Shown in pieces: positions 1 to 44,646 of a DNA stretch of 44,646 nucleotides (position 1 is the stretch's first letter; every line of letters begins with the position of its first letter). Source of the stretch: Chloroflexota bacterium. Lineage in GTDB: Bacteria > Chloroflexota > Anaerolineae > UBA1429. The position numbers and the translations under genes were made by a program. Below the pieces are notes generated by a model. The model had not been told where the DNA came from. It saw only the letters and a program-made list of their open reading frames with translations, and made no database searches. Location of the stretch: NCBI GenBank assembly GCA_019873625.1, contig JAIOAW010000022.1:1-44646 (forward strand), read 5' to 3'.

Positions 1-1
1 C

Positions 2-1075
2 TGGGAAGGGGGATGGCGGGCCTGGGGCGAGGCCAACCCCGAACTCGCTGCCCAATACGATGCCTCTATGCGAAAATCCCTGCCTGATGACCTAGAAAAG
101 CGCCTTCTGGAGGCGCTCGGCGGCAAGGCCGGGGCTACGCGGCGTTTGGGGGGCGAGGCTATGGCGCACATCGCCGCGATGGTGCCGGGCCTAGTGGGCG
201 GCTCAGCGGATTTGGCCCCCTCCACCTCGACCCACCTCAAAGGCTATGGGGATATCGCCAAGGGGCAGTTTTCCGGCCGGAACTTTCACTTTGGCGTGCG
301 CGAGCATGCAATGGGGGCTATCCTCAACGGGATAGCGCTCTACGGGGGGTACATCCCCTTTGGGGCGACGTTCCTCGTCTTTGCGGATTATATGCGCCCG
401 CCCATTCGGCTGGCCTGCCTGATGGGCCTACAGGTGATTTACGTCTTTACGCATGATTCCATCTTTGTGGGGGAAGACGGCCCCACGCACCAGCCGGTGG
501 AACAGATGGCCTCGCTGCGGCTCATCCCAGGGATGACGGTTATCCGCCCGGCGGATGGCGCGGAGGTGGCGGCGGCCTGGGCCTACGCCCTGCGCCACCA
601 GGCGGGGCCGACGGCGCTTATCCTCACGCGCCAGAACGTGCCCGCCATCAAACGGCAGATACCCTTCTCCATCGAGGCCTTCCAGCGGGGCGCCTATATC
701 GTGGCCGAGACGCCGGGCCGCACGCCCGATGTAATCCTCATCGGCACGGGGTCAGAATTGCCCCTGGCCTTGGCCGCACAGGGCGCGTTGGAAGAAAAGG
801 GCTATGCGGTGCGCGTCCTCTCGATGCCCTCGCGGGAGATTTTCCTTCGGCAAGATGCCTCTTACCGCGAAAATCTTCTGCCCCGTACGGCGCGCAAGGT
901 GGTCATCGAAGCGGGGACGGCCTTCGGCTGGGGAGACCTCGCTGGCCCGGAGGCGCTGTTCATCACGCAAGATACGTTCGGCCATTCTGCGCCCTACCAG
1001 GTGCTGGCCGAAAAGTTTGGCTTCACGCCGGAACAAGTCACCCAGCGCATCTTGGGTTGGCTCCAGCAGGCGTAA
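2..1075 (+). CDS. tkt: transketolase, C-terminal part (5' end cut by window)
   Basis: Transketolase, a thiamine-diphosphate enzyme of the non-oxidative pentose phosphate pathway, moves two-carbon ketol units between sugar phosphates. The frame is already open at base 2 and reads WGEANPELAAQYDASMRKSL, typical of the linker before the pyrimidine-binding domain, so the ATG at 68 is internal and the true start lies outside the window. Visible motifs are GGSADLAPSTSTHLK, the FGVREHAMGAILNGIALYGG block carrying the catalytic Glu, FVGEDGPTHQPVEQ, and a C-terminal transketolase domain ending LGWLQQA. The stop is followed by a strong hairpin terminator. Family assignment is certain; the phosphorylating-sugar specificity is assumed from the family. 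Confidence 0.95.
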   Translation, partial: WEGGWRAWGEANPELAAQYDASMRKSLPDDLEKRLLEALGGKAGATRRLGGEAMAHIAAMVPGLVGGSADLAPSTSTHLKGYGDIAKGQFSGRNFHFGVREHAMGAILNGIALYGGYIPFGATFLVFADYMRPPIRLACLMGLQVIYVFTHDSIFVGEDGPTHQPVEQMASLRLIPGMTVIRPADGAEVAAAWAYALRHQAGPTALILTRQNVPAIKRQIPFSIEAFQRGAYIVAETPGRTPDVILIGTGSELPLALAAQGALEEKGYAVRVLSMPSREIFLRQDASYRENLLPRTARKVVIEAGTAFGWGDLAGPEALFITQDTFGHSAPYQVLAEKFGFTPEQVTQRILGWLQQA

Positions 1076-1092
1076 AAGGTTAGAAGGGGCAC

Positions 1093-1124
1093 AAAGGGGC
1101 GGCCGCTTGGCCGCCCCTTTTCCT
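1093..1124. terminator. bidirectional intrinsic terminator between tkt and the MFS gene
   Basis: A perfect 12-bp stem (AAAGGGGCGGCC pairing with GGCCGCCCCTTT) with a GCTT loop lies between two convergent genes, 17 bases after the transketolase stop. The A/T ends of the stem give a T run on either strand, so it can end transcription from both sides. Confidence 0.85.
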
Positions 1125-2331
1125 ACGATGCTTCGGCCGCTTCCATAGCCGAGGCGCTTTCGCGCGCCACGCCCAACCGCCAGAAGGCCAGCGCCCCCAA
1201 AACGCGCACACCCCCCGCGATGAGCAGGGCCAGGCGGATATCGAGCACATCGGCCAGCGTCGTGCCGATCATCGGCCCGATAAAGGCCGTGATGTTCACA
1301 AGGAGCGTATCCACGGCCACAAAGGTGGGGCGTTCCTCCTCCGGCGAGACCTGGAAGAGCGTGTTCGTGAGAAAGACGTCCATCCCCGCCGCAAAGATGC
1401 CCGCCGTGACGGAGGGGATGAGGAGCATCTCTGGGGTGGTGCAGAAGGACGTCGTGAGGGGGTAGAGCGCCACGCCGAGGCAGGAGACCCATAGCCACTT
1501 GCGCATCCATGGCTTGGCGATGAGCCGCCCCAGGGCAAAATACGAACCCACGCTCAAGAGGCGTTCCACGGTGAGGAGGGTGCCGATCCAAGCATCCGAA
1601 CTGCCCAGCGTGCGCACGCGGTAGATGGTGAAAAGGGCCGAGGGCAAGGCCAGGCCCATCCGAAAGATGAACTCGGCGATGGCAAAATGGCGGAAGGAGC
1701 GCGCTCGGCTCACGAGGCGAGCCATCTCGCTCAGGGGCACGCGGCGGCGCCCTTCGGCCAGCCGTTCGGGCGACCTTTTCGGCAGGCGCAAGCGCGAAAG
1801 GCAGTAGATGTTCCCCAACCCGGCTACAGGGGCGCTCACAAAGAGCAATTGATAGTTGAGCGGATAGTGGACGCGGTCGAGCCACTGGCCGGCTAGAAAG
1901 CCCACCCCCGCCCCGACGAGGCCGTGGATGGCCATCCGCGTGCTGATCATCCGGGGGCGCCGTTTCGGGGTGGTTACCATGCCGAGGATCGTCGTGGTGG
2001 CGATGGTCAAGGCCGAGCCGGGGATGGCCATCGCCGTGCGCAAGGCAATGTAAAGATATGGCGCCAGGCCGCTCGGCAAAAAGGGGAGGAGCGCCAGCGC
2101 GGCTAATAAAGACCGCCAGATGAGGCGCGTCCAGTTCGCCGTGCGCACCAGGCTGGCCTGCCGCCGCACAAAGGCCCCGGCGGGGAGGATGGTCAGGATG
2201 GTTACCAAAGCGGGCAGGGAGGTATCCAGCCCCACCATCCAGTTCGGCACGCCCAGGCGCACCAAGAACACGGAGACGAACGACATCGCACCTGCCGACG
2301 AGATCGCCTGAAAAAAGATCTCGGCGTACAT
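1123..2331 (-). CDS. major facilitator superfamily transporter
   Basis: A 402-residue integral membrane protein with about 12 hydrophobic segments in two halves, joined by a basic cytoplasmic loop near residues 200-230 (RLRLPKRSPERLAEGRRR). This is the layout of MFS secondary transporters. The substrate cannot be read from the sequence. The ATG at 2331 has no convincing ribosome binding site. The same frame stays open upstream as plausible protein (ALAKQWGRWRDALRDPRDEL) back past the end of the neighbouring dehydrogenase gene, with no ATG, GTG or TTG in between, so the start is uncertain. It follows the dehydrogenase gene by about 200 bases on the same strand and could share its promoter. Confidence 0.8.
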   Translation of the reverse strand: MYAEIFFQAISSAGAMSFVSVFLVRLGVPNWMVGLDTSLPALVTILTILPAGAFVRRQASLVRTANWTRLIWRSLLAALALLPFLPSGLAPYLYIALRTAMAIPGSALTIATTTILGMVTTPKRRPRMISTRMAIHGLVGAGVGFLAGQWLDRVHYPLNYQLLFVSAPVAGLGNIYCLSRLRLPKRSPERLAEGRRRVPLSEMARLVSRARSFRHFAIAEFIFRMGLALPSALFTIYRVRTLGSSDAWIGTLLTVERLLSVGSYFALGRLIAKPWMRKWLWVSCLGVALYPLTTSFCTTPEMLLIPSVTAGIFAAGMDVFLTNTLFQVSPEEERPTFVAVDTLLVNITAFIGPMIGTTLADVLDIRLALLIAGGVRVLGALAFWRLGVARESASAMEAAEAS

Positions 2332-2531
2332 CGTGCGCTCGTTATGAAGTTCGTCTCGCGGGTCTCGCAGGGCGTCTCGCCAGCGGCCCCACTGCTTGGC
2401 GAGGGCGCTACGGAGAGAAAGGCGACCCTCCGTGGACGAAGGGCGCCTTGTTTCGGCTAGCAGATCATCGCGCGTGGTCAGGGTTCCACACTGGCCCGTT
2501 GTGCGGCCAGCCCTCCTTTGATCGAGATAGG

Positions 2532-3608
2532 TTAGCCCGCCAGGGCGCGCAGATGGGCGCGGATCGCCTCGCCCACCTCTTGCGTGGTGGCGCGGCCCCC
2601 CAGGTCTGGCGTGAGAGCGCGCCCCTCCCGCGTGAGGGCCTCAATGGCCCGGATAATGAGTTGGCCGGCCTCCTCCTGGCCCAGGTGCTCGAGCATCATC
2701 GCGCCGGCCCAAATGGCCGCGATGGGGTTGGCGATGCCCTTGCCGGCGATATCCGGCGCGGAGCCGTGCACCGGCTCAAACAACGAGGGATAGCGCCGTT
2801 CCGGGTTGATGTTCCCGCTCGGCGGGATGCCTAAACTCCCCTGCAAAGCGCCGCCCAGGTCCGTCAAAATATCTCCAAAAAGGTTGGAGGCCACCACCAC
2901 ATCGAGGCTTTCAGGGGCGGTGATGAAACGGGCCGCCAACGCATCCACGTGATATTGCCGGCAGTGCACGTCGGGGTATTCCCGTTGGAGATCGCGGAAC
3001 ACCTCATCCCAAAAGACCATAGCATATTGCCAGGCATTCGATTTCGTGGCGCTCACCAACTCGTGGCGTGGGCGCTTGCGGGCCAGTTCAAACCCATAGC
3101 GGAGCACGCGCTCGACGCCGGCGCGGGTAAAGACGGCCGTTTGGATGGCCACCTCCTCTGGCGTGCCCCGATGGACCCTCCCGCCCACGCCGCTGTATTC
3201 GCCTTCGGTATTTTCGCGGATGCAGATGAAATTGATCTCCTCCGGCCCTTTGAAGCGCAGGGGGCTGGGAATGCCCGGCAGCAGCCGGATGGGCCGCAGG
3301 TTGATATACTGATCGAACGTTTGGCGGATGGGCAAGAGAAGGCCCCAAAGGGAGATGTGGTCGGGCACGGTGGGGAAGCCGACGGCGCCGAAAAGGATCG
3401 CCTCGTAATCTCCCAAGGTGGCAAGTCCGTCGCGGGGCATCATCTCGCCGTGTTCCAGATAATACGTGCACCCCCAGGGGAAGGCATCGAACTGGAGGCG
3501 GAACCCGCCGTGAAGGTCGCTTGCCACCTGCAACGTCGCCACCGCCTCGCGGATCGTCTCGATGCCAATGCCATCGCCGGGGATAACGGCGATGCGATAA
3601 TCCCTCAT
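2532..3608 (-). CDS. isopropylmalate/tartrate/D-malate dehydrogenase family protein
   Basis: A 358-residue NAD-dependent beta-decarboxylating dehydrogenase. It begins RIAVIPGDGIG, carries the substrate-loop ENTEGEYSGVGG, the Lys/Tyr active-site regions, the metal-binding NLFGDILTDLGGALQGSLG, and EPVHGSAPDIAGKGIANP near the C-terminus. The stretch NLRPIRLLPGIPSPL and the lack of the LeuB-type leucine-loop make it closer to tartrate dehydrogenase/decarboxylase or D-malate dehydrogenase than to LeuB. It stands alone, with no leuA, leuC or leuD near. The start at 3608 is chosen because AAGGAGG lies four bases upstream; a start 10 codons earlier has no such site. The exact 2-hydroxyacid substrate is unknown. 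Confidence 0.88.
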   Translation of the reverse strand: MRDYRIAVIPGDGIGIETIREAVATLQVASDLHGGFRLQFDAFPWGCTYYLEHGEMMPRDGLATLGDYEAILFGAVGFPTVPDHISLWGLLLPIRQTFDQYINLRPIRLLPGIPSPLRFKGPEEINFICIRENTEGEYSGVGGRVHRGTPEEVAIQTAVFTRAGVERVLRYGFELARKRPRHELVSATKSNAWQYAMVFWDEVFRDLQREYPDVHCRQYHVDALAARFITAPESLDVVVASNLFGDILTDLGGALQGSLGIPPSGNINPERRYPSLFEPVHGSAPDIAGKGIANPIAAIWAGAMMLEHLGQEEAGQLIIRAIEALTREGRALTPDLGGRATTQEVGEAIRAHLRALAG

Positions 3609-3652
3609 ACGGCCTCCTTTTGGCCCTGTGATGCGCACCGCAAACGGCCTTG

Positions 3653-3681
3653 ATTCTACCCGAAAGGCCAGCCTCCGCCAA
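3653..3681 (-). promoter_or_regulatory. predicted sigma-70 promoter of the dehydrogenase gene
   Basis: On the minus strand TTGGCG (3681-3676) and TAGAAT (3658-3653) are 17 bases apart, 45 bases upstream of the 3608 start. This is read from the sequence by consensus only. Confidence 0.6.
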
Positions 3682-3735
3682 GAGGCTCATTTGCCCGATG
3701 CGCTCCGTTGGAGGATAATCCCCACGTCATAAAAG

Positions 3736-3764
3736 CCTCTCGCAGGTTCCCGGCCTGCGGGAGG
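3736..3764 (+). other. 11-bp hairpin upstream of uppP
   Basis: CCTCTCGCAGG pairs with CCTGCGGGAGG (one G-T pair) across a 7-base loop, ending 31 bases before the uppP GTG start. It may be a 5' leader structure, or simply a hairpin closing leftover sequence between divergent genes; no T run follows. Confidence 0.35.
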
Positions 3765-3795
3765 GTAAGCGAAAATCCGCCACGGAAAGGCAAAA

Positions 3796-4611
3796 GTGCC
3801 CATTCCATTCGCTGCGCTGTGGGGAATCCTCCAAGGGGTAACCGAGTTCCTGCCCGTGAGCAGTTCGGGCCATCTGGCGCTCATCCCCTGGTTGTTCGGC
3901 TGGCCGGTGCCGGGGCTGTTGTTCGACCTTGTGGTGCATGGGGGGACGCTTCTCGCCCTCGTGGCCTACTTTTGGCAGGATGTGAAGGACCTTTTCCTCG
4001 GGGCTTGGGGCCTCCTCCGCACGCGGCGGCTGAACGGCCCCAAGGAGAGGTTGACGGCTTGGGTCCTGGTGAGCGCCGTGCCGGCGGCCGTCTTGGGGGC
4101 CTTGGCAAGCGACTTTGTCGAACGGGCGCTCGGCGCGCCCTGGGTGGTCTCGCTCTTTCTGGCCGTCACGGGGGGCATCTTGTATCTGGCTGAGCGCTTG
4201 GGCCGGCGAACGAGGGCACTCAATACCCTCGGCTGGCGCGATGCGCTGGGAATCGGCTTGGCACAGGCCGTGGCCTTGATGCCGGGCATCTCTCGTTCTG
4301 GCGCGACCATCTCCGCCGGCCTAGCGCGCGGGTTCGAGCGCGAGGCGGCGGCGCGCTTTTCCTTCGTGATGAGCCTGCCCGTCGTCGCCGGGGCGCTCCT
4401 GATGGAGGGCCTTCAGGCCCTGCGGAGCGGGGTGAGCACAACGGCGGGCCTGGGCCTCTTGGTGGGGTTCGCCGTTTCGGCCGCGAGCGGCTACCTAGCG
4501 CTCCGCTTTCTCTTTCGGCACCTGCGCGCGCGCAGCCTGCGCCCGTTCGCCTATTATTGCTGGGCCATAGCCTGCGTGGGGCTGGCGGCCAGCCTCCTGC
4601 GGGGGCTGTGA
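3796..4611 (+). CDS. uppP: undecaprenyl-diphosphatase UppP (BacA)
   Basis: This membrane phosphatase recycles undecaprenyl pyrophosphate to the monophosphate lipid carrier used for peptidoglycan and other envelope glycans, and confers bacitracin tolerance. The 271 residues match the family length. The first signature GILQGVTEFLPVSSSGHL is at residues 10-27 (Glu17, the Ser run and His26), and the second, MPGISRSGATISAGLARG, is in the middle. About eight membrane segments are visible. The start is GTG at 3796 with GGAAAGG seven bases upstream. It ends 10 bases from the convergent glycosyltransferase gene. Confidence 0.95.
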   Translation: MPIPFAALWGILQGVTEFLPVSSSGHLALIPWLFGWPVPGLLFDLVVHGGTLLALVAYFWQDVKDLFLGAWGLLRTRRLNGPKERLTAWVLVSAVPAAVLGALASDFVERALGAPWVVSLFLAVTGGILYLAERLGRRTRALNTLGWRDALGIGLAQAVALMPGISRSGATISAGLARGFEREAAARFSFVMSLPVVAGALLMEGLQALRSGVSTTAGLGLLVGFAVSAASGYLALRFLFRHLRARSLRPFAYYCWAIACVGLAASLLRGL

Positions 4612-4621
4612 AGGGCGAATG

Positions 4622-5803
4622 TCAACGGCGCACCTGCCGCCAGAGAACGGTCTGGCGGCCCGTGAGGTACCGCCACCCGCCGGCGAGGGCCGCCATATGG
4701 AGCATCAAGGCGTAAAAGATCGAGACGGCCCAGCGCCCCACGCGGCCTGGGCGAGCACCGCGCTTGGCGGTAAGAACGCCTCCCACCGCGCCGGCCACCC
4801 AGATCGCCCCCTGCACGGCGGCGCACCCCAGATAAAAGGGGGCGGGTGAAGGCTCGCAGGCCGCGAGGAGAAGGTTCGCCGCGAAAAAGAGGGGGATGAG
4901 CGCCGGCGTCACGATCCACCGTAAAACGCGGTGCGAGGCGTATTGCCACACGATGAGGGGCCGGGCGCGCCAAATTTCCCCCAGGCGAAAGACGGCCTGC
5001 CACCCGCCGGCCGCGTTGCGCACGCGGCGCTCCCATTCAGCGCCCAGGCTCGGCGAGGGAGGCTCCTCGGCCAGCGCCCGAGGTTCATAGGCGATGCGCC
5101 ACCCCTCGGCCACCATCCGCATCGAGGCCACAAAATCATCGAGGAGGATATCCGCCTCCGGCGGAGTGTAAGCCTCTCGTCGCGCCAGCCAAACTTCCCC
5201 CGGCACCCCCATCACCGAGCCAACCGCCCCATCGCACCGCTTGAGAAAGGCCTCATAGCGCCAATAGAGGCCCTCGCCCTGCCCCACGGTGCCGGCGCTT
5301 TGGGCGATGCGCTTGGCGCCGCTCACGCCGCCTACGGCGGGGTCGGCCAGGTGCCGCACCATAGCCCGTAGAGCCTCTGGGGGCAGGGTGCAGTTCGCAT
5401 CGGTAAAAAGCACGGCCTCCGCCGCGATGTGCCCCCAAGCGCGCCGCAAGGCCGCGGCCTTCCCTTGGCGCTCGGGTTGATGCAGCAGGCGCACGCGCGG
5501 ATTGGCGGCGGCATAAGAGGCCACGATTTCGGCAGTGCGGTCGGTCGAGCCATCCGTCACGAGGAGGAGGTCAAGGCAATCGGCAGGGTAATCGAGGGCC
5601 AGGGTGTTTTCGATTTTGCGGGCGATGTCGCGCTCCTCGTTACAGGCAGCGATGAGCACCGTAACGTGCGGCGTCATCTCGGCCTGAGGCAGGGGGCGCG
5701 CTCGAAAGCGCGCCAGGAGCGCGATGGCCAGGGGGTACAGGAGGTAGGCGTAGGCGAGGATCGCCCCCGCGCCCCAAAAGAGGATTAGCCCCACGGTGCG
5801 CAT
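4622..5803 (-). CDS. membrane family 2 glycosyltransferase
   Basis: A 393-residue GT-A fold transferase with one N-terminal membrane segment (residues about 4-30) and a C-terminal membrane region (about 295-375). The catalytic domain starts VTVLIAACNEERDI, has DGS at residues 84-86 for nucleotide binding and the DXD-like FTDANC at about 135, then an acidic LLDDF and a basic EWERRVRNAAGGW region typical of processive or polysaccharide-type GT2 enzymes. AAGGAG sits 4-5 bases before the ATG. It lies 21 bases after iolO on the same strand and is probably transcribed with the inositol operon, although nothing links its function to inositol. Donor and acceptor are unknown. Confidence 0.88.
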   Translation of the reverse strand: MRTVGLILFWGAGAILAYAYLLYPLAIALLARFRARPLPQAEMTPHVTVLIAACNEERDIARKIENTLALDYPADCLDLLLVTDGSTDRTAEIVASYAAANPRVRLLHQPERQGKAAALRRAWGHIAAEAVLFTDANCTLPPEALRAMVRHLADPAVGGVSGAKRIAQSAGTVGQGEGLYWRYEAFLKRCDGAVGSVMGVPGEVWLARREAYTPPEADILLDDFVASMRMVAEGWRIAYEPRALAEEPPSPSLGAEWERRVRNAAGGWQAVFRLGEIWRARPLIVWQYASHRVLRWIVTPALIPLFFAANLLLAACEPSPAPFYLGCAAVQGAIWVAGAVGGVLTAKRGARPGRVGRWAVSIFYALMLHMAALAGGWRYLTGRQTVLWRQVRR

Positions 5804-5824
5804 CGCGCTCCTTGCGAGTGCTCG

Positions 5825-6634
5825 CTAGATGTTCAACCCGCGCAGATGGGCCAGCCCCCGCTGAGCGGCGGTGGCCGCATCGGGCAAGGGCATAAACTCC
5901 CCTGAGATATAGCCCTCATAGCCCGTGCTGTAAAGGGCCTTGAGGATGGAGGCGAAATCGAGGTGCCCCGCGCCGGGGTACCAACGGTTCGAATCGGCCA
6001 CATGAAAGTGATAAATATGCCCTCGGCAGGCGCGAATGCTCTCCTCGATATTCGGCTCTTCGATGTTCATATGGAACGTATCGAGCAGTAGGCCCAAGTT
6101 CGGCGCGCCCACCTCCTCGATGAGGGCCAGGCCCTCGGCGGCCGTGTTGATGAGGGTCGTCTCATAGCGGTTGATGGGTTCGAGGGCGATGCGCACGTTG
6201 CAGCGCGCGGCCTGGGCGCAGCAGTGCCGCAGGGCAGCGATGAGCCATTCCATAGCCTGGTCTCGCCCCACACCGGGCCGCAAGATGCCCCGCAACAGGC
6301 CAATGATGAGGACCGCGCCCGACTGAGCGGCAAAGGGCAGGTGCGCCACGGTGCGAGCGATGGCTGCCTCGCGCACGGCAGGGTCTGGGTCGGTGTAGGA
6401 AAGGCCTTCCTCGCCCCAGGCCTGGCCCGTGCCGATAGCCACGATGTTGAGGCCGTTCGCCTCGGCTATGCGCAAAAGGGCCTCGCCATCTATCAGGGCC
6501 GGGTCGCGGATGGCTAACTCGACGCCATCATACCCCCAGGCGGCCAGGCGCGCCATATTCGCCTCCAGGTCGCCGGTGAGGGCCAGCGCCTTGAACTGCG
6601 CCGGCTGGGTAGAAAGCACGAGGGCAAGTTTCAT
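5825..6634 (-). CDS. iolO: 5-keto-L-gluconate epimerase IolO-like TIM-barrel protein
   Basis: A 269-residue xylose-isomerase-like TIM barrel. Metal-site residues are readable: Glu152 in EPINRYET, Asp185 in LLDTFHMNIEE, His211 in YHFHVADSNRWYPG and Glu246 in ISGEFMPL. The pattern closely resembles Thermotoga maritima TM0416 as I remember it, which converts 5-keto-L-gluconate to D-tagaturonate at the end of that organism's inositol pathway. AGGAGG lies just before the ATG. Genes for the three preceding steps lie directly upstream, which supports the assignment. A generic ketose 3-epimerase role is the alternative, since the same fold also acts on tagatose and ribulose. Confidence 0.85.
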   Translation of the reverse strand: MKLALVLSTQPAQFKALALTGDLEANMARLAAWGYDGVELAIRDPALIDGEALLRIAEANGLNIVAIGTGQAWGEEGLSYTDPDPAVREAAIARTVAHLPFAAQSGAVLIIGLLRGILRPGVGRDQAMEWLIAALRHCCAQAARCNVRIALEPINRYETTLINTAAEGLALIEEVGAPNLGLLLDTFHMNIEEPNIEESIRACRGHIYHFHVADSNRWYPGAGHLDFASILKALYSTGYEGYISGEFMPLPDAATAAQRGLAHLRGLNI

Positions 6635-6731
6635 AGGGCCTCCTGAAGGTACGGCCCTCCCCCGGCGCTAGATCGCTCCCCTTCCCCAAAAGAAGGCAAG
6701 CCATCTGCAGGCCGGGCGAGGGCCGAGCACA

Positions 6732-7862
6732 TCACGAAATATCCGAACTTTGGCCGATTTGCGGCAGGCCGTAGACGGGCTTCCACCCTGGGCTGAGCGG
6801 CTCGCGGAGGTAGGGTTCCATCTCGGCCGCGCTGCGGAGGGTAACCTCCTCCGTGGGCGGCACCGTGCCCGCCGGGAAGGCGGCCAAAATCTCATCGTGC
6901 ACCAGGGTCAAGTAGCGCAAGATGGCCGCCATCGGCCGCTTGGCCTTGTAGGCGGCGGCGCTGCGCGCCTTGCCCACCACGCCCTCGGGCGTAGCCGCGA
7001 TCTCGATGGCAAAATGCCCCTCGCCTTCGCTCCAGCGGCTGGGGCGGCCATAGGGGTCCACCGATTTATCAAAGTGCCCATCCGGCAAATAGTTCTTGCC
7101 CTCGGTATCCACGGCGGCGTTCATATCCACCATCTCGGGGAAGAGGAGCAGGCCGAGGGAGGTTTCTGACTCGTCCGCGTGGACGAAATTCGTCTCCCAC
7201 GCGCCGCCGCGCTCCTTGGTGCGGAAGAATTCGCGCACGGCGCGGTGCCAATCCAACACGCGAAAGATGCCGGGGAGTTGGTAGCGCTTTTGGAACTGCT
7301 GCACGGCCGATTCCAGCACCCACAGTTGGCCGTGGTTGTTGATGATGATCTGCTTGCGGAAGCCATCGTTCCACAGGCCCAGCATCACGTCAATCATCAA
7401 CTCGCGCACCACATTCTCGCGGATGACCACCGTACCCGGCATCCCCATATGATGGTAGGGGTGCGCGCCATACATCAAGGGCGGCAGCGCCAAGTTCACG
7501 GCGGGCAGGCCCTTGCGCACCTGGTAGCGACGCACGCCCTCGACGATGGCGCTCACAAAGAGGGTATCCATCGCCGAGACGGTGTGCTGGCCGTGCAGTT
7601 CGGTGCACCCCACGGGGATAAAGACGATATCATCCTTGCGGCGGTTGGCCTCTAGTTCGTGGCGGATGGTCGTCTGGATGTACGAACCCTTTTTCGCCCA
7701 TTCAATGGGCGAGGGGATGCCGTATTCCGCCAAAATGGCGTCAATCTCGGCGTCGGAGGCCTCCCAAATTTCCTTTTTCAGCCGGCCCACGGCGTTATCT
7801 TCAAAGAACAAATCCGGCTGATCGGTGGGCAAAAACCCAGCAGGGACGCGTTGTTCAGGCAT
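6732..7862 (-). CDS. iolN: 3-dehydro-scyllo-inosose hydrolase IolN (creatininase family)
   Basis: A 376-residue creatininase-fold protein. Family marks are IPVGCTELHGQHTVSAMDT (a Glu and His metal-ligand region, with a changed spacing compared with creatininase), the MYGAHPYHHMGMPGTV loop, IIINNHGQ, and HADESETSLGLLLFP, the latter being the usual HAGexETS-like metal/active segment. In T. maritima the homologous IolN opens the diketo-inositol ring to give 5-keto-L-gluconate. The start at 7862 is chosen for AAGGAG seven bases upstream; an in-frame ATG 26 codons earlier would run back into iolG. It sits 11 bases after iolG. Creatinine as substrate is unlikely given the neighbours. Confidence 0.85.
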   Translation of the reverse strand: MPEQRVPAGFLPTDQPDLFFEDNAVGRLKKEIWEASDAEIDAILAEYGIPSPIEWAKKGSYIQTTIRHELEANRRKDDIVFIPVGCTELHGQHTVSAMDTLFVSAIVEGVRRYQVRKGLPAVNLALPPLMYGAHPYHHMGMPGTVVIRENVVRELMIDVMLGLWNDGFRKQIIINNHGQLWVLESAVQQFQKRYQLPGIFRVLDWHRAVREFFRTKERGGAWETNFVHADESETSLGLLLFPEMVDMNAAVDTEGKNYLPDGHFDKSVDPYGRPSRWSEGEGHFAIEIAATPEGVVGKARSAAAYKAKRPMAAILRYLTLVHDEILAAFPAGTVPPTEEVTLRSAAEMEPYLREPLSPGWKPVYGLPQIGQSSDIS

Positions 7863-7873
7863 AAGGCAACTCC

Positions 7874-8902
7874 TTATCTTGTGATGTTCGGGGCGATTTC
7901 GCTCAGCGCCACCGGGCGGCGCTCTCGCAGAGACTTCCACGCGGCATAGCCCATCACCACGGGGATGCGCCCATCCTCGCCCGTAACGGGCGGCGTTTTA
8001 TCTTCCAAAATGCTCTCCAGAAAGGCGCGCATCTCGGCGATGTAGGCCGCGGCGTAGCGCTCGATGAAAAAGAATTCGGGGAGCGGCCCATGCACGCCCG
8101 TCGCATCGCTCAGGGTGGCGCGGTGGGGCGTCTCGTTCGCCACGGCGATCATCCCGCGCGAGCCAAAAACCTCCACGCGCTGATCGTAGCCGTACACGGC
8201 GCGGCGGCTGTTATCAATGGTGCCCAGGGCGCCGCTCGCAAAACGCAGGGTGATGAGCGCTGTATCCACATCCCCCGCTTCGCCAATGGCGGGGTCCACC
8301 AAGACGGCTCCCGTAGCATAGACCTCCTCGACCTCTGCGCCCATCAAAAAACGCGCCATATCGAAATCATGGATGGTCATATCGAGGAAGATGCCCCCCG
8401 AAACCTTGATGTAGCCGATGGGCGGCGGCTGAGGATCCCGGCTCGTGATGCGCAGGAGGTGCGGTTGGCCGATCTCGCCGCCCGCTACGGCCTGGCGCAC
8501 GCGCTGAAAACTCGGGTCAAACCGCCGATTGAACCCAATTTGCAGTTTGACGCCAGCCGCTTTCACCGCCGCTAGGGCGCGGTCAATGGCGGCCAAATCG
8601 AGCGCAATGGGCTTTTCACAAAAGATGTGCTTGCCCGCCTGCGCCGCCGCCTCGATGAGGGCGGCATGGGTATCGGTGCTCGTGCAGATGACGACGGCCT
8701 CAATGGTGGGGTCCTCAAGGATACGCCGAGGATCGTCATACGCGGCAAGGCCGTATTCGCCGGCCACTTCTTCCGCCGCGCGATAGAGGACATCAGCCAC
8801 GCCGATAAGGCGCGCCTGCGGCAGATGATAGGCCAGGTTCTGGGCATGCACGCGCCCAATGCGCCCGGCCCCCAAAAGGCCGATGTTGAGTTTTTGGGCC
8901 AT
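7874..8902 (-). CDS. iolG: inositol 2-dehydrogenase IolG (Gfo/Idh/MocA family)
   Basis: A 342-residue NAD-dependent oxidoreductase. The Rossmann motif GLLGAGRIGRVHAQN is at residues 8-22, EKP at 96-98 supplies the active-site Lys97, and GGIFLDMTIHDFD supplies Asp174 and His178. That is the K / D-x3-H arrangement of Bacillus subtilis inositol dehydrogenase. The expected reaction is myo-inositol to scyllo-inosose, the first step of catabolism. A purine-rich GGGGAAAAGGG precedes the ATG. It is 12 bases downstream of iolM and 11 upstream of iolN. Other cyclitols or sugars remain possible for this family, but the neighbours argue for inositol. Confidence 0.9.
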   Translation of the reverse strand: MAQKLNIGLLGAGRIGRVHAQNLAYHLPQARLIGVADVLYRAAEEVAGEYGLAAYDDPRRILEDPTIEAVVICTSTDTHAALIEAAAQAGKHIFCEKPIALDLAAIDRALAAVKAAGVKLQIGFNRRFDPSFQRVRQAVAGGEIGQPHLLRITSRDPQPPPIGYIKVSGGIFLDMTIHDFDMARFLMGAEVEEVYATGAVLVDPAIGEAGDVDTALITLRFASGALGTIDNSRRAVYGYDQRVEVFGSRGMIAVANETPHRATLSDATGVHGPLPEFFFIERYAAAYIAEMRAFLESILEDKTPPVTGEDGRIPVVMGYAAWKSLRERRPVALSEIAPNITR

Positions 8903-8914
8903 ACCCTTTTCCCC

Positions 8915-10075
8915 TTACATAGCGGGCTTGACGAGCACCTTGCCGCCCTCGCGCTTGGTGGTGGAGGCGATGGCCTCCACGGCCTGCTCTAGGCCGTAGC
9001 GCGCCGTGATGATGGGGCGCAGGTCCAACTTGCCCGAGGCCACCAGGCGGATGACGTTGGGGAAGGTGCCATTGCCCGAGTGCCCCTGCGCGCCAAAGAA
9101 CTGCGAGTGACGCACCTGGAAGCGCTCCAGATACATCGGCACGCGCGTGGCCGCCCGGCCGATTTGCACGATCTTGGCGTCAATGGCGAGGGCCTTTTCC
9201 ATCTCCGGCACGGTGAGGTGCGGCGCACCGGCCGCCTCCACGTGAAAGTCAAACCCCGCGCCTTTGCTCAAGGTCATCAAGACCTCCGCGGGGTTCACCT
9301 CGCGCGGGTTGTAGGTATAGTCGGCGCCCACCTTCTTGGCGAGTTCCAGCCGCCCCGGCGAGACGTCGAACACCACCACCAGGCCCGCGCCAGCCGCGCG
9401 CGCTAGGCCCGTAGCCGCCAGGCCGATGGGCCCCGCGCCAAAGACGGCCACATAATGCCCCGGCCGGAACCCGTGGGCGCGTTCGAACATAGCATTGTAG
9501 GCCACGCAGGTCGGCTCGGTGAGGGCGCCCAGTTCAAAGGCAGCCTCCTCGCTCCCCAGGCGCTCGGCGATGGCGTCAATCTTCCAGCAGTACTTTTCGT
9601 CAAGGACGATGTACTTGGCAAAGGCGCCGGGGATAGTAAAGCCGATCTCCTCCAAGTTCTCGCACTGGTTGGGGTAGCCATTGCGGCAGGGGATGCACCG
9701 CCCACACCAGATCATCTCCTCGGCGGTAACCATATCGCCCACGCGGAGGGTCTCCACCTCCGAACCGCAGGCTACCACCCGCCCCGAGAACTCGTGCCCC
9801 AAGATGGTGGGGAATTTGGTCAGGCCGGGGTAGAGGATATACCCCTCTTGATCGGTCTCATAAAAGTGCACGTCTGACCCGCACACGCCGCAGGCCTGCA
9901 CTTCGAGCACCACGTCTTTGGGGCCAGGCTGGGGGTCTGGCCAATCTCGTACCGCCAATTTGGGGTAGCGCCAGATGCTGCTCCCCGTGATGGCCTTGCC
10001 GGTGGCCTTCTCCCAATCGGAGACGGTATAACCCGGCCGCGGGTCCCACTGCGCTTCCAATACGAGTGCCCTCAT
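8915..10075 (-). CDS. iolM: scyllo-inosose 3-dehydrogenase IolM (zinc alcohol dehydrogenase family)
   Basis: A 386-residue medium-chain dehydrogenase. Catalytic zinc ligands are Cys65 (CGVCGSDVH) with His94-Glu95 (GHEFSG); structural zinc cysteines are 124, 127, 130 and 138. A Rossmann segment AVFGAGPIGLAATGLARAAGA follows. The unusual N-terminal block (WDPRPGYTVSDWEKATGKA, then SSIWRYPKL) resembles T. maritima TM0412, which oxidises scyllo-inosose to 3-dehydro-scyllo-inosose. AGGAGG is five bases before the ATG. It follows the regulator gene by 24 bases. Sorbitol or threonine dehydrogenase names are the likely generic annotations, but context favours IolM. Confidence 0.87.
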   Translation of the reverse strand: MRALVLEAQWDPRPGYTVSDWEKATGKAITGSSIWRYPKLAVRDWPDPQPGPKDVVLEVQACGVCGSDVHFYETDQEGYILYPGLTKFPTILGHEFSGRVVACGSEVETLRVGDMVTAEEMIWCGRCIPCRNGYPNQCENLEEIGFTIPGAFAKYIVLDEKYCWKIDAIAERLGSEEAAFELGALTEPTCVAYNAMFERAHGFRPGHYVAVFGAGPIGLAATGLARAAGAGLVVVFDVSPGRLELAKKVGADYTYNPREVNPAEVLMTLSKGAGFDFHVEAAGAPHLTVPEMEKALAIDAKIVQIGRAATRVPMYLERFQVRHSQFFGAQGHSGNGTFPNVIRLVASGKLDLRPIITARYGLEQAVEAIASTTKREGGKVLVKPAM

Positions 10076-10099
10076 CGCAACCTCCTATCACTCACAGGA

Positions 10100-11128
10100 T
10101 CATCGAACAAGCGGCGCCCCAGAAGAGGCGCGCACCACCAAACGCCCCCGCAGGATTACGTTGGAGGCGGCAGGTACCTTATCTTCCCTTTGCTCGGCGA
10201 GGAGGGCCAGGCCCATCTCCACGGCGCGGCGCCCCAATTCCGCCATCGGCTGGGCGATGGTGGTGAGGGCTGGCTCGATGAACGAGGCAAAGGGAATATC
10301 GTCGAACCCGACCACGGCCAAATCTCGCGGAAGGGCGAGGCCGGCCTGCTTGGCGGCATAGATGAGACCGATGGCCGTGCGGTCGTTGTAACAGAAAACG
10401 GCCGTAGGGCGCGGGCTGAGCGCCAAGAGGCGCCCCAAGGCCCGTTGGCCGCCGGTGACGTCGCCATCGCCGGGGAGGACGAGGGCTTCGTCAAAGGGGA
10501 GGCCGGCCTCGGCCAGCGCATCGCGATACCCCGCCAGGCGTTCCTGATCGTCGCTGTGGTGGGCTTGGCCGGTGATGTAGGCGATGCGCCGATGGCCCAG
10601 GCCAACCAGATGCCGCGTGGCAAGATAGCCGCCGTGGCGATTATCCACCGTGACGGCAAAGGTGTAGGGGCCGCGATCTTGGCTGTGGCTGTTGATGAGC
10701 ACGACGGGCACGCCGATGCGCTCCAAATGGGCGAGGTACAGCGCCCCCAAACGAGAGGAAAGGACGATGACGAGATCCACCCGTTTGGCGCGGAGGAGTT
10801 CCACGGCCTCGATTTCTCGTTGAGGTTCCGCTTGCGAGGAGGCCAAGATGACGCTATAGTTCGCGCTGTGCGCGGCGTCTTCGATGCCCTGCATCACTTC
10901 CGCCACAAAGGGGTCAGCAATGGTGGTAACGACTACGCCCACCGATTGCGTGCGGCCCATCACCAGGGCGCGGGCCTGCAAATCGGGAGAGTAGCCCATT
11001 TCGCGGGCTAGAGCCTGGATGCGCTGGCGCGTTTCGAGGGCCACCAAGGGGCTATCGCTCAAGGCGCGGGAGACCGTCGAATGGGAGACGCCGGCGCGGC
11101 GTGCGATATCTTTGATCGAGACGCTCAT
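10100..11128 (-). CDS. iolR: LacI-family regulator of the inositol operon
   Basis: A 342-residue LacI/GalR repressor: helix-turn-helix and hinge at residues 3-60 (IKDIARRAGVSHSTVSRALS), then a periplasmic-binding-protein-like effector domain starting SVGVVVTTIADPFVAEVMQG and containing VVGFDDIPFASFIEPALTT. The start at 11128 is the only one that puts the helix-turn-helix at the N-terminus, with GGAGG about nine bases upstream; 38 more codons are open upstream but cross the promoter and operator. It is the first gene of the operon and has a perfect palindrome at its own transcription start, so autoregulation is likely. The inducer is presumably inositol or a pathway intermediate. The symbol is by context only; T. 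maritima uses its own regulator. Confidence 0.88.
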   Translation of the reverse strand: MSVSIKDIARRAGVSHSTVSRALSDSPLVALETRQRIQALAREMGYSPDLQARALVMGRTQSVGVVVTTIADPFVAEVMQGIEDAAHSANYSVILASSQAEPQREIEAVELLRAKRVDLVIVLSSRLGALYLAHLERIGVPVVLINSHSQDRGPYTFAVTVDNRHGGYLATRHLVGLGHRRIAYITGQAHHSDDQERLAGYRDALAEAGLPFDEALVLPGDGDVTGGQRALGRLLALSPRPTAVFCYNDRTAIGLIYAAKQAGLALPRDLAVVGFDDIPFASFIEPALTTIAQPMAELGRRAVEMGLALLAEQREDKVPAASNVILRGRLVVRASSGAPLVR

Positions 11129-11150
11129 TGGGGGGAGCCTCCATCCGTTA

Positions 11151-11168
11151 TCTGCACACGTGTGCAGA
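11151..11168. promoter_or_regulatory. 18-bp palindromic operator, probable IolR site
   Basis: TCTGCACACGTGTGCAGA is a perfect inverted repeat with a central CG, the form expected of a LacI-family operator. It starts three bases after the -10 box of the leftward promoter, covering the expected transcription start, and lies 23 bases before the repressor's own start codon. I found no second perfect copy in the window. Confidence 0.85.
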
Positions 11169-11170
11169 GG

Positions 11171-11199
11171 AGTATACCACAAAGGGGCAGAGATGTCAA
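11171..11199 (-). promoter_or_regulatory. consensus sigma-70 promoter of the inositol operon
   Basis: On the minus strand TTGACA (11199-11194), a 17-base spacer and TATACT (11176-11171) are visible. It drives iolR-iolM-iolG-iolN-iolO and probably the glycosyltransferase. The -35 box overlaps the likely ATG of the divergent GT-C gene. Confidence 0.85.
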
Positions 11200-12335
11200 A
11201 GGCGCTGTGCGGACGTATACTCGATATGTGCCATTCAACCATTCACCATCCGGCCTGCTCTGTACTGCTGCCCTTCCTCCTCTCCCGCTTGGGCCTGGCA
11301 CTGGCCGGCGTGTTGGCTATTACCTACGGTCGGATGCAACCGGAAGGCTGGCACGCTTCCTCCAACGTCTGGTTGGATATATGGGCACGCTGGGATAGTA
11401 GCTTTTATCTAGAAATCGCCCGTCACGGCTATACGCAGAAAATGGGTAGCTTGCCGTATACGCCTTTCTTTCCGCTCTACCCGATGCTAATGCACCTTTT
11501 CACACCAGGTAATCAATGTTGGCACACGTTGGCTGTCACTGGTGTCGTACTTTCCAACACGTCGACGACGTTGGCACTGTGGTTGATCTACCAGCTAACC
11601 GCACTAGACCACACCGAACCTGTGGCTCGCCGGGCAGCATGGGCGGCTGCGCTCTTCCCCACGTCGTTCTTCTTCAGCGCGGTCTATACGGAGGGCCTCT
11701 TCCTCCTGTTGACGGTGGCAGCTTTTTGGTGTGCACGGCGCGGGCAGTGGTGGGCGGCGGGGTTCTTGGGCGCGCTAGCCTCGGCCACACGTTCGTTAGG
11801 TGTACTGCTGATCATACCCCTTTTTCTGGAATGGCAGGCCCGGCCAGGTTCGAGCTGGCGACAGGCACTCTGGTTGCTGCTGGTGCCCGCGGGGTTGCTT
11901 GCCTATATGGTTTACCTTCAGGCGCAATTCGGCGATGCACTGCTATTCATCCGCGCCCAGAGTGCCTGGGGACGGGTCACAACGCCCGCTGCAGCACTGG
12001 AGCGTCTGGCTACACTCGCTAACGGCGATGTGCTAGCGCGCCTGCGAAGCGTAGCCCCAGAGGTAGCCTTTACACTATTGGTAATCGGTCTAGGCCTCGT
12101 CATGCTCCGCCGCCAGCGAGCCAGTTATGCTGCTTACACGGGCTGTGCCCTGGCGTTGCCCCTCGGCACACTGCAACTCCTCGCTATGTTGCGTTTAATC
12201 ATCGTGGCATTTCCGCTATACATTGCTCTGGCAGATTGGCTGAGTCGCCGGCTCTACTGGCTGGCAATGGCCCTATTTTACGGGCTGCAGATATTCTTCT
12301 TTTGCCGGTGGGCGCTTTGGTATTGGATAGCATGA
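11193..12335 (+). CDS. GT-C (PIG-V/mannosyltransferase-like) membrane glycosyltransferase
   Basis: A 380-residue protein with about 8-9 membrane segments. The first extracytoplasmic loop carries WARWDSSFYLEIARHGYT (Trp67-Asp68) and then FFPLYPML, the signature of polyprenyl-phosphate-mannose-dependent GT-C enzymes related to PIG-V. It probably transfers a sugar to an envelope lipid or glycan outside the membrane. The start at 11193 has AAAGGGG six bases upstream; ATG 11226 is the alternative. Longer open frame upstream only mirrors the regulator gene. Codons ending in A or T and CTA/TTA leucines are more frequent here than in the flanking genes, which may mark transfer. Its start overlaps the -35 box of the inositol promoter. 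Confidence 0.8.
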   Translation: MSKALCGRILDMCHSTIHHPACSVLLPFLLSRLGLALAGVLAITYGRMQPEGWHASSNVWLDIWARWDSSFYLEIARHGYTQKMGSLPYTPFFPLYPMLMHLFTPGNQCWHTLAVTGVVLSNTSTTLALWLIYQLTALDHTEPVARRAAWAAALFPTSFFFSAVYTEGLFLLLTVAAFWCARRGQWWAAGFLGALASATRSLGVLLIIPLFLEWQARPGSSWRQALWLLLVPAGLLAYMVYLQAQFGDALLFIRAQSAWGRVTTPAAALERLATLANGDVLARLRSVAPEVAFTLLVIGLGLVMLRRQRASYAAYTGCALALPLGTLQLLAMLRLIIVAFPLYIALADWLSRRLYWLAMALFYGLQIFFFCRWALWYWIA

Positions 12336-12525
12336 AAACATTCTGAAAAAGACCTGCATGGAGCGCGGAAGTCCATACTTCGTAAAAGGGAGTGTAGCTG
12401 TAAAGATACGGCGTTCGCGGGCCTCCTGGCCCGCGGCGCGAGGCAGGCGCCTTGCGCTCCGAACTTCCCTCTCCCGCGTTGGCGCAGGAAAAGGCCAGGG
12501 TGAGGGCAAAACACCCTCGGAGGCC
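12336..12525. other. intergenic region with palindromic repeats
   Basis: About 190 bases separate convergent genes. It holds a degenerate GCGGAAGT..ACTTCG hairpin near 12364-12381, a GC-rich palindrome (12437-12460) that is 21/24 identical to 44339-44362, and an AGGGTG/CACCCT hairpin near 12498-12519. No open frame of its own is convincing. The hairpins could terminate transcription from either side. Confidence 0.5.
12437..12460. repeat. dispersed palindromic repeat, copy 1
   Basis: The inverted repeat core GCGAGGC-AGG-CGCCTTGC is followed by GCTCC. The 24 bases match 44339-44362 at 21 positions. Both copies are in intergenic DNA, suggesting a small repeat family of the REP type. Confidence 0.5.
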
Positions 12526-13443
12526 CTAAATTTCGTGGTTGAATATCCGGCGGTAACTCTCGTAACGCAGGGGATGGATCTTGCCCTCGGCCACGGCGGT
12601 TTTGACGGCACAGCCCGGCTCGTGCCTATGCGTGCAGGGCAAATAGTGGCATTTGCCAAGGTAGGGGCGCATCTCCGGGAAAAAGGCCTCCAACTGCTCG
12701 GGGTCAATATCCCATAGAAGGAAGGTGCGCATCCCCGGCGTATCGGCCACATAGATATCCGGCTCAGGGTTGAGAAGCATCGAGACGACCGTGGTATGCT
12801 TACCGCGATCGTGGTAGGTGCTGATCTCGCCCACGGGCAGTTCCAGGTGCGGCCACAGGGCATTGAGAAGGCTCGATTTGCCCACCCCCGAAGGGCCGGT
12901 GAGAACGGAAATCTTGCCGCGTAAAAGGCCCCGCAGCGCCTCGATGTTCTCTCCTGTGGCCACGCTCGTATAGAGCACCTTATAGCCGATCTCCTCATAG
13001 AGGCGCAGGGGCCGCGCCTCCTCATTCTCAGGGAGGAGATCCACCTTGTTGCCCACGATGAGCACCGGCAGTTCCTCCGCCTCGCAGGCCACGAGGTAAC
13101 GATCGAGGAGGAAGGTATTGAGAGGCGGGCTGCGCAGCGAAAAGACGACGACCACCTGATCCGGATTGGCGATGATCACCTGCTCGCGCTCGGCCACCTT
13201 GCCGGGGCGCGGGGGCGGAGGCCGCCGCGAAAGGACGGCCTTGCGCGGCAGCACCTCTTCGATGACGCCCAGGCCCGCCTCGGTGGGCCGCCAAAGCACG
13301 CGATCTCCGATGACGACCAAATCCGTGGGGATGCGCTCCTTCTTCAGCCGGCCGCGCAGGGTGCAATCCACCGTCGCGCCATCGGCTTGCACGAAATAGT
13401 GCCCGCCGTGCGTGCGGATAACAAGCCCCTCTCGCAGCGTCAA
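12526..13443 (-). CDS. rsgA: ribosome small-subunit GTPase RsgA
   Basis: RsgA is a circularly permuted GTPase that acts late in 30S maturation. The 305 residues show an N-terminal OB-fold, then GTPase motifs in permuted order: G4 GNKVDLL, G1 GPSGVGKSS, and G3 DTPG. The C-terminal zinc region reads KCHYLPCTHRHEPGC (C-x4-C-x-H-x5-C), as in the family. The start is taken as TTG at 13443 because GGGAGG lies nine bases upstream and a promoter is predicted whose transcript would begin near 13473. The ATG at 13500 would fall upstream of that transcript start. Longer extension of the frame overlaps the divergent gene and is not coding. Confidence 0.92.
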   Translation of the reverse strand: MTLREGLVIRTHGGHYFVQADGATVDCTLRGRLKKERIPTDLVVIGDRVLWRPTEAGLGVIEEVLPRKAVLSRRPPPPRPGKVAEREQVIIANPDQVVVVFSLRSPPLNTFLLDRYLVACEAEELPVLIVGNKVDLLPENEEARPLRLYEEIGYKVLYTSVATGENIEALRGLLRGKISVLTGPSGVGKSSLLNALWPHLELPVGEISTYHDRGKHTTVVSMLLNPEPDIYVADTPGMRTFLLWDIDPEQLEAFFPEMRPYLGKCHYLPCTHRHEPGCAVKTAVAEGKIHPLRYESYRRIFNHEI

Positions 13444-13479
13444 AGGATATTCCCTCCCCTGTGTTATATCGCTATCCCT

Positions 13480-13508
13480 AGTGTAGCAGGTCTCATCCAT
13501 TCGACCAA
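13480..13508 (-). promoter_or_regulatory. predicted rsgA promoter
   Basis: Minus-strand TTGGTC (13508-13503) and TACACT (13485-13480) are 17 bases apart. Initiation about seven bases beyond the -10 box supports the TTG start of rsgA rather than the ATG at 13500. Confidence 0.5.
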
Positions 13509-13551
13509 AGAGCGCGAACGCCCCTCCCGCAACTTGGCGCCCTTTACGGCG

Positions 13552-13557
13552 TATAAT
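13552..13557 (+). promoter_or_regulatory. -10 box upstream of the binding-protein/VWA operon
   Basis: A perfect TATAAT lies 60 bases before the first gene of the operon. No good -35 box is found at 16-18 bases, so an activator or another sigma factor may be involved. Confidence 0.5.
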
Positions 13558-13617
13558 AGATGTGCTATGGTGGAACTCGCGCCGGAAGGCGCGCCACATC
13601 GAGAGTGAGGAAGGCGG

Positions 13618-14799
13618 ATGACCAAAACCCGCGCCATCTTTTTCGCGCTCCTTCTGATCGTCGTCCTCGTCATCGGCGCCTCGTTTATCGTGCGCCGGAG
13701 CGGCACGAACCCCTTGGCCAAGGTGGAGCCACTCTCGGTGCGCATCGTCTGCGCGCTCCCCGTGGAGCCTTTCGTGCGCGAGGCGGCCGCGCGCTTTAAC
13801 GCCGAGGGCCACAAACTCGAGGGGCGGCCCATCCAGGTTACGGTGGTGCCGATGGATGGCCTCGTGGCCATGGGGCGTTGGGAACGCCAAGAGATGACCC
13901 CCATCCCCACGGTATGGATCCCCGATAGCCGCTATTTGGTCGAGTTGGTCAACGCTACCTACAAGGGCACCTTGGGGCGAGATATCTTTCTCACGGGTGG
14001 CGAATACCGCGCGCGGCCCATCGCCACCTCGCTCTTTGCCTGGGGCATTTGGCAAAGCCGCGAAGAGGTGTTGCGCCAAAAATACGGCGAGGAGATCACC
14101 TGGCGAGATATTCACGATGCGGCCCTGGCCAAAGGGGGGTGGCCCGAACTCGGCGGCAAACCCGAGTGGGGCTACTTCAAACTCGTGGTGCCCAACCCAC
14201 GGCGCAACGTGGGCGGGTTGATGGCTATGGTCGCGGCCGCCGGCGAATACTATGGGAAGACCCGCCTCGAAGTGGCCGATGTAACCAACCCCGAATTCCA
14301 GGCCTGGCTCAAAGAGTTGATGAGCGCCGTGACGGATTTTTCCAGTTTTGGGGCCTATTCCGTAGAGAACCTGGCCCTCTTTGGCTACTCGATGGGAGAT
14401 GGCGGCCAACTCCTGGAAAGCGATCTCCTGGCGAATATGGCCGGCATCCAAACGCGTTGGGTAGAGCCGATGGTGATCCGCTACCCCACATACATCACTT
14501 GGTTTGACTTCCCATATAGCATCTGGATGGGCGAGGAGACTACCGCCGAGGAAAAGAACGCCGCCTTGGTGTTCGAAGAATATCTCCTCACGCCCGAAAT
14601 TCAGCAGTTGGCCGTGGCGCAGGGGCTGCGCCCGGCCAACCCTGAGGTGCCCATCACCGGCGAGAACAGCCCCTTTATGCGTTGGAAGGATCAGGGCGTG
14701 ATGATCGTGGTGCCGCGCACCACGCGTATGCGCGAGCCAGATCGCGAGGTGCTCCTGGCGCTCTTGCGCTGGTTCGACCTCAATATCGCAGGGCAGTAG
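13618..14799 (+). CDS. membrane-anchored extracellular solute-binding-like protein
   Basis: A 393-residue protein with an N-terminal hydrophobic anchor (residues 6-25) and an exported domain of the bacterial solute-binding type (SBP_bac_11-like). It begins LSVRIVCALPVEPFVREAAARFNAE and passes through PTVWIPDSRYLVEL and FEEYLLTPEIQQLAVAQGLRP. The downstream gene product has the same order of motifs, so the two are probably a tandem duplication. AGGAAGG precedes the ATG. It is the first gene of a four-gene operon (9-base gap to the next) that has no permease or ATPase, so transport is doubtful; ligand sensing or envelope surveillance is possible. The ligand is unknown. Confidence 0.75.
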   Translation: MTKTRAIFFALLLIVVLVIGASFIVRRSGTNPLAKVEPLSVRIVCALPVEPFVREAAARFNAEGHKLEGRPIQVTVVPMDGLVAMGRWERQEMTPIPTVWIPDSRYLVELVNATYKGTLGRDIFLTGGEYRARPIATSLFAWGIWQSREEVLRQKYGEEITWRDIHDAALAKGGWPELGGKPEWGYFKLVVPNPRRNVGGLMAMVAAAGEYYGKTRLEVADVTNPEFQAWLKELMSAVTDFSSFGAYSVENLALFGYSMGDGGQLLESDLLANMAGIQTRWVEPMVIRYPTYITWFDFPYSIWMGEETTAEEKNAALVFEEYLLTPEIQQLAVAQGLRPANPEVPITGENSPFMRWKDQGVMIVVPRTTRMREPDREVLLALLRWFDLNIAGQ

Positions 14800-14808
14800 G
14801 AGGCGCCG

Positions 14809-16512
14809 ATGGCCAAACGGAAGGCGCGCCGCCGGCGGACGACCGGCCGCCCACAGAGGGCCTTCATTTGGGTGTTAGGGGCCGCCCTCGCGGTGTTTGC
14901 CCTGTGCGGGGTCTCGGTCTGGCTCCTCTTTCGCCCAGAAGCAGCCCCCGCCAACCGCACCGCGGCCTCTTCGCGGCGCGAAGTCGTTTTGCGCGTCGCC
15001 TACACCCCCGAAAAACAGGCGACCTTTGAAGCGCTCGTAACGGACTATAACGCCACGCGCCCACGGCTGCCGAACGGCAAACGGGTGCGCGTCGAGGCCG
15101 TGCCGCTGGAGGCCGATCTCCTGGTCGAGCAGGCCAGCGAGAACGCCTTTCAGGCCGTCAACCCCGATTCCTCGATTTGGCTAGAGGAGATAGACCGCCT
15201 TTGGCAAGAAGGCCACGCGACGGAGGCTTTCTTGGTGGGCGAGCGCACCCATTATATGGTTAGCCCCATCGTCATCGCGATGTGGCGCGAGGTGGCCGCA
15301 CAGATGGGCTACCCCGAGCGCGCCCTGGGCTGGCAAGACCTCCTTTCGGTCGCCGCGCGGAACCCCGATTTCAAGTGGAGCCACCCCTCGCCGACCACGG
15401 CAAGCGGCCTTCTGGCCATCTTGGCGACGTTCTATGCAGCCAGCGGCACCACGCGCGGCCTGACGGAACAACAGGCCACCGCGCCAGAGACGCTAGAATA
15501 CGTCCGCCGGCTGGAGGCGACCGTCAAGCATTATGGCGAGGGCGAACTCGCCGTGATGCAGCATATCGAAGAGCAGGGGCGGGCCTATTTGGATGCCTTC
15601 GTGGTGCCGGAGCAGTTGGTGGTGCAGTATAACCTAGGCCACGCGGAAAAACTCCTGGCCATTTACCCCTTGGAAGGCACCCTGTGGCAGGATCATCCCC
15701 TGGCCCTTTTGGAACACCCCGACCGCACCGACGAGGAACGCCAGGCCTACGCCCTGTTCAAAGAGTATCTCCTTTCGGAATCGGTCCAGCACAAAATCCT
15801 GCAATATGGCTATCGCCCGGCCGACGTGCGCATCTCGCTGGATGCGCCGGAATCGCCCATCCGCTCAGAAAACGGCGCCGATCCCCAACAGCCCCACACC
15901 ACCTTGCAGGTGCCCAGCGCGGGGGTCATCGAGGTCGTCAAGAACGTGTGGTGGTATACCAAGCGCCCAGCGAACGTGTACCTCGTGGTAGATACCTCGG
16001 GCAGCATGGCCGGCCGCAAGTTGAGCGATGCGCAGGCAGCCCTACGCCTCTTTTTAGAGGAGGTGCGCGGGCCGGAGGATCGCGTGGGCCTCATCTCCTT
16101 TGCCGATCGCCCTCACGAACGCGTGCCTTTGGTGCGCATAACAGAAGGGCGAGCGCGGCTATCCGAAGAGGTGGAGGTCCTCGAGGCGGGGGGCAACACG
16201 GCTCTGCTGGATAGCGTCCTGTTCGCGCTGGAGCGCCTCGAGGCGCTGAACGATTCCGGCCGCATCAATGCCATCGTCGTGATGACGGACGGGCAAGAGA
16301 ACGCCTCTGCGATCTCGCGGGAGGCCCTGCTGGCGCGCTTGGAGGCGGCTTACCACTCCGGCCTGCGCGTGGTGGTTTTTTGTGTGGCCTACGGGCGCTC
16401 GGCCGATATGAAGACGCTGGAGGCCATCTCCGGAGCGGCGGGCGGTTTCACCTCGACGAGCGAGCCGGAGACGATCCGCGCCCTCTATAAAGCCCTTTCC
16501 ACCTATTTCTGA
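14809..16512 (+). CDS. solute-binding domain fused to a VWA domain
   Basis: A 567-residue protein. A basic N-terminus and one membrane anchor (about 21-41) are followed by a solute-binding-like domain (about 60-355, related to the product of the preceding gene) and a C-terminal von Willebrand A domain (about 390-567). The metal-ion-dependent adhesion site is complete: DTSGS at 395-399, Thr464 in GGNTALLDS, and Asp494 in VVMTDGQEN, so the domain should bind Mg2+ and a protein partner. Such fusions are known mainly in Chloroflexi and Actinobacteria and often lie near tellurite/toxic-anion (TelA, XpaC) genes; that is family knowledge, and TelA is absent here. The domain faces outside the cytoplasm. 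Confidence 0.8.
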   Translation: MAKRKARRRRTTGRPQRAFIWVLGAALAVFALCGVSVWLLFRPEAAPANRTAASSRREVVLRVAYTPEKQATFEALVTDYNATRPRLPNGKRVRVEAVPLEADLLVEQASENAFQAVNPDSSIWLEEIDRLWQEGHATEAFLVGERTHYMVSPIVIAMWREVAAQMGYPERALGWQDLLSVAARNPDFKWSHPSPTTASGLLAILATFYAASGTTRGLTEQQATAPETLEYVRRLEATVKHYGEGELAVMQHIEEQGRAYLDAFVVPEQLVVQYNLGHAEKLLAIYPLEGTLWQDHPLALLEHPDRTDEERQAYALFKEYLLSESVQHKILQYGYRPADVRISLDAPESPIRSENGADPQQPHTTLQVPSAGVIEVVKNVWWYTKRPANVYLVVDTSGSMAGRKLSDAQAALRLFLEEVRGPEDRVGLISFADRPHERVPLVRITEGRARLSEEVEVLEAGGNTALLDSVLFALERLEALNDSGRINAIVVMTDGQENASAISREALLARLEAAYHSGLRVVVFCVAYGRSADMKTLEAISGAAGGFTSTSEPETIRALYKALSTYF

Positions 16513-16531
16513 GCGGTTGGAAGCACAGCCT

Positions 16532-17377
16532 ATGGCCACCTCAAAGATGGACGATCTACAAAAGCGCGCGCGGCGCGCTATCCTCTCGCACGCCCTCTTT
16601 CGGCTGGAAAGCGCCCTGACCATCGCGCTTACCCTGCTCTTGGCGTGGTTCCTGCCCAGGCCGTTTGCCTGGTGGCGGGGCTGGTATTGGCTCGCCTTGG
16701 GGGGCATCGCCTGGGTGCTCATCGTGGTTACGAGCATAACGGACGAGGCCTCGGCGCAGGCAGCCCTTTTGCAGGCCTTGAGCGAGGCGCCGCGCCCCCC
16801 TAGGTTGCATTTGCCACGCTACCGCGAAAAGGTGGAACAGGCCCTGGAATACCGCCAAAAGATCGAACAGGCCCTGCTGGGGATGCGCGCCGGCCTTTTG
16901 AAAAACTATCTCCTCCAGACGATGGCGGACCTTTCGGAGTGGCTGAGGATGATCTACGCCCTGGCGGAACGGTTGGACGTCTACGAGCGCGACGAGATCC
17001 TCAAACGGGATGCGGCGGCCGTCGAAGAGGCCATCTCGGCCCTCCAGCGCCAACTGCGCGCCGCGCCGGATGAGGCCACCCGGGCGCGCATCGAATCTCT
17101 GCTCGCCGCGCGCCGCGAGCAGAAGGAGAGCCTCGATAAACTGCAATCTCTTATGGCCCAGGCCCAGTTCCGCCTGGAGGAGACGCTCTCTGCCCTGGGC
17201 ACGGCGTATTCGCAGTTCCTGATGATCGGCGCCCAAAAGGCCGAAAGCACGGCCCACCAGGAATTGACCCAGCGAATGCAGGCCCAGGTGCAGGAATTGG
17301 AGGATATCTTGACGAGTATGCAGCAAGTCTATGATGCCTCGCACGCCCCGCAAAGGGCTGTGCAGGCGGAGGAGTAG
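16532..17377 (+). CDS. two-TM protein with long cytoplasmic coiled coil
   Basis: A 281-residue protein not confidently assigned to a family. Two hydrophobic segments (about 25-45 and 50-68) are followed by roughly 200 mostly charged and helical residues, with heptad-like stretches (DEILKRDAAAVEEAISAL; LEDILTSMQQVYDA). The shape recalls XpaC-like proteins that accompany TelA, but I cannot show homology. The ATG at 16532 is chosen with GGAAG eight bases upstream; a TTG at 16517 in frame is an alternative. It is third in the operon, 19 bases after the VWA gene and 8 before the lipoprotein gene. A scaffold relaying a signal from the outer proteins is a guess. Confidence 0.65.
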   Translation: MATSKMDDLQKRARRAILSHALFRLESALTIALTLLLAWFLPRPFAWWRGWYWLALGGIAWVLIVVTSITDEASAQAALLQALSEAPRPPRLHLPRYREKVEQALEYRQKIEQALLGMRAGLLKNYLLQTMADLSEWLRMIYALAERLDVYERDEILKRDAAAVEEAISALQRQLRAAPDEATRARIESLLAARREQKESLDKLQSLMAQAQFRLEETLSALGTAYSQFLMIGAQKAESTAHQELTQRMQAQVQELEDILTSMQQVYDASHAPQRAVQAEE

Positions 17378-17385
17378 AGGAAGAT

Positions 17386-18543
17386 ATGCCCCGTTGGGTC
17401 GGTCTAATCGCGGCGGTGAGCCTGGTGACAAGCGCGCTCTTGGGGGCGGGCTGCGGCGCAGCGCGCCCCACCAAAGGGGAGGTCAAGGTCTTTGTCGCGG
17501 TGCCCCTTTCGGGCTGGCAGGCCGATGGCGGGCAGACGGTGCTGGGCGGGGCCAGGCTGGCGGCGGAACAAATCAACGCGCGGGGCGGGCTGTTGGGCTA
17601 CCGCGTGGTCATCGTCCCGGTGGATGATGAGGCCGATTCTGACGTGGCCGTGGAGGTCGCCGAGCACGTGGCTGCCGCCGTACAGCGCGGCGAACGCGTT
17701 CTAGGGGTCATCGGCCACTATAACAGTGGGCAGATGGGAGCCACCCTGCCCATCTATAAAGACCTGCCCATCGTCGTGATCACCCCCACCGCGAGCGACC
17801 CCGCGTTGAGCCAACAGGGCGCAAGGAACTTTTTCCGCGTCAACGCCACCGATGCCGCACAGGGGCCGGTGGATGCCGAATTCCTCGTCAAAACGTTGGG
17901 GGCCAAGCGCATCGTCCTCGTCTATGCGGAAAACCAATATGGCCGGGGCCTGCGCGATGAGATGGTCAAGGCACTGGAGGCGCTTGGCCAGCCGCCCGTA
18001 GAGGTCATCGGCATCCAAGAGGCCGCCGAGACGCAGGCCCCCGCCCTGCCGCGCATCGCGGCGGCCCAGCCAGACGCCATCTTCCTCGCCGGCTATGAGA
18101 CGGAAGGATACGTCTTGTTGCCGGAACTGCGCGAGGCGGGCATCACGGCCACGTTTATGGCGAGCGACGGCTGCTTCCTGTATGATTTCATTGACGGCTC
18201 CGGCAAATGGGCCGAAGGTGCCTATGTAAGCGGCATCACGCCGGACCCCAAGGCGGTAACGGATGCCTCGTGGTGGAAGGCTTATCAAAAACTAGAGAAT
18301 CGCAACCCCGGCACGTACAGCGTCGCGGGGTTCAGCGCGATGCTCGCCCTGGCCGAGGGCGTCAAGCGCGCCCGCTCGCTCCAGGTGGATGCCATCCTCC
18401 AGGCCCTGCGCCAGTTAGACCTCCAAACGCCCGTTGGCCGCATCCGCTTTGACGAGAAAGGCGACCTCGTCGAGCAGTATGTATACATCTTTCAGGTGCG
18501 CGACGGCGATTTCGTGCAGGTTAGCCCGCCGCCCAAGCCATAG
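17386..18543 (+). CDS. LivK-like branched-chain amino acid-type binding lipoprotein
   Basis: A 385-residue lipoprotein: signal peptide with lipobox LGAGC (Cys23), then a Peripla_BP_6 domain starting VKVFVAVPLSGWQADGGQTVLGGARLAAEQINARGGLLG and continuing through the ITPTASDPALSQQGARNFFRV and YGRGLRDEMVKALEALG blocks. Family members bind leucine, isoleucine, valine or other small ligands for Liv-type ABC transporters or serve as sensors. No livHMGF genes follow; the operon ends 6 bases before a convergent gene. AGAGGAAG sits just before the ATG. The ligand is not predictable. Confidence 0.88.
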   Translation: MPRWVGLIAAVSLVTSALLGAGCGAARPTKGEVKVFVAVPLSGWQADGGQTVLGGARLAAEQINARGGLLGYRVVIVPVDDEADSDVAVEVAEHVAAAVQRGERVLGVIGHYNSGQMGATLPIYKDLPIVVITPTASDPALSQQGARNFFRVNATDAAQGPVDAEFLVKTLGAKRIVLVYAENQYGRGLRDEMVKALEALGQPPVEVIGIQEAAETQAPALPRIAAAQPDAIFLAGYETEGYVLLPELREAGITATFMASDGCFLYDFIDGSGKWAEGAYVSGITPDPKAVTDASWWKAYQKLENRNPGTYSVAGFSAMLALAEGVKRARSLQVDAILQALRQLDLQTPVGRIRFDEKGDLVEQYVYIFQVRDGDFVQVSPPPKP

Positions 18544-18549
18544 GGCGCC

Positions 18550-19905
18550 CTATTCCACTTGGTCAAGCACCACGCCGATGCTCTCATCCAAGATGGCGCA
18601 CATCGCGTCGAGTTCCTCCGCCGTGACGATGAGCGGCGGGGCCAGGGCGATCCAATCTGGGTCATAGCGGGTGATGAGGCCCCGGCGTTGGGCCTCTTGC
18701 CCGATGAGTTTGCCGATGGGCACCGAAAAGCGCGCCTTGGTCGCAGGGTCTTGGGCGAACTCCACGGCCCACAAGAGGCCCTTCCCCCGGATGTCTCCAA
18801 AGATGCCATACTTTTTGCCTATCTTGTGCAGGTGCGCTTGAAGGCGCTCCCCCATAACGCGGGCGTTGGCGGGCAGGTCTCGCGCGATGATCTCTTGGAG
18901 AGAGGCCAACCCGGCCGCCGCCGAGATGGGGTTGCTTGCGAAGGTGTGGCCGTCTCCGAATTCCACGCCCGCCTCTTCTGGCCCCCAAAAGGCCTGCTGG
19001 ATGCGCTCCGACCAGAGGGTAGCGGAAAGGGGCGCATAGCCGCTGGAGAGGCCCTTGCCCAGGCAGAGGATATCCGGCGTGACGCCGAACGTCTGGCAGG
19101 CGAACATCTGCCCTGTGCGCCCCGCGCCGGTGATCATCTCGTCGAAAATGAGGAGCACCTCGTACTCGTCGCAAATCTGCCGGAGGGCGGGGAGGTATTC
19201 CGGCGGGGGCACCAAGATGCCCCCCGTATTCCCAATCGGTTCCACCATCACGGCGGCTACCGTATCTGGCCCTTCCATCTCGATGACGTGGCGCAGATAT
19301 TCGGCGCAGAACACGCCGCAGCCGGGGTAAGTGCGCCCCATCGGGCAGCGGTAGCAGTGCACCGTGGGGACGTGCACGAACCCGGCCGGCAGGGGTTCGA
19401 AGGGGATGCGCCGCTTCGGCGTGCCGCCCGCTGCGATGGCGCCCAACGTCGCCCCATGATAGGCATAGTAGCGCGAGATGATTTTGTACTTGGTGGGTTT
19501 GCCGGCCTGCTTCCAATATTGACGGCTGGCCTTCATGGCGATTTCGGTAGCCTCGGAGCCTGTAGAAAGGAGTTTGACCGCGGAGAGGTCCCCTGGCGCC
19601 AGGCGCACGAGGAGGTCGGTCAGTTCGATGAGGGGCACGTTCGTGCCGTGCAACGGCGGCGGGAAGGCGAGGCGATCCAACTGGGCCTTGATGGCCTCGA
19701 TGACGCGGCGGTTGCCATGCCCCACGGCCACCACAAAGATCCCCGATAGCCCATCGTAATAGTGCTTGCCGTGGATATCCCACAAATGCACGCCCTCGCC
19801 GCGCTCAAAGATGAGCGGGTCTTCCACAAAGGTGCTCATCTGGCGAAAGTCGAGCACGGCATGCCGCAGGATGTTCGGGTCAGTCAAACGCTTTGTATCC
19901 GCCAT
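18550..19905 (-). CDS. class III PLP-dependent aminotransferase
   Basis: A 451-residue fold-type I enzyme transferring an amino group, probably omega-amino acid or diamine to pyruvate. Visible sites are GSEATEIAMK (phosphate contact), the YHG of the aromatic stack, Asp255 in LIFDEMITGAGRTG, and Lys284 in CLGKGLSSGYAPLSA for the Schiff base. A cysteine cluster at 184, 187, 196 and 200 (HCYRCPMGRTYPGCGVFC) occurs in several enzymes of this subfamily. The start at 19905 avoids overlap with the upstream gene and has GGGAGA about eight bases ahead; nine more codons are open upstream. It is the third gene of an operon with DUF72 and GT39-like genes. The substrate is unknown. Confidence 0.88.
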   Translation of the reverse strand: MADTKRLTDPNILRHAVLDFRQMSTFVEDPLIFERGEGVHLWDIHGKHYYDGLSGIFVVAVGHGNRRVIEAIKAQLDRLAFPPPLHGTNVPLIELTDLLVRLAPGDLSAVKLLSTGSEATEIAMKASRQYWKQAGKPTKYKIISRYYAYHGATLGAIAAGGTPKRRIPFEPLPAGFVHVPTVHCYRCPMGRTYPGCGVFCAEYLRHVIEMEGPDTVAAVMVEPIGNTGGILVPPPEYLPALRQICDEYEVLLIFDEMITGAGRTGQMFACQTFGVTPDILCLGKGLSSGYAPLSATLWSERIQQAFWGPEEAGVEFGDGHTFASNPISAAAGLASLQEIIARDLPANARVMGERLQAHLHKIGKKYGIFGDIRGKGLLWAVEFAQDPATKARFSVPIGKLIGQEAQRRGLITRYDPDWIALAPPLIVTAEELDAMCAILDESIGVVLDQVE

Positions 19906-19928
19906 AGCCACTCTCCCTAGGGTACTCA

Positions 19929-21839
19929 TCAATTGCCGCGAGGCGGCACAACGCGCACCGTGCCAAGGGTTACGGCCTCTTCGCCGGCCTGCGGCCCTTG
20001 GACGATGCGATAACGTCGCCCCGTTTCGGGGTTATATAACCCCACGAGCACGCGGTATTCGCCCGGCGGCGCCTCGGCACACACACGCAGGGCGCGCGCG
20101 TCCACGATGCGTTCTCCGATATGGCGGCCGATGAAGGGCGTTAGCCCATTGTGCGGCCAACCGTCGTGCTGCGCCCAGAGGACGCCTTGGCCATCCACCA
20201 GGTGGAGAAAGACCGTCGGCGCAGGCGCAGGGGCACGCGTAATGGCCCACTCCAGGGTTACGGCAAACGGCTCCCCTGCTTGAACCGCCTCCGGCAAGGC
20301 AAAGCGCGCCAAAGCAATCCCTCCTTCAAACACGGCCGGCGCCGCAAAGGATGCTTGGGGTGGCAAGGGCAGCAGGTAGAGTGCCAGGCTGTACGGCGGA
20401 TGCTCCTGGTAAAAGCCCCGCGCGGCATGCTGCTCTAGCCACCAGGCGCCCGTGTTCGCCGGGTCTTGCACGGGCACCTTGTACGAGAGGACCCACAACC
20501 GCGGATGTTCGGCAAAGAGCCTCTGCACATCGTGCGCCACTGTCTCTTGGGCGAACCAACCCAAATGATAGGTGAGCGGCAAATCGGGCGCAACCATCCG
20601 CAGCGTCCCCTCCTCCCAGATATACGTTACCAGGAGCGCATCGCCCGGGTGCGCCTCTTGGCGAAGGGCCTCGGCGACGGGGCGAAGGTCCTCATCTACG
20701 GCGGCTTGGGGCCGGTAGGCCTCAGGAAGGGCCGCCCCCCAGGCGATGGCGATGACCAAGGCAGGCAAGAGGGCCACCTTCCCCAAACGGCATAAACCCG
20801 CCCCCAAAAGGATGGCGAGAGGCGGGATGATATAGACGAAAAACCTCGCTGGCACAAAGGCCACATAGCGCTGGGCCACAAGGCCCAAGGCCGGCGGCAC
20901 GAGCACGAGCGCCCCCAGAAAGGCCTCCCTCGCGCGTTGGGGGCTGCGCACCAGCGCCCACACGGCCACGGCAGCCATCGCCCCCAAAACTACCCAAGCA
21001 AGCCACCCCTTGCCCCCAGCCCCTACGGCGATGGTCTTGGCGATATCCTGCGCCAAGATCCAAGCGCTACCGGAGGCGACATCAGGCAAGCGCTCTGCGC
21101 CACGGAGAGAGGTTTTGAGCGTGAGCGCCGCCCATGGGGAGATGGCAAGCACCGCCACCGCCTGCACGCTTAGCCAGCGCCCCAAGCGGCGAAGCGCCTC
21201 GCCAGGGCGCGCGCGGTTCAGCAGGAACACGAGGCCCAATCCCACGCCCTGCGCCGCCATAAAAAGCGCAGCGTAGTAATGCGCGCCCAGGGCCAAGGCC
21301 GCGCCGAGGGCCGCACCCAACCACGGCCAGAACCGCCAGCGAGCGGCCTCGTCGAGGTGCCTTTGCCAGAGATAGGTAGAGAGGGTGAGAAAGAGGGTCA
21401 CCCAGGCGTAGCCCTTCGCCTCGCGTTGGTGGTAGAGGGCCACGGGCCAAATGGCCGCCAAGACGGCTGCGATGAGGCCCACCGCGGGGCCGTATCGCCA
21501 GCGCCCCCACAGGAACACCAGCCCTATCGTCAGCACGCCGCACACCGCCGAAAGGGAACGGAGCGAAAAGACGCCCTCCCCCCAAAGGGCCAACCACCCC
21601 TTGAGCGCCAGCCGATGGGCCGGCGGGTTCGTATCGAGGGTCAGGCGCGAGAGGCGCAACAGATCGCCCAACGAGGCTTGGGCAAAATAGGCGTTGTTGC
21701 CCTCATCCCACCAGAGGGGGTTGTGGTCAAGCGCCTCAAAACGCAGGATGGCCCCCGCCAAAAAGATCGCGGCAAGGGCCAGGGCCTCCCATCGGCCAAA
21801 GGGTCGGCGCGCCGAGGCCGTTTCGGGGGGAGGGCTCAT
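19929..21839 (-). CDS. GT39/ArnT-like membrane glycosyltransferase
   Basis: A 636-residue protein with an N-terminal membrane bundle of about ten segments and a C-terminal exported domain of about 230 residues. The first loop contains LDHNPLWWDEGNNAYFAQAS (Asp45-Glu46), the acidic site of the dolichyl/undecaprenyl-phosphate sugar transferases (PMT_2, ArnT), and DTNPPAHRLALKGW follows. It should take a sugar from a lipid carrier on the outer face. The C-terminal part (for instance VTLEWAITRAPAPAPTVFLH) looks like a beta-sandwich common in Anaerolineae members. The start codon overlaps the DUF72 stop as ATGA, so translation is coupled. Confidence 0.83.
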   Translation of the reverse strand: MSPPPETASARRPFGRWEALALAAIFLAGAILRFEALDHNPLWWDEGNNAYFAQASLGDLLRLSRLTLDTNPPAHRLALKGWLALWGEGVFSLRSLSAVCGVLTIGLVFLWGRWRYGPAVGLIAAVLAAIWPVALYHQREAKGYAWVTLFLTLSTYLWQRHLDEAARWRFWPWLGAALGAALALGAHYYAALFMAAQGVGLGLVFLLNRARPGEALRRLGRWLSVQAVAVLAISPWAALTLKTSLRGAERLPDVASGSAWILAQDIAKTIAVGAGGKGWLAWVVLGAMAAVAVWALVRSPQRAREAFLGALVLVPPALGLVAQRYVAFVPARFFVYIIPPLAILLGAGLCRLGKVALLPALVIAIAWGAALPEAYRPQAAVDEDLRPVAEALRQEAHPGDALLVTYIWEEGTLRMVAPDLPLTYHLGWFAQETVAHDVQRLFAEHPRLWVLSYKVPVQDPANTGAWWLEQHAARGFYQEHPPYSLALYLLPLPPQASFAAPAVFEGGIALARFALPEAVQAGEPFAVTLEWAITRAPAPAPTVFLHLVDGQGVLWAQHDGWPHNGLTPFIGRHIGERIVDARALRVCAEAPPGEYRVLVGLYNPETGRRYRIVQGPQAGEEAVTLGTVRVVPPRGN

Positions 21840-22675
21840 CCTTCCTCCGGCGAGGAGACGACCGTATGCTGCGGCAATCCCTCGCGCAAATACACGCGGA
21901 GTTGGCGCCCATTCTGCACGGCGTAATCGCGCGCGTTGTTATTAAAGAGGGCATGGATCTCCTCGGCCCTTTCGGCGAGTTCCCCCAGGCGGGGCACCCA
22001 TTCGCGGAGTTCCTCCGCGCTATAGAGGTAGTCAAAGCGTTCCGCCGTGGTCTTGGCGCGGAGATACCACGTTTTGGCGTTGCGCCCATGGAACCGCACG
22101 ATGACGAGCGCCGGGTTCGTCACCTCAAGCACCGTGGGGATGCTCCCACTGCCCACCTGGGGTTCATCCACCACGGTGAGGCCGATGCCGCCCTCGCGCA
22201 AGGCCTCCACCACGTGGGCGGTCCGATCGCCCGTCAGCCAGGAGCGGTGGCGGAACTCGACGCTGAGGCGATCATCCCGATACGTATCGCGCAGGCGCAA
22301 GATGTAATCGAGGTTCTCGCGCGAATAGACGTACCACGGCGGGAACTGGAAATGGAGTGCGCCGAGTTTTTTCGCCTCTCGCAAGGGCTGGACGGATTCG
22401 GAAAAGGCGCGCGCCGTCGCCTCATCGGGAGGGGTTTCGCGGTCATGCCAGGTGAGTTGCTTATAGGGTTTGACGTCAAACACGAAATGGGGCGGCGTGC
22501 GCTCGGCCCACAGGGCAAAGTTGCGCGCGGGCATCATACGATAGAACGTCGAGTTGATCTCGACGATGGGGAAGCGCTGCGCGTAATATTGGATTTTGCG
22601 GTTATCGGGTAAGTCGGGCGGGTAAAAATCCGTATGGTCGGCCCAACTGCACGTCCCCACATAGATGCGAGCCAT
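21836..22675 (-). CDS. DUF72 (YecE-like) protein
   Basis: A 279-residue DUF72 protein with a TIM-barrel-like fold. Marks are YVGTCSWADHTDFYP, VEINSTFYRMMPARNFALWAERTP, FDVKPYKQLTWHD, LHFQFPPWY, SVEFRHRSWL and ALFNNNARDYAVQNG. No reaction is established for the family, so none is claimed. A G-rich AAGGGGG site lies 7-8 bases before the ATG, and a good promoter is found at 22711-22738. It is the first gene of the operon with the glycosyltransferase and aminotransferase. Confidence 0.9.
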   Translation of the reverse strand: MARIYVGTCSWADHTDFYPPDLPDNRKIQYYAQRFPIVEINSTFYRMMPARNFALWAERTPPHFVFDVKPYKQLTWHDRETPPDEATARAFSESVQPLREAKKLGALHFQFPPWYVYSRENLDYILRLRDTYRDDRLSVEFRHRSWLTGDRTAHVVEALREGGIGLTVVDEPQVGSGSIPTVLEVTNPALVIVRFHGRNAKTWYLRAKTTAERFDYLYSAEELREWVPRLGELAERAEEIHALFNNNARDYAVQNGRQLRVYLREGLPQHTVVSSPEEG

Positions 22676-22710
22676 CGCCGCCCCCTTGGGGTTCTTATGG
22701 GTCTAGCGTC

Positions 22711-22738
22711 ATTCTAACGCCCGCGCCTTACCTGTCAA
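22711..22738 (-). promoter_or_regulatory. promoter of the DUF72 operon
   Basis: Minus-strand TTGACA (22738-22733) and TAGAAT (22716-22711) are 16 bases apart, 36 bases upstream of the DUF72 start. Confidence 0.75.
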
Positions 22739-22859
22739 TTTGCGCCCTCATCGCGCAGCCTTTTGGCGTTTGGCCTATGCGGCGAGGCTTCCCTATAGGG
22801 GCGCATCCCCCCGCAGGTTGCGAACCGGGATGTTTTACGGCCTATGGGAGATCGGAGCC

Positions 22860-22887
22860 TTGCAGCCTCGGCGCGCGATGGTATACT
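22860..22887 (+). promoter_or_regulatory. promoter of the rmuC operon
   Basis: TTGCAG (22860-22865) and TATACT (22882-22887) are 16 bases apart, 35 bases before the chosen rmuC ATG. Its place rules out the longer open frame that starts at 22740 as coding. Confidence 0.65.
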
Positions 22888-22922
22888 CGATTGAGATAAC
22901 AAACGCCTATCAAAGGGGCGAA

Positions 22923-23918
22923 ATGTCCTTGGAGATGATCCTGATTATCCTCGTGATACTCGAAGCGGTTGGCTTGGCCGCCCTGGCCGCCGCTCTCCTG
23001 TGGCGCGCGCGAGGCGGCGCGGAGATCGAGGGCACCCTCCGCGAAGTCTCCTCCCGCCAGATGCTTCTCGAAGAAAAAGTGGAAGGCCTCCAGCCGTTGA
23101 CCCAGCACATCACGAGCATCCGCGCCGGCCTGGCGCAACTCCAGGCCTATGCCCAGGCCCGGCAAACCCTGGAACAGGAGACCCATCAGGCCATCCACCG
23201 GCTGGAAAGGGTTTTGGCGGGCACCCAGACCAAAGGCGCCGCCGGCGAGGAGATGCTCGACCTCATCTTTTCACAACTGCCGCCCTCTTGGCAGGTGCGG
23301 AATTACCGCGTCGAGAACAAGGTGGTGGAGTTCGGCTTGATGCTGCCCAACGGCCTCATCTTGCCCATTGACCACAAATGGGCGGCCCTGCCGCTCCTCG
23401 AGCAATTCCTGGCCGCCAAGGCCGACGATCACGCCCTGCGCAAGCGCCTGAAGGCGCAAATCGAGGCGACGGTGTGGGAGCGCGCCCGCGAGGTCACACG
23501 CTATTTGGACCCCGACATCACCGTGGGGTTCGCCTTGGCCGTGGTGCCCGATGCGGTGTATGACCTCTGCCGGGGCATCCAGGCCGCGTTGATGGCCTCA
23601 CAGGTGGCGCTCATCAGCCACAGCCTCCTCTTGCCCTACCTCCTTTTGGTGATCGAGACGGCCCTGCGCACGTCCCAATCGGTGGACCTCCAGCGCCTCG
23701 CGGCCTATGTGCACAGCAGCCAGCAGAGCATCCGCGCCTTGCAAGAGGAATTGGAGGGCCGCTTCGCGCGGGCGCTCACGATGCTGGAGAATTCGCGCAC
23801 GCATCTCGCGGGCGAGTTGAGCAAGGTGCAGGCCGAGTTGGCGAGCCTCAGCCGGGCCTCCAACGCTTTAGAAAAGGATGCCGACCAACCCCCATTTGTA
23901 GCGGAGGAAGAAAGATGA
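22923..23918 (+). CDS. rmuC: RmuC-family protein
   Basis: A 331-residue protein with an N-terminal membrane segment (about 5-27), a coiled coil (about 35-95) and an RmuC domain (about 100-270), seen in KGAAGEEMLDLIFSQLPPSW, VEFGLMLPNGLILPIDHKW and GFALAVVPDAVYDL. RmuC proteins have a nuclease-like fold and limit DNA rearrangements at inverted repeats in E. coli, with a recently suggested role in phage defence. The start at 22923 has AAAGGGG five bases upstream; 61 further codons upstream cross the promoter. The stop overlaps the next ATG by four bases (ATGA). Confidence 0.85.
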   Translation: MSLEMILIILVILEAVGLAALAAALLWRARGGAEIEGTLREVSSRQMLLEEKVEGLQPLTQHITSIRAGLAQLQAYAQARQTLEQETHQAIHRLERVLAGTQTKGAAGEEMLDLIFSQLPPSWQVRNYRVENKVVEFGLMLPNGLILPIDHKWAALPLLEQFLAAKADDHALRKRLKAQIEATVWERAREVTRYLDPDITVGFALAVVPDAVYDLCRGIQAALMASQVALISHSLLLPYLLLVIETALRTSQSVDLQRLAAYVHSSQQSIRALQEELEGRFARALTMLENSRTHLAGELSKVQAELASLSRASNALEKDADQPPFVAEEER

Positions 23919-25330
23919 AAATCGCGATCATCGGCGCGGGGAGCATCATCTTTTGCAAGACGTTGATCCTCGATTTGATGGCCACACCGGGCCTAGAACC
24001 CATCGAGTTCGCCTTGATGGCGCCGAGCACGCGACGCACGCCCCAGGTAGAGGCCTTTGTGCAGCGCGTCATCGCGGCGAATGGCCTGCCGCACAGCGTG
24101 TACGTCACCACCGATCGGCGAGATGCCCTGCGCGGTGCGGATTACGTCATCGCCACCTTCCAAATCGGCGGACTGGAGGCCTGGGAGCGCGATTACGCCA
24201 TCCCCCTCAAATACGGCGTAGACCAATGCATCGGCGATACGCTGGGGCCAGGGGGCATCTTTCGCGCCTTGCGCACCATCCCCGTAGCCATAGAGATGGC
24301 GCGCGATATGGAGGTGCTCTGCCCCAAGGCGCTATTGCTCAATTATGTGAACCCGATGGCGATGGTCTGCTGGGCGCTGGGGAAAACGCGCGTGCCTTTC
24401 GTGGGGCTATGCCACGGCGTGCAGACGACGCTCGACCTCATCGCGGGGTACGTGGGCGTGCCCAAAGAGGAGATAGACTACCTCTGCGCGGGCATCAACC
24501 ATATGGCCTGGTTCCTCAAGTTGGAGCACCGCGGCCGTGACCTCTACCCTACCCTGCGGGCGCGCTTCGAACAGCCCGAATACTATGCCAACGAAAAGGT
24601 GCGCGGCGAGACTTTGCGCCACTTTGGCTACATAATGACGGAATCGAGCGGGCACCTGGCCGAATATCTGCCCTACTTTCGCAAAAACAAGAAGGCCCTC
24701 GACCTCTATTGCGATGAACCGGCCTTCGGCGGGGAATCCGGCGCGGCACTCAAGTGGTCCAAGGCGGTGGCGGCGCGCTATGAGGGGCGCGACCTCCTCG
24801 TGGGGGAGCCTTCCATCCTGCCGCCGCGCAGCATCGAGTATTGCTCCTACATCATCGAGGCGTTGGAGACGGGGCGCGTCTCCCGGCTGAACGGGAACGT
24901 CATCAACGGCGGGATGATCACCAACCTCCCGCCCGATTGCTGCGCCGAGGGGCCGCTTTTTGTGGATGGCGCCGGTCTCCACAAGACAGTGGTAGGGGAC
25001 CTGCCCCCCCAATGCGCCGCGCTGAACCTGACGAATATCAACGTCCAGCGGTTGGCCGTGCTCGCCGCGCTGGAGGGCGACCCAGAGGCCGTGGTGCACG
25101 CCTGCGCGCTGGACCCGCTGACCGCCGCCGTGCTGACGCTCAAGGAGATTCGCGAAATGGCCGCCGAGATGTTGGAAGCGGAGCGCGTTTGGCTCCCCCA
25201 GTTCGAGGGCAAGGCCATCCGCCCCACGCCCACCATCGTCATCCCGCCGAACGTCCAGCGCGCCCCCGTGCCCGTGGACCCCGCCCTGGCGATTATGGCG
25301 CGGATGAGCGAGTTGGGGAAGGGCGCCTAA
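23915..25330 (+). CDS. glycoside hydrolase family 4 enzyme, possibly alpha-glucuronidase
   Basis: A 471-residue GH4 enzyme; this family cleaves glycosides by an NAD+ and Mn2+-dependent oxidation-elimination route. The NAD motif IGAGSIIF is at 6-13, NYVNPMAM at 143-150, the metal and substrate motif CHGV at 166-169, and AGINHMAW around His196. In this family CHSV marks alpha-galactosidases, CHEV alpha-glucosidases and CHGx alpha-glucuronidases, as I recall the published motif classes, so CHGV points to alpha-glucuronidase although automated names would say MelA alpha-galactosidase. It is translationally coupled to rmuC (ATGA), with a lipoprotein gene 17 bases downstream. Cytoplasmic, no signal peptide. 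Confidence 0.85.
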   Translation: MKIAIIGAGSIIFCKTLILDLMATPGLEPIEFALMAPSTRRTPQVEAFVQRVIAANGLPHSVYVTTDRRDALRGADYVIATFQIGGLEAWERDYAIPLKYGVDQCIGDTLGPGGIFRALRTIPVAIEMARDMEVLCPKALLLNYVNPMAMVCWALGKTRVPFVGLCHGVQTTLDLIAGYVGVPKEEIDYLCAGINHMAWFLKLEHRGRDLYPTLRARFEQPEYYANEKVRGETLRHFGYIMTESSGHLAEYLPYFRKNKKALDLYCDEPAFGGESGAALKWSKAVAARYEGRDLLVGEPSILPPRSIEYCSYIIEALETGRVSRLNGNVINGGMITNLPPDCCAEGPLFVDGAGLHKTVVGDLPPQCAALNLTNINVQRLAVLAALEGDPEAVVHACALDPLTAAVLTLKEIREMAAEMLEAERVWLPQFEGKAIRPTPTIVIPPNVQRAPVPVDPALAIMARMSELGKGA

Positions 25331-25347
25331 GGGCGAGGTATCAGGCG

Positions 25348-25842
25348 ATGGTGCACCTTCGGCGCGCAAGGCAGGCGGCCCTTGGGCTGGCGGTCATCCT
25401 CCTTTCGGCCTGCGGCAGGGGAATAGCGCCCCTGCCGCCGACGCCTTCGCCAAGGCCGGCCTCTTCTCCCACGCCGATACACATCCGCATCACGGCGGCG
25501 CCCCCGCCCTCTCGCACGCCTGCGCCCGCGCCCACTTTGGAGGAAACGATGATGCCCACCCCTAGCCCCGCCGCCTCACAGACGCCCTTAGAAAGGGCCA
25601 TCGCCCAGGCCCAACAAGACCTGGCCCGCCGCTTCAACCTCCCCACGGCGCAAATAACCCTCGTCGAGGCTGTGAGCGACGAATTCCCTGCCGCAAACCT
25701 GGGCTGCCCCCCAGAAGGCGGCGCCCCACCGGCCCCTATGCCCGCGCTCGTGAGCGGTTGGCGCATCACGTTGAGGGCCGGCGAGAGGGCCTACGAATAC
25801 CGCGCCCGTGGGAACGAACTCGCCTTCTGCGGGGCGCGCTAA
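25348..25842 (+). CDS. small Pro/Thr-rich lipoprotein
   Basis: A 164-residue predicted lipoprotein: hydrophobic signal with lipobox LLSAC at about residue 22, a Pro/Ser/Thr-rich linker (about 25-75), then a compact domain beginning AIAQAQQDLARRFNLP and holding FPAANLGCPPEGG, GWRITLRAGERAYEYRARG and a terminal FCGAR. The two cysteines could form a disulfide. Proteins with this C-terminal domain are common in Anaerolineae and have no known function. The start is ATG 25348 with a GAGG upstream; an adjoining GTG is possible. It ends four bases from the convergent protease gene. Confidence 0.75.
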   Translation: MVHLRRARQAALGLAVILLSACGRGIAPLPPTPSPRPASSPTPIHIRITAAPPPSRTPAPAPTLEETMMPTPSPAASQTPLERAIAQAQQDLARRFNLPTAQITLVEAVSDEFPAANLGCPPEGGAPPAPMPALVSGWRITLRAGERAYEYRARGNELAFCGAR

Positions 25843-25845
25843 GGC

Positions 25846-27444
25846 CTACGGCCCGAAAAGGTGCGGGAAAAAGATCTTCCGCTTGGGCTTGACGTAGATT
25901 CTAATCGTATCGGAGGCGTAACTGCTCAAACTCGCCGTGATCACGGCCTCGCCAAACCTCTCGCTTGAGAAAAGGGTCGAGGCCTCTCCGTCCTGCGTCT
26001 CGGCGGAAGGCGGGTCAAGCGTGCCGATGTTCGAGGTGAACGCCACCGTAAGGCCATCGGGCACGGGTTGGCCCGATCCATCGGTAACATAGGCCGTGAT
26101 GCGCACGGCCTCCGTCTGCACGCGGATGCTCGATTGCGGAGCCGAAAGGGCGATGTGGGGCGCGATGGTGGCCAAGAAAGCGGCTGCCGCGTCAATGCGC
26201 CCCCAGCCGGTGTTGGCATCCCTTCCCCAAGGGTAGATATCCTTGGCGGTGCTCGTGATGGTTTGGGCGATTTGCGCAGCCGTGGCATTGGGATGGTAGG
26301 CCCATAGGAGCGCGGCCAGCCCGGCCACGTGCGGAGAGGCCATCGAGGTGCCGTTCATCCCAGTATAGGGCGGGTAACGCATCGAGGTGGGATACGTGCT
26401 ATAGATGTTGACGCCGGGGGCCGCCACGTCGAGCCGAGCATCTCGGCAAGAAAAGTCGGCGCGTTCATCGTTGGGCATCGTCGCCGCCACGGCCATCACC
26501 TCCGGGTAGGCGGCGGGGTAAAAAAGAGACGTGCAATAATTGCCGGCCGCCGCCACCAGAAGGCACCCCCGCCCATACGCATACTGAACCGCATCGTGAA
26601 GCGTAGCGGAATAGTAAGGCGCCCCAAGGCTCAGGTTGATGATGTGCGCCCCGTTATCGGCGGCATAGATGACCGCCTCGGCGATATCCGCCCAACTGCC
26701 CGTGCCGTCATACCACAGGGCCTTGAGGGGCATAATGGGCGAAAACCAAGAGACCCCCGCTATCCCCTCAGCGTTATCGGTTGCGGCGCCCACGATGCCA
26801 GCGACGTGCGTGCCATGGCCGTTATCATCCTGCGGGTAGGGGTCTTGGAAAGAAGTAAAATCCCACCCGACGATGTCATCCACATAGCCGTTGCCGTCGT
26901 CATCCAGGCCGTTGGCGGGGATTTCATCCGCATTGCGCCAAATCTTGCTCGCCAAATCGGGGTGGTAAAGGTCCGCGCCCGTATCCACAATGGCAACGGG
27001 CCGGCTGTCTCCGCGCGAAAAGAGCCAGGCATCCGGCAGGCCGATGAGGCGCACATTCCACTGGTTTGACCAGTAATATGCGTCATTGGGGTGCACAGCG
27101 GCGATGCGGTAGATGCCGTTCGGCTCGGCCCAGAGGATCTCGCCGCGTTCCAAGAGTTCGGCGGCCACGCCTTGGGCCGAGACGCCTTCCGGCCTCACCA
27201 CCCACACGTGGATGCGCGGGATTTCTCGAAGGGGCGTTAACCCCTCCCCGGCCAGGACTTGGCGCGCCCGTTCAGGCGCCATCCCCTCGCGCACACGCAC
27301 GAGCCAGGTCGTGGAGGCGGCCGCTCCCTCTGCGGGGCCAGCCTCTATGGAGGGCACCGTGTCCCCTTCGGCTCGGCTGGCCCCGCCCAAGAGGCCGCTC
27401 ACGCACCATAGGATGGCCAAACACAGCGCAACGTATCGCTTCAT
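25846..27444 (-). CDS. secreted subtilisin-like serine protease (S8)
   Basis: A 532-residue protease. The signal peptide is at 1-25, an I9-like inhibitor propeptide at about 45-112, and the catalytic domain at about 125-430 with Asp154 (AIVDTGADLYHP), His210 (NGHGTHVAG), oxyanion Asn302 (AAAGNYC) and Ser367 (NGTSMASPHVAG). A calcium-like acidic loop DDDGNGYVDD is at 181-190. The C-terminal 90 residues resemble an invasin/Big_1-type Ig domain (RITAYVTDGSGQPVPDG). The last residues, RKIFFPHLFGP, resemble the aromatic tails seen on many secreted Chloroflexi proteins. All catalytic residues are present, so it should be active. It has no close operon partner. Confidence 0.93.
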   Translation of the reverse strand: MKRYVALCLAILWCVSGLLGGASRAEGDTVPSIEAGPAEGAAASTTWLVRVREGMAPERARQVLAGEGLTPLREIPRIHVWVVRPEGVSAQGVAAELLERGEILWAEPNGIYRIAAVHPNDAYYWSNQWNVRLIGLPDAWLFSRGDSRPVAIVDTGADLYHPDLASKIWRNADEIPANGLDDDGNGYVDDIVGWDFTSFQDPYPQDDNGHGTHVAGIVGAATDNAEGIAGVSWFSPIMPLKALWYDGTGSWADIAEAVIYAADNGAHIINLSLGAPYYSATLHDAVQYAYGRGCLLVAAAGNYCTSLFYPAAYPEVMAVAATMPNDERADFSCRDARLDVAAPGVNIYSTYPTSMRYPPYTGMNGTSMASPHVAGLAALLWAYHPNATAAQIAQTITSTAKDIYPWGRDANTGWGRIDAAAAFLATIAPHIALSAPQSSIRVQTEAVRITAYVTDGSGQPVPDGLTVAFTSNIGTLDPPSAETQDGEASTLFSSERFGEAVITASLSSYASDTIRIYVKPKRKIFFPHLFGP

Positions 27445-27480
27445 CGGTGGGCGCGCTTCTTCCTTGGCTCCCTTACCCTA

Positions 27481-27520
27481 TGCAAAAAGGCATAGCGGCG
27501 CCTCATCCCTCGGGCGCCGC
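27481..27520 (-). terminator. probable terminator after rtcB
   Basis: GCGGCGCC pairs with GGCGCCGC across a 10-base loop (27495-27520). Reading leftward it is followed after six bases by a run of five T. A second small hairpin (CTATGC/GCATAG) overlaps the T run. It begins seven bases after the rtcB stop. Confidence 0.55.
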
Positions 27521-27526
27521 CCCTTT

Positions 27527-28978
27527 TTAGCCCTTCATCACACCCATAGGCCGCGTGCGCGCCACCTTGCGCGAGATGCCCGTGCGATCTACGATGCGCA
27601 CCACGTCCTCCAGGCGCTTGTAGGCCTCGGGGGCCTCCTCCGCCAAGCCGGACATACTCGCCGCCCGCACGGTGATGTGCTGCCCTTCCAACTGAGCGCG
27701 CAGTTCCTCGCCCCGAATGCCCTTGCGGGCCTGCGTACGGCTCTGCGTGCGGCCGGCGCCGTGGCAGGTGCTCCCGAAGGTCTCTTGCATAGCCTTTTCG
27801 GTGCCCACCAGCACATAGGATCCCGTGCCCATATCCCCTGGGATGAGCACGGGCTGGCCAAAGGGCCGGTAATCTTCGGGCACCTCGGGCCGGCCGGGGC
27901 CAAAGGCGCGCGTCGCGCCCTTGCGGTGCACACACAGGGTTACCTGTTTGCCGTTGAGGGTGTGCTTTTCGATTTTGGCGATGTTGTGGCACACATCATA
28001 CACCATCCGCAAAGAGAGGTCGCTGAATTTCCCTTTGAGCGCCTGCTCAAAACTCTGGCGCACCTGCTGGGTGATGACCTGGCGGTTGGCCCAGGCATAG
28101 TTGGCGGCGGCGCACATCGCCTCGTAATAGGTGCGGCCTTCTGGCGAGGACATCGGCGCGCAGGCCAATTCCCGATCGGGCAGGGAGATCTTGTATTTGG
28201 CCAGGGCCTGCTGCATCACGCGCACGGCATCGGTGCAGACCTGGTGCCCCAGCCCGCGCGACCCGCAATGGATCCACACACAGACCATCCCCTTGCGCAA
28301 CCCAAAGGCCTCGGCCACCTTCTCATCATAGATTTCGGCGATCTCGTCCACCTCTAAAAAGTGGTTGCCTGAGCCGAGGGTGCCCACCTGGTCTCGCCCG
28401 CGTTCCATCGCTCGGGCGCTCACGGCGCTCGCCTTGGCATCTTTCATACAGCCTTGATCCTCCGTATGGAGGAGATCCTCCGCCGTGCCGTAGCCGCGCT
28501 CCACCGCCCAGGCCGCACCCCGTTCGAGGAGGTCGCCTAGTTCGGCCTTATTCAGGCGCAGTTCGCCCCCCTTGCCCACGCCCGTGGGCACGTTCTCAAA
28601 GAGGGCGTTCATCAGGCGATCCATATACGGCCGCAGGGCCTCGGCCTCGATATTCGTCACAAGGAGCCGCACGCCGCAGTTGATGTCATATCCCACCCCG
28701 CCGGGGGAGATAACCCCATCGGGCATCAAAGTGGCGGCCACGCCGCCGATGGGGAACCCGTACCCCTGGTGCACATCGGGCATCGCCAGGGCATAGCCGA
28801 CGATCCCCGGTAGAGAGGCGGTATTCACCAGTTGCTCGATGGCGCGATCTTCCATGGCCATATCGAGGAGGGCATCATCCGCGTAAACGCGCGCCGGCAC
28901 GCGCATAATCGGCGATACGTTCGGCGAACATTCGTAGAGATAGGGTGCAATCTGTACCAAATCTTGCTTGTTGACCAT
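27527..28978 (-). CDS. rtcB: RNA ligase RtcB
   Basis: RtcB joins 2',3'-cyclic phosphate or 3'-phosphate and 5'-OH RNA ends using GTP and Mn2+, in tRNA splicing or RNA repair. At 483 residues it is of usual length. Metal ligands are in GGVGYDINCGVRLL (Cys101), GTLGSGNHFLEVDEI and HCGSRGLGHQV; the guanylylated His lies in the STCHGAGRTQSR block near residues 405-415. AAGGAGGTG precedes the ATG. Its cofactor archease is encoded 36 bases upstream, and ribF before that, so the three form an operon. No RNA-repair partner such as rtcA or an rtcR-like regulator is nearby. Confidence 0.96.
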   Translation of the reverse strand: MVNKQDLVQIAPYLYECSPNVSPIMRVPARVYADDALLDMAMEDRAIEQLVNTASLPGIVGYALAMPDVHQGYGFPIGGVAATLMPDGVISPGGVGYDINCGVRLLVTNIEAEALRPYMDRLMNALFENVPTGVGKGGELRLNKAELGDLLERGAAWAVERGYGTAEDLLHTEDQGCMKDAKASAVSARAMERGRDQVGTLGSGNHFLEVDEIAEIYDEKVAEAFGLRKGMVCVWIHCGSRGLGHQVCTDAVRVMQQALAKYKISLPDRELACAPMSSPEGRTYYEAMCAAANYAWANRQVITQQVRQSFEQALKGKFSDLSLRMVYDVCHNIAKIEKHTLNGKQVTLCVHRKGATRAFGPGRPEVPEDYRPFGQPVLIPGDMGTGSYVLVGTEKAMQETFGSTCHGAGRTQSRTQARKGIRGEELRAQLEGQHITVRAASMSGLAEEAPEAYKRLEDVVRIVDRTGISRKVARTRPMGVMKG

Positions 28979-29014
28979 CGTTTCACCTCCTTGTGCGTGG
29001 GGCCACCAGGCATT

Positions 29015-29437
29015 CTATACGTCAAACGTGATGACCGTCTCCCAAAAGCCATCATCGGCTCGTGCAAGGCGCAACCCATGGTAGGTAACCGCCTTGACGA
29101 TGCGCTCCGGCACCCACCCCGTGGTGCCTTCCACCTGGGCCGCCAGGGCTGTGGGCGCCGTGAAGGCGAGGCCAAAGGTCGCCCAACGCGCGCCGTGCCG
29201 CTCGGCAAGGTAGAGCAACTCACTCAGCCAATCCACAAGGAGCGTCTCCAGGTCCGCGGCCTCCAAAGAGAGCGACTCTCGCACGGGGCGCTCGGGGCCG
29301 GCGGGCCGCCAACGCATTAGGTCGAACATCCCCTGGGCGGCCGTCACATAGAGCGCTTCCAAAGTCTCCGCGCGGACGCGCAAACACACGTCGGCAGTAT
29401 GGGCGATTTCCTCATAGTAGCCGGGCGATGGGGTCAT
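29015..29437 (-). CDS. archease, RtcB activator
   Basis: A 140-residue archease. It shows the N-terminal EEIAHTADVCLRVRAETLEALY, the LLVDWLSELLYLAE helix, and a C-terminal VKAVTYHGLRLA with the final Asp in TFDV, which in the family help place the metal for RtcB guanylylation and turnover. The adjacent rtcB makes the role secure. Its ATG overlaps the ribF stop (ATGA), so its translation is coupled to ribF. Confidence 0.93.
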   Translation of the reverse strand: MTPSPGYYEEIAHTADVCLRVRAETLEALYVTAAQGMFDLMRWRPAGPERPVRESLSLEAADLETLLVDWLSELLYLAERHGARWATFGLAFTAPTALAAQVEGTTGWVPERIVKAVTYHGLRLARADDGFWETVITFDV

Positions 29438-30381
29438 CCTCGTCCCTCTCGAGCCACGGCGGCCTGCAAGATGCAGCGCGCCTCTTCGATATCTTGCCGA
29501 ACTTGGGCGACGAGCGCCTGAATATCCTCAAAGCGCCTTTCGGGGCGCAGGCGCTTGACGAACTCGACGCGCAGGCGCTTGCCGTACAGGTCTCCCTCGT
29601 AGTCAAAGATGTGCACCTCGATGAGGCGCTCGCCCGCATCGAAACTGGGGCGGATGCCGATGTTGGCGATGGCCCCTCGGCGCAAAGACCCTTCCATCAC
29701 GGCCCACACGGCATACACGCCATCGGCCGGCGCGGCGAATTCGGGGGGCAAGCGGAGGTTCGCCGTGCGGAACCCGAGCCGCCGTCCTCGCTCGGCGCCG
29801 TGGATAACCTCCGCCTCGACGGCATAGGGCCGCCCCAAGAGTTCAGCCGCTCGATCCACCGCGCCCTCGGCCAGCAGGCCGCGAATGCGCGTACTGCTGA
29901 TGGGTTTGCCGTTCTCATACACCGGTTCGACGATATGGAGCGTATAGCCCAAGCGCGAGGCGAGTTCCTGCAAGGCGTGAACGTTCCCCTCGCGGCCACG
30001 CCCTAGGGCGAAATCTCGCCCTACCCAGAGTTCGCGCATCCCCAAGCGCACGCAAAGGTCCCGTACAAAGTCCTCGGCCGGCGTATCGGCCAGGGCACGC
30101 GTAAAAGGCAAGATGATTAGGAGGTCCACCCCCATCTCGTCAAGCAGGCGTGAGCGCTCCTCCAGGGGGAGGAGATAGGTCGGCGCCGCCTCCGATTGCA
30201 AAACGACGCGCGGATGGGGGTGAAACGTCAGCACGGCGCTCAAGCGCCCCACCGCGCGGGCGTGGGCTACGAGTTCGCCGAGCAGTTTTTGGTGCCCGCG
30301 ATGCAGGCCGTCAAACGTCCCAATGGTCAAGACGACCCCCTCCGGCGGGGGGCTTTCGAGCAAGTGCTCATAAACGATCAT
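29434..30381 (-). CDS. ribF: bifunctional riboflavin kinase/FAD synthetase
   Basis: A 315-residue RibF that phosphorylates riboflavin to FMN and adenylylates FMN to FAD. The N-terminal nucleotidyltransferase half has GTFDGLHRGHQ and LTFHPHP, then ISSTRIRGLLAEG; the C-terminal kinase half has GRRLGFRTANL, GVYAVWAV, ANIGIRPSF and EVHIFDYEGDLYGKRLRVEF. Both active sites look intact. Only a weak AGGGA site is seen. A TATAAT -10 box lies 54 bases upstream. It is the first gene of the ribF-archease-rtcB operon; ribF is usually near truB or rpsO, so this linkage is unusual. Confidence 0.95.
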   Translation of the reverse strand: MIVYEHLLESPPPEGVVLTIGTFDGLHRGHQKLLGELVAHARAVGRLSAVLTFHPHPRVVLQSEAAPTYLLPLEERSRLLDEMGVDLLIILPFTRALADTPAEDFVRDLCVRLGMRELWVGRDFALGRGREGNVHALQELASRLGYTLHIVEPVYENGKPISSTRIRGLLAEGAVDRAAELLGRPYAVEAEVIHGAERGRRLGFRTANLRLPPEFAAPADGVYAVWAVMEGSLRRGAIANIGIRPSFDAGERLIEVHIFDYEGDLYGKRLRVEFVKRLRPERRFEDIQALVAQVRQDIEEARCILQAAVAREGRG

Positions 30382-30434
30382 AGCGATCCCTACACGAAGA
30401 TGGGATAAGCAGCCAACGGGTGCCCTCGCTCGAT

Positions 30435-30440
30435 ATTATA
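30435..30440 (-). promoter_or_regulatory. -10 box upstream of ribF
   Basis: A perfect TATAAT on the minus strand, 54 bases before the ribF start. The -35 region (TCAGCA at 17 bases) is poor. Confidence 0.4.
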
Positions 30441-30484
30441 CATCGTTTCGCCCAACGTGCTGAGAGGGCCGGCAAACGCAGATC

Positions 30485-31267
30485 TTAGGCTTCGCTCACG
30501 CCATAGAGCCGCACGATGATCCACAGGCTCAGGGCGGCCAAAATGGCGTTGACCGCCTCGGCCCAACCGAAGCCGTACAGGCGCGCCAACCCGGGGACGA
30601 TCACCGCGACGGAAGCGTGGTAGAGCACCGAGAAACCGAACCATCGCTTTTGGCGGAAGGCGAGGCTGGCCATCACCAAAAGCGACCAGGCCACCTGATG
30701 CGGAAGCGCCAAGACGCGCTCCAGGGCTACGAGGAGGGGTTGATCCCACGAGGTGTGCGCGATGCCGAACAGGGTGCGCTGAAGGTCTGGGGCGCCCGGC
30801 CCCAGGGTCTGCACGATTTGCGAAGGGTCTGAGCGCGAAAGGGCGATATAGGCCACCAGATAGACGACCGTCAGCCCTGAGATAAAGAGCATACTCTCCA
30901 AGGCGTTATGCCCCAAGCCATAGGCTACCCCGTTGCGCCAGGTGAGCGGATACCGCTTGCGCGCAAAAAGGACGCGATAGCCGACCCATCGGCCCCCTTC
31001 TTCCATCAGGCTGGTGCCCAGGGCCATGGCGAGCAGCCAGATGAACTTGGCGGTCTCGGTGGTTAGCCGGTCGCCAATGACCACGTCGAGGTAAAAGTTG
31101 AGGGGGAGCCAGGTGAGAAGTTGAAAGAGGCCAAAGATGAGCGCACCATAACCAAAGATGAGCCAGGGCACGCGCATACGCCTGCGAAAGAGGATCATCG
31201 CGGCCAGCGGATACCCCACCTGGACCCCAAGCGACGCGATAAAGGCTACGACCGTCGCGGCACTCAC
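30485..31267 (-). CDS. YhfC-type membrane protein, putative intramembrane metalloprotease
   Basis: A 260-residue protein with about seven membrane segments. Conserved polar motifs inside or next to helices are SLMEEGGRWVGYRVL, GLGHNALESMLF, ALERVLALPHQVAWSLLV and FSVLYHASVAV. This set of EExxR, H, ERxxxxxxH and H motifs is typical of YhfC proteins, which are grouped with the glutamic/CAAX-protease-like intramembrane proteases. No substrate is known. The start is GTG at 31267 with a G-rich site close before it and a good promoter at 31298-31325. It is monocistronic. Confidence 0.75.
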   Translation of the reverse strand: MSAATVVAFIASLGVQVGYPLAAMILFRRRMRVPWLIFGYGALIFGLFQLLTWLPLNFYLDVVIGDRLTTETAKFIWLLAMALGTSLMEEGGRWVGYRVLFARKRYPLTWRNGVAYGLGHNALESMLFISGLTVVYLVAYIALSRSDPSQIVQTLGPGAPDLQRTLFGIAHTSWDQPLLVALERVLALPHQVAWSLLVMASLAFRQKRWFGFSVLYHASVAVIVPGLARLYGFGWAEAVNAILAALSLWIIVRLYGVSEA

Positions 31268-31297
31268 CTTCCCCCCTAAGCCGGTGTTTGCCGTTCC

Positions 31298-31325
31298 ATT
31301 ATAGGCCTACAGGGCGCCCTCGCAA
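31298..31325 (-). promoter_or_regulatory. promoter of the YhfC-type gene
   Basis: Minus-strand TTGCGA (31325-31320) and TATAAT (31303-31298) are 16 bases apart, 31 bases before the GTG start. Confidence 0.65.
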
Positions 31326-31342
31326 ACGGCCACGACAATAAA

Positions 31343-31437
31343 GGGTGCGGAAGGTTCGCTTCCGCACCCCGTCATATTCTGCGGAAGTCAACTTCCGCAC
31401 TCCATATATTCTACGGGAATAAACTCCCGCACTCTAT
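31343..31437. repeat. three related small hairpin units
   Basis: Unit 1 (31343-31369) has a perfect 11-bp stem GGGTGCGGAAG/CTTCCGCACCC with loop GTTCG. Unit 2 (31380-31399) is TGCGGAAGT-CA-ACTTCCGCA. Unit 3 (about 31414-31430) is a weaker CGGGA/TCCCG form. All share the ending CCGCAC and an A/T-rich spacer with ATATTCT or CATATTCT. Unit 1 read leftward is followed by TTTATT and can terminate the beta-propeller gene that ends at 31443. There are too few and too short units, of unequal sequence, for CRISPR. Confidence 0.75.
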
Positions 31438-31442
31438 AACTG

Positions 31443-33347
31443 TCAACCGTTCAGCGCATAGCGCCAGACGATGCCGCCCAGGCTCAGAGCATAGAGGGCC
31501 TCCGGCTGGCCGTTGCCGGCGGCGATGATGCTGATGAAACTATCGGCCCCCAAGCCCTCGGAGAAGGGTTGCCAAGTGCGCCCGCTATCTATCGAAGCAA
31601 AGATGCCGTTCCCCGTGGCCGCATAGAGTACGGCGCCGTGGTCAATCTCGCCGATCGCCAAGACCGATAGCACGTTTGCCCCCTTGGGGTCCACGCGGCT
31701 GGAGATCCACACATCCTTGGCGCGGCGCAGAGGGCGCAGGCAATAAGCGCCCGTGGCCAAAACGGCCTGGCTGGCCACCTCATCCAGCACGCCGATGGGC
31801 ATAGCGATATCCACCCAGCGGGCGTCGGTGGTCTGCGTGGTGAGTTGCTGCCAGGTCTCGCCCCCATCGCGCGAGCGCCAGAGGGCGACGCGCGCTGGCG
31901 TGTTGCCCGTACCCGGAATGTGCGTGCCAAGGAAAAGGGTGCGATCGTGGGCAAAGGCCGGGGATACGGCGATGGAGAGGATCTCTTGCCCGCCGGCGGG
32001 GGTACCCGCCTCCTGCCAGGTTTGGCCACCATCCCGGCTGGCGAGCAGTTGCCCATCCGCCGTGCCGGCCCAGGCCAAAAGGCCATCCGGCGCGAGGGCC
32101 AGGGCCTGGACGTTCTGGCGCTCACACACCAACGCCCAGGTCTCTCCCCCATCGGTAGAACGCAAGATGCCGTGCTCCTGGCCAGCCACCAAGAGGTTAT
32201 CGGGCCGATGCAAGGCCCGCCCAGAAAGGGGCAAATAGGCGTCCAAACCCGTCAAACGCCGCCAGGGGCCGCCCGAGGCCTCCTCGCGCCACAGCCCTTC
32301 TTGCGGGCCGATGGCGTAGAGGCGCCCGCCGACGGAGGCCAGGCTGGCAAAACCGCGCGCGGCCAATCCCGTCGAGATGGAGGCCCACGTCTCGCCGCCA
32401 TCGGTGGATTTCCACACGCCGGCGTCATACAACCCCGCAAGGAGCACCGGACCATCTCCCGTAAGGGAAAGGATCGTCCCCGGCAACCGGGCAGCGGGGC
32501 GCCACGTCTCCCCGGCATCGGTGGAAATCAAAACCTCCGCGCCTACGCCGGCCACCAAACGGCGACTCTCAGCGAAATCCGGCGCCACCCACAGGCAGTT
32601 GATCGGGCCTTGGCCCAAGTTCTCTTGCAGGGCCTCCCACCTGCGTCCGCCATCTCGGCTGCGGTAGAGCGTGCCCTCCTCAGTACCCGCAAAGACGGTC
32701 TGATCTTGATCGAACATCGGGCTGACGGCCAGCGCCGAGACGGTTTCTTCCGCCTCCGTAAAGCCCGTCTCGCGCCAAGCGCGGCCCCCGTTGCGCGAGA
32801 TGAATATGCCATCCGGCGTGGCGGCGAACATCGTCTCACTGCGAGACCAATCGGGCGCCGCAGCCACAGCCAGGATAGTGGCATCGCCGATGCCGAAACT
32901 ACTATCTTCCCAAGAGTTGCCCGAGTTGCGCGTAGCAAGCAGGCCCCCGCCATCCGTTGCGGCAAAGGCCGTGCCATCTTCCGAGAATTTGGGCGAGGCG
33001 AGCACGGCGGTCACTGTAGCCTTGAGTTCTTGAGGCACCAGGCCGGCCTTCCAGGTGAGGCCGAAATCCAACGAGACAAAGAGGTCCCCATCCAAGGCCC
33101 CGGCGAAGAGCGCGCCGTTAGGGGCCACGCCGATGGCGCTCAGGAGCGGCGTCGTCAACCCGCGAAGGCTCTGCGCCCAGGTTTGGCCGCCATCGCGCGA
33201 GATGAACACGCCGCAACTGGTGGCCGCCCAATAGGCCGGCACGCTCGGCACCGGCGAAATGGCCAGGCTGAAAACCGTTCCCCCGGTGGAGATAGGCCCC
33301 CGGTATTCCCAACGTTTCGTTTGAGAATCGCCTTTCGAAGCGCTCAT
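31443..33347 (-). CDS. BNR-repeat (sialidase/YCF48-like) beta-propeller protein
   Basis: A 634-residue protein made almost wholly of repeats with Asp-box cores: SRDGGQTWAQ, TRNSGNSWED, SRNGGRAWRE, SRDGGRRWEA, STDAGETWRP, STDGGETWAS, STDGGETWAL, SRDGGQTWQE, SRDGGETWQQ and SIDSGRTWQP. This predicts one or two beta-propellers as in sialidases, Ycf48 and sortilin. There is no signal peptide, so it may be cytoplasmic or exported by another route. No sialidase catalytic Arg triad or Glu is evident, so a binding or assembly role is more likely than hydrolysis. Its ATG overlaps the stop of the GroEL-like gene (ATGA), which implies coordinated synthesis. Confidence 0.83.
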   Translation of the reverse strand: MSASKGDSQTKRWEYRGPISTGGTVFSLAISPVPSVPAYWAATSCGVFISRDGGQTWAQSLRGLTTPLLSAIGVAPNGALFAGALDGDLFVSLDFGLTWKAGLVPQELKATVTAVLASPKFSEDGTAFAATDGGGLLATRNSGNSWEDSSFGIGDATILAVAAAPDWSRSETMFAATPDGIFISRNGGRAWRETGFTEAEETVSALAVSPMFDQDQTVFAGTEEGTLYRSRDGGRRWEALQENLGQGPINCLWVAPDFAESRRLVAGVGAEVLISTDAGETWRPAARLPGTILSLTGDGPVLLAGLYDAGVWKSTDGGETWASISTGLAARGFASLASVGGRLYAIGPQEGLWREEASGGPWRRLTGLDAYLPLSGRALHRPDNLLVAGQEHGILRSTDGGETWALVCERQNVQALALAPDGLLAWAGTADGQLLASRDGGQTWQEAGTPAGGQEILSIAVSPAFAHDRTLFLGTHIPGTGNTPARVALWRSRDGGETWQQLTTQTTDARWVDIAMPIGVLDEVASQAVLATGAYCLRPLRRAKDVWISSRVDPKGANVLSVLAIGEIDHGAVLYAATGNGIFASIDSGRTWQPFSEGLGADSFISIIAAGNGQPEALYALSLGGIVWRYALNG

Positions 33348-34948
33348 GGCGACATACTCTCCTGTGGTTTGCGGTGTAGAACAAGGGCGTCGGTCGTGAG
33401 GAGCATCAGCGCGCCGCTCACGGCCTGTTGGAGCGCACGTTTGACCACCATCGCTGGGTCGGCGATGCCCGCAGCGATCATATCCACGATCTGCTGAGTG
33501 CGCACGTCGAACCCGTAGCCGGGGCCGGCGCGGCGGGCATCGGCGATGACCACGGGCGGGTAAGCGCCGCTGTTCTGGGCAATACAGCGCATCGGCTCCT
33601 CCAGCGCCCGCGCCAAGATGCGCACGCCGATGGCCTCATCCTCATCCTCCACCGGTGTGGCCTCCACGGCGGGGATGCAGGCCAAATAGGCCGCCCCGCC
33701 GCCCGGCACGATGCCGCTTTCCATCCCGGCCACCACCGTCTTCATCGCCTGCTCGGCGAGTTCCCGCAGCGCGTTGCGTTCTTGGCTGGTGAGCGCGCCG
33801 ATGCGCAACTCGGCCACGCCCGCCGAAAAGTGGGTGATCAACTCGCGGAGCGTCTCGCGCTCTTCTTTATCGTGCGTTTCGCGGGCGCGCTGGCGCAGTT
33901 TTTTGACGCGCTCGTTCATCGCCGCTTTATCGCCATGGCCGCCGATGATCATAAAGTACTCCGCCGTAGAGATCACGCGGTCGGCTCGGCCGAAATCCTC
34001 GATGGTGATCGCCTCCGGCGAATGGCCGGTGCGATCCGACAAGGGGCGCCCACCCGTCAGGAGGGCGATATTCTCGATCGTCCCACGGCGCAGGTCTCCA
34101 ATGGGCTTGAGGTTTGTGGCGCAGGAGCGGATGATGCCCCGCTCGTTGTTGGCCACCATCACGCCGATGGCCTTATCGGAGACGATGCGGCAGATGATGA
34201 ACACCGACTTGCCCCCCGCGCGGTAGACCACCTCCAGCGCGTGCTGCATACTCTCGGCCGTCTCAAAGTTCAAATCCCCCACGAGGACGTAGGGCTGCTC
34301 GAGAACGGCCACACGGCGCGTCTGGTCGGTGATGAGGTATGGAGAGACGTAACTCCCCCTGAAGCGCGCCCCTTGGTGATAAACGCGGTCATGCGTCGTG
34401 GAGACGTACGGCTCGATGACGACGCTCGCCACCGGCCCGAGGACGTCATAAATCTCCCCCAAGAGCCGGCCGATCTCCGCATCGCCGATGGCGGCAGTGG
34501 CCACCGCCGCGATGCGCTCTTCGCCCTCCAAAGGGATGGCCATTTCATCCAAAGCCTTGAGGGCCACCTCGGTGGCCTTCTCGATGCCTCGCTTGAGCAT
34601 CATCGCGTTGGCGCCGGCGGCGATCATCCGCTGCATCTCGCGGGCCACGGCCAAGGCCAGCACGGCGGCGGTGGCGCTCCCATCGCCCACTTCCTCGCGC
34701 ATATGCCACACGAGGTGGCGCATCATCATCGCGCCTACATCTTCGACGCGATCGGGCAGTTGGATGATGCGCCGCACGATGGTGGCGCCGTCGGTGAGGA
34801 TTTCGGGGTTGGTGGTCATATCGCGGGCGTTGACGATGTTGCCGCCCACCGGGCCGAGGGTGAGGGCAAGAAGCCTCGCCATAGATTCAAAGCCTCGGAG
34901 CATCCCGACGCGGCCCTTTTCTCCCAAGACCACATCTGGTTTAGGCAT
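33344..34948 (-). CDS. divergent GroEL-like group I chaperonin paralogue
   Basis: A 534-residue protein alignable along GroEL. Kept: LGPVGGNIV, TDGATIV (Asp53, GroEL Asp52), EVGDGSATAAVLA (Asp89, GroEL Asp87, with DGTTT changed to DGSAT), LKRGIEKA, IGDLRRGTIENIALLTGG and GIVPGGGAAYL. Changed: the residue matching catalytic Asp398 is Gln400 (LAEQAMKT against VEDALHAT), and the GGM tail is missing. In GroEL, loss of Asp398 nearly stops ATP hydrolysis but not binding, so this paralogue may be a slow or non-cycling cage or hold a special client. No groES is adjacent; the coupled downstream gene encodes a beta-propeller protein. A good promoter is at 35000-35028. Confidence 0.87.
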   Translation of the reverse strand: MPKPDVVLGEKGRVGMLRGFESMARLLALTLGPVGGNIVNARDMTTNPEILTDGATIVRRIIQLPDRVEDVGAMMMRHLVWHMREEVGDGSATAAVLALAVAREMQRMIAAGANAMMLKRGIEKATEVALKALDEMAIPLEGEERIAAVATAAIGDAEIGRLLGEIYDVLGPVASVVIEPYVSTTHDRVYHQGARFRGSYVSPYLITDQTRRVAVLEQPYVLVGDLNFETAESMQHALEVVYRAGGKSVFIICRIVSDKAIGVMVANNERGIIRSCATNLKPIGDLRRGTIENIALLTGGRPLSDRTGHSPEAITIEDFGRADRVISTAEYFMIIGGHGDKAAMNERVKKLRQRARETHDKEERETLRELITHFSAGVAELRIGALTSQERNALRELAEQAMKTVVAGMESGIVPGGGAAYLACIPAVEATPVEDEDEAIGVRILARALEEPMRCIAQNSGAYPPVVIADARRAGPGYGFDVRTQQIVDMIAAGIADPAMVVKRALQQAVSGALMLLTTDALVLHRKPQESMSP

Positions 34949-34999
34949 ACGTCACCTCGTCATGGCCTCCTATTCACGTTTTGGTCGCGGCAGGCCAAA

Positions 35000-35028
35000 A
35001 GTATACCATCAAACCCCCTGATCGCCAA
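35000..35028 (-). promoter_or_regulatory. promoter of the GroEL-like/BNR operon
   Basis: Minus-strand TTGGCG (35028-35023) and TATACT (35005-35000) are 17 bases apart, 51 bases before the ATG. No CIRCE inverted repeat (TTAGCACTC-type) is seen, so it is not under classical HrcA control. Confidence 0.65.
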
Positions 35029-35043
35029 TGTAGGCCAAAATGC

Positions 35044-36180
35044 CTAGGCATAGCGCGCCCTTGGGCACTGCCCCAACGTTTGGATGGCATACATCGCGGC
35101 ACGCAGGCCCTCCAGTTTGCTGCCGGGGTTCACGCTGCCCGCCGTATCCACCACCAGGCCGCCGTCATAGCCCACGGCGCGGATATCTCGCGCGACGGCC
35201 TCGGCGATCTCCTGCGGGGTGCCCCGCGCGAAGGTAAAGGGCGGCAGGCAGCCATAGATGACCGTCCGCGGCATCGCGGCGCGGATGACCTCCGGCCGCA
35301 CCGTAGGGCCAAAGTTACAGCCGTGTAGCCGGCAGCGCGCCAAAAGTGGCAGAAGGTGCGTCATCTCGCTATCGGAATGCTGATAGCGATAGTCCTCCTC
35401 ATCCGGGCAAAAGGCGGAAAAGACGTGCTCCAAAATGGGCAGGCCAAAGCGCTCGTAAAGGCGCGGGTTGAGCATCGCACAGTGGTCGTCGGCAAAGGCA
35501 AAGCCGCGCATCGGGGCATCGGTGGCCCGGCGCAAGAGCGTGCACAGTTCCACGATCTTTTCGGCGAGGAGATCGCGAAAGCGCTCCATCACGGCGGGGG
35601 CATCTATCAGCCAGAGGATGACGTTCTCCACCCCGCAAATGGACATCGCCGCCGTCACCGGCCCACGGATGCCCCCGCCCAACTTGGGGTCTTGGCCGTA
35701 CTCGGTGCGCAACCGATGGAGCGCCTCAAAAAACCCCTCGGGGAAAACGATATCGGCCAAGTTCAGCGAGGAGACGTACTCCATCCGTTCTTCGAGGTCG
35801 CGGATCGTCGGCACGCTCTCCACCACCCAATCGGCCCCGCCGATTTCCTCCGAGCCGGGGACGCTCACGATGGGCGAACCAAAGATCTCCTCGATGCGCT
35901 TGGGGCGGGGCAGTTGGTGCTCCGGCGGGATAAAGAACTCGGGCAGAATCCGCCTCCCCACGATTTCCTCGGCCTTGTCGTTATACAAGCGGTTTAGGCG
36001 CACGTGGATATCAGGATCTCGGTAATAGCGCGGGTCGCGCGGTATGCCCAGTTCCTCCCACAGGCAGCCCTCCGTCGTGGTCAACGTCATAGGCGCCTGG
36101 GGGTTCTCGGGCGAAAAGGGGTCGCGCAAGGCGATGGCGTTATCCTGCCAAAAGCGCTCCAGGTCCACAGGCAAAAGCAT
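35044..36180 (-). CDS. uroporphyrinogen decarboxylase-superfamily protein (not HemE)
   Basis: A 378-residue TIM-barrel protein of the URO-D/methyltransferase superfamily. Features are LGGGIRGPVTAAMSICG, FADDHCAMLNPRLYERF, HSDSEMTHLLPLLA and HGCNFGPTV, whose His-x-Cys may bind zinc as in methyltransferase members (MtaA-like). The HemE N-terminal RQAGRY motif is missing, so heme synthesis is unlikely. It begins two bases after the stop of an isomerase-like gene and is translationally coupled. Similar proteins recur in carbohydrate gene clusters of Chloroflexi and Planctomycetes without a proven reaction; methyl-group or sugar-acid chemistry is possible. Confidence 0.75.
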   Translation of the reverse strand: MLLPVDLERFWQDNAIALRDPFSPENPQAPMTLTTTEGCLWEELGIPRDPRYYRDPDIHVRLNRLYNDKAEEIVGRRILPEFFIPPEHQLPRPKRIEEIFGSPIVSVPGSEEIGGADWVVESVPTIRDLEERMEYVSSLNLADIVFPEGFFEALHRLRTEYGQDPKLGGGIRGPVTAAMSICGVENVILWLIDAPAVMERFRDLLAEKIVELCTLLRRATDAPMRGFAFADDHCAMLNPRLYERFGLPILEHVFSAFCPDEEDYRYQHSDSEMTHLLPLLARCRLHGCNFGPTVRPEVIRAAMPRTVIYGCLPPFTFARGTPQEIAEAVARDIRAVGYDGGLVVDTAGSVNPGSKLEGLRAAMYAIQTLGQCPRARYA

Positions 36181-36182
36181 CG

Positions 36183-36953
36183 CTAGACCTGTGCCACCAT
36201 CTCGCGGTAGAGCGCGGCATAGAGCGCGATGACCTTTCGCTCGCCCCCCTCGTGGTACGTCTCCTCGAGCGAAAGGTAGTAAGGGTAGCCCATCGCCTTG
36301 AGGAGGCGGAACAACTCCTTATAGGGGAAAGACGGGTCTTCCAACTCGTGCAGGTGGACGTGGCGGACGTAATCCTGCACCTGGCCGAAGGTGTAGGCCA
36401 CCGAGCCGTTGACCAGGTCTCGCGGGTCACAGTTGTAGTTAATCCAGACGTTGGGATGGTTGGCGACCTTGACGGCGCCTAGGGCATATTCCCAATAGTA
36501 GAACTCGCCGTGCATCTCCAGGAGGATGTTCACGCCCGACCCTTCGGCATACTCGCCGCAGGCGCGGAGAGATTCGCCCACATAACGCACCACATCCATC
36601 TTGGGCACGCCGGGCGGGAAATCGTTTCCAAAGGTGCGCACCCCCGGGCAGCCCAAGTCATGCGCCAAATCCACATAGCGTTTGACGCGTTCGATCGCCT
36701 TCTGGCGTTCCTTGGGGTCGGGCGAGTCGAACCGTTGGCTGGTAGAAAGGCAAGAAACGGCAATCCCCGCGTTATCCAAGAGCGCCTTGACGCGGCGGCG
36801 CTCCTGTGGGGGCATCTCCAATTCCACGCCGTGCTTCTGGTTTGCCTCACAGCGGAACTCGACGGCCTCTAGGCCGCAGGCCGGCAGGAGTTCGAGGAGG
36901 TCCTGCAACGTGAAATCGGCCCCGATGGAATAGGTATCTAACCCGAGTTTCAT
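36183..36953 (-). CDS. sugar phosphate isomerase/epimerase-like TIM-barrel protein
   Basis: A 256-residue xylose-isomerase-like (AP endonuclease 2 superfamily) barrel. It starts MKLGLDTYSIGADFTLQDLL; VEFRCEANQ, ILLEMHGEFYYWE (Glu), NYNCDPRDL (Asp), VHLHELED (His) and SLEETYHEGG (Glu) supply the usual metal-binding set. The start at 36953 has AAAGGAG five bases upstream; a longer frame of 15 codons is ignored. It lies two bases before the URO-D-like gene. The substrate is unknown; it is less like IolO than the gene at 5825. Confidence 0.8.
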   Translation of the reverse strand: MKLGLDTYSIGADFTLQDLLELLPACGLEAVEFRCEANQKHGVELEMPPQERRRVKALLDNAGIAVSCLSTSQRFDSPDPKERQKAIERVKRYVDLAHDLGCPGVRTFGNDFPPGVPKMDVVRYVGESLRACGEYAEGSGVNILLEMHGEFYYWEYALGAVKVANHPNVWINYNCDPRDLVNGSVAYTFGQVQDYVRHVHLHELEDPSFPYKELFRLLKAMGYPYYLSLEETYHEGGERKVIALYAALYREMVAQV

Positions 36954-37054
36954 CGCGCTCCTTTCAAGAGGGTCTAAACGGCAAAGGAGATTGTGCACCG
37001 CAAAGGCCCCAAACGCAAGTGCCGCGTGCGCTAGCGAACCGAGGGCCTATGCGG

Positions 37055-37060
37055 TATACT
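37055..37060 (+). promoter_or_regulatory. -10 box of the rightward isomerase-like gene
   Basis: TATACT lies 49 bases before the ATG at 37109; the -35 region (TAGCGA at 17 bases) is weak. Confidence 0.4.
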
Positions 37061-37108
37061 CTTTAGGGTTCAGGCGCGCCGGCGCCAATCTATCTACGGG
37101 AGGTTGCG

Positions 37109-37843
37109 ATGAGAATCGGTGTCATTTCGTATCTCTTGCGGCACCACGATACCCCCACGGCGATGGCCTTTTTGCGGGATATCGGCTTTTCCTACGTCGA
37201 ACTGGACTTTCGCCATGCGGATGGCCTGACGGATTACCACAAACAGGATGCCCTCGGCGGCGCCCGCGCGCGGGAGATTTGTTTTCAGTACGGCATCGCG
37301 CCCATGGCCTATTGCGTAGGGGGCCTGAACAAGAGCCACCTGCCCGATCTGCGGCGTGCCTTCGAGTTCGCCAAAGGGTTGGGCGTGGAGGTGATGGTGG
37401 GCGTCCTCGACCCCGACATCCTCCCCCAGTTGGACGCCCTCTGCCGAGAGTATCGCATCTATTACGCCATCGAGAACCATCGCGGCAACGTGTTCGAGGC
37501 GGCGGAGACGATGCTCGAGGCCGTCAAGCCCTATTCCAAGTACATCGGTTTCAACCCGGATACGGGGCATTTTGCCGCGGCCGGCCTGGTGCCCGTCGAG
37601 GAGGTGCGGAAACTGGCCGGGCGCATCTACCACGTGCATTTCAAAGATTCCGACCAGCGCGCGCCCCTCGGCTCGGGCACGGCGGACCTGCCGGCAGTGC
37701 TCGCCGAACTCAAACGCCAGGGGTATGACCGGCTCCTCTCCATCGAGCATTACGAGTACCAGGGGATTGACGACGAGACCCTGCGCCGGGGCCTGAAGCA
37801 GGCCCTAGAATGGGCCAAGGAGTGGGACGCCAAAACGGGGTGA
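37109..37843 (+). CDS. sugar phosphate isomerase/epimerase-like TIM-barrel protein
   Basis: A 244-residue xylose-isomerase-like barrel: MRIGVISYLL, YVELDFRHADGL, YYAIENHRGNV (Glu), GFNPDTGHFAAAG (Asp and His), IYHVHFKDSD (His) and LLSIEHYEYQG (Glu) form the expected divalent-metal site. GGGAGG is a few bases before the ATG. It is divergent from the other isomerase-like gene and URO-D-like gene, so the three may share control from the 155-base region between them. It ends seven bases from a convergent gene. The substrate is unknown. Confidence 0.82.
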   Translation: MRIGVISYLLRHHDTPTAMAFLRDIGFSYVELDFRHADGLTDYHKQDALGGARAREICFQYGIAPMAYCVGGLNKSHLPDLRRAFEFAKGLGVEVMVGVLDPDILPQLDALCREYRIYYAIENHRGNVFEAAETMLEAVKPYSKYIGFNPDTGHFAAAGLVPVEEVRKLAGRIYHVHFKDSDQRAPLGSGTADLPAVLAELKRQGYDRLLSIEHYEYQGIDDETLRRGLKQALEWAKEWDAKTG

Positions 37844-37850
37844 GGCGAGA

Positions 37851-39368
37851 TCACAGCGCCCCTGCCGCCGCCATATAAATGACCGCATAGAGGAGATACG
37901 CCGCATTGGCCGCCCCGGCTACGGCGAGGTAGGCCAGTGCGGCGCGGCCTTTGGGCACCTGGGCGCGCGCCTGCCGCCACACAAAGAGCAAGAGGCTCAC
38001 GCCCCCCAAGGCCGAAAGCGCCAAGAGAGGCACAGCCACCAGGGTGCCCACCCCCACCGTGAGGGCGATGAGGAGCACGGCGAGCGCCCCCACGAGCACG
38101 TTGCTGATGGGGTAAAGAAAGGCCCACCCCAGCGCCTCCCGCCAAAAGGCGAAGGAGCGCCAAGAGAGGGTTGCCCCCAAAAGGCGCGGCATCAGGAGCC
38201 GCCAAGAGACGGCCCACAACCCCAACGCCACCAAGATGCTCAGCGGCCCCGTGAGGGCCAGGAGAAGACGCTGGGTATTCTGGCGCCGGAGGGTTTGCAC
38301 CGTCCCCTCGGTGAGGTGATCCACCGCGGTGATGGCGACATCCTCCGAAGCGTTGCTCTCCAAATAGGTTACCCGCCAGATGCGCCTCTCTTGGCTCACG
38401 GCCTCATCCACCGCGTAGGCAGGGCGGTGGGCACCCATAATGCGCGGCGCATAGGAATTCAGCCCATAGCGCACATAGCCCGAAAGGTCCTCGCCGAGGG
38501 CGGGGTAGCGGAGGGTAAAATCCATCCCGGCGGGCGCTATGACGTACAGCCGCGTGAGGGCGATGGGCCTTGCCCATCCCGCGCCCGTCCCCAACGGGTA
38601 GCGATACGTTGGCCCCTCCGCAGAAAGGGCCAAGGCCGTGGCCCAGTGCAGGTGCAAGCCTCGGTGCTCCCGACGCGAAGCGCTCTCGGCGGGCGCTGTA
38701 CCCGCCGCAGCGTGTTGAGGTTGAGTGCGCAGGGTAACGACGGCGATCTTTTGGCCGCGCAGGCGCTCCAGAGTTTGGCGCGCAGAGGGATCGAGGCCCG
38801 CAGTGCGGATGAGGGATTCCAAATCGGTGGCCAGGCCCGTGGCATAGATGGCCACGCGGGTGCTCTCCGTCTCAAACACGGCCTCCGGCATCGGTTCGCC
38901 CAGAGCGCTGCAACCACTGCTCAAGAGCGCGAGCCAAATCGGCCAAGACCAGCCGCCGTTGACGAACAGCGTGCCGAGGAGGAGCGCTAGGCGCACATCG
39001 CGCGCATAGCCGGCGGCCTGCCGGGCCGATTGTCTGATGGCCGCGTCGAGGTTATGCGTCAGGGCCTCTTCAAACGCATCGAGCGTCTCTTCGCTCGCCG
39101 CGAACTGGCCGGCCTCCACCCCTAAGGGCACCACAAAAGAGACCTCCTGCGCGGACTCGCCCGCATCGAGGAGGGAGATAAAGAGGTCCACCGTCGCGCG
39201 CTGGGTGCTCTCTAGCCTCACCACGGCGATTTGGTGCCCTTCGGAGAGCATGGCCCACACAGAACGATCGGCCACGACACAACCATCCGCTGCGGCCGGC
39301 TGGGCCTGCCAGAGCATAGCCAGCACGGCCAGGGCTATCACCAAGCGCAAATACGTTCGGTTGGGCAT
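37851..39368 (-). CDS. exported protein with C-terminal membrane domain, function unknown
   Basis: A 505-residue protein. A signal peptide (1-27, ending PAAADG) is followed by an exported region of about 330 residues, with a possible transmembrane or hydrophobic stretch near 125-155, and four or five membrane segments from about 365 to the end. The start of the mature part (DGCVVADRSVWAMLSEGHQIAVVRLE, then VDLFISL and SFVVPLGVEAGQF) recalls DUF2330-type proteins, which I cannot confirm. AGGAGGGGG precedes the ATG. It is the last gene of the dnaJ-prmA-rsmE operon, 10 bases after rsmE. Confidence 0.6.
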   Translation of the reverse strand: MPNRTYLRLVIALAVLAMLWQAQPAAADGCVVADRSVWAMLSEGHQIAVVRLESTQRATVDLFISLLDAGESAQEVSFVVPLGVEAGQFAASEETLDAFEEALTHNLDAAIRQSARQAAGYARDVRLALLLGTLFVNGGWSWPIWLALLSSGCSALGEPMPEAVFETESTRVAIYATGLATDLESLIRTAGLDPSARQTLERLRGQKIAVVTLRTQPQHAAAGTAPAESASRREHRGLHLHWATALALSAEGPTYRYPLGTGAGWARPIALTRLYVIAPAGMDFTLRYPALGEDLSGYVRYGLNSYAPRIMGAHRPAYAVDEAVSQERRIWRVTYLESNASEDVAITAVDHLTEGTVQTLRRQNTQRLLLALTGPLSILVALGLWAVSWRLLMPRLLGATLSWRSFAFWREALGWAFLYPISNVLVGALAVLLIALTVGVGTLVAVPLLALSALGGVSLLLFVWRQARAQVPKGRAALAYLAVAGAANAAYLLYAVIYMAAAGAL

Positions 39369-39378
39369 CTTCCCCCTC

Positions 39379-40146
39379 CTATTCCTTGGGCGCAGCCATC
39401 TCTCCTAGGGCGTACAAGATAATCGCCGAGGCGGCGATGCCCGCCGTTTCGGCGCGAAGGACGCGCGGCCCGAGCGATACGATGCGCATACCCGCCTGCG
39501 CCGCGCGAGAGACCTCTTCGGGCGAAAAATCCCCCTCCGGCCCAACGAAAAGGCATATCGCCTGAGGCGGTGCAACGCGGAGAGGTTCGAGCACCTCGTG
39601 AAGGCTCGCCGCTTGGGGCGCCAGGGCGGCCATCAAGCAAGGCGTTCCGGGGGGAAGCGCGGCCAGGGCCTGCTCAAAGGTTTGCACCAGGCCCAATTCC
39701 GGCAAGCGAGCGCGGCCCGCCTGTTCCGCCGCCTCTTGGATGATGCGCCGCCACCTCTCCAACCGCTGGGGGCCGATGTGCTCGGCGGCCTGAAGTATGC
39801 TCCGCTGGGTGATGAGGGGCACAAAGGCGCTCACGCCGAGTTCCGTGCCCTTTTGCAGAACCCACTCGAACCGTTCGCCCTTGAGCAGGGCCTGGTAGAG
39901 GATGAGACGAAGGCGCGCCTCCGTGCCGGGAGAAAAGGCGCGTAGGAGCCGCGCCTGGGCGGCCTGCGGCCCTAGATGGAGGAGTTCGGCCTCATAGGCG
40001 AGGCCGGAATTATCCAAGAGCACGATGCACTCGCCGGGCTTGAGGCGCAAGACCCTCCCCAACTGGCGCCCGAGGCCGCCCGCCAAGGTTACCACATCGC
40101 CTTGGCCCAGCCATTCGGGCGGCACAAAAAAGCGGTAGGTGCTCAT
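39379..40146 (-). CDS. rsmE: 16S rRNA m3U1498 methyltransferase RsmE
   Basis: A 255-residue SPOUT methyltransferase that methylates N3 of U1498 in 16S rRNA. A PUA-like N-terminal domain (YRFFVPPEWL, VLRLKPGECIVLLDNSG) precedes the trefoil-knot domain with LFVGPEGDFSPEEV and SLGPRVLRAETAGIAASAII, the SAM-binding signature. The start at 40146 overlaps the prmA stop as ATGA and gives the usual N-terminus; ten codons further upstream are not needed. prmA-rsmE pairing is common in bacteria. Confidence 0.95.
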   Translation of the reverse strand: MSTYRFFVPPEWLGQGDVVTLAGGLGRQLGRVLRLKPGECIVLLDNSGLAYEAELLHLGPQAAQARLLRAFSPGTEARLRLILYQALLKGERFEWVLQKGTELGVSAFVPLITQRSILQAAEHIGPQRLERWRRIIQEAAEQAGRARLPELGLVQTFEQALAALPPGTPCLMAALAPQAASLHEVLEPLRVAPPQAICLFVGPEGDFSPEEVSRAAQAGMRIVSLGPRVLRAETAGIAASAIILYALGEMAAPKE

Positions 40147-41090
40147 CTCGCCTTTCGGCCGATGAGGGCGATCCATCCTTCCTCGATGAGGTGCTCCTCC
40201 ACATCGAGGCCCGCGCCCTCCAGGGCCTTGGCCACGGCCTCGCCCTTTTCGACGAGAATGCCCGACGCTACAAAGCGCCCACCGGGGCGCAGCGCGGCGG
40301 CGATGCTGCTGGCCAGGGGGATGATGACCTCCGCCAGAATGTTGATGAGGAGGAGGTCGAACCCGCCCTGGGTGAAAAGGGGCACCGCCGAGGGCGCGAG
40401 TCCCGGCAGGGTGGCCCAGGCCACCTGAACGCGCCCTTGCACGCCGTTGAGGGCGGCGTTTTCGGCGGCCACTTGGGCGGCCACGGGGTCATTATCAATC
40501 GCCCAAACCTCCCCCGCGCCGAGGAGGGCGGCGGCAATGGCCAGGATGCCCGAACCGGTGCCCACATCCAGCACGCGCGCACCCGGCGCGAGGAGCCGTT
40601 CCAGGGCCACCAGGCAAAGGCGGGTGCTCGCGTGGAGGCCCGTGCCAAAGGCCATACCGGGGTCCAAGCGAAGGATGATCTCATAAGGTTTGGGCGCATA
40701 ATCCACCCACGTGGGCACGACGACAAGCCTCTCGCCAATGGGCAGGGGCGGGAAGAAGGCCTTCCAAGCCTCGGCCCAATCCTTATCCGCCAAGACGCGA
40801 ACGCGCGGCTCGGAAATGGCCCCCGTGCGCGCCAAGAGGAGGAGGGCGATCTCCAGTTTCTGGAGCGTAGCCCGATCTCCCGTGGGGAGGAACCCCTTGA
40901 CCGTGACGCGGGCGGTAGGCTCACCCCCTTCCAGGAGGGTGCCACCAGCCCCGTAAAGGGGCGGCGCGAGTTCCTCTACCACAGCCCCGCCCGTGCAGTA
41001 CCGGTTCAGAAGGTTGACCACGTCATCCACGGCGCCGCGTTCCGCCTCCACGGCGATCTCCACCCAGCGTTGGTCAAGCGAAGAGGTCAT
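40143..41090 (-). CDS. prmA: ribosomal protein L11 methyltransferase PrmA
   Basis: A 315-residue SAM-dependent enzyme that trimethylates ribosomal protein L11. An N-terminal substrate domain starting [20 protein letters not shown] is joined to the catalytic domain with [45 protein letters not shown] and [10 protein letters not shown], the NxLA substrate-contact motif. The start overlaps the dnaJ stop by four bases (ATGA) and its own stop overlaps rsmE, so three proteins are translationally coupled. Confidence 0.95.
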
Positions 41091-42205
41091 AGGCCAAAGA
41101 CCTCTTTCAGGCGCTCGATGAAACTCCGCCCAGGTTGGGGCACCACCTCCCGGCCCAGCGTTTTGCCCAACTCGGCAAGGAGGGCCTTCTGGTGCGCGTC
41201 GAGGTTCGTGGGGATGGAGACGTTGAGGATGACGATTTGGTCTCCACGCCCGTTCCGATGGAGACGGGGCACGCCGCGCCCCTTGAGGCGGACGACGGTT
41301 CCCGGCTGGGTGCCGGCGGCGATGGTCAACTTTTCTTCGCCATCGAGGGTGGGCACGCGAATCTCATCGCCAAGGGCGGCCTGGGCGATGTTGATGTTCA
41401 CGCTGAGCAGGATGTCATCCTCGCGCCGCTGGAAGAAGGGATGCGGCTTGACGTGCAACATCACATACAGGTTGCCGGGCGGCCCGCCATAAAGGCCACT
41501 CTCGCCCTCGCCGCTCAGGCGCAAACGCATGCCGTCATCCACGCCGGCGGGCACGTCCACCACCAGCCGGCGAATCTGTTCGGCGCGCCCAGTGCCGTGG
41601 CACGTCGAACAGGGCGTGGTGATGATCTCGCCCGTGCCCCGGCAACGAGGGCAGGTGGTTACATTCACAAAGGTCCCAAAGATGGATTGTTGGGCGCGGC
41701 GGATCTGCCCGGTGCCGTGGCACTCGGGGCAGCGGATGGGCGAGGTGCCCGGCTCTGCGCCCGTGCCTTGGCATTCGGGGCACGTCTCTTGGCGGGCGAT
41801 TTGAATCTCTTTGCTGCAGCCAAAGACGGCCTCTTCGAAGGTGATCTCGAGGTCGTAACGCAAATCGGAGCCGCGCACAGGGCCAGGCCGGCTGGCGCGC
41901 CCCCCAAAGCCAAAGAGGTCGCTGAAAATATCCTCAAACCCAAAACCGAAGCCGCCAAACCCGCTGAGGTCGGTTTGCTCTAGGCCGGCGTGGCCATAGC
42001 GGTCATAGCGGGCGCGCAATTCATCGTTATTGAGCACCTGGTAGGCCTCGTTAATCTCTTTGAAGCGCGCTTCGGCATCCGGCTCTTTGCTCACATCGGG
42101 GTGGTAGCGCCGCGCCAACCGCCGGTAAGCCGCTCGAATTTCCTCTTTGGTGGCATTACGGGGCACTTCGAGAATCTGATAATAATCGCGTTTACTCTCA
42201 GCCAT
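41087..42205 (-). CDS. dnaJ: chaperone DnaJ
   Basis: A 372-residue type A Hsp40 that stimulates DnaK. The J domain is at 5-70 with HPD in [11 protein letters not shown]; a Gly/Phe region follows ([15 protein letters not shown]); four zinc-finger CxxCxGxG repeats lie at about 138-205 ([32 protein letters not shown]); and the C-terminal substrate domains include [20 protein letters not shown]. dnaK and grpE are not in the window. A promoter is predicted 46 bases upstream and no CIRCE element is seen. It heads a four-gene operon with prmA and rsmE. Confidence 0.96.
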
Positions 42206-42250
42206 AGCGGATGCATCTCCGCGGGAAATCGGTGTGTATCTCGACTTTTC

Positions 42251-42278
42251 AGTTTACGCACATTGCGCGGCTGGTCAA
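42251..42278 (-). promoter_or_regulatory. promoter of the dnaJ-prmA-rsmE operon
   Basis: Minus-strand TTGACC (42278-42273) and TAAACT (42256-42251) are 16 bases apart, 46 bases before the dnaJ start. Confidence 0.6.
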
Positions 42279-42374
42279 GGTGAGGCCTCCCCTCCGGACG
42301 GCGCTTTCGCACGGGGTGAGAGCATAGGGTAAGCCCTTGAGGGATTGAGGCAGGGCACCGCGCCGAAGCCCAAC

Positions 42375-42403
42375 TTGGCAAGAATGATGCGCTGTAGTAG
42401 AAT
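42375..42403 (+). promoter_or_regulatory. promoter of tRNA-His
   Basis: TTGGCA (42375-42380) and TAGAAT (42398-42403) are 17 bases apart; the tRNA begins 12 bases after the -10 box, so the 5' leader is only a few bases. Confidence 0.7.
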
Positions 42404-42414
42404 GTGCTTGCTTT

Positions 42415-42489
42415 GGTGGGCGTAGCCGAGTGGTTCAAGGCATCTGGTTGTGGCCCAGAAGACCGTGGGTTCGAATCCCACCGCTCACC
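42415..42489 (+). tRNA. tRNA-His (GTG anticodon)
   Basis: The cloverleaf is complete. The acceptor stem GTGGGCG/CGCTCAC has one G-T pair, the D arm is GCC..GGC, the anticodon stem TCTGG/CCAGA holds the loop TTGTGGC with anticodon GTG (His), and the T arm is GTGGG-TTCGAAT-CCCAC. The extra G at position -1 (42415) and the discriminator C (42489) are encoded in the DNA, as usual for bacterial tRNA-His. The 3' CCA is not fully encoded (CCC follows), so it is added after transcription. A promoter and a terminator make it a single-gene unit. Confidence 0.95.
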
Positions 42490-42498
42490 CTGCGCTGG

Positions 42499-42536
42499 CT
42501 CGCCTGAGGACGTTCCTCAGGCGAGTTTCTTTTCTT
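42499..42536 (+). terminator. intrinsic terminator of tRNA-His
   Basis: A perfect 12-bp stem CTCGCCTGAGGA/TCCTCAGGCGAG with loop CGT is followed by TTTCTTTTCTT. Confidence 0.92.
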
Positions 42537-42567
42537 ACGACTAGAGGCAAAGGAATCCCTTTTGGGT

Positions 42568-42573
42568 TATAAT
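42568..42573 (+). promoter_or_regulatory. -10 box of the prepilin-like gene
   Basis: A perfect TATAAT, 51 bases before the ATG at 42625; no good -35 box is visible at 16-18 bases. Confidence 0.45.
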
Positions 42574-42624
42574 ATGGCTAATTGACACCATATGGCGCCT
42601 GTCGCTTCATAGGAGAGGGCGTGG

Positions 42625-42996
42625 ATGAGAGCACAGCGAGGGTATACGTTCGTCGAACTGCTGTTGGTCTTGGCGATTCTTCTCATCCTCGTCGGCATCG
42701 CGGCCACCAGCGCGATCGTCTTCCTCCAGCGCGCCCGCGAACGGGCTATGGCTTACGAGCGCGAGGTGGTTTCTCAGGCCATCGCCATTTACAACACGCA
42801 TAACGTGCCCAACGGCGGCGACCCGATCCCCCCCAGCCCTGACGCCGACCCCGTGCGCATTGACCCCAAGGCCCCCTCGGCCCCGCCCTTTGCCAAGTAT
42901 CTCGACGCCCCTACCAAATACTACTATACATGGGAAGCGGGTGGTGCGAACCTAAACGTTTACAGCCGCGCCGACCTCGACAGCCGCCTACCTTAG
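42625..42996 (+). CDS. type IV pilin / pseudopilin-like protein
   Basis: A 123-residue protein with a prepilin signal: short basic leader MRAQRG cut before YTFVELLLVLAILLILVGIA, with the conserved Glu at +5 (mature YTFVE), then a long amphipathic helix (FLQRARERAMAYEREVVSQAIAIYNTH) and a short variable domain. It should be processed by a PilD-like peptidase and built into a pilus or type II-like secretion filament. AGGAGAGGG lies about seven bases before the ATG. No assembly ATPase, peptidase or other pilin gene is in the window. Its last bases overlap the end of the convergent GHMP-type gene. Confidence 0.85.
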   Translation: MRAQRGYTFVELLLVLAILLILVGIAATSAIVFLQRARERAMAYEREVVSQAIAIYNTHNVPNGGDPIPPSPDADPVRIDPKAPSAPPFAKYLDAPTKYYYTWEAGGANLNVYSRADLDSRLP

Positions 42997-44165
42997 GAGG
43001 CCGCCTCAAGGCCGAGTTCCCGCGCGGCCTCTTCGAGGGGTACGAGCGCCACAGGCCCCGCCACGCCCCCCTGCACAACCTCCAACCCCAGGCCTTCGAC
43101 GGCCTTGGCGACGCGCCCTGCAAAGCGCCTTTCGGTGAGGAGCACCGTCGTCGGCCCCGTATCGGTGGAAAAATACACGGGGATGCCCTCCTCGCGGAGC
43201 GCATTGCACAGCCGAAAGAGGGGGATATTCTCCGGCTCCCAGGCAAAGAGTTTGTTCTCTCGGCTGGCGGTCATCGTAACGGCGTGCAGGCGGATGCTAT
43301 CCAGTTCGGCGAGTTGGCCGATGGGGCGCCAATCGCGCCGGGCGAGGGCCTCCAAGCACTCGATGATTTCCGGCCCACGGCTCTCCATCCAACTGGGGTA
43401 AAAGGGGCTGTGGGGCGCTTCGCGATGCGCCGCCTCGGTAACCAGGCCAATGCGCGAATCGAGCGGAACAGTGAGGAGCGCCAAGTCGCTCAGTTCGTCG
43501 TGCACATCCAGCCGCACCGAGAAACTCTCCTCATGCTCCATCCCTTCATAAGAAAGCCACAGCGAAAGCCCCCCCGTGGCGCTGCGGCACCCTGAGCCGG
43601 CCAGGAGCCGCGCCATACAACTCAGCAAACGCCGGTTCGCAAGGCCCTCCGGCCCAAGGGCAGCGGCCAACGCCGCCGCCGCAAGCGCCGCCGAGGCCGA
43701 AGCGCTCGTCCCTAACCCCTTGCCGACCCGCCCGGCGCGGGCCACATTCTTTGAGACGACCCGCGCCTTACTCCGAATGTGCACCGCCTGGCGAATGACC
43801 TCCAGGCTGGCGGCCACGCGCTCCCAAGGGCGGCCTGTGGCGCGCTCGCCATTGATGATCACCTCATCCTCGGCCAGATGCGGGTCAAAGGCCACCCAGG
43901 TGAGGGTATAGGCCGCGTCGTTATTCACCGAGATGCTGGGCAAGTAGGCGATGCGCAGCCGCCAATCGGCCAAACCGTGGTATTTGAGGATGCCCTGGAT
44001 GGGGTAGGCCTTGGCCGCGGCCGCACCGCTTGGCCGCCCTTGAAGGGGCTGGCGAGGATATGGCTCGATGGCGATGCCATGCGCTTGGAGTGCCTCGAGG
44101 ATTCTGGCGTTCCAGGCGGCCATTAGGGGTTGAAGATGGGCCAAAGGAGAGGGCACCTCGTTCAT
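42993..44165 (-). CDS. phosphomevalonate / diphosphomevalonate decarboxylase-like GHMP protein
   Basis: A 390-residue GHMP-fold protein. The N-terminal half has GILKYHGLADWRLRIAYLPSISV, matching the AxxKYWG-type start of mevalonate decarboxylases. The ATP loop is VGKGLGTSASASAALAAAAL, GSGCRSATGGLSLW holds the catalytic Arg (CRS), and STDTGPTTVLL holds the Asp that matches the DAGPN Asp needed for decarboxylation. It should make isopentenyl (di)phosphate from (di)phosphomevalonate. Roseiflexus, another chloroflexus, has a phosphomevalonate decarboxylase of this branch, so the monophosphate is a plausible substrate. The start at 44165 has GAGG eight bases upstream. No other mevalonate gene is adjacent. 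Confidence 0.82.
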   Translation of the reverse strand: MNEVPSPLAHLQPLMAAWNARILEALQAHGIAIEPYPRQPLQGRPSGAAAAKAYPIQGILKYHGLADWRLRIAYLPSISVNNDAAYTLTWVAFDPHLAEDEVIINGERATGRPWERVAASLEVIRQAVHIRSKARVVSKNVARAGRVGKGLGTSASASAALAAAALAAALGPEGLANRRLLSCMARLLAGSGCRSATGGLSLWLSYEGMEHEESFSVRLDVHDELSDLALLTVPLDSRIGLVTEAAHREAPHSPFYPSWMESRGPEIIECLEALARRDWRPIGQLAELDSIRLHAVTMTASRENKLFAWEPENIPLFRLCNALREEGIPVYFSTDTGPTTVLLTERRFAGRVAKAVEGLGLEVVQGGVAGPVALVPLEEAARELGLEAAS

Positions 44166-44196
44166 AGAACATCCTCGAACATTTCGGGTTACCTTC

Positions 44197-44224
44197 ATCA
44201 TAGCCGCGCTAGGGGTGCGGTCAA
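44197..44224 (-). promoter_or_regulatory. promoter of the mevalonate decarboxylase-like gene
   Basis: Minus-strand TTGACC (44224-44219) and TATGAT (44202-44197) are 16 bases apart, 32 bases before the ATG at 44165. Confidence 0.65.
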
Positions 44225-44316
44225 AAAGCGCGCACCGATACGGAGCGAGGGCCTCCCGACCCACGAGCGCCGTAAGGCGCCTTACCTCACGCCAGGAATC
44301 CCCCTCGTTCGGCCAT

Positions 44317-44338
44317 GGGGAGGCCATTTGGCCTCCCC
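44317..44338. repeat. perfect 9-bp hairpin
   Basis: GGGGAGGCC-ATTT-GGCCTCCCC lies directly before the dispersed repeat copy. It stands between divergent promoters, so it is not an obvious terminator. Confidence 0.6.
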
Positions 44339-44362
44339 CGCGAGGCGGGAGCCTCGCGCTCC
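44339..44362. repeat. dispersed palindromic repeat, copy 2
   Basis: The inverted repeat GCGAGGC-GGGA-GCCTCGC is followed by GCTCC; it matches the copy at 12437-12460 at 21 of 24 positions. Confidence 0.5.
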
Positions 44363-44443
44363 CTTTTCCCTCGGAAGGGGGGCCTCCCGCTCCCGGCCCA
44401 CGGGCGCCAATGATCTAACCAAGATACGTGATGTGCCCTTGCT

Positions 44444-44472
44444 TTGGAGAGCGCCATAGGGCATGCTATAAT
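44444..44472 (+). promoter_or_regulatory. extended -10 promoter at the right edge
   Basis: TTGGAG (44444-44449), a 17-base spacer and TATAAT (44467-44472) preceded by TGC, an extended -10 element. Transcription should start near 44479. Confidence 0.65.
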
Positions 44473-44476
44473 AAAT

Positions 44477-44646
44477 ATGTTATCTCATCCAGAGGTTCGC
44501 GGATTGCAATCTATGGAGCACCACGCGGAACCCCACCCCATCCGGCGGATGCTGGGCACGTTCGCTATAATCATCTTGGTGGCCGGTGCCATCTATTCCG
44601 CCTTTTTATTCTTTACCACCGTGCGCGCCTTGGTGGCTCGCGCGGA
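44477..44646 (+). CDS. membrane protein, N-terminal fragment (3' end cut by window)
   Basis: An open frame runs to the window edge: MLSHPEVRGLQSMEHHAEPH, then a basic IRRM and a membrane segment (GTFAIIILVAGAIYSAFLFF). The ATG at 44477 sits almost at the predicted transcription start, so it would be leaderless; ATG 44513 is the alternative and gives a 12-residue shorter N-terminus. Too little is present to name a family. Confidence 0.6.
   Translation, partial: MLSHPEVRGLQSMEHHAEPHPIRRMLGTFAIIILVAGAIYSAFLFFTTVRALVARA

Follow-up and report, generated by a model that had tools for sequence, protein, structure and literature searches.

A conserved GroEL paralogue of Chloroflexota lacks the catalytic Asp398 and is often encoded beside an Asp-box beta-propeller

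The window analyzed here is a stretch of 44,646 nucleotides, contig JAIOAW010000022.1 of assembly GCA_019873625.1, from a member of the Chloroflexota. On its minus strand lies a 534-residue open reading frame recognized as a full-length group I chaperonin by Pfam model PF00118 (E-value 2e-47), by predicted fold, and by NCBIfam. Its stop codon overlaps the start codon of the next gene downstream, which encodes a beta-propeller and is preceded by AGGAGA, a possible ribosome-binding site. A first-pass annotation of this DNA had singled out the chaperonin, and was silent on its strand and on the overlapping propeller gene. Features of the locus are collected in Table 1.

Table 1. Features of the chaperonin locus and its surroundings, in window coordinates.
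Feature	Position	Strand	Basis or remark
GroEL paralogue (Cpn60), 534 aa, Gln400 at GroEL Asp398 position, C-terminal proline	34948..33344	minus	
Codon 400 (Gln), replacing the catalytic Asp398 codon	33749..33751	minus	residue 400 counted from 34948; alignment
ATGA overlap of chaperonin stop and propeller start, 4 nt	33344..33347	minus	sequence
Asp-box (BNR/Ycf48/sortilin-type) beta-propeller, 634 aa	33347..31443	minus	next gene downstream of chaperonin
Promoter-like site TTGGCG-17-TATACT, extended -10	35000..35028	minus	between URO-D-like gene and chaperonin; weak
Terminator-like hairpin, 12 pairs	31342..31370	minus	after propeller gene; weak
YhfC-like intramembrane metalloprotease gene	30485-31267	minus	directly after propeller
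rsmE	39379-40176		near dnaJ
prmA	40143-41090		next to dnaJ
dnaJ	41087-42205	minus	about 6 kb from chaperonin
Sugar metabolism genes	5825-11242		

The window contains no groES gene and no match to the CIRCE element with up to three mismatches allowed, as the first-pass annotation had stated for the vicinity of the gene. The genome has just two groES genes, and each adjoins one of two canonical groEL genes on other contigs (C34 and C5). The promoter-like site and the hairpin that flank the chaperonin and propeller genes are weak evidence, consistent with a two-gene operon at no more than chance level: two promoter-like sites were found in the region against 1.2 expected by chance, and five terminator-like hairpins against 5.6. 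The URO-D-like and TIM-barrel genes upstream were not found at any other locus examined, so a metabolic operon that includes them was ruled out, and the YhfC-like gene was rejected as a third member of the unit because it lies near the pair in just three relatives. It is therefore the pair, and not the region, that is conserved. Elsewhere in the window, dnaJ is adjoined by prmA and rsmE, and the sugar metabolism genes comprise a creatininase-like gene, a GFO/IDH/MocA oxidoreductase, a zinc alcohol dehydrogenase, a xylose-isomerase-like gene and a LacI regulator.

The 534-residue protein belongs to the group I chaperonin (Cpn60/HSP60) superfamily. It scores 162 bits against Pfam Cpn60_TCP1 (cut-off 34.3) and 405 bits against NCBIfam PRK12849 (cut-off 352). 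It is outside GroEL proper: its score against the GroEL equivalog model TIGR02348, 383.6 bits, falls below the cut-off of 582.1, Asp398 is absent, and there is no groES-groEL operon. An AlphaFold model of the single subunit (pLDDT 87) predicts a GroEL fold, and its best Foldseek matches are all GroEL/Hsp60, with E-values down to 1e-49 and TM-scores of about 0.8. Chlamydial GroEL2 and GroEL3 are likewise divergent GroEL paralogues with changes around the ATP and GroES sites (PMC1892554), but they belong to a different phylum, and the window protein scores 140 against the GroEL3 model and 121 against the GroEL2 model, where the NCBIfam cut-offs are 600. A phage origin was rejected, as the best listed chaperonins of the phage collection are at most 34% identical, and neither the chaperonin nor the propeller gene gave a PADLOC match to a defence system.

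In GroEL, Asp398 activates water for ATP hydrolysis, D52 is a second acid near the gamma-phosphate, and D87 is the Mg-binding Asp. We aligned the window protein by MAFFT with E. coli K-12 GroEL (locus L034) and about 33 relatives. Q400 falls in the GroEL D398 column, 16 residues before the GGG motif with no gap between; the aligned stretch sets 20 protein letters against EQAMKTVVAGMESGIVPGGG. Counting from GGG, the first-pass annotation had placed a Gln at the Asp398 position, and the alignment with GroEL and Chloroflexota paralogues bears this out, with Q400 and no Asp of the window protein in that column. Its further statements, that the Asp52 and Asp87 equivalents are kept, that DGTTT reads DGSAT and that the GGM tail is lost, hold as well. 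The protein thus resembles GroEL/Hsp60 in being a full-length Cpn60 with a predicted three-domain fold that keeps the TLGP residues (T30, G32, P33), D52, D87, G414-G416 and D495. It differs in the loss of D398, in the changes K51 to T, T89-T90 to S-A (in the altered DGTTT) and N479 to D, in the tail HRKPQESMSP with its fixed C-terminal proline in place of GGM, and in having a propeller partner gene and no groES.

The two canonical GroELs that share the genome allow a reading in which the paralogue is a minor subunit of mixed rings and tunes their ATPase cycle; chloroplast Cpn60 and CCT offer known examples of such rings. We regard this as improbable, because the paralogue is only 35% identical to the GroELs of its own genome, differs from canonical GroEL at intersubunit positions (R197 to G, E59 to R), and has a separate locus with its own partner.

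Of 14 same-family genomes, 12 encode an intact orthologue that is 57-71% identical. Among 13 same-family sequences, the window included, residue 398 is Q in eleven, E in one and H in one. Class-wide and phylum-wide searches (the phylum sample being 400 genomes), supplemented by neighbourhood retrieval, brought the number of D398-less paralogues besides the window to 62, spread across Chloroflexota. The relatives that carry names are MAGs assigned to Caldilineaceae, Anaerolineae and Chloroflexi (L055, L056, L068), which makes the source organism a Chloroflexota member, of the Caldilineaceae lineage. For other phyla the analysis covered the 80 top-ranked loci from a single genome scan, so the range of the group may be wider. 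The substitution of Gln is not a chance event, since none of the 62 has D at the site, compared with 92 of 92 canonical GroELs in the same comparison. A separate residue table likewise has D at 398 in all 30 canonical rows and in all ten D398-retaining paralogues. In a phylogenetic tree the canonical GroELs form one well supported group and parsimony requires a single D398 change, with deep branches short, several rows long, and one D398-bearing sequence on a long branch (L164) left unplaced.

The residues found at site 398 in the 62 paralogues are E (17), R (15), Q (10), H (7), K (7), N (3), A (2) and Y (1). With no residue preferred across the clade, the pattern agrees better with a catalytic role that was lost than with one taken over by a substitute. 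The other acids are largely kept: D87 in 55 of 62, D52 in 52 and D495 in 61. One might argue that useful ATP hydrolysis persists through another residue and that the substitution alters kinetics only, because E, the commonest residue at the site, could act as a base and D52 is kept in most members. This seems to us decidedly unlikely, since the window has Q, others have R, K, H, A or Y with no common substitute base among them, and the D398A change leaves GroEL only 2-3% of its activity (PMC3326522, PMC3813556).

The paralogues share signature residues unlike those of canonical GroEL, namely E48, L50, R58, R59, M72 and R75 (E. coli numbering), together with a short, fixed tail whose last residue is proline. 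The latter occurs in 55 of 60 D398-less and in 12 D398-retaining paralogues but in no canonical GroEL, the terminal proline in the E. coli GroEL row being a truncation artefact. The window and loci L005-L022 have a tail of fixed length and of the type HRKPxxSxEP. We considered whether the proline could be a by-product of the CC-ATGA overlap and ruled this out: all four Pro codons are used, before all three stop codons, so the residue is kept at the protein level. Nei-Gojobori comparisons between orthologues gave dN of 0.06-0.25 and dS of 0.6-1.4, for a dN/dS of about 0.07-0.22, with dS values above 1 near saturation. The chaperonin paralogue is therefore under purifying selection. This contradicts the view that it is a decaying duplicate with no dedicated function, a view for which the drift of several ATP-site positions in the clade might be cited. 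With the gene intact in the window and in 12 of 14 same-family relatives, and with tail and signature residues invariant, decay is extremely improbable.

The downstream propeller matches Ycf48 by phmmer (E-value 3e-12) and the Pfam families Sortilin-Vps10 and PSII_BNR, is related to HCF136, and has at least ten recognizable Asp boxes. Inspection of its N-terminal sequence found no signal peptide, and the protein should accordingly be cytosolic. It shares Asp-box repeats with the BNR propellers of the Ycf48, HCF136 and sortilin type, but differs from them in lacking a signal peptide, in being about twice as long, and in its non-photosynthetic context. Of the 58 D398-less paralogues that could be assessed, 41 are followed directly by a propeller gene on the same strand, versus 0 of 83 canonical GroELs (Fisher p 3e-22, a value that ignores shared ancestry and so overstates independence). 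The propeller is adjacent in 12 of 12 cases in the window's own family where the contig continues, and adjacency is seen from 71% down to about 40% identity. We know of no propeller pairing for chlamydial GroEL2 or GroEL3.

The remaining 17 of 58 assessable paralogues (about 30%) have no adjacent propeller, a count to be read in the light of MAG contigs that may lack genes. They include two coherent subclades, one with H398 (L146-L149 and L055) and one with K398 (L052, L155-L157, L159 and L056), so the pairing is no rule for the whole clade. The chaperonin genes of these two subclades have sugar-related genes, a transaldolase-like gene or transporters nearby instead. Some close propeller homologues, in turn, stand without an adjoining chaperonin (L250, L253, L255, L256), which rules out a strict, two-way obligate pairing.

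Outside the class, D398 and the propeller occur together in three paralogues (L214-L216); L217-L220, L225, L227, L232 and L233 combine the propeller with E398 and mostly with D87N as well. Four others (L209, L211-L213) keep D398 with no adjacent propeller, and two of their genomes encode a full-length member of this propeller family at another place. The three D398-retaining paralogues with a propeller indicate that pairing probably preceded the loss of D398. The simplest order suggested by these sequences would be duplication, then acquisition of the signature residues and tail, then pairing with the propeller, and then loss of D398.

The conserved pair of chaperonin and propeller is the best clue to function. 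It could reflect shared regulation without any client relation. The reading we favour, to which we give a probability of roughly one half, is that the paralogue is a group I chaperonin dedicated to the co-encoded propeller and powered by the binding of ATP, of which it would hydrolyze little. Two points from known chaperonins favour it: in eukaryotes CCT has WD40 propellers among its core clients (PMC9117761), and the GroEL-like MmoG, encoded beside its client, soluble methane monooxygenase, is a precedent for such dedication (PMC7994243). The likeness to MmoG/MimG lies in a GroEL-like gene beside a conserved partner gene; in contrast, no monooxygenase gene, diiron or other, was found among the neighbouring genes scanned, and the partner here is a predicted cytosolic beta-propeller.

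The propeller might instead be a cofactor, either an apical adaptor or lid replacing GroES or a component of a stable structural complex with another client. The constancy of the pairing, the lack of a third groES in the genome, and the occurrence of the partner in just two sizes, short (about 300 residues) or long (about 640 residues), would all suit such a role. So would the apical groove, where the window's clade has L234Q/A, V264A and F204L/M (L234Q, V264A and F204L in the window itself), positions known to contact GroES or substrate in GroEL. Y199, Y203, L237 and V263, however, are mostly kept in the clade, so that GroES binding, though doubtful, may still occur. There is also no fusion or interface evidence, and the single-sequence structure model of the propeller has a pLDDT of 40. 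We consider an adaptor or lid unlikely, if a serious competitor. The same groove residues, taken with the absence of an additional groES, bear on the suggestion of the first-pass annotation that the protein acts as a stable cage or holdase: this is possible as far as it goes, but incomplete, and a GroES-capped cage is not supported.

The GroEL mutant D398A binds ATP normally and has about 2-3% of wild-type ATPase activity, and it still encapsulates and folds protein, with slower release from the apical domains (PMC3326522, PMC3813556, PMC5855711). The paralogue is missing the same catalytic residue and keeps the nucleotide-binding residues; it differs in occurring naturally, in being conserved, and in carrying additional changes in the ATP pocket, the apical groove and the tail. 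From the behaviour of the mutant and the retained pocket residues, the window protein can with good reason be expected to bind ATP and to hydrolyze it at a very low rate. As a dedicated chaperonin, the paralogue would have arisen by GroEL duplication in Chloroflexota and would have lost Asp398 once the pairing with the propeller was set, with the ATP-binding residues retained. It would form a ring that binds ATP, hydrolyzes it very slowly, and hence works through ATP binding. The ring would capture the nascent propeller, its putative client and physical partner, by way of translational coupling, and would hold or shelter it during blade closure. Release would be gated by ATP binding or by partner exchange, with no hydrolysis timer.

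The shared loss of D398 and the mostly kept propeller point to an undescribed chaperonin, one that is probably ATP-binding and not ATP-burning; a literature search, with most subscription journals outside it, found no paper on the pair. More speculatively, and with the odds in our judgment somewhat against so broad a claim, this may be a GroEL-derived ring without ATP turnover that has an obligate propeller partner (client, adaptor, or substitute for GroES as a lid), is widespread in Chloroflexota, and had hydrolysis removed after the partnership was formed. The paralogue would also be an unusual instance of a bacterial chaperonin tied genetically to a single apparent partner, which here belongs to a fold class dependent on CCT in eukaryotes. 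What ATP hydrolysis contributes to chaperonins beyond binding has so far been probed with the laboratory mutant D398A, and the natural D398-less clade, together with relatives that retain D398 and share the propeller, offers a ready evolutionary series for this question.

Seven members from outside the class (L217, L219, L225, L227, L232, L233 and L234) combine E398 with D87N, in the motif DNGAAT, so that they lack the Mg-binding Asp as well; the contig that carries L234 ends there, and its downstream gene falls outside it. With some members lacking D52 or D87, a fraction of the clade may no longer bind ATP. One genome (G029) encodes three D398-less paralogues (L170, L171 and L172), each beside its own short propeller of about 330 residues, which suggests expansion of the pair.
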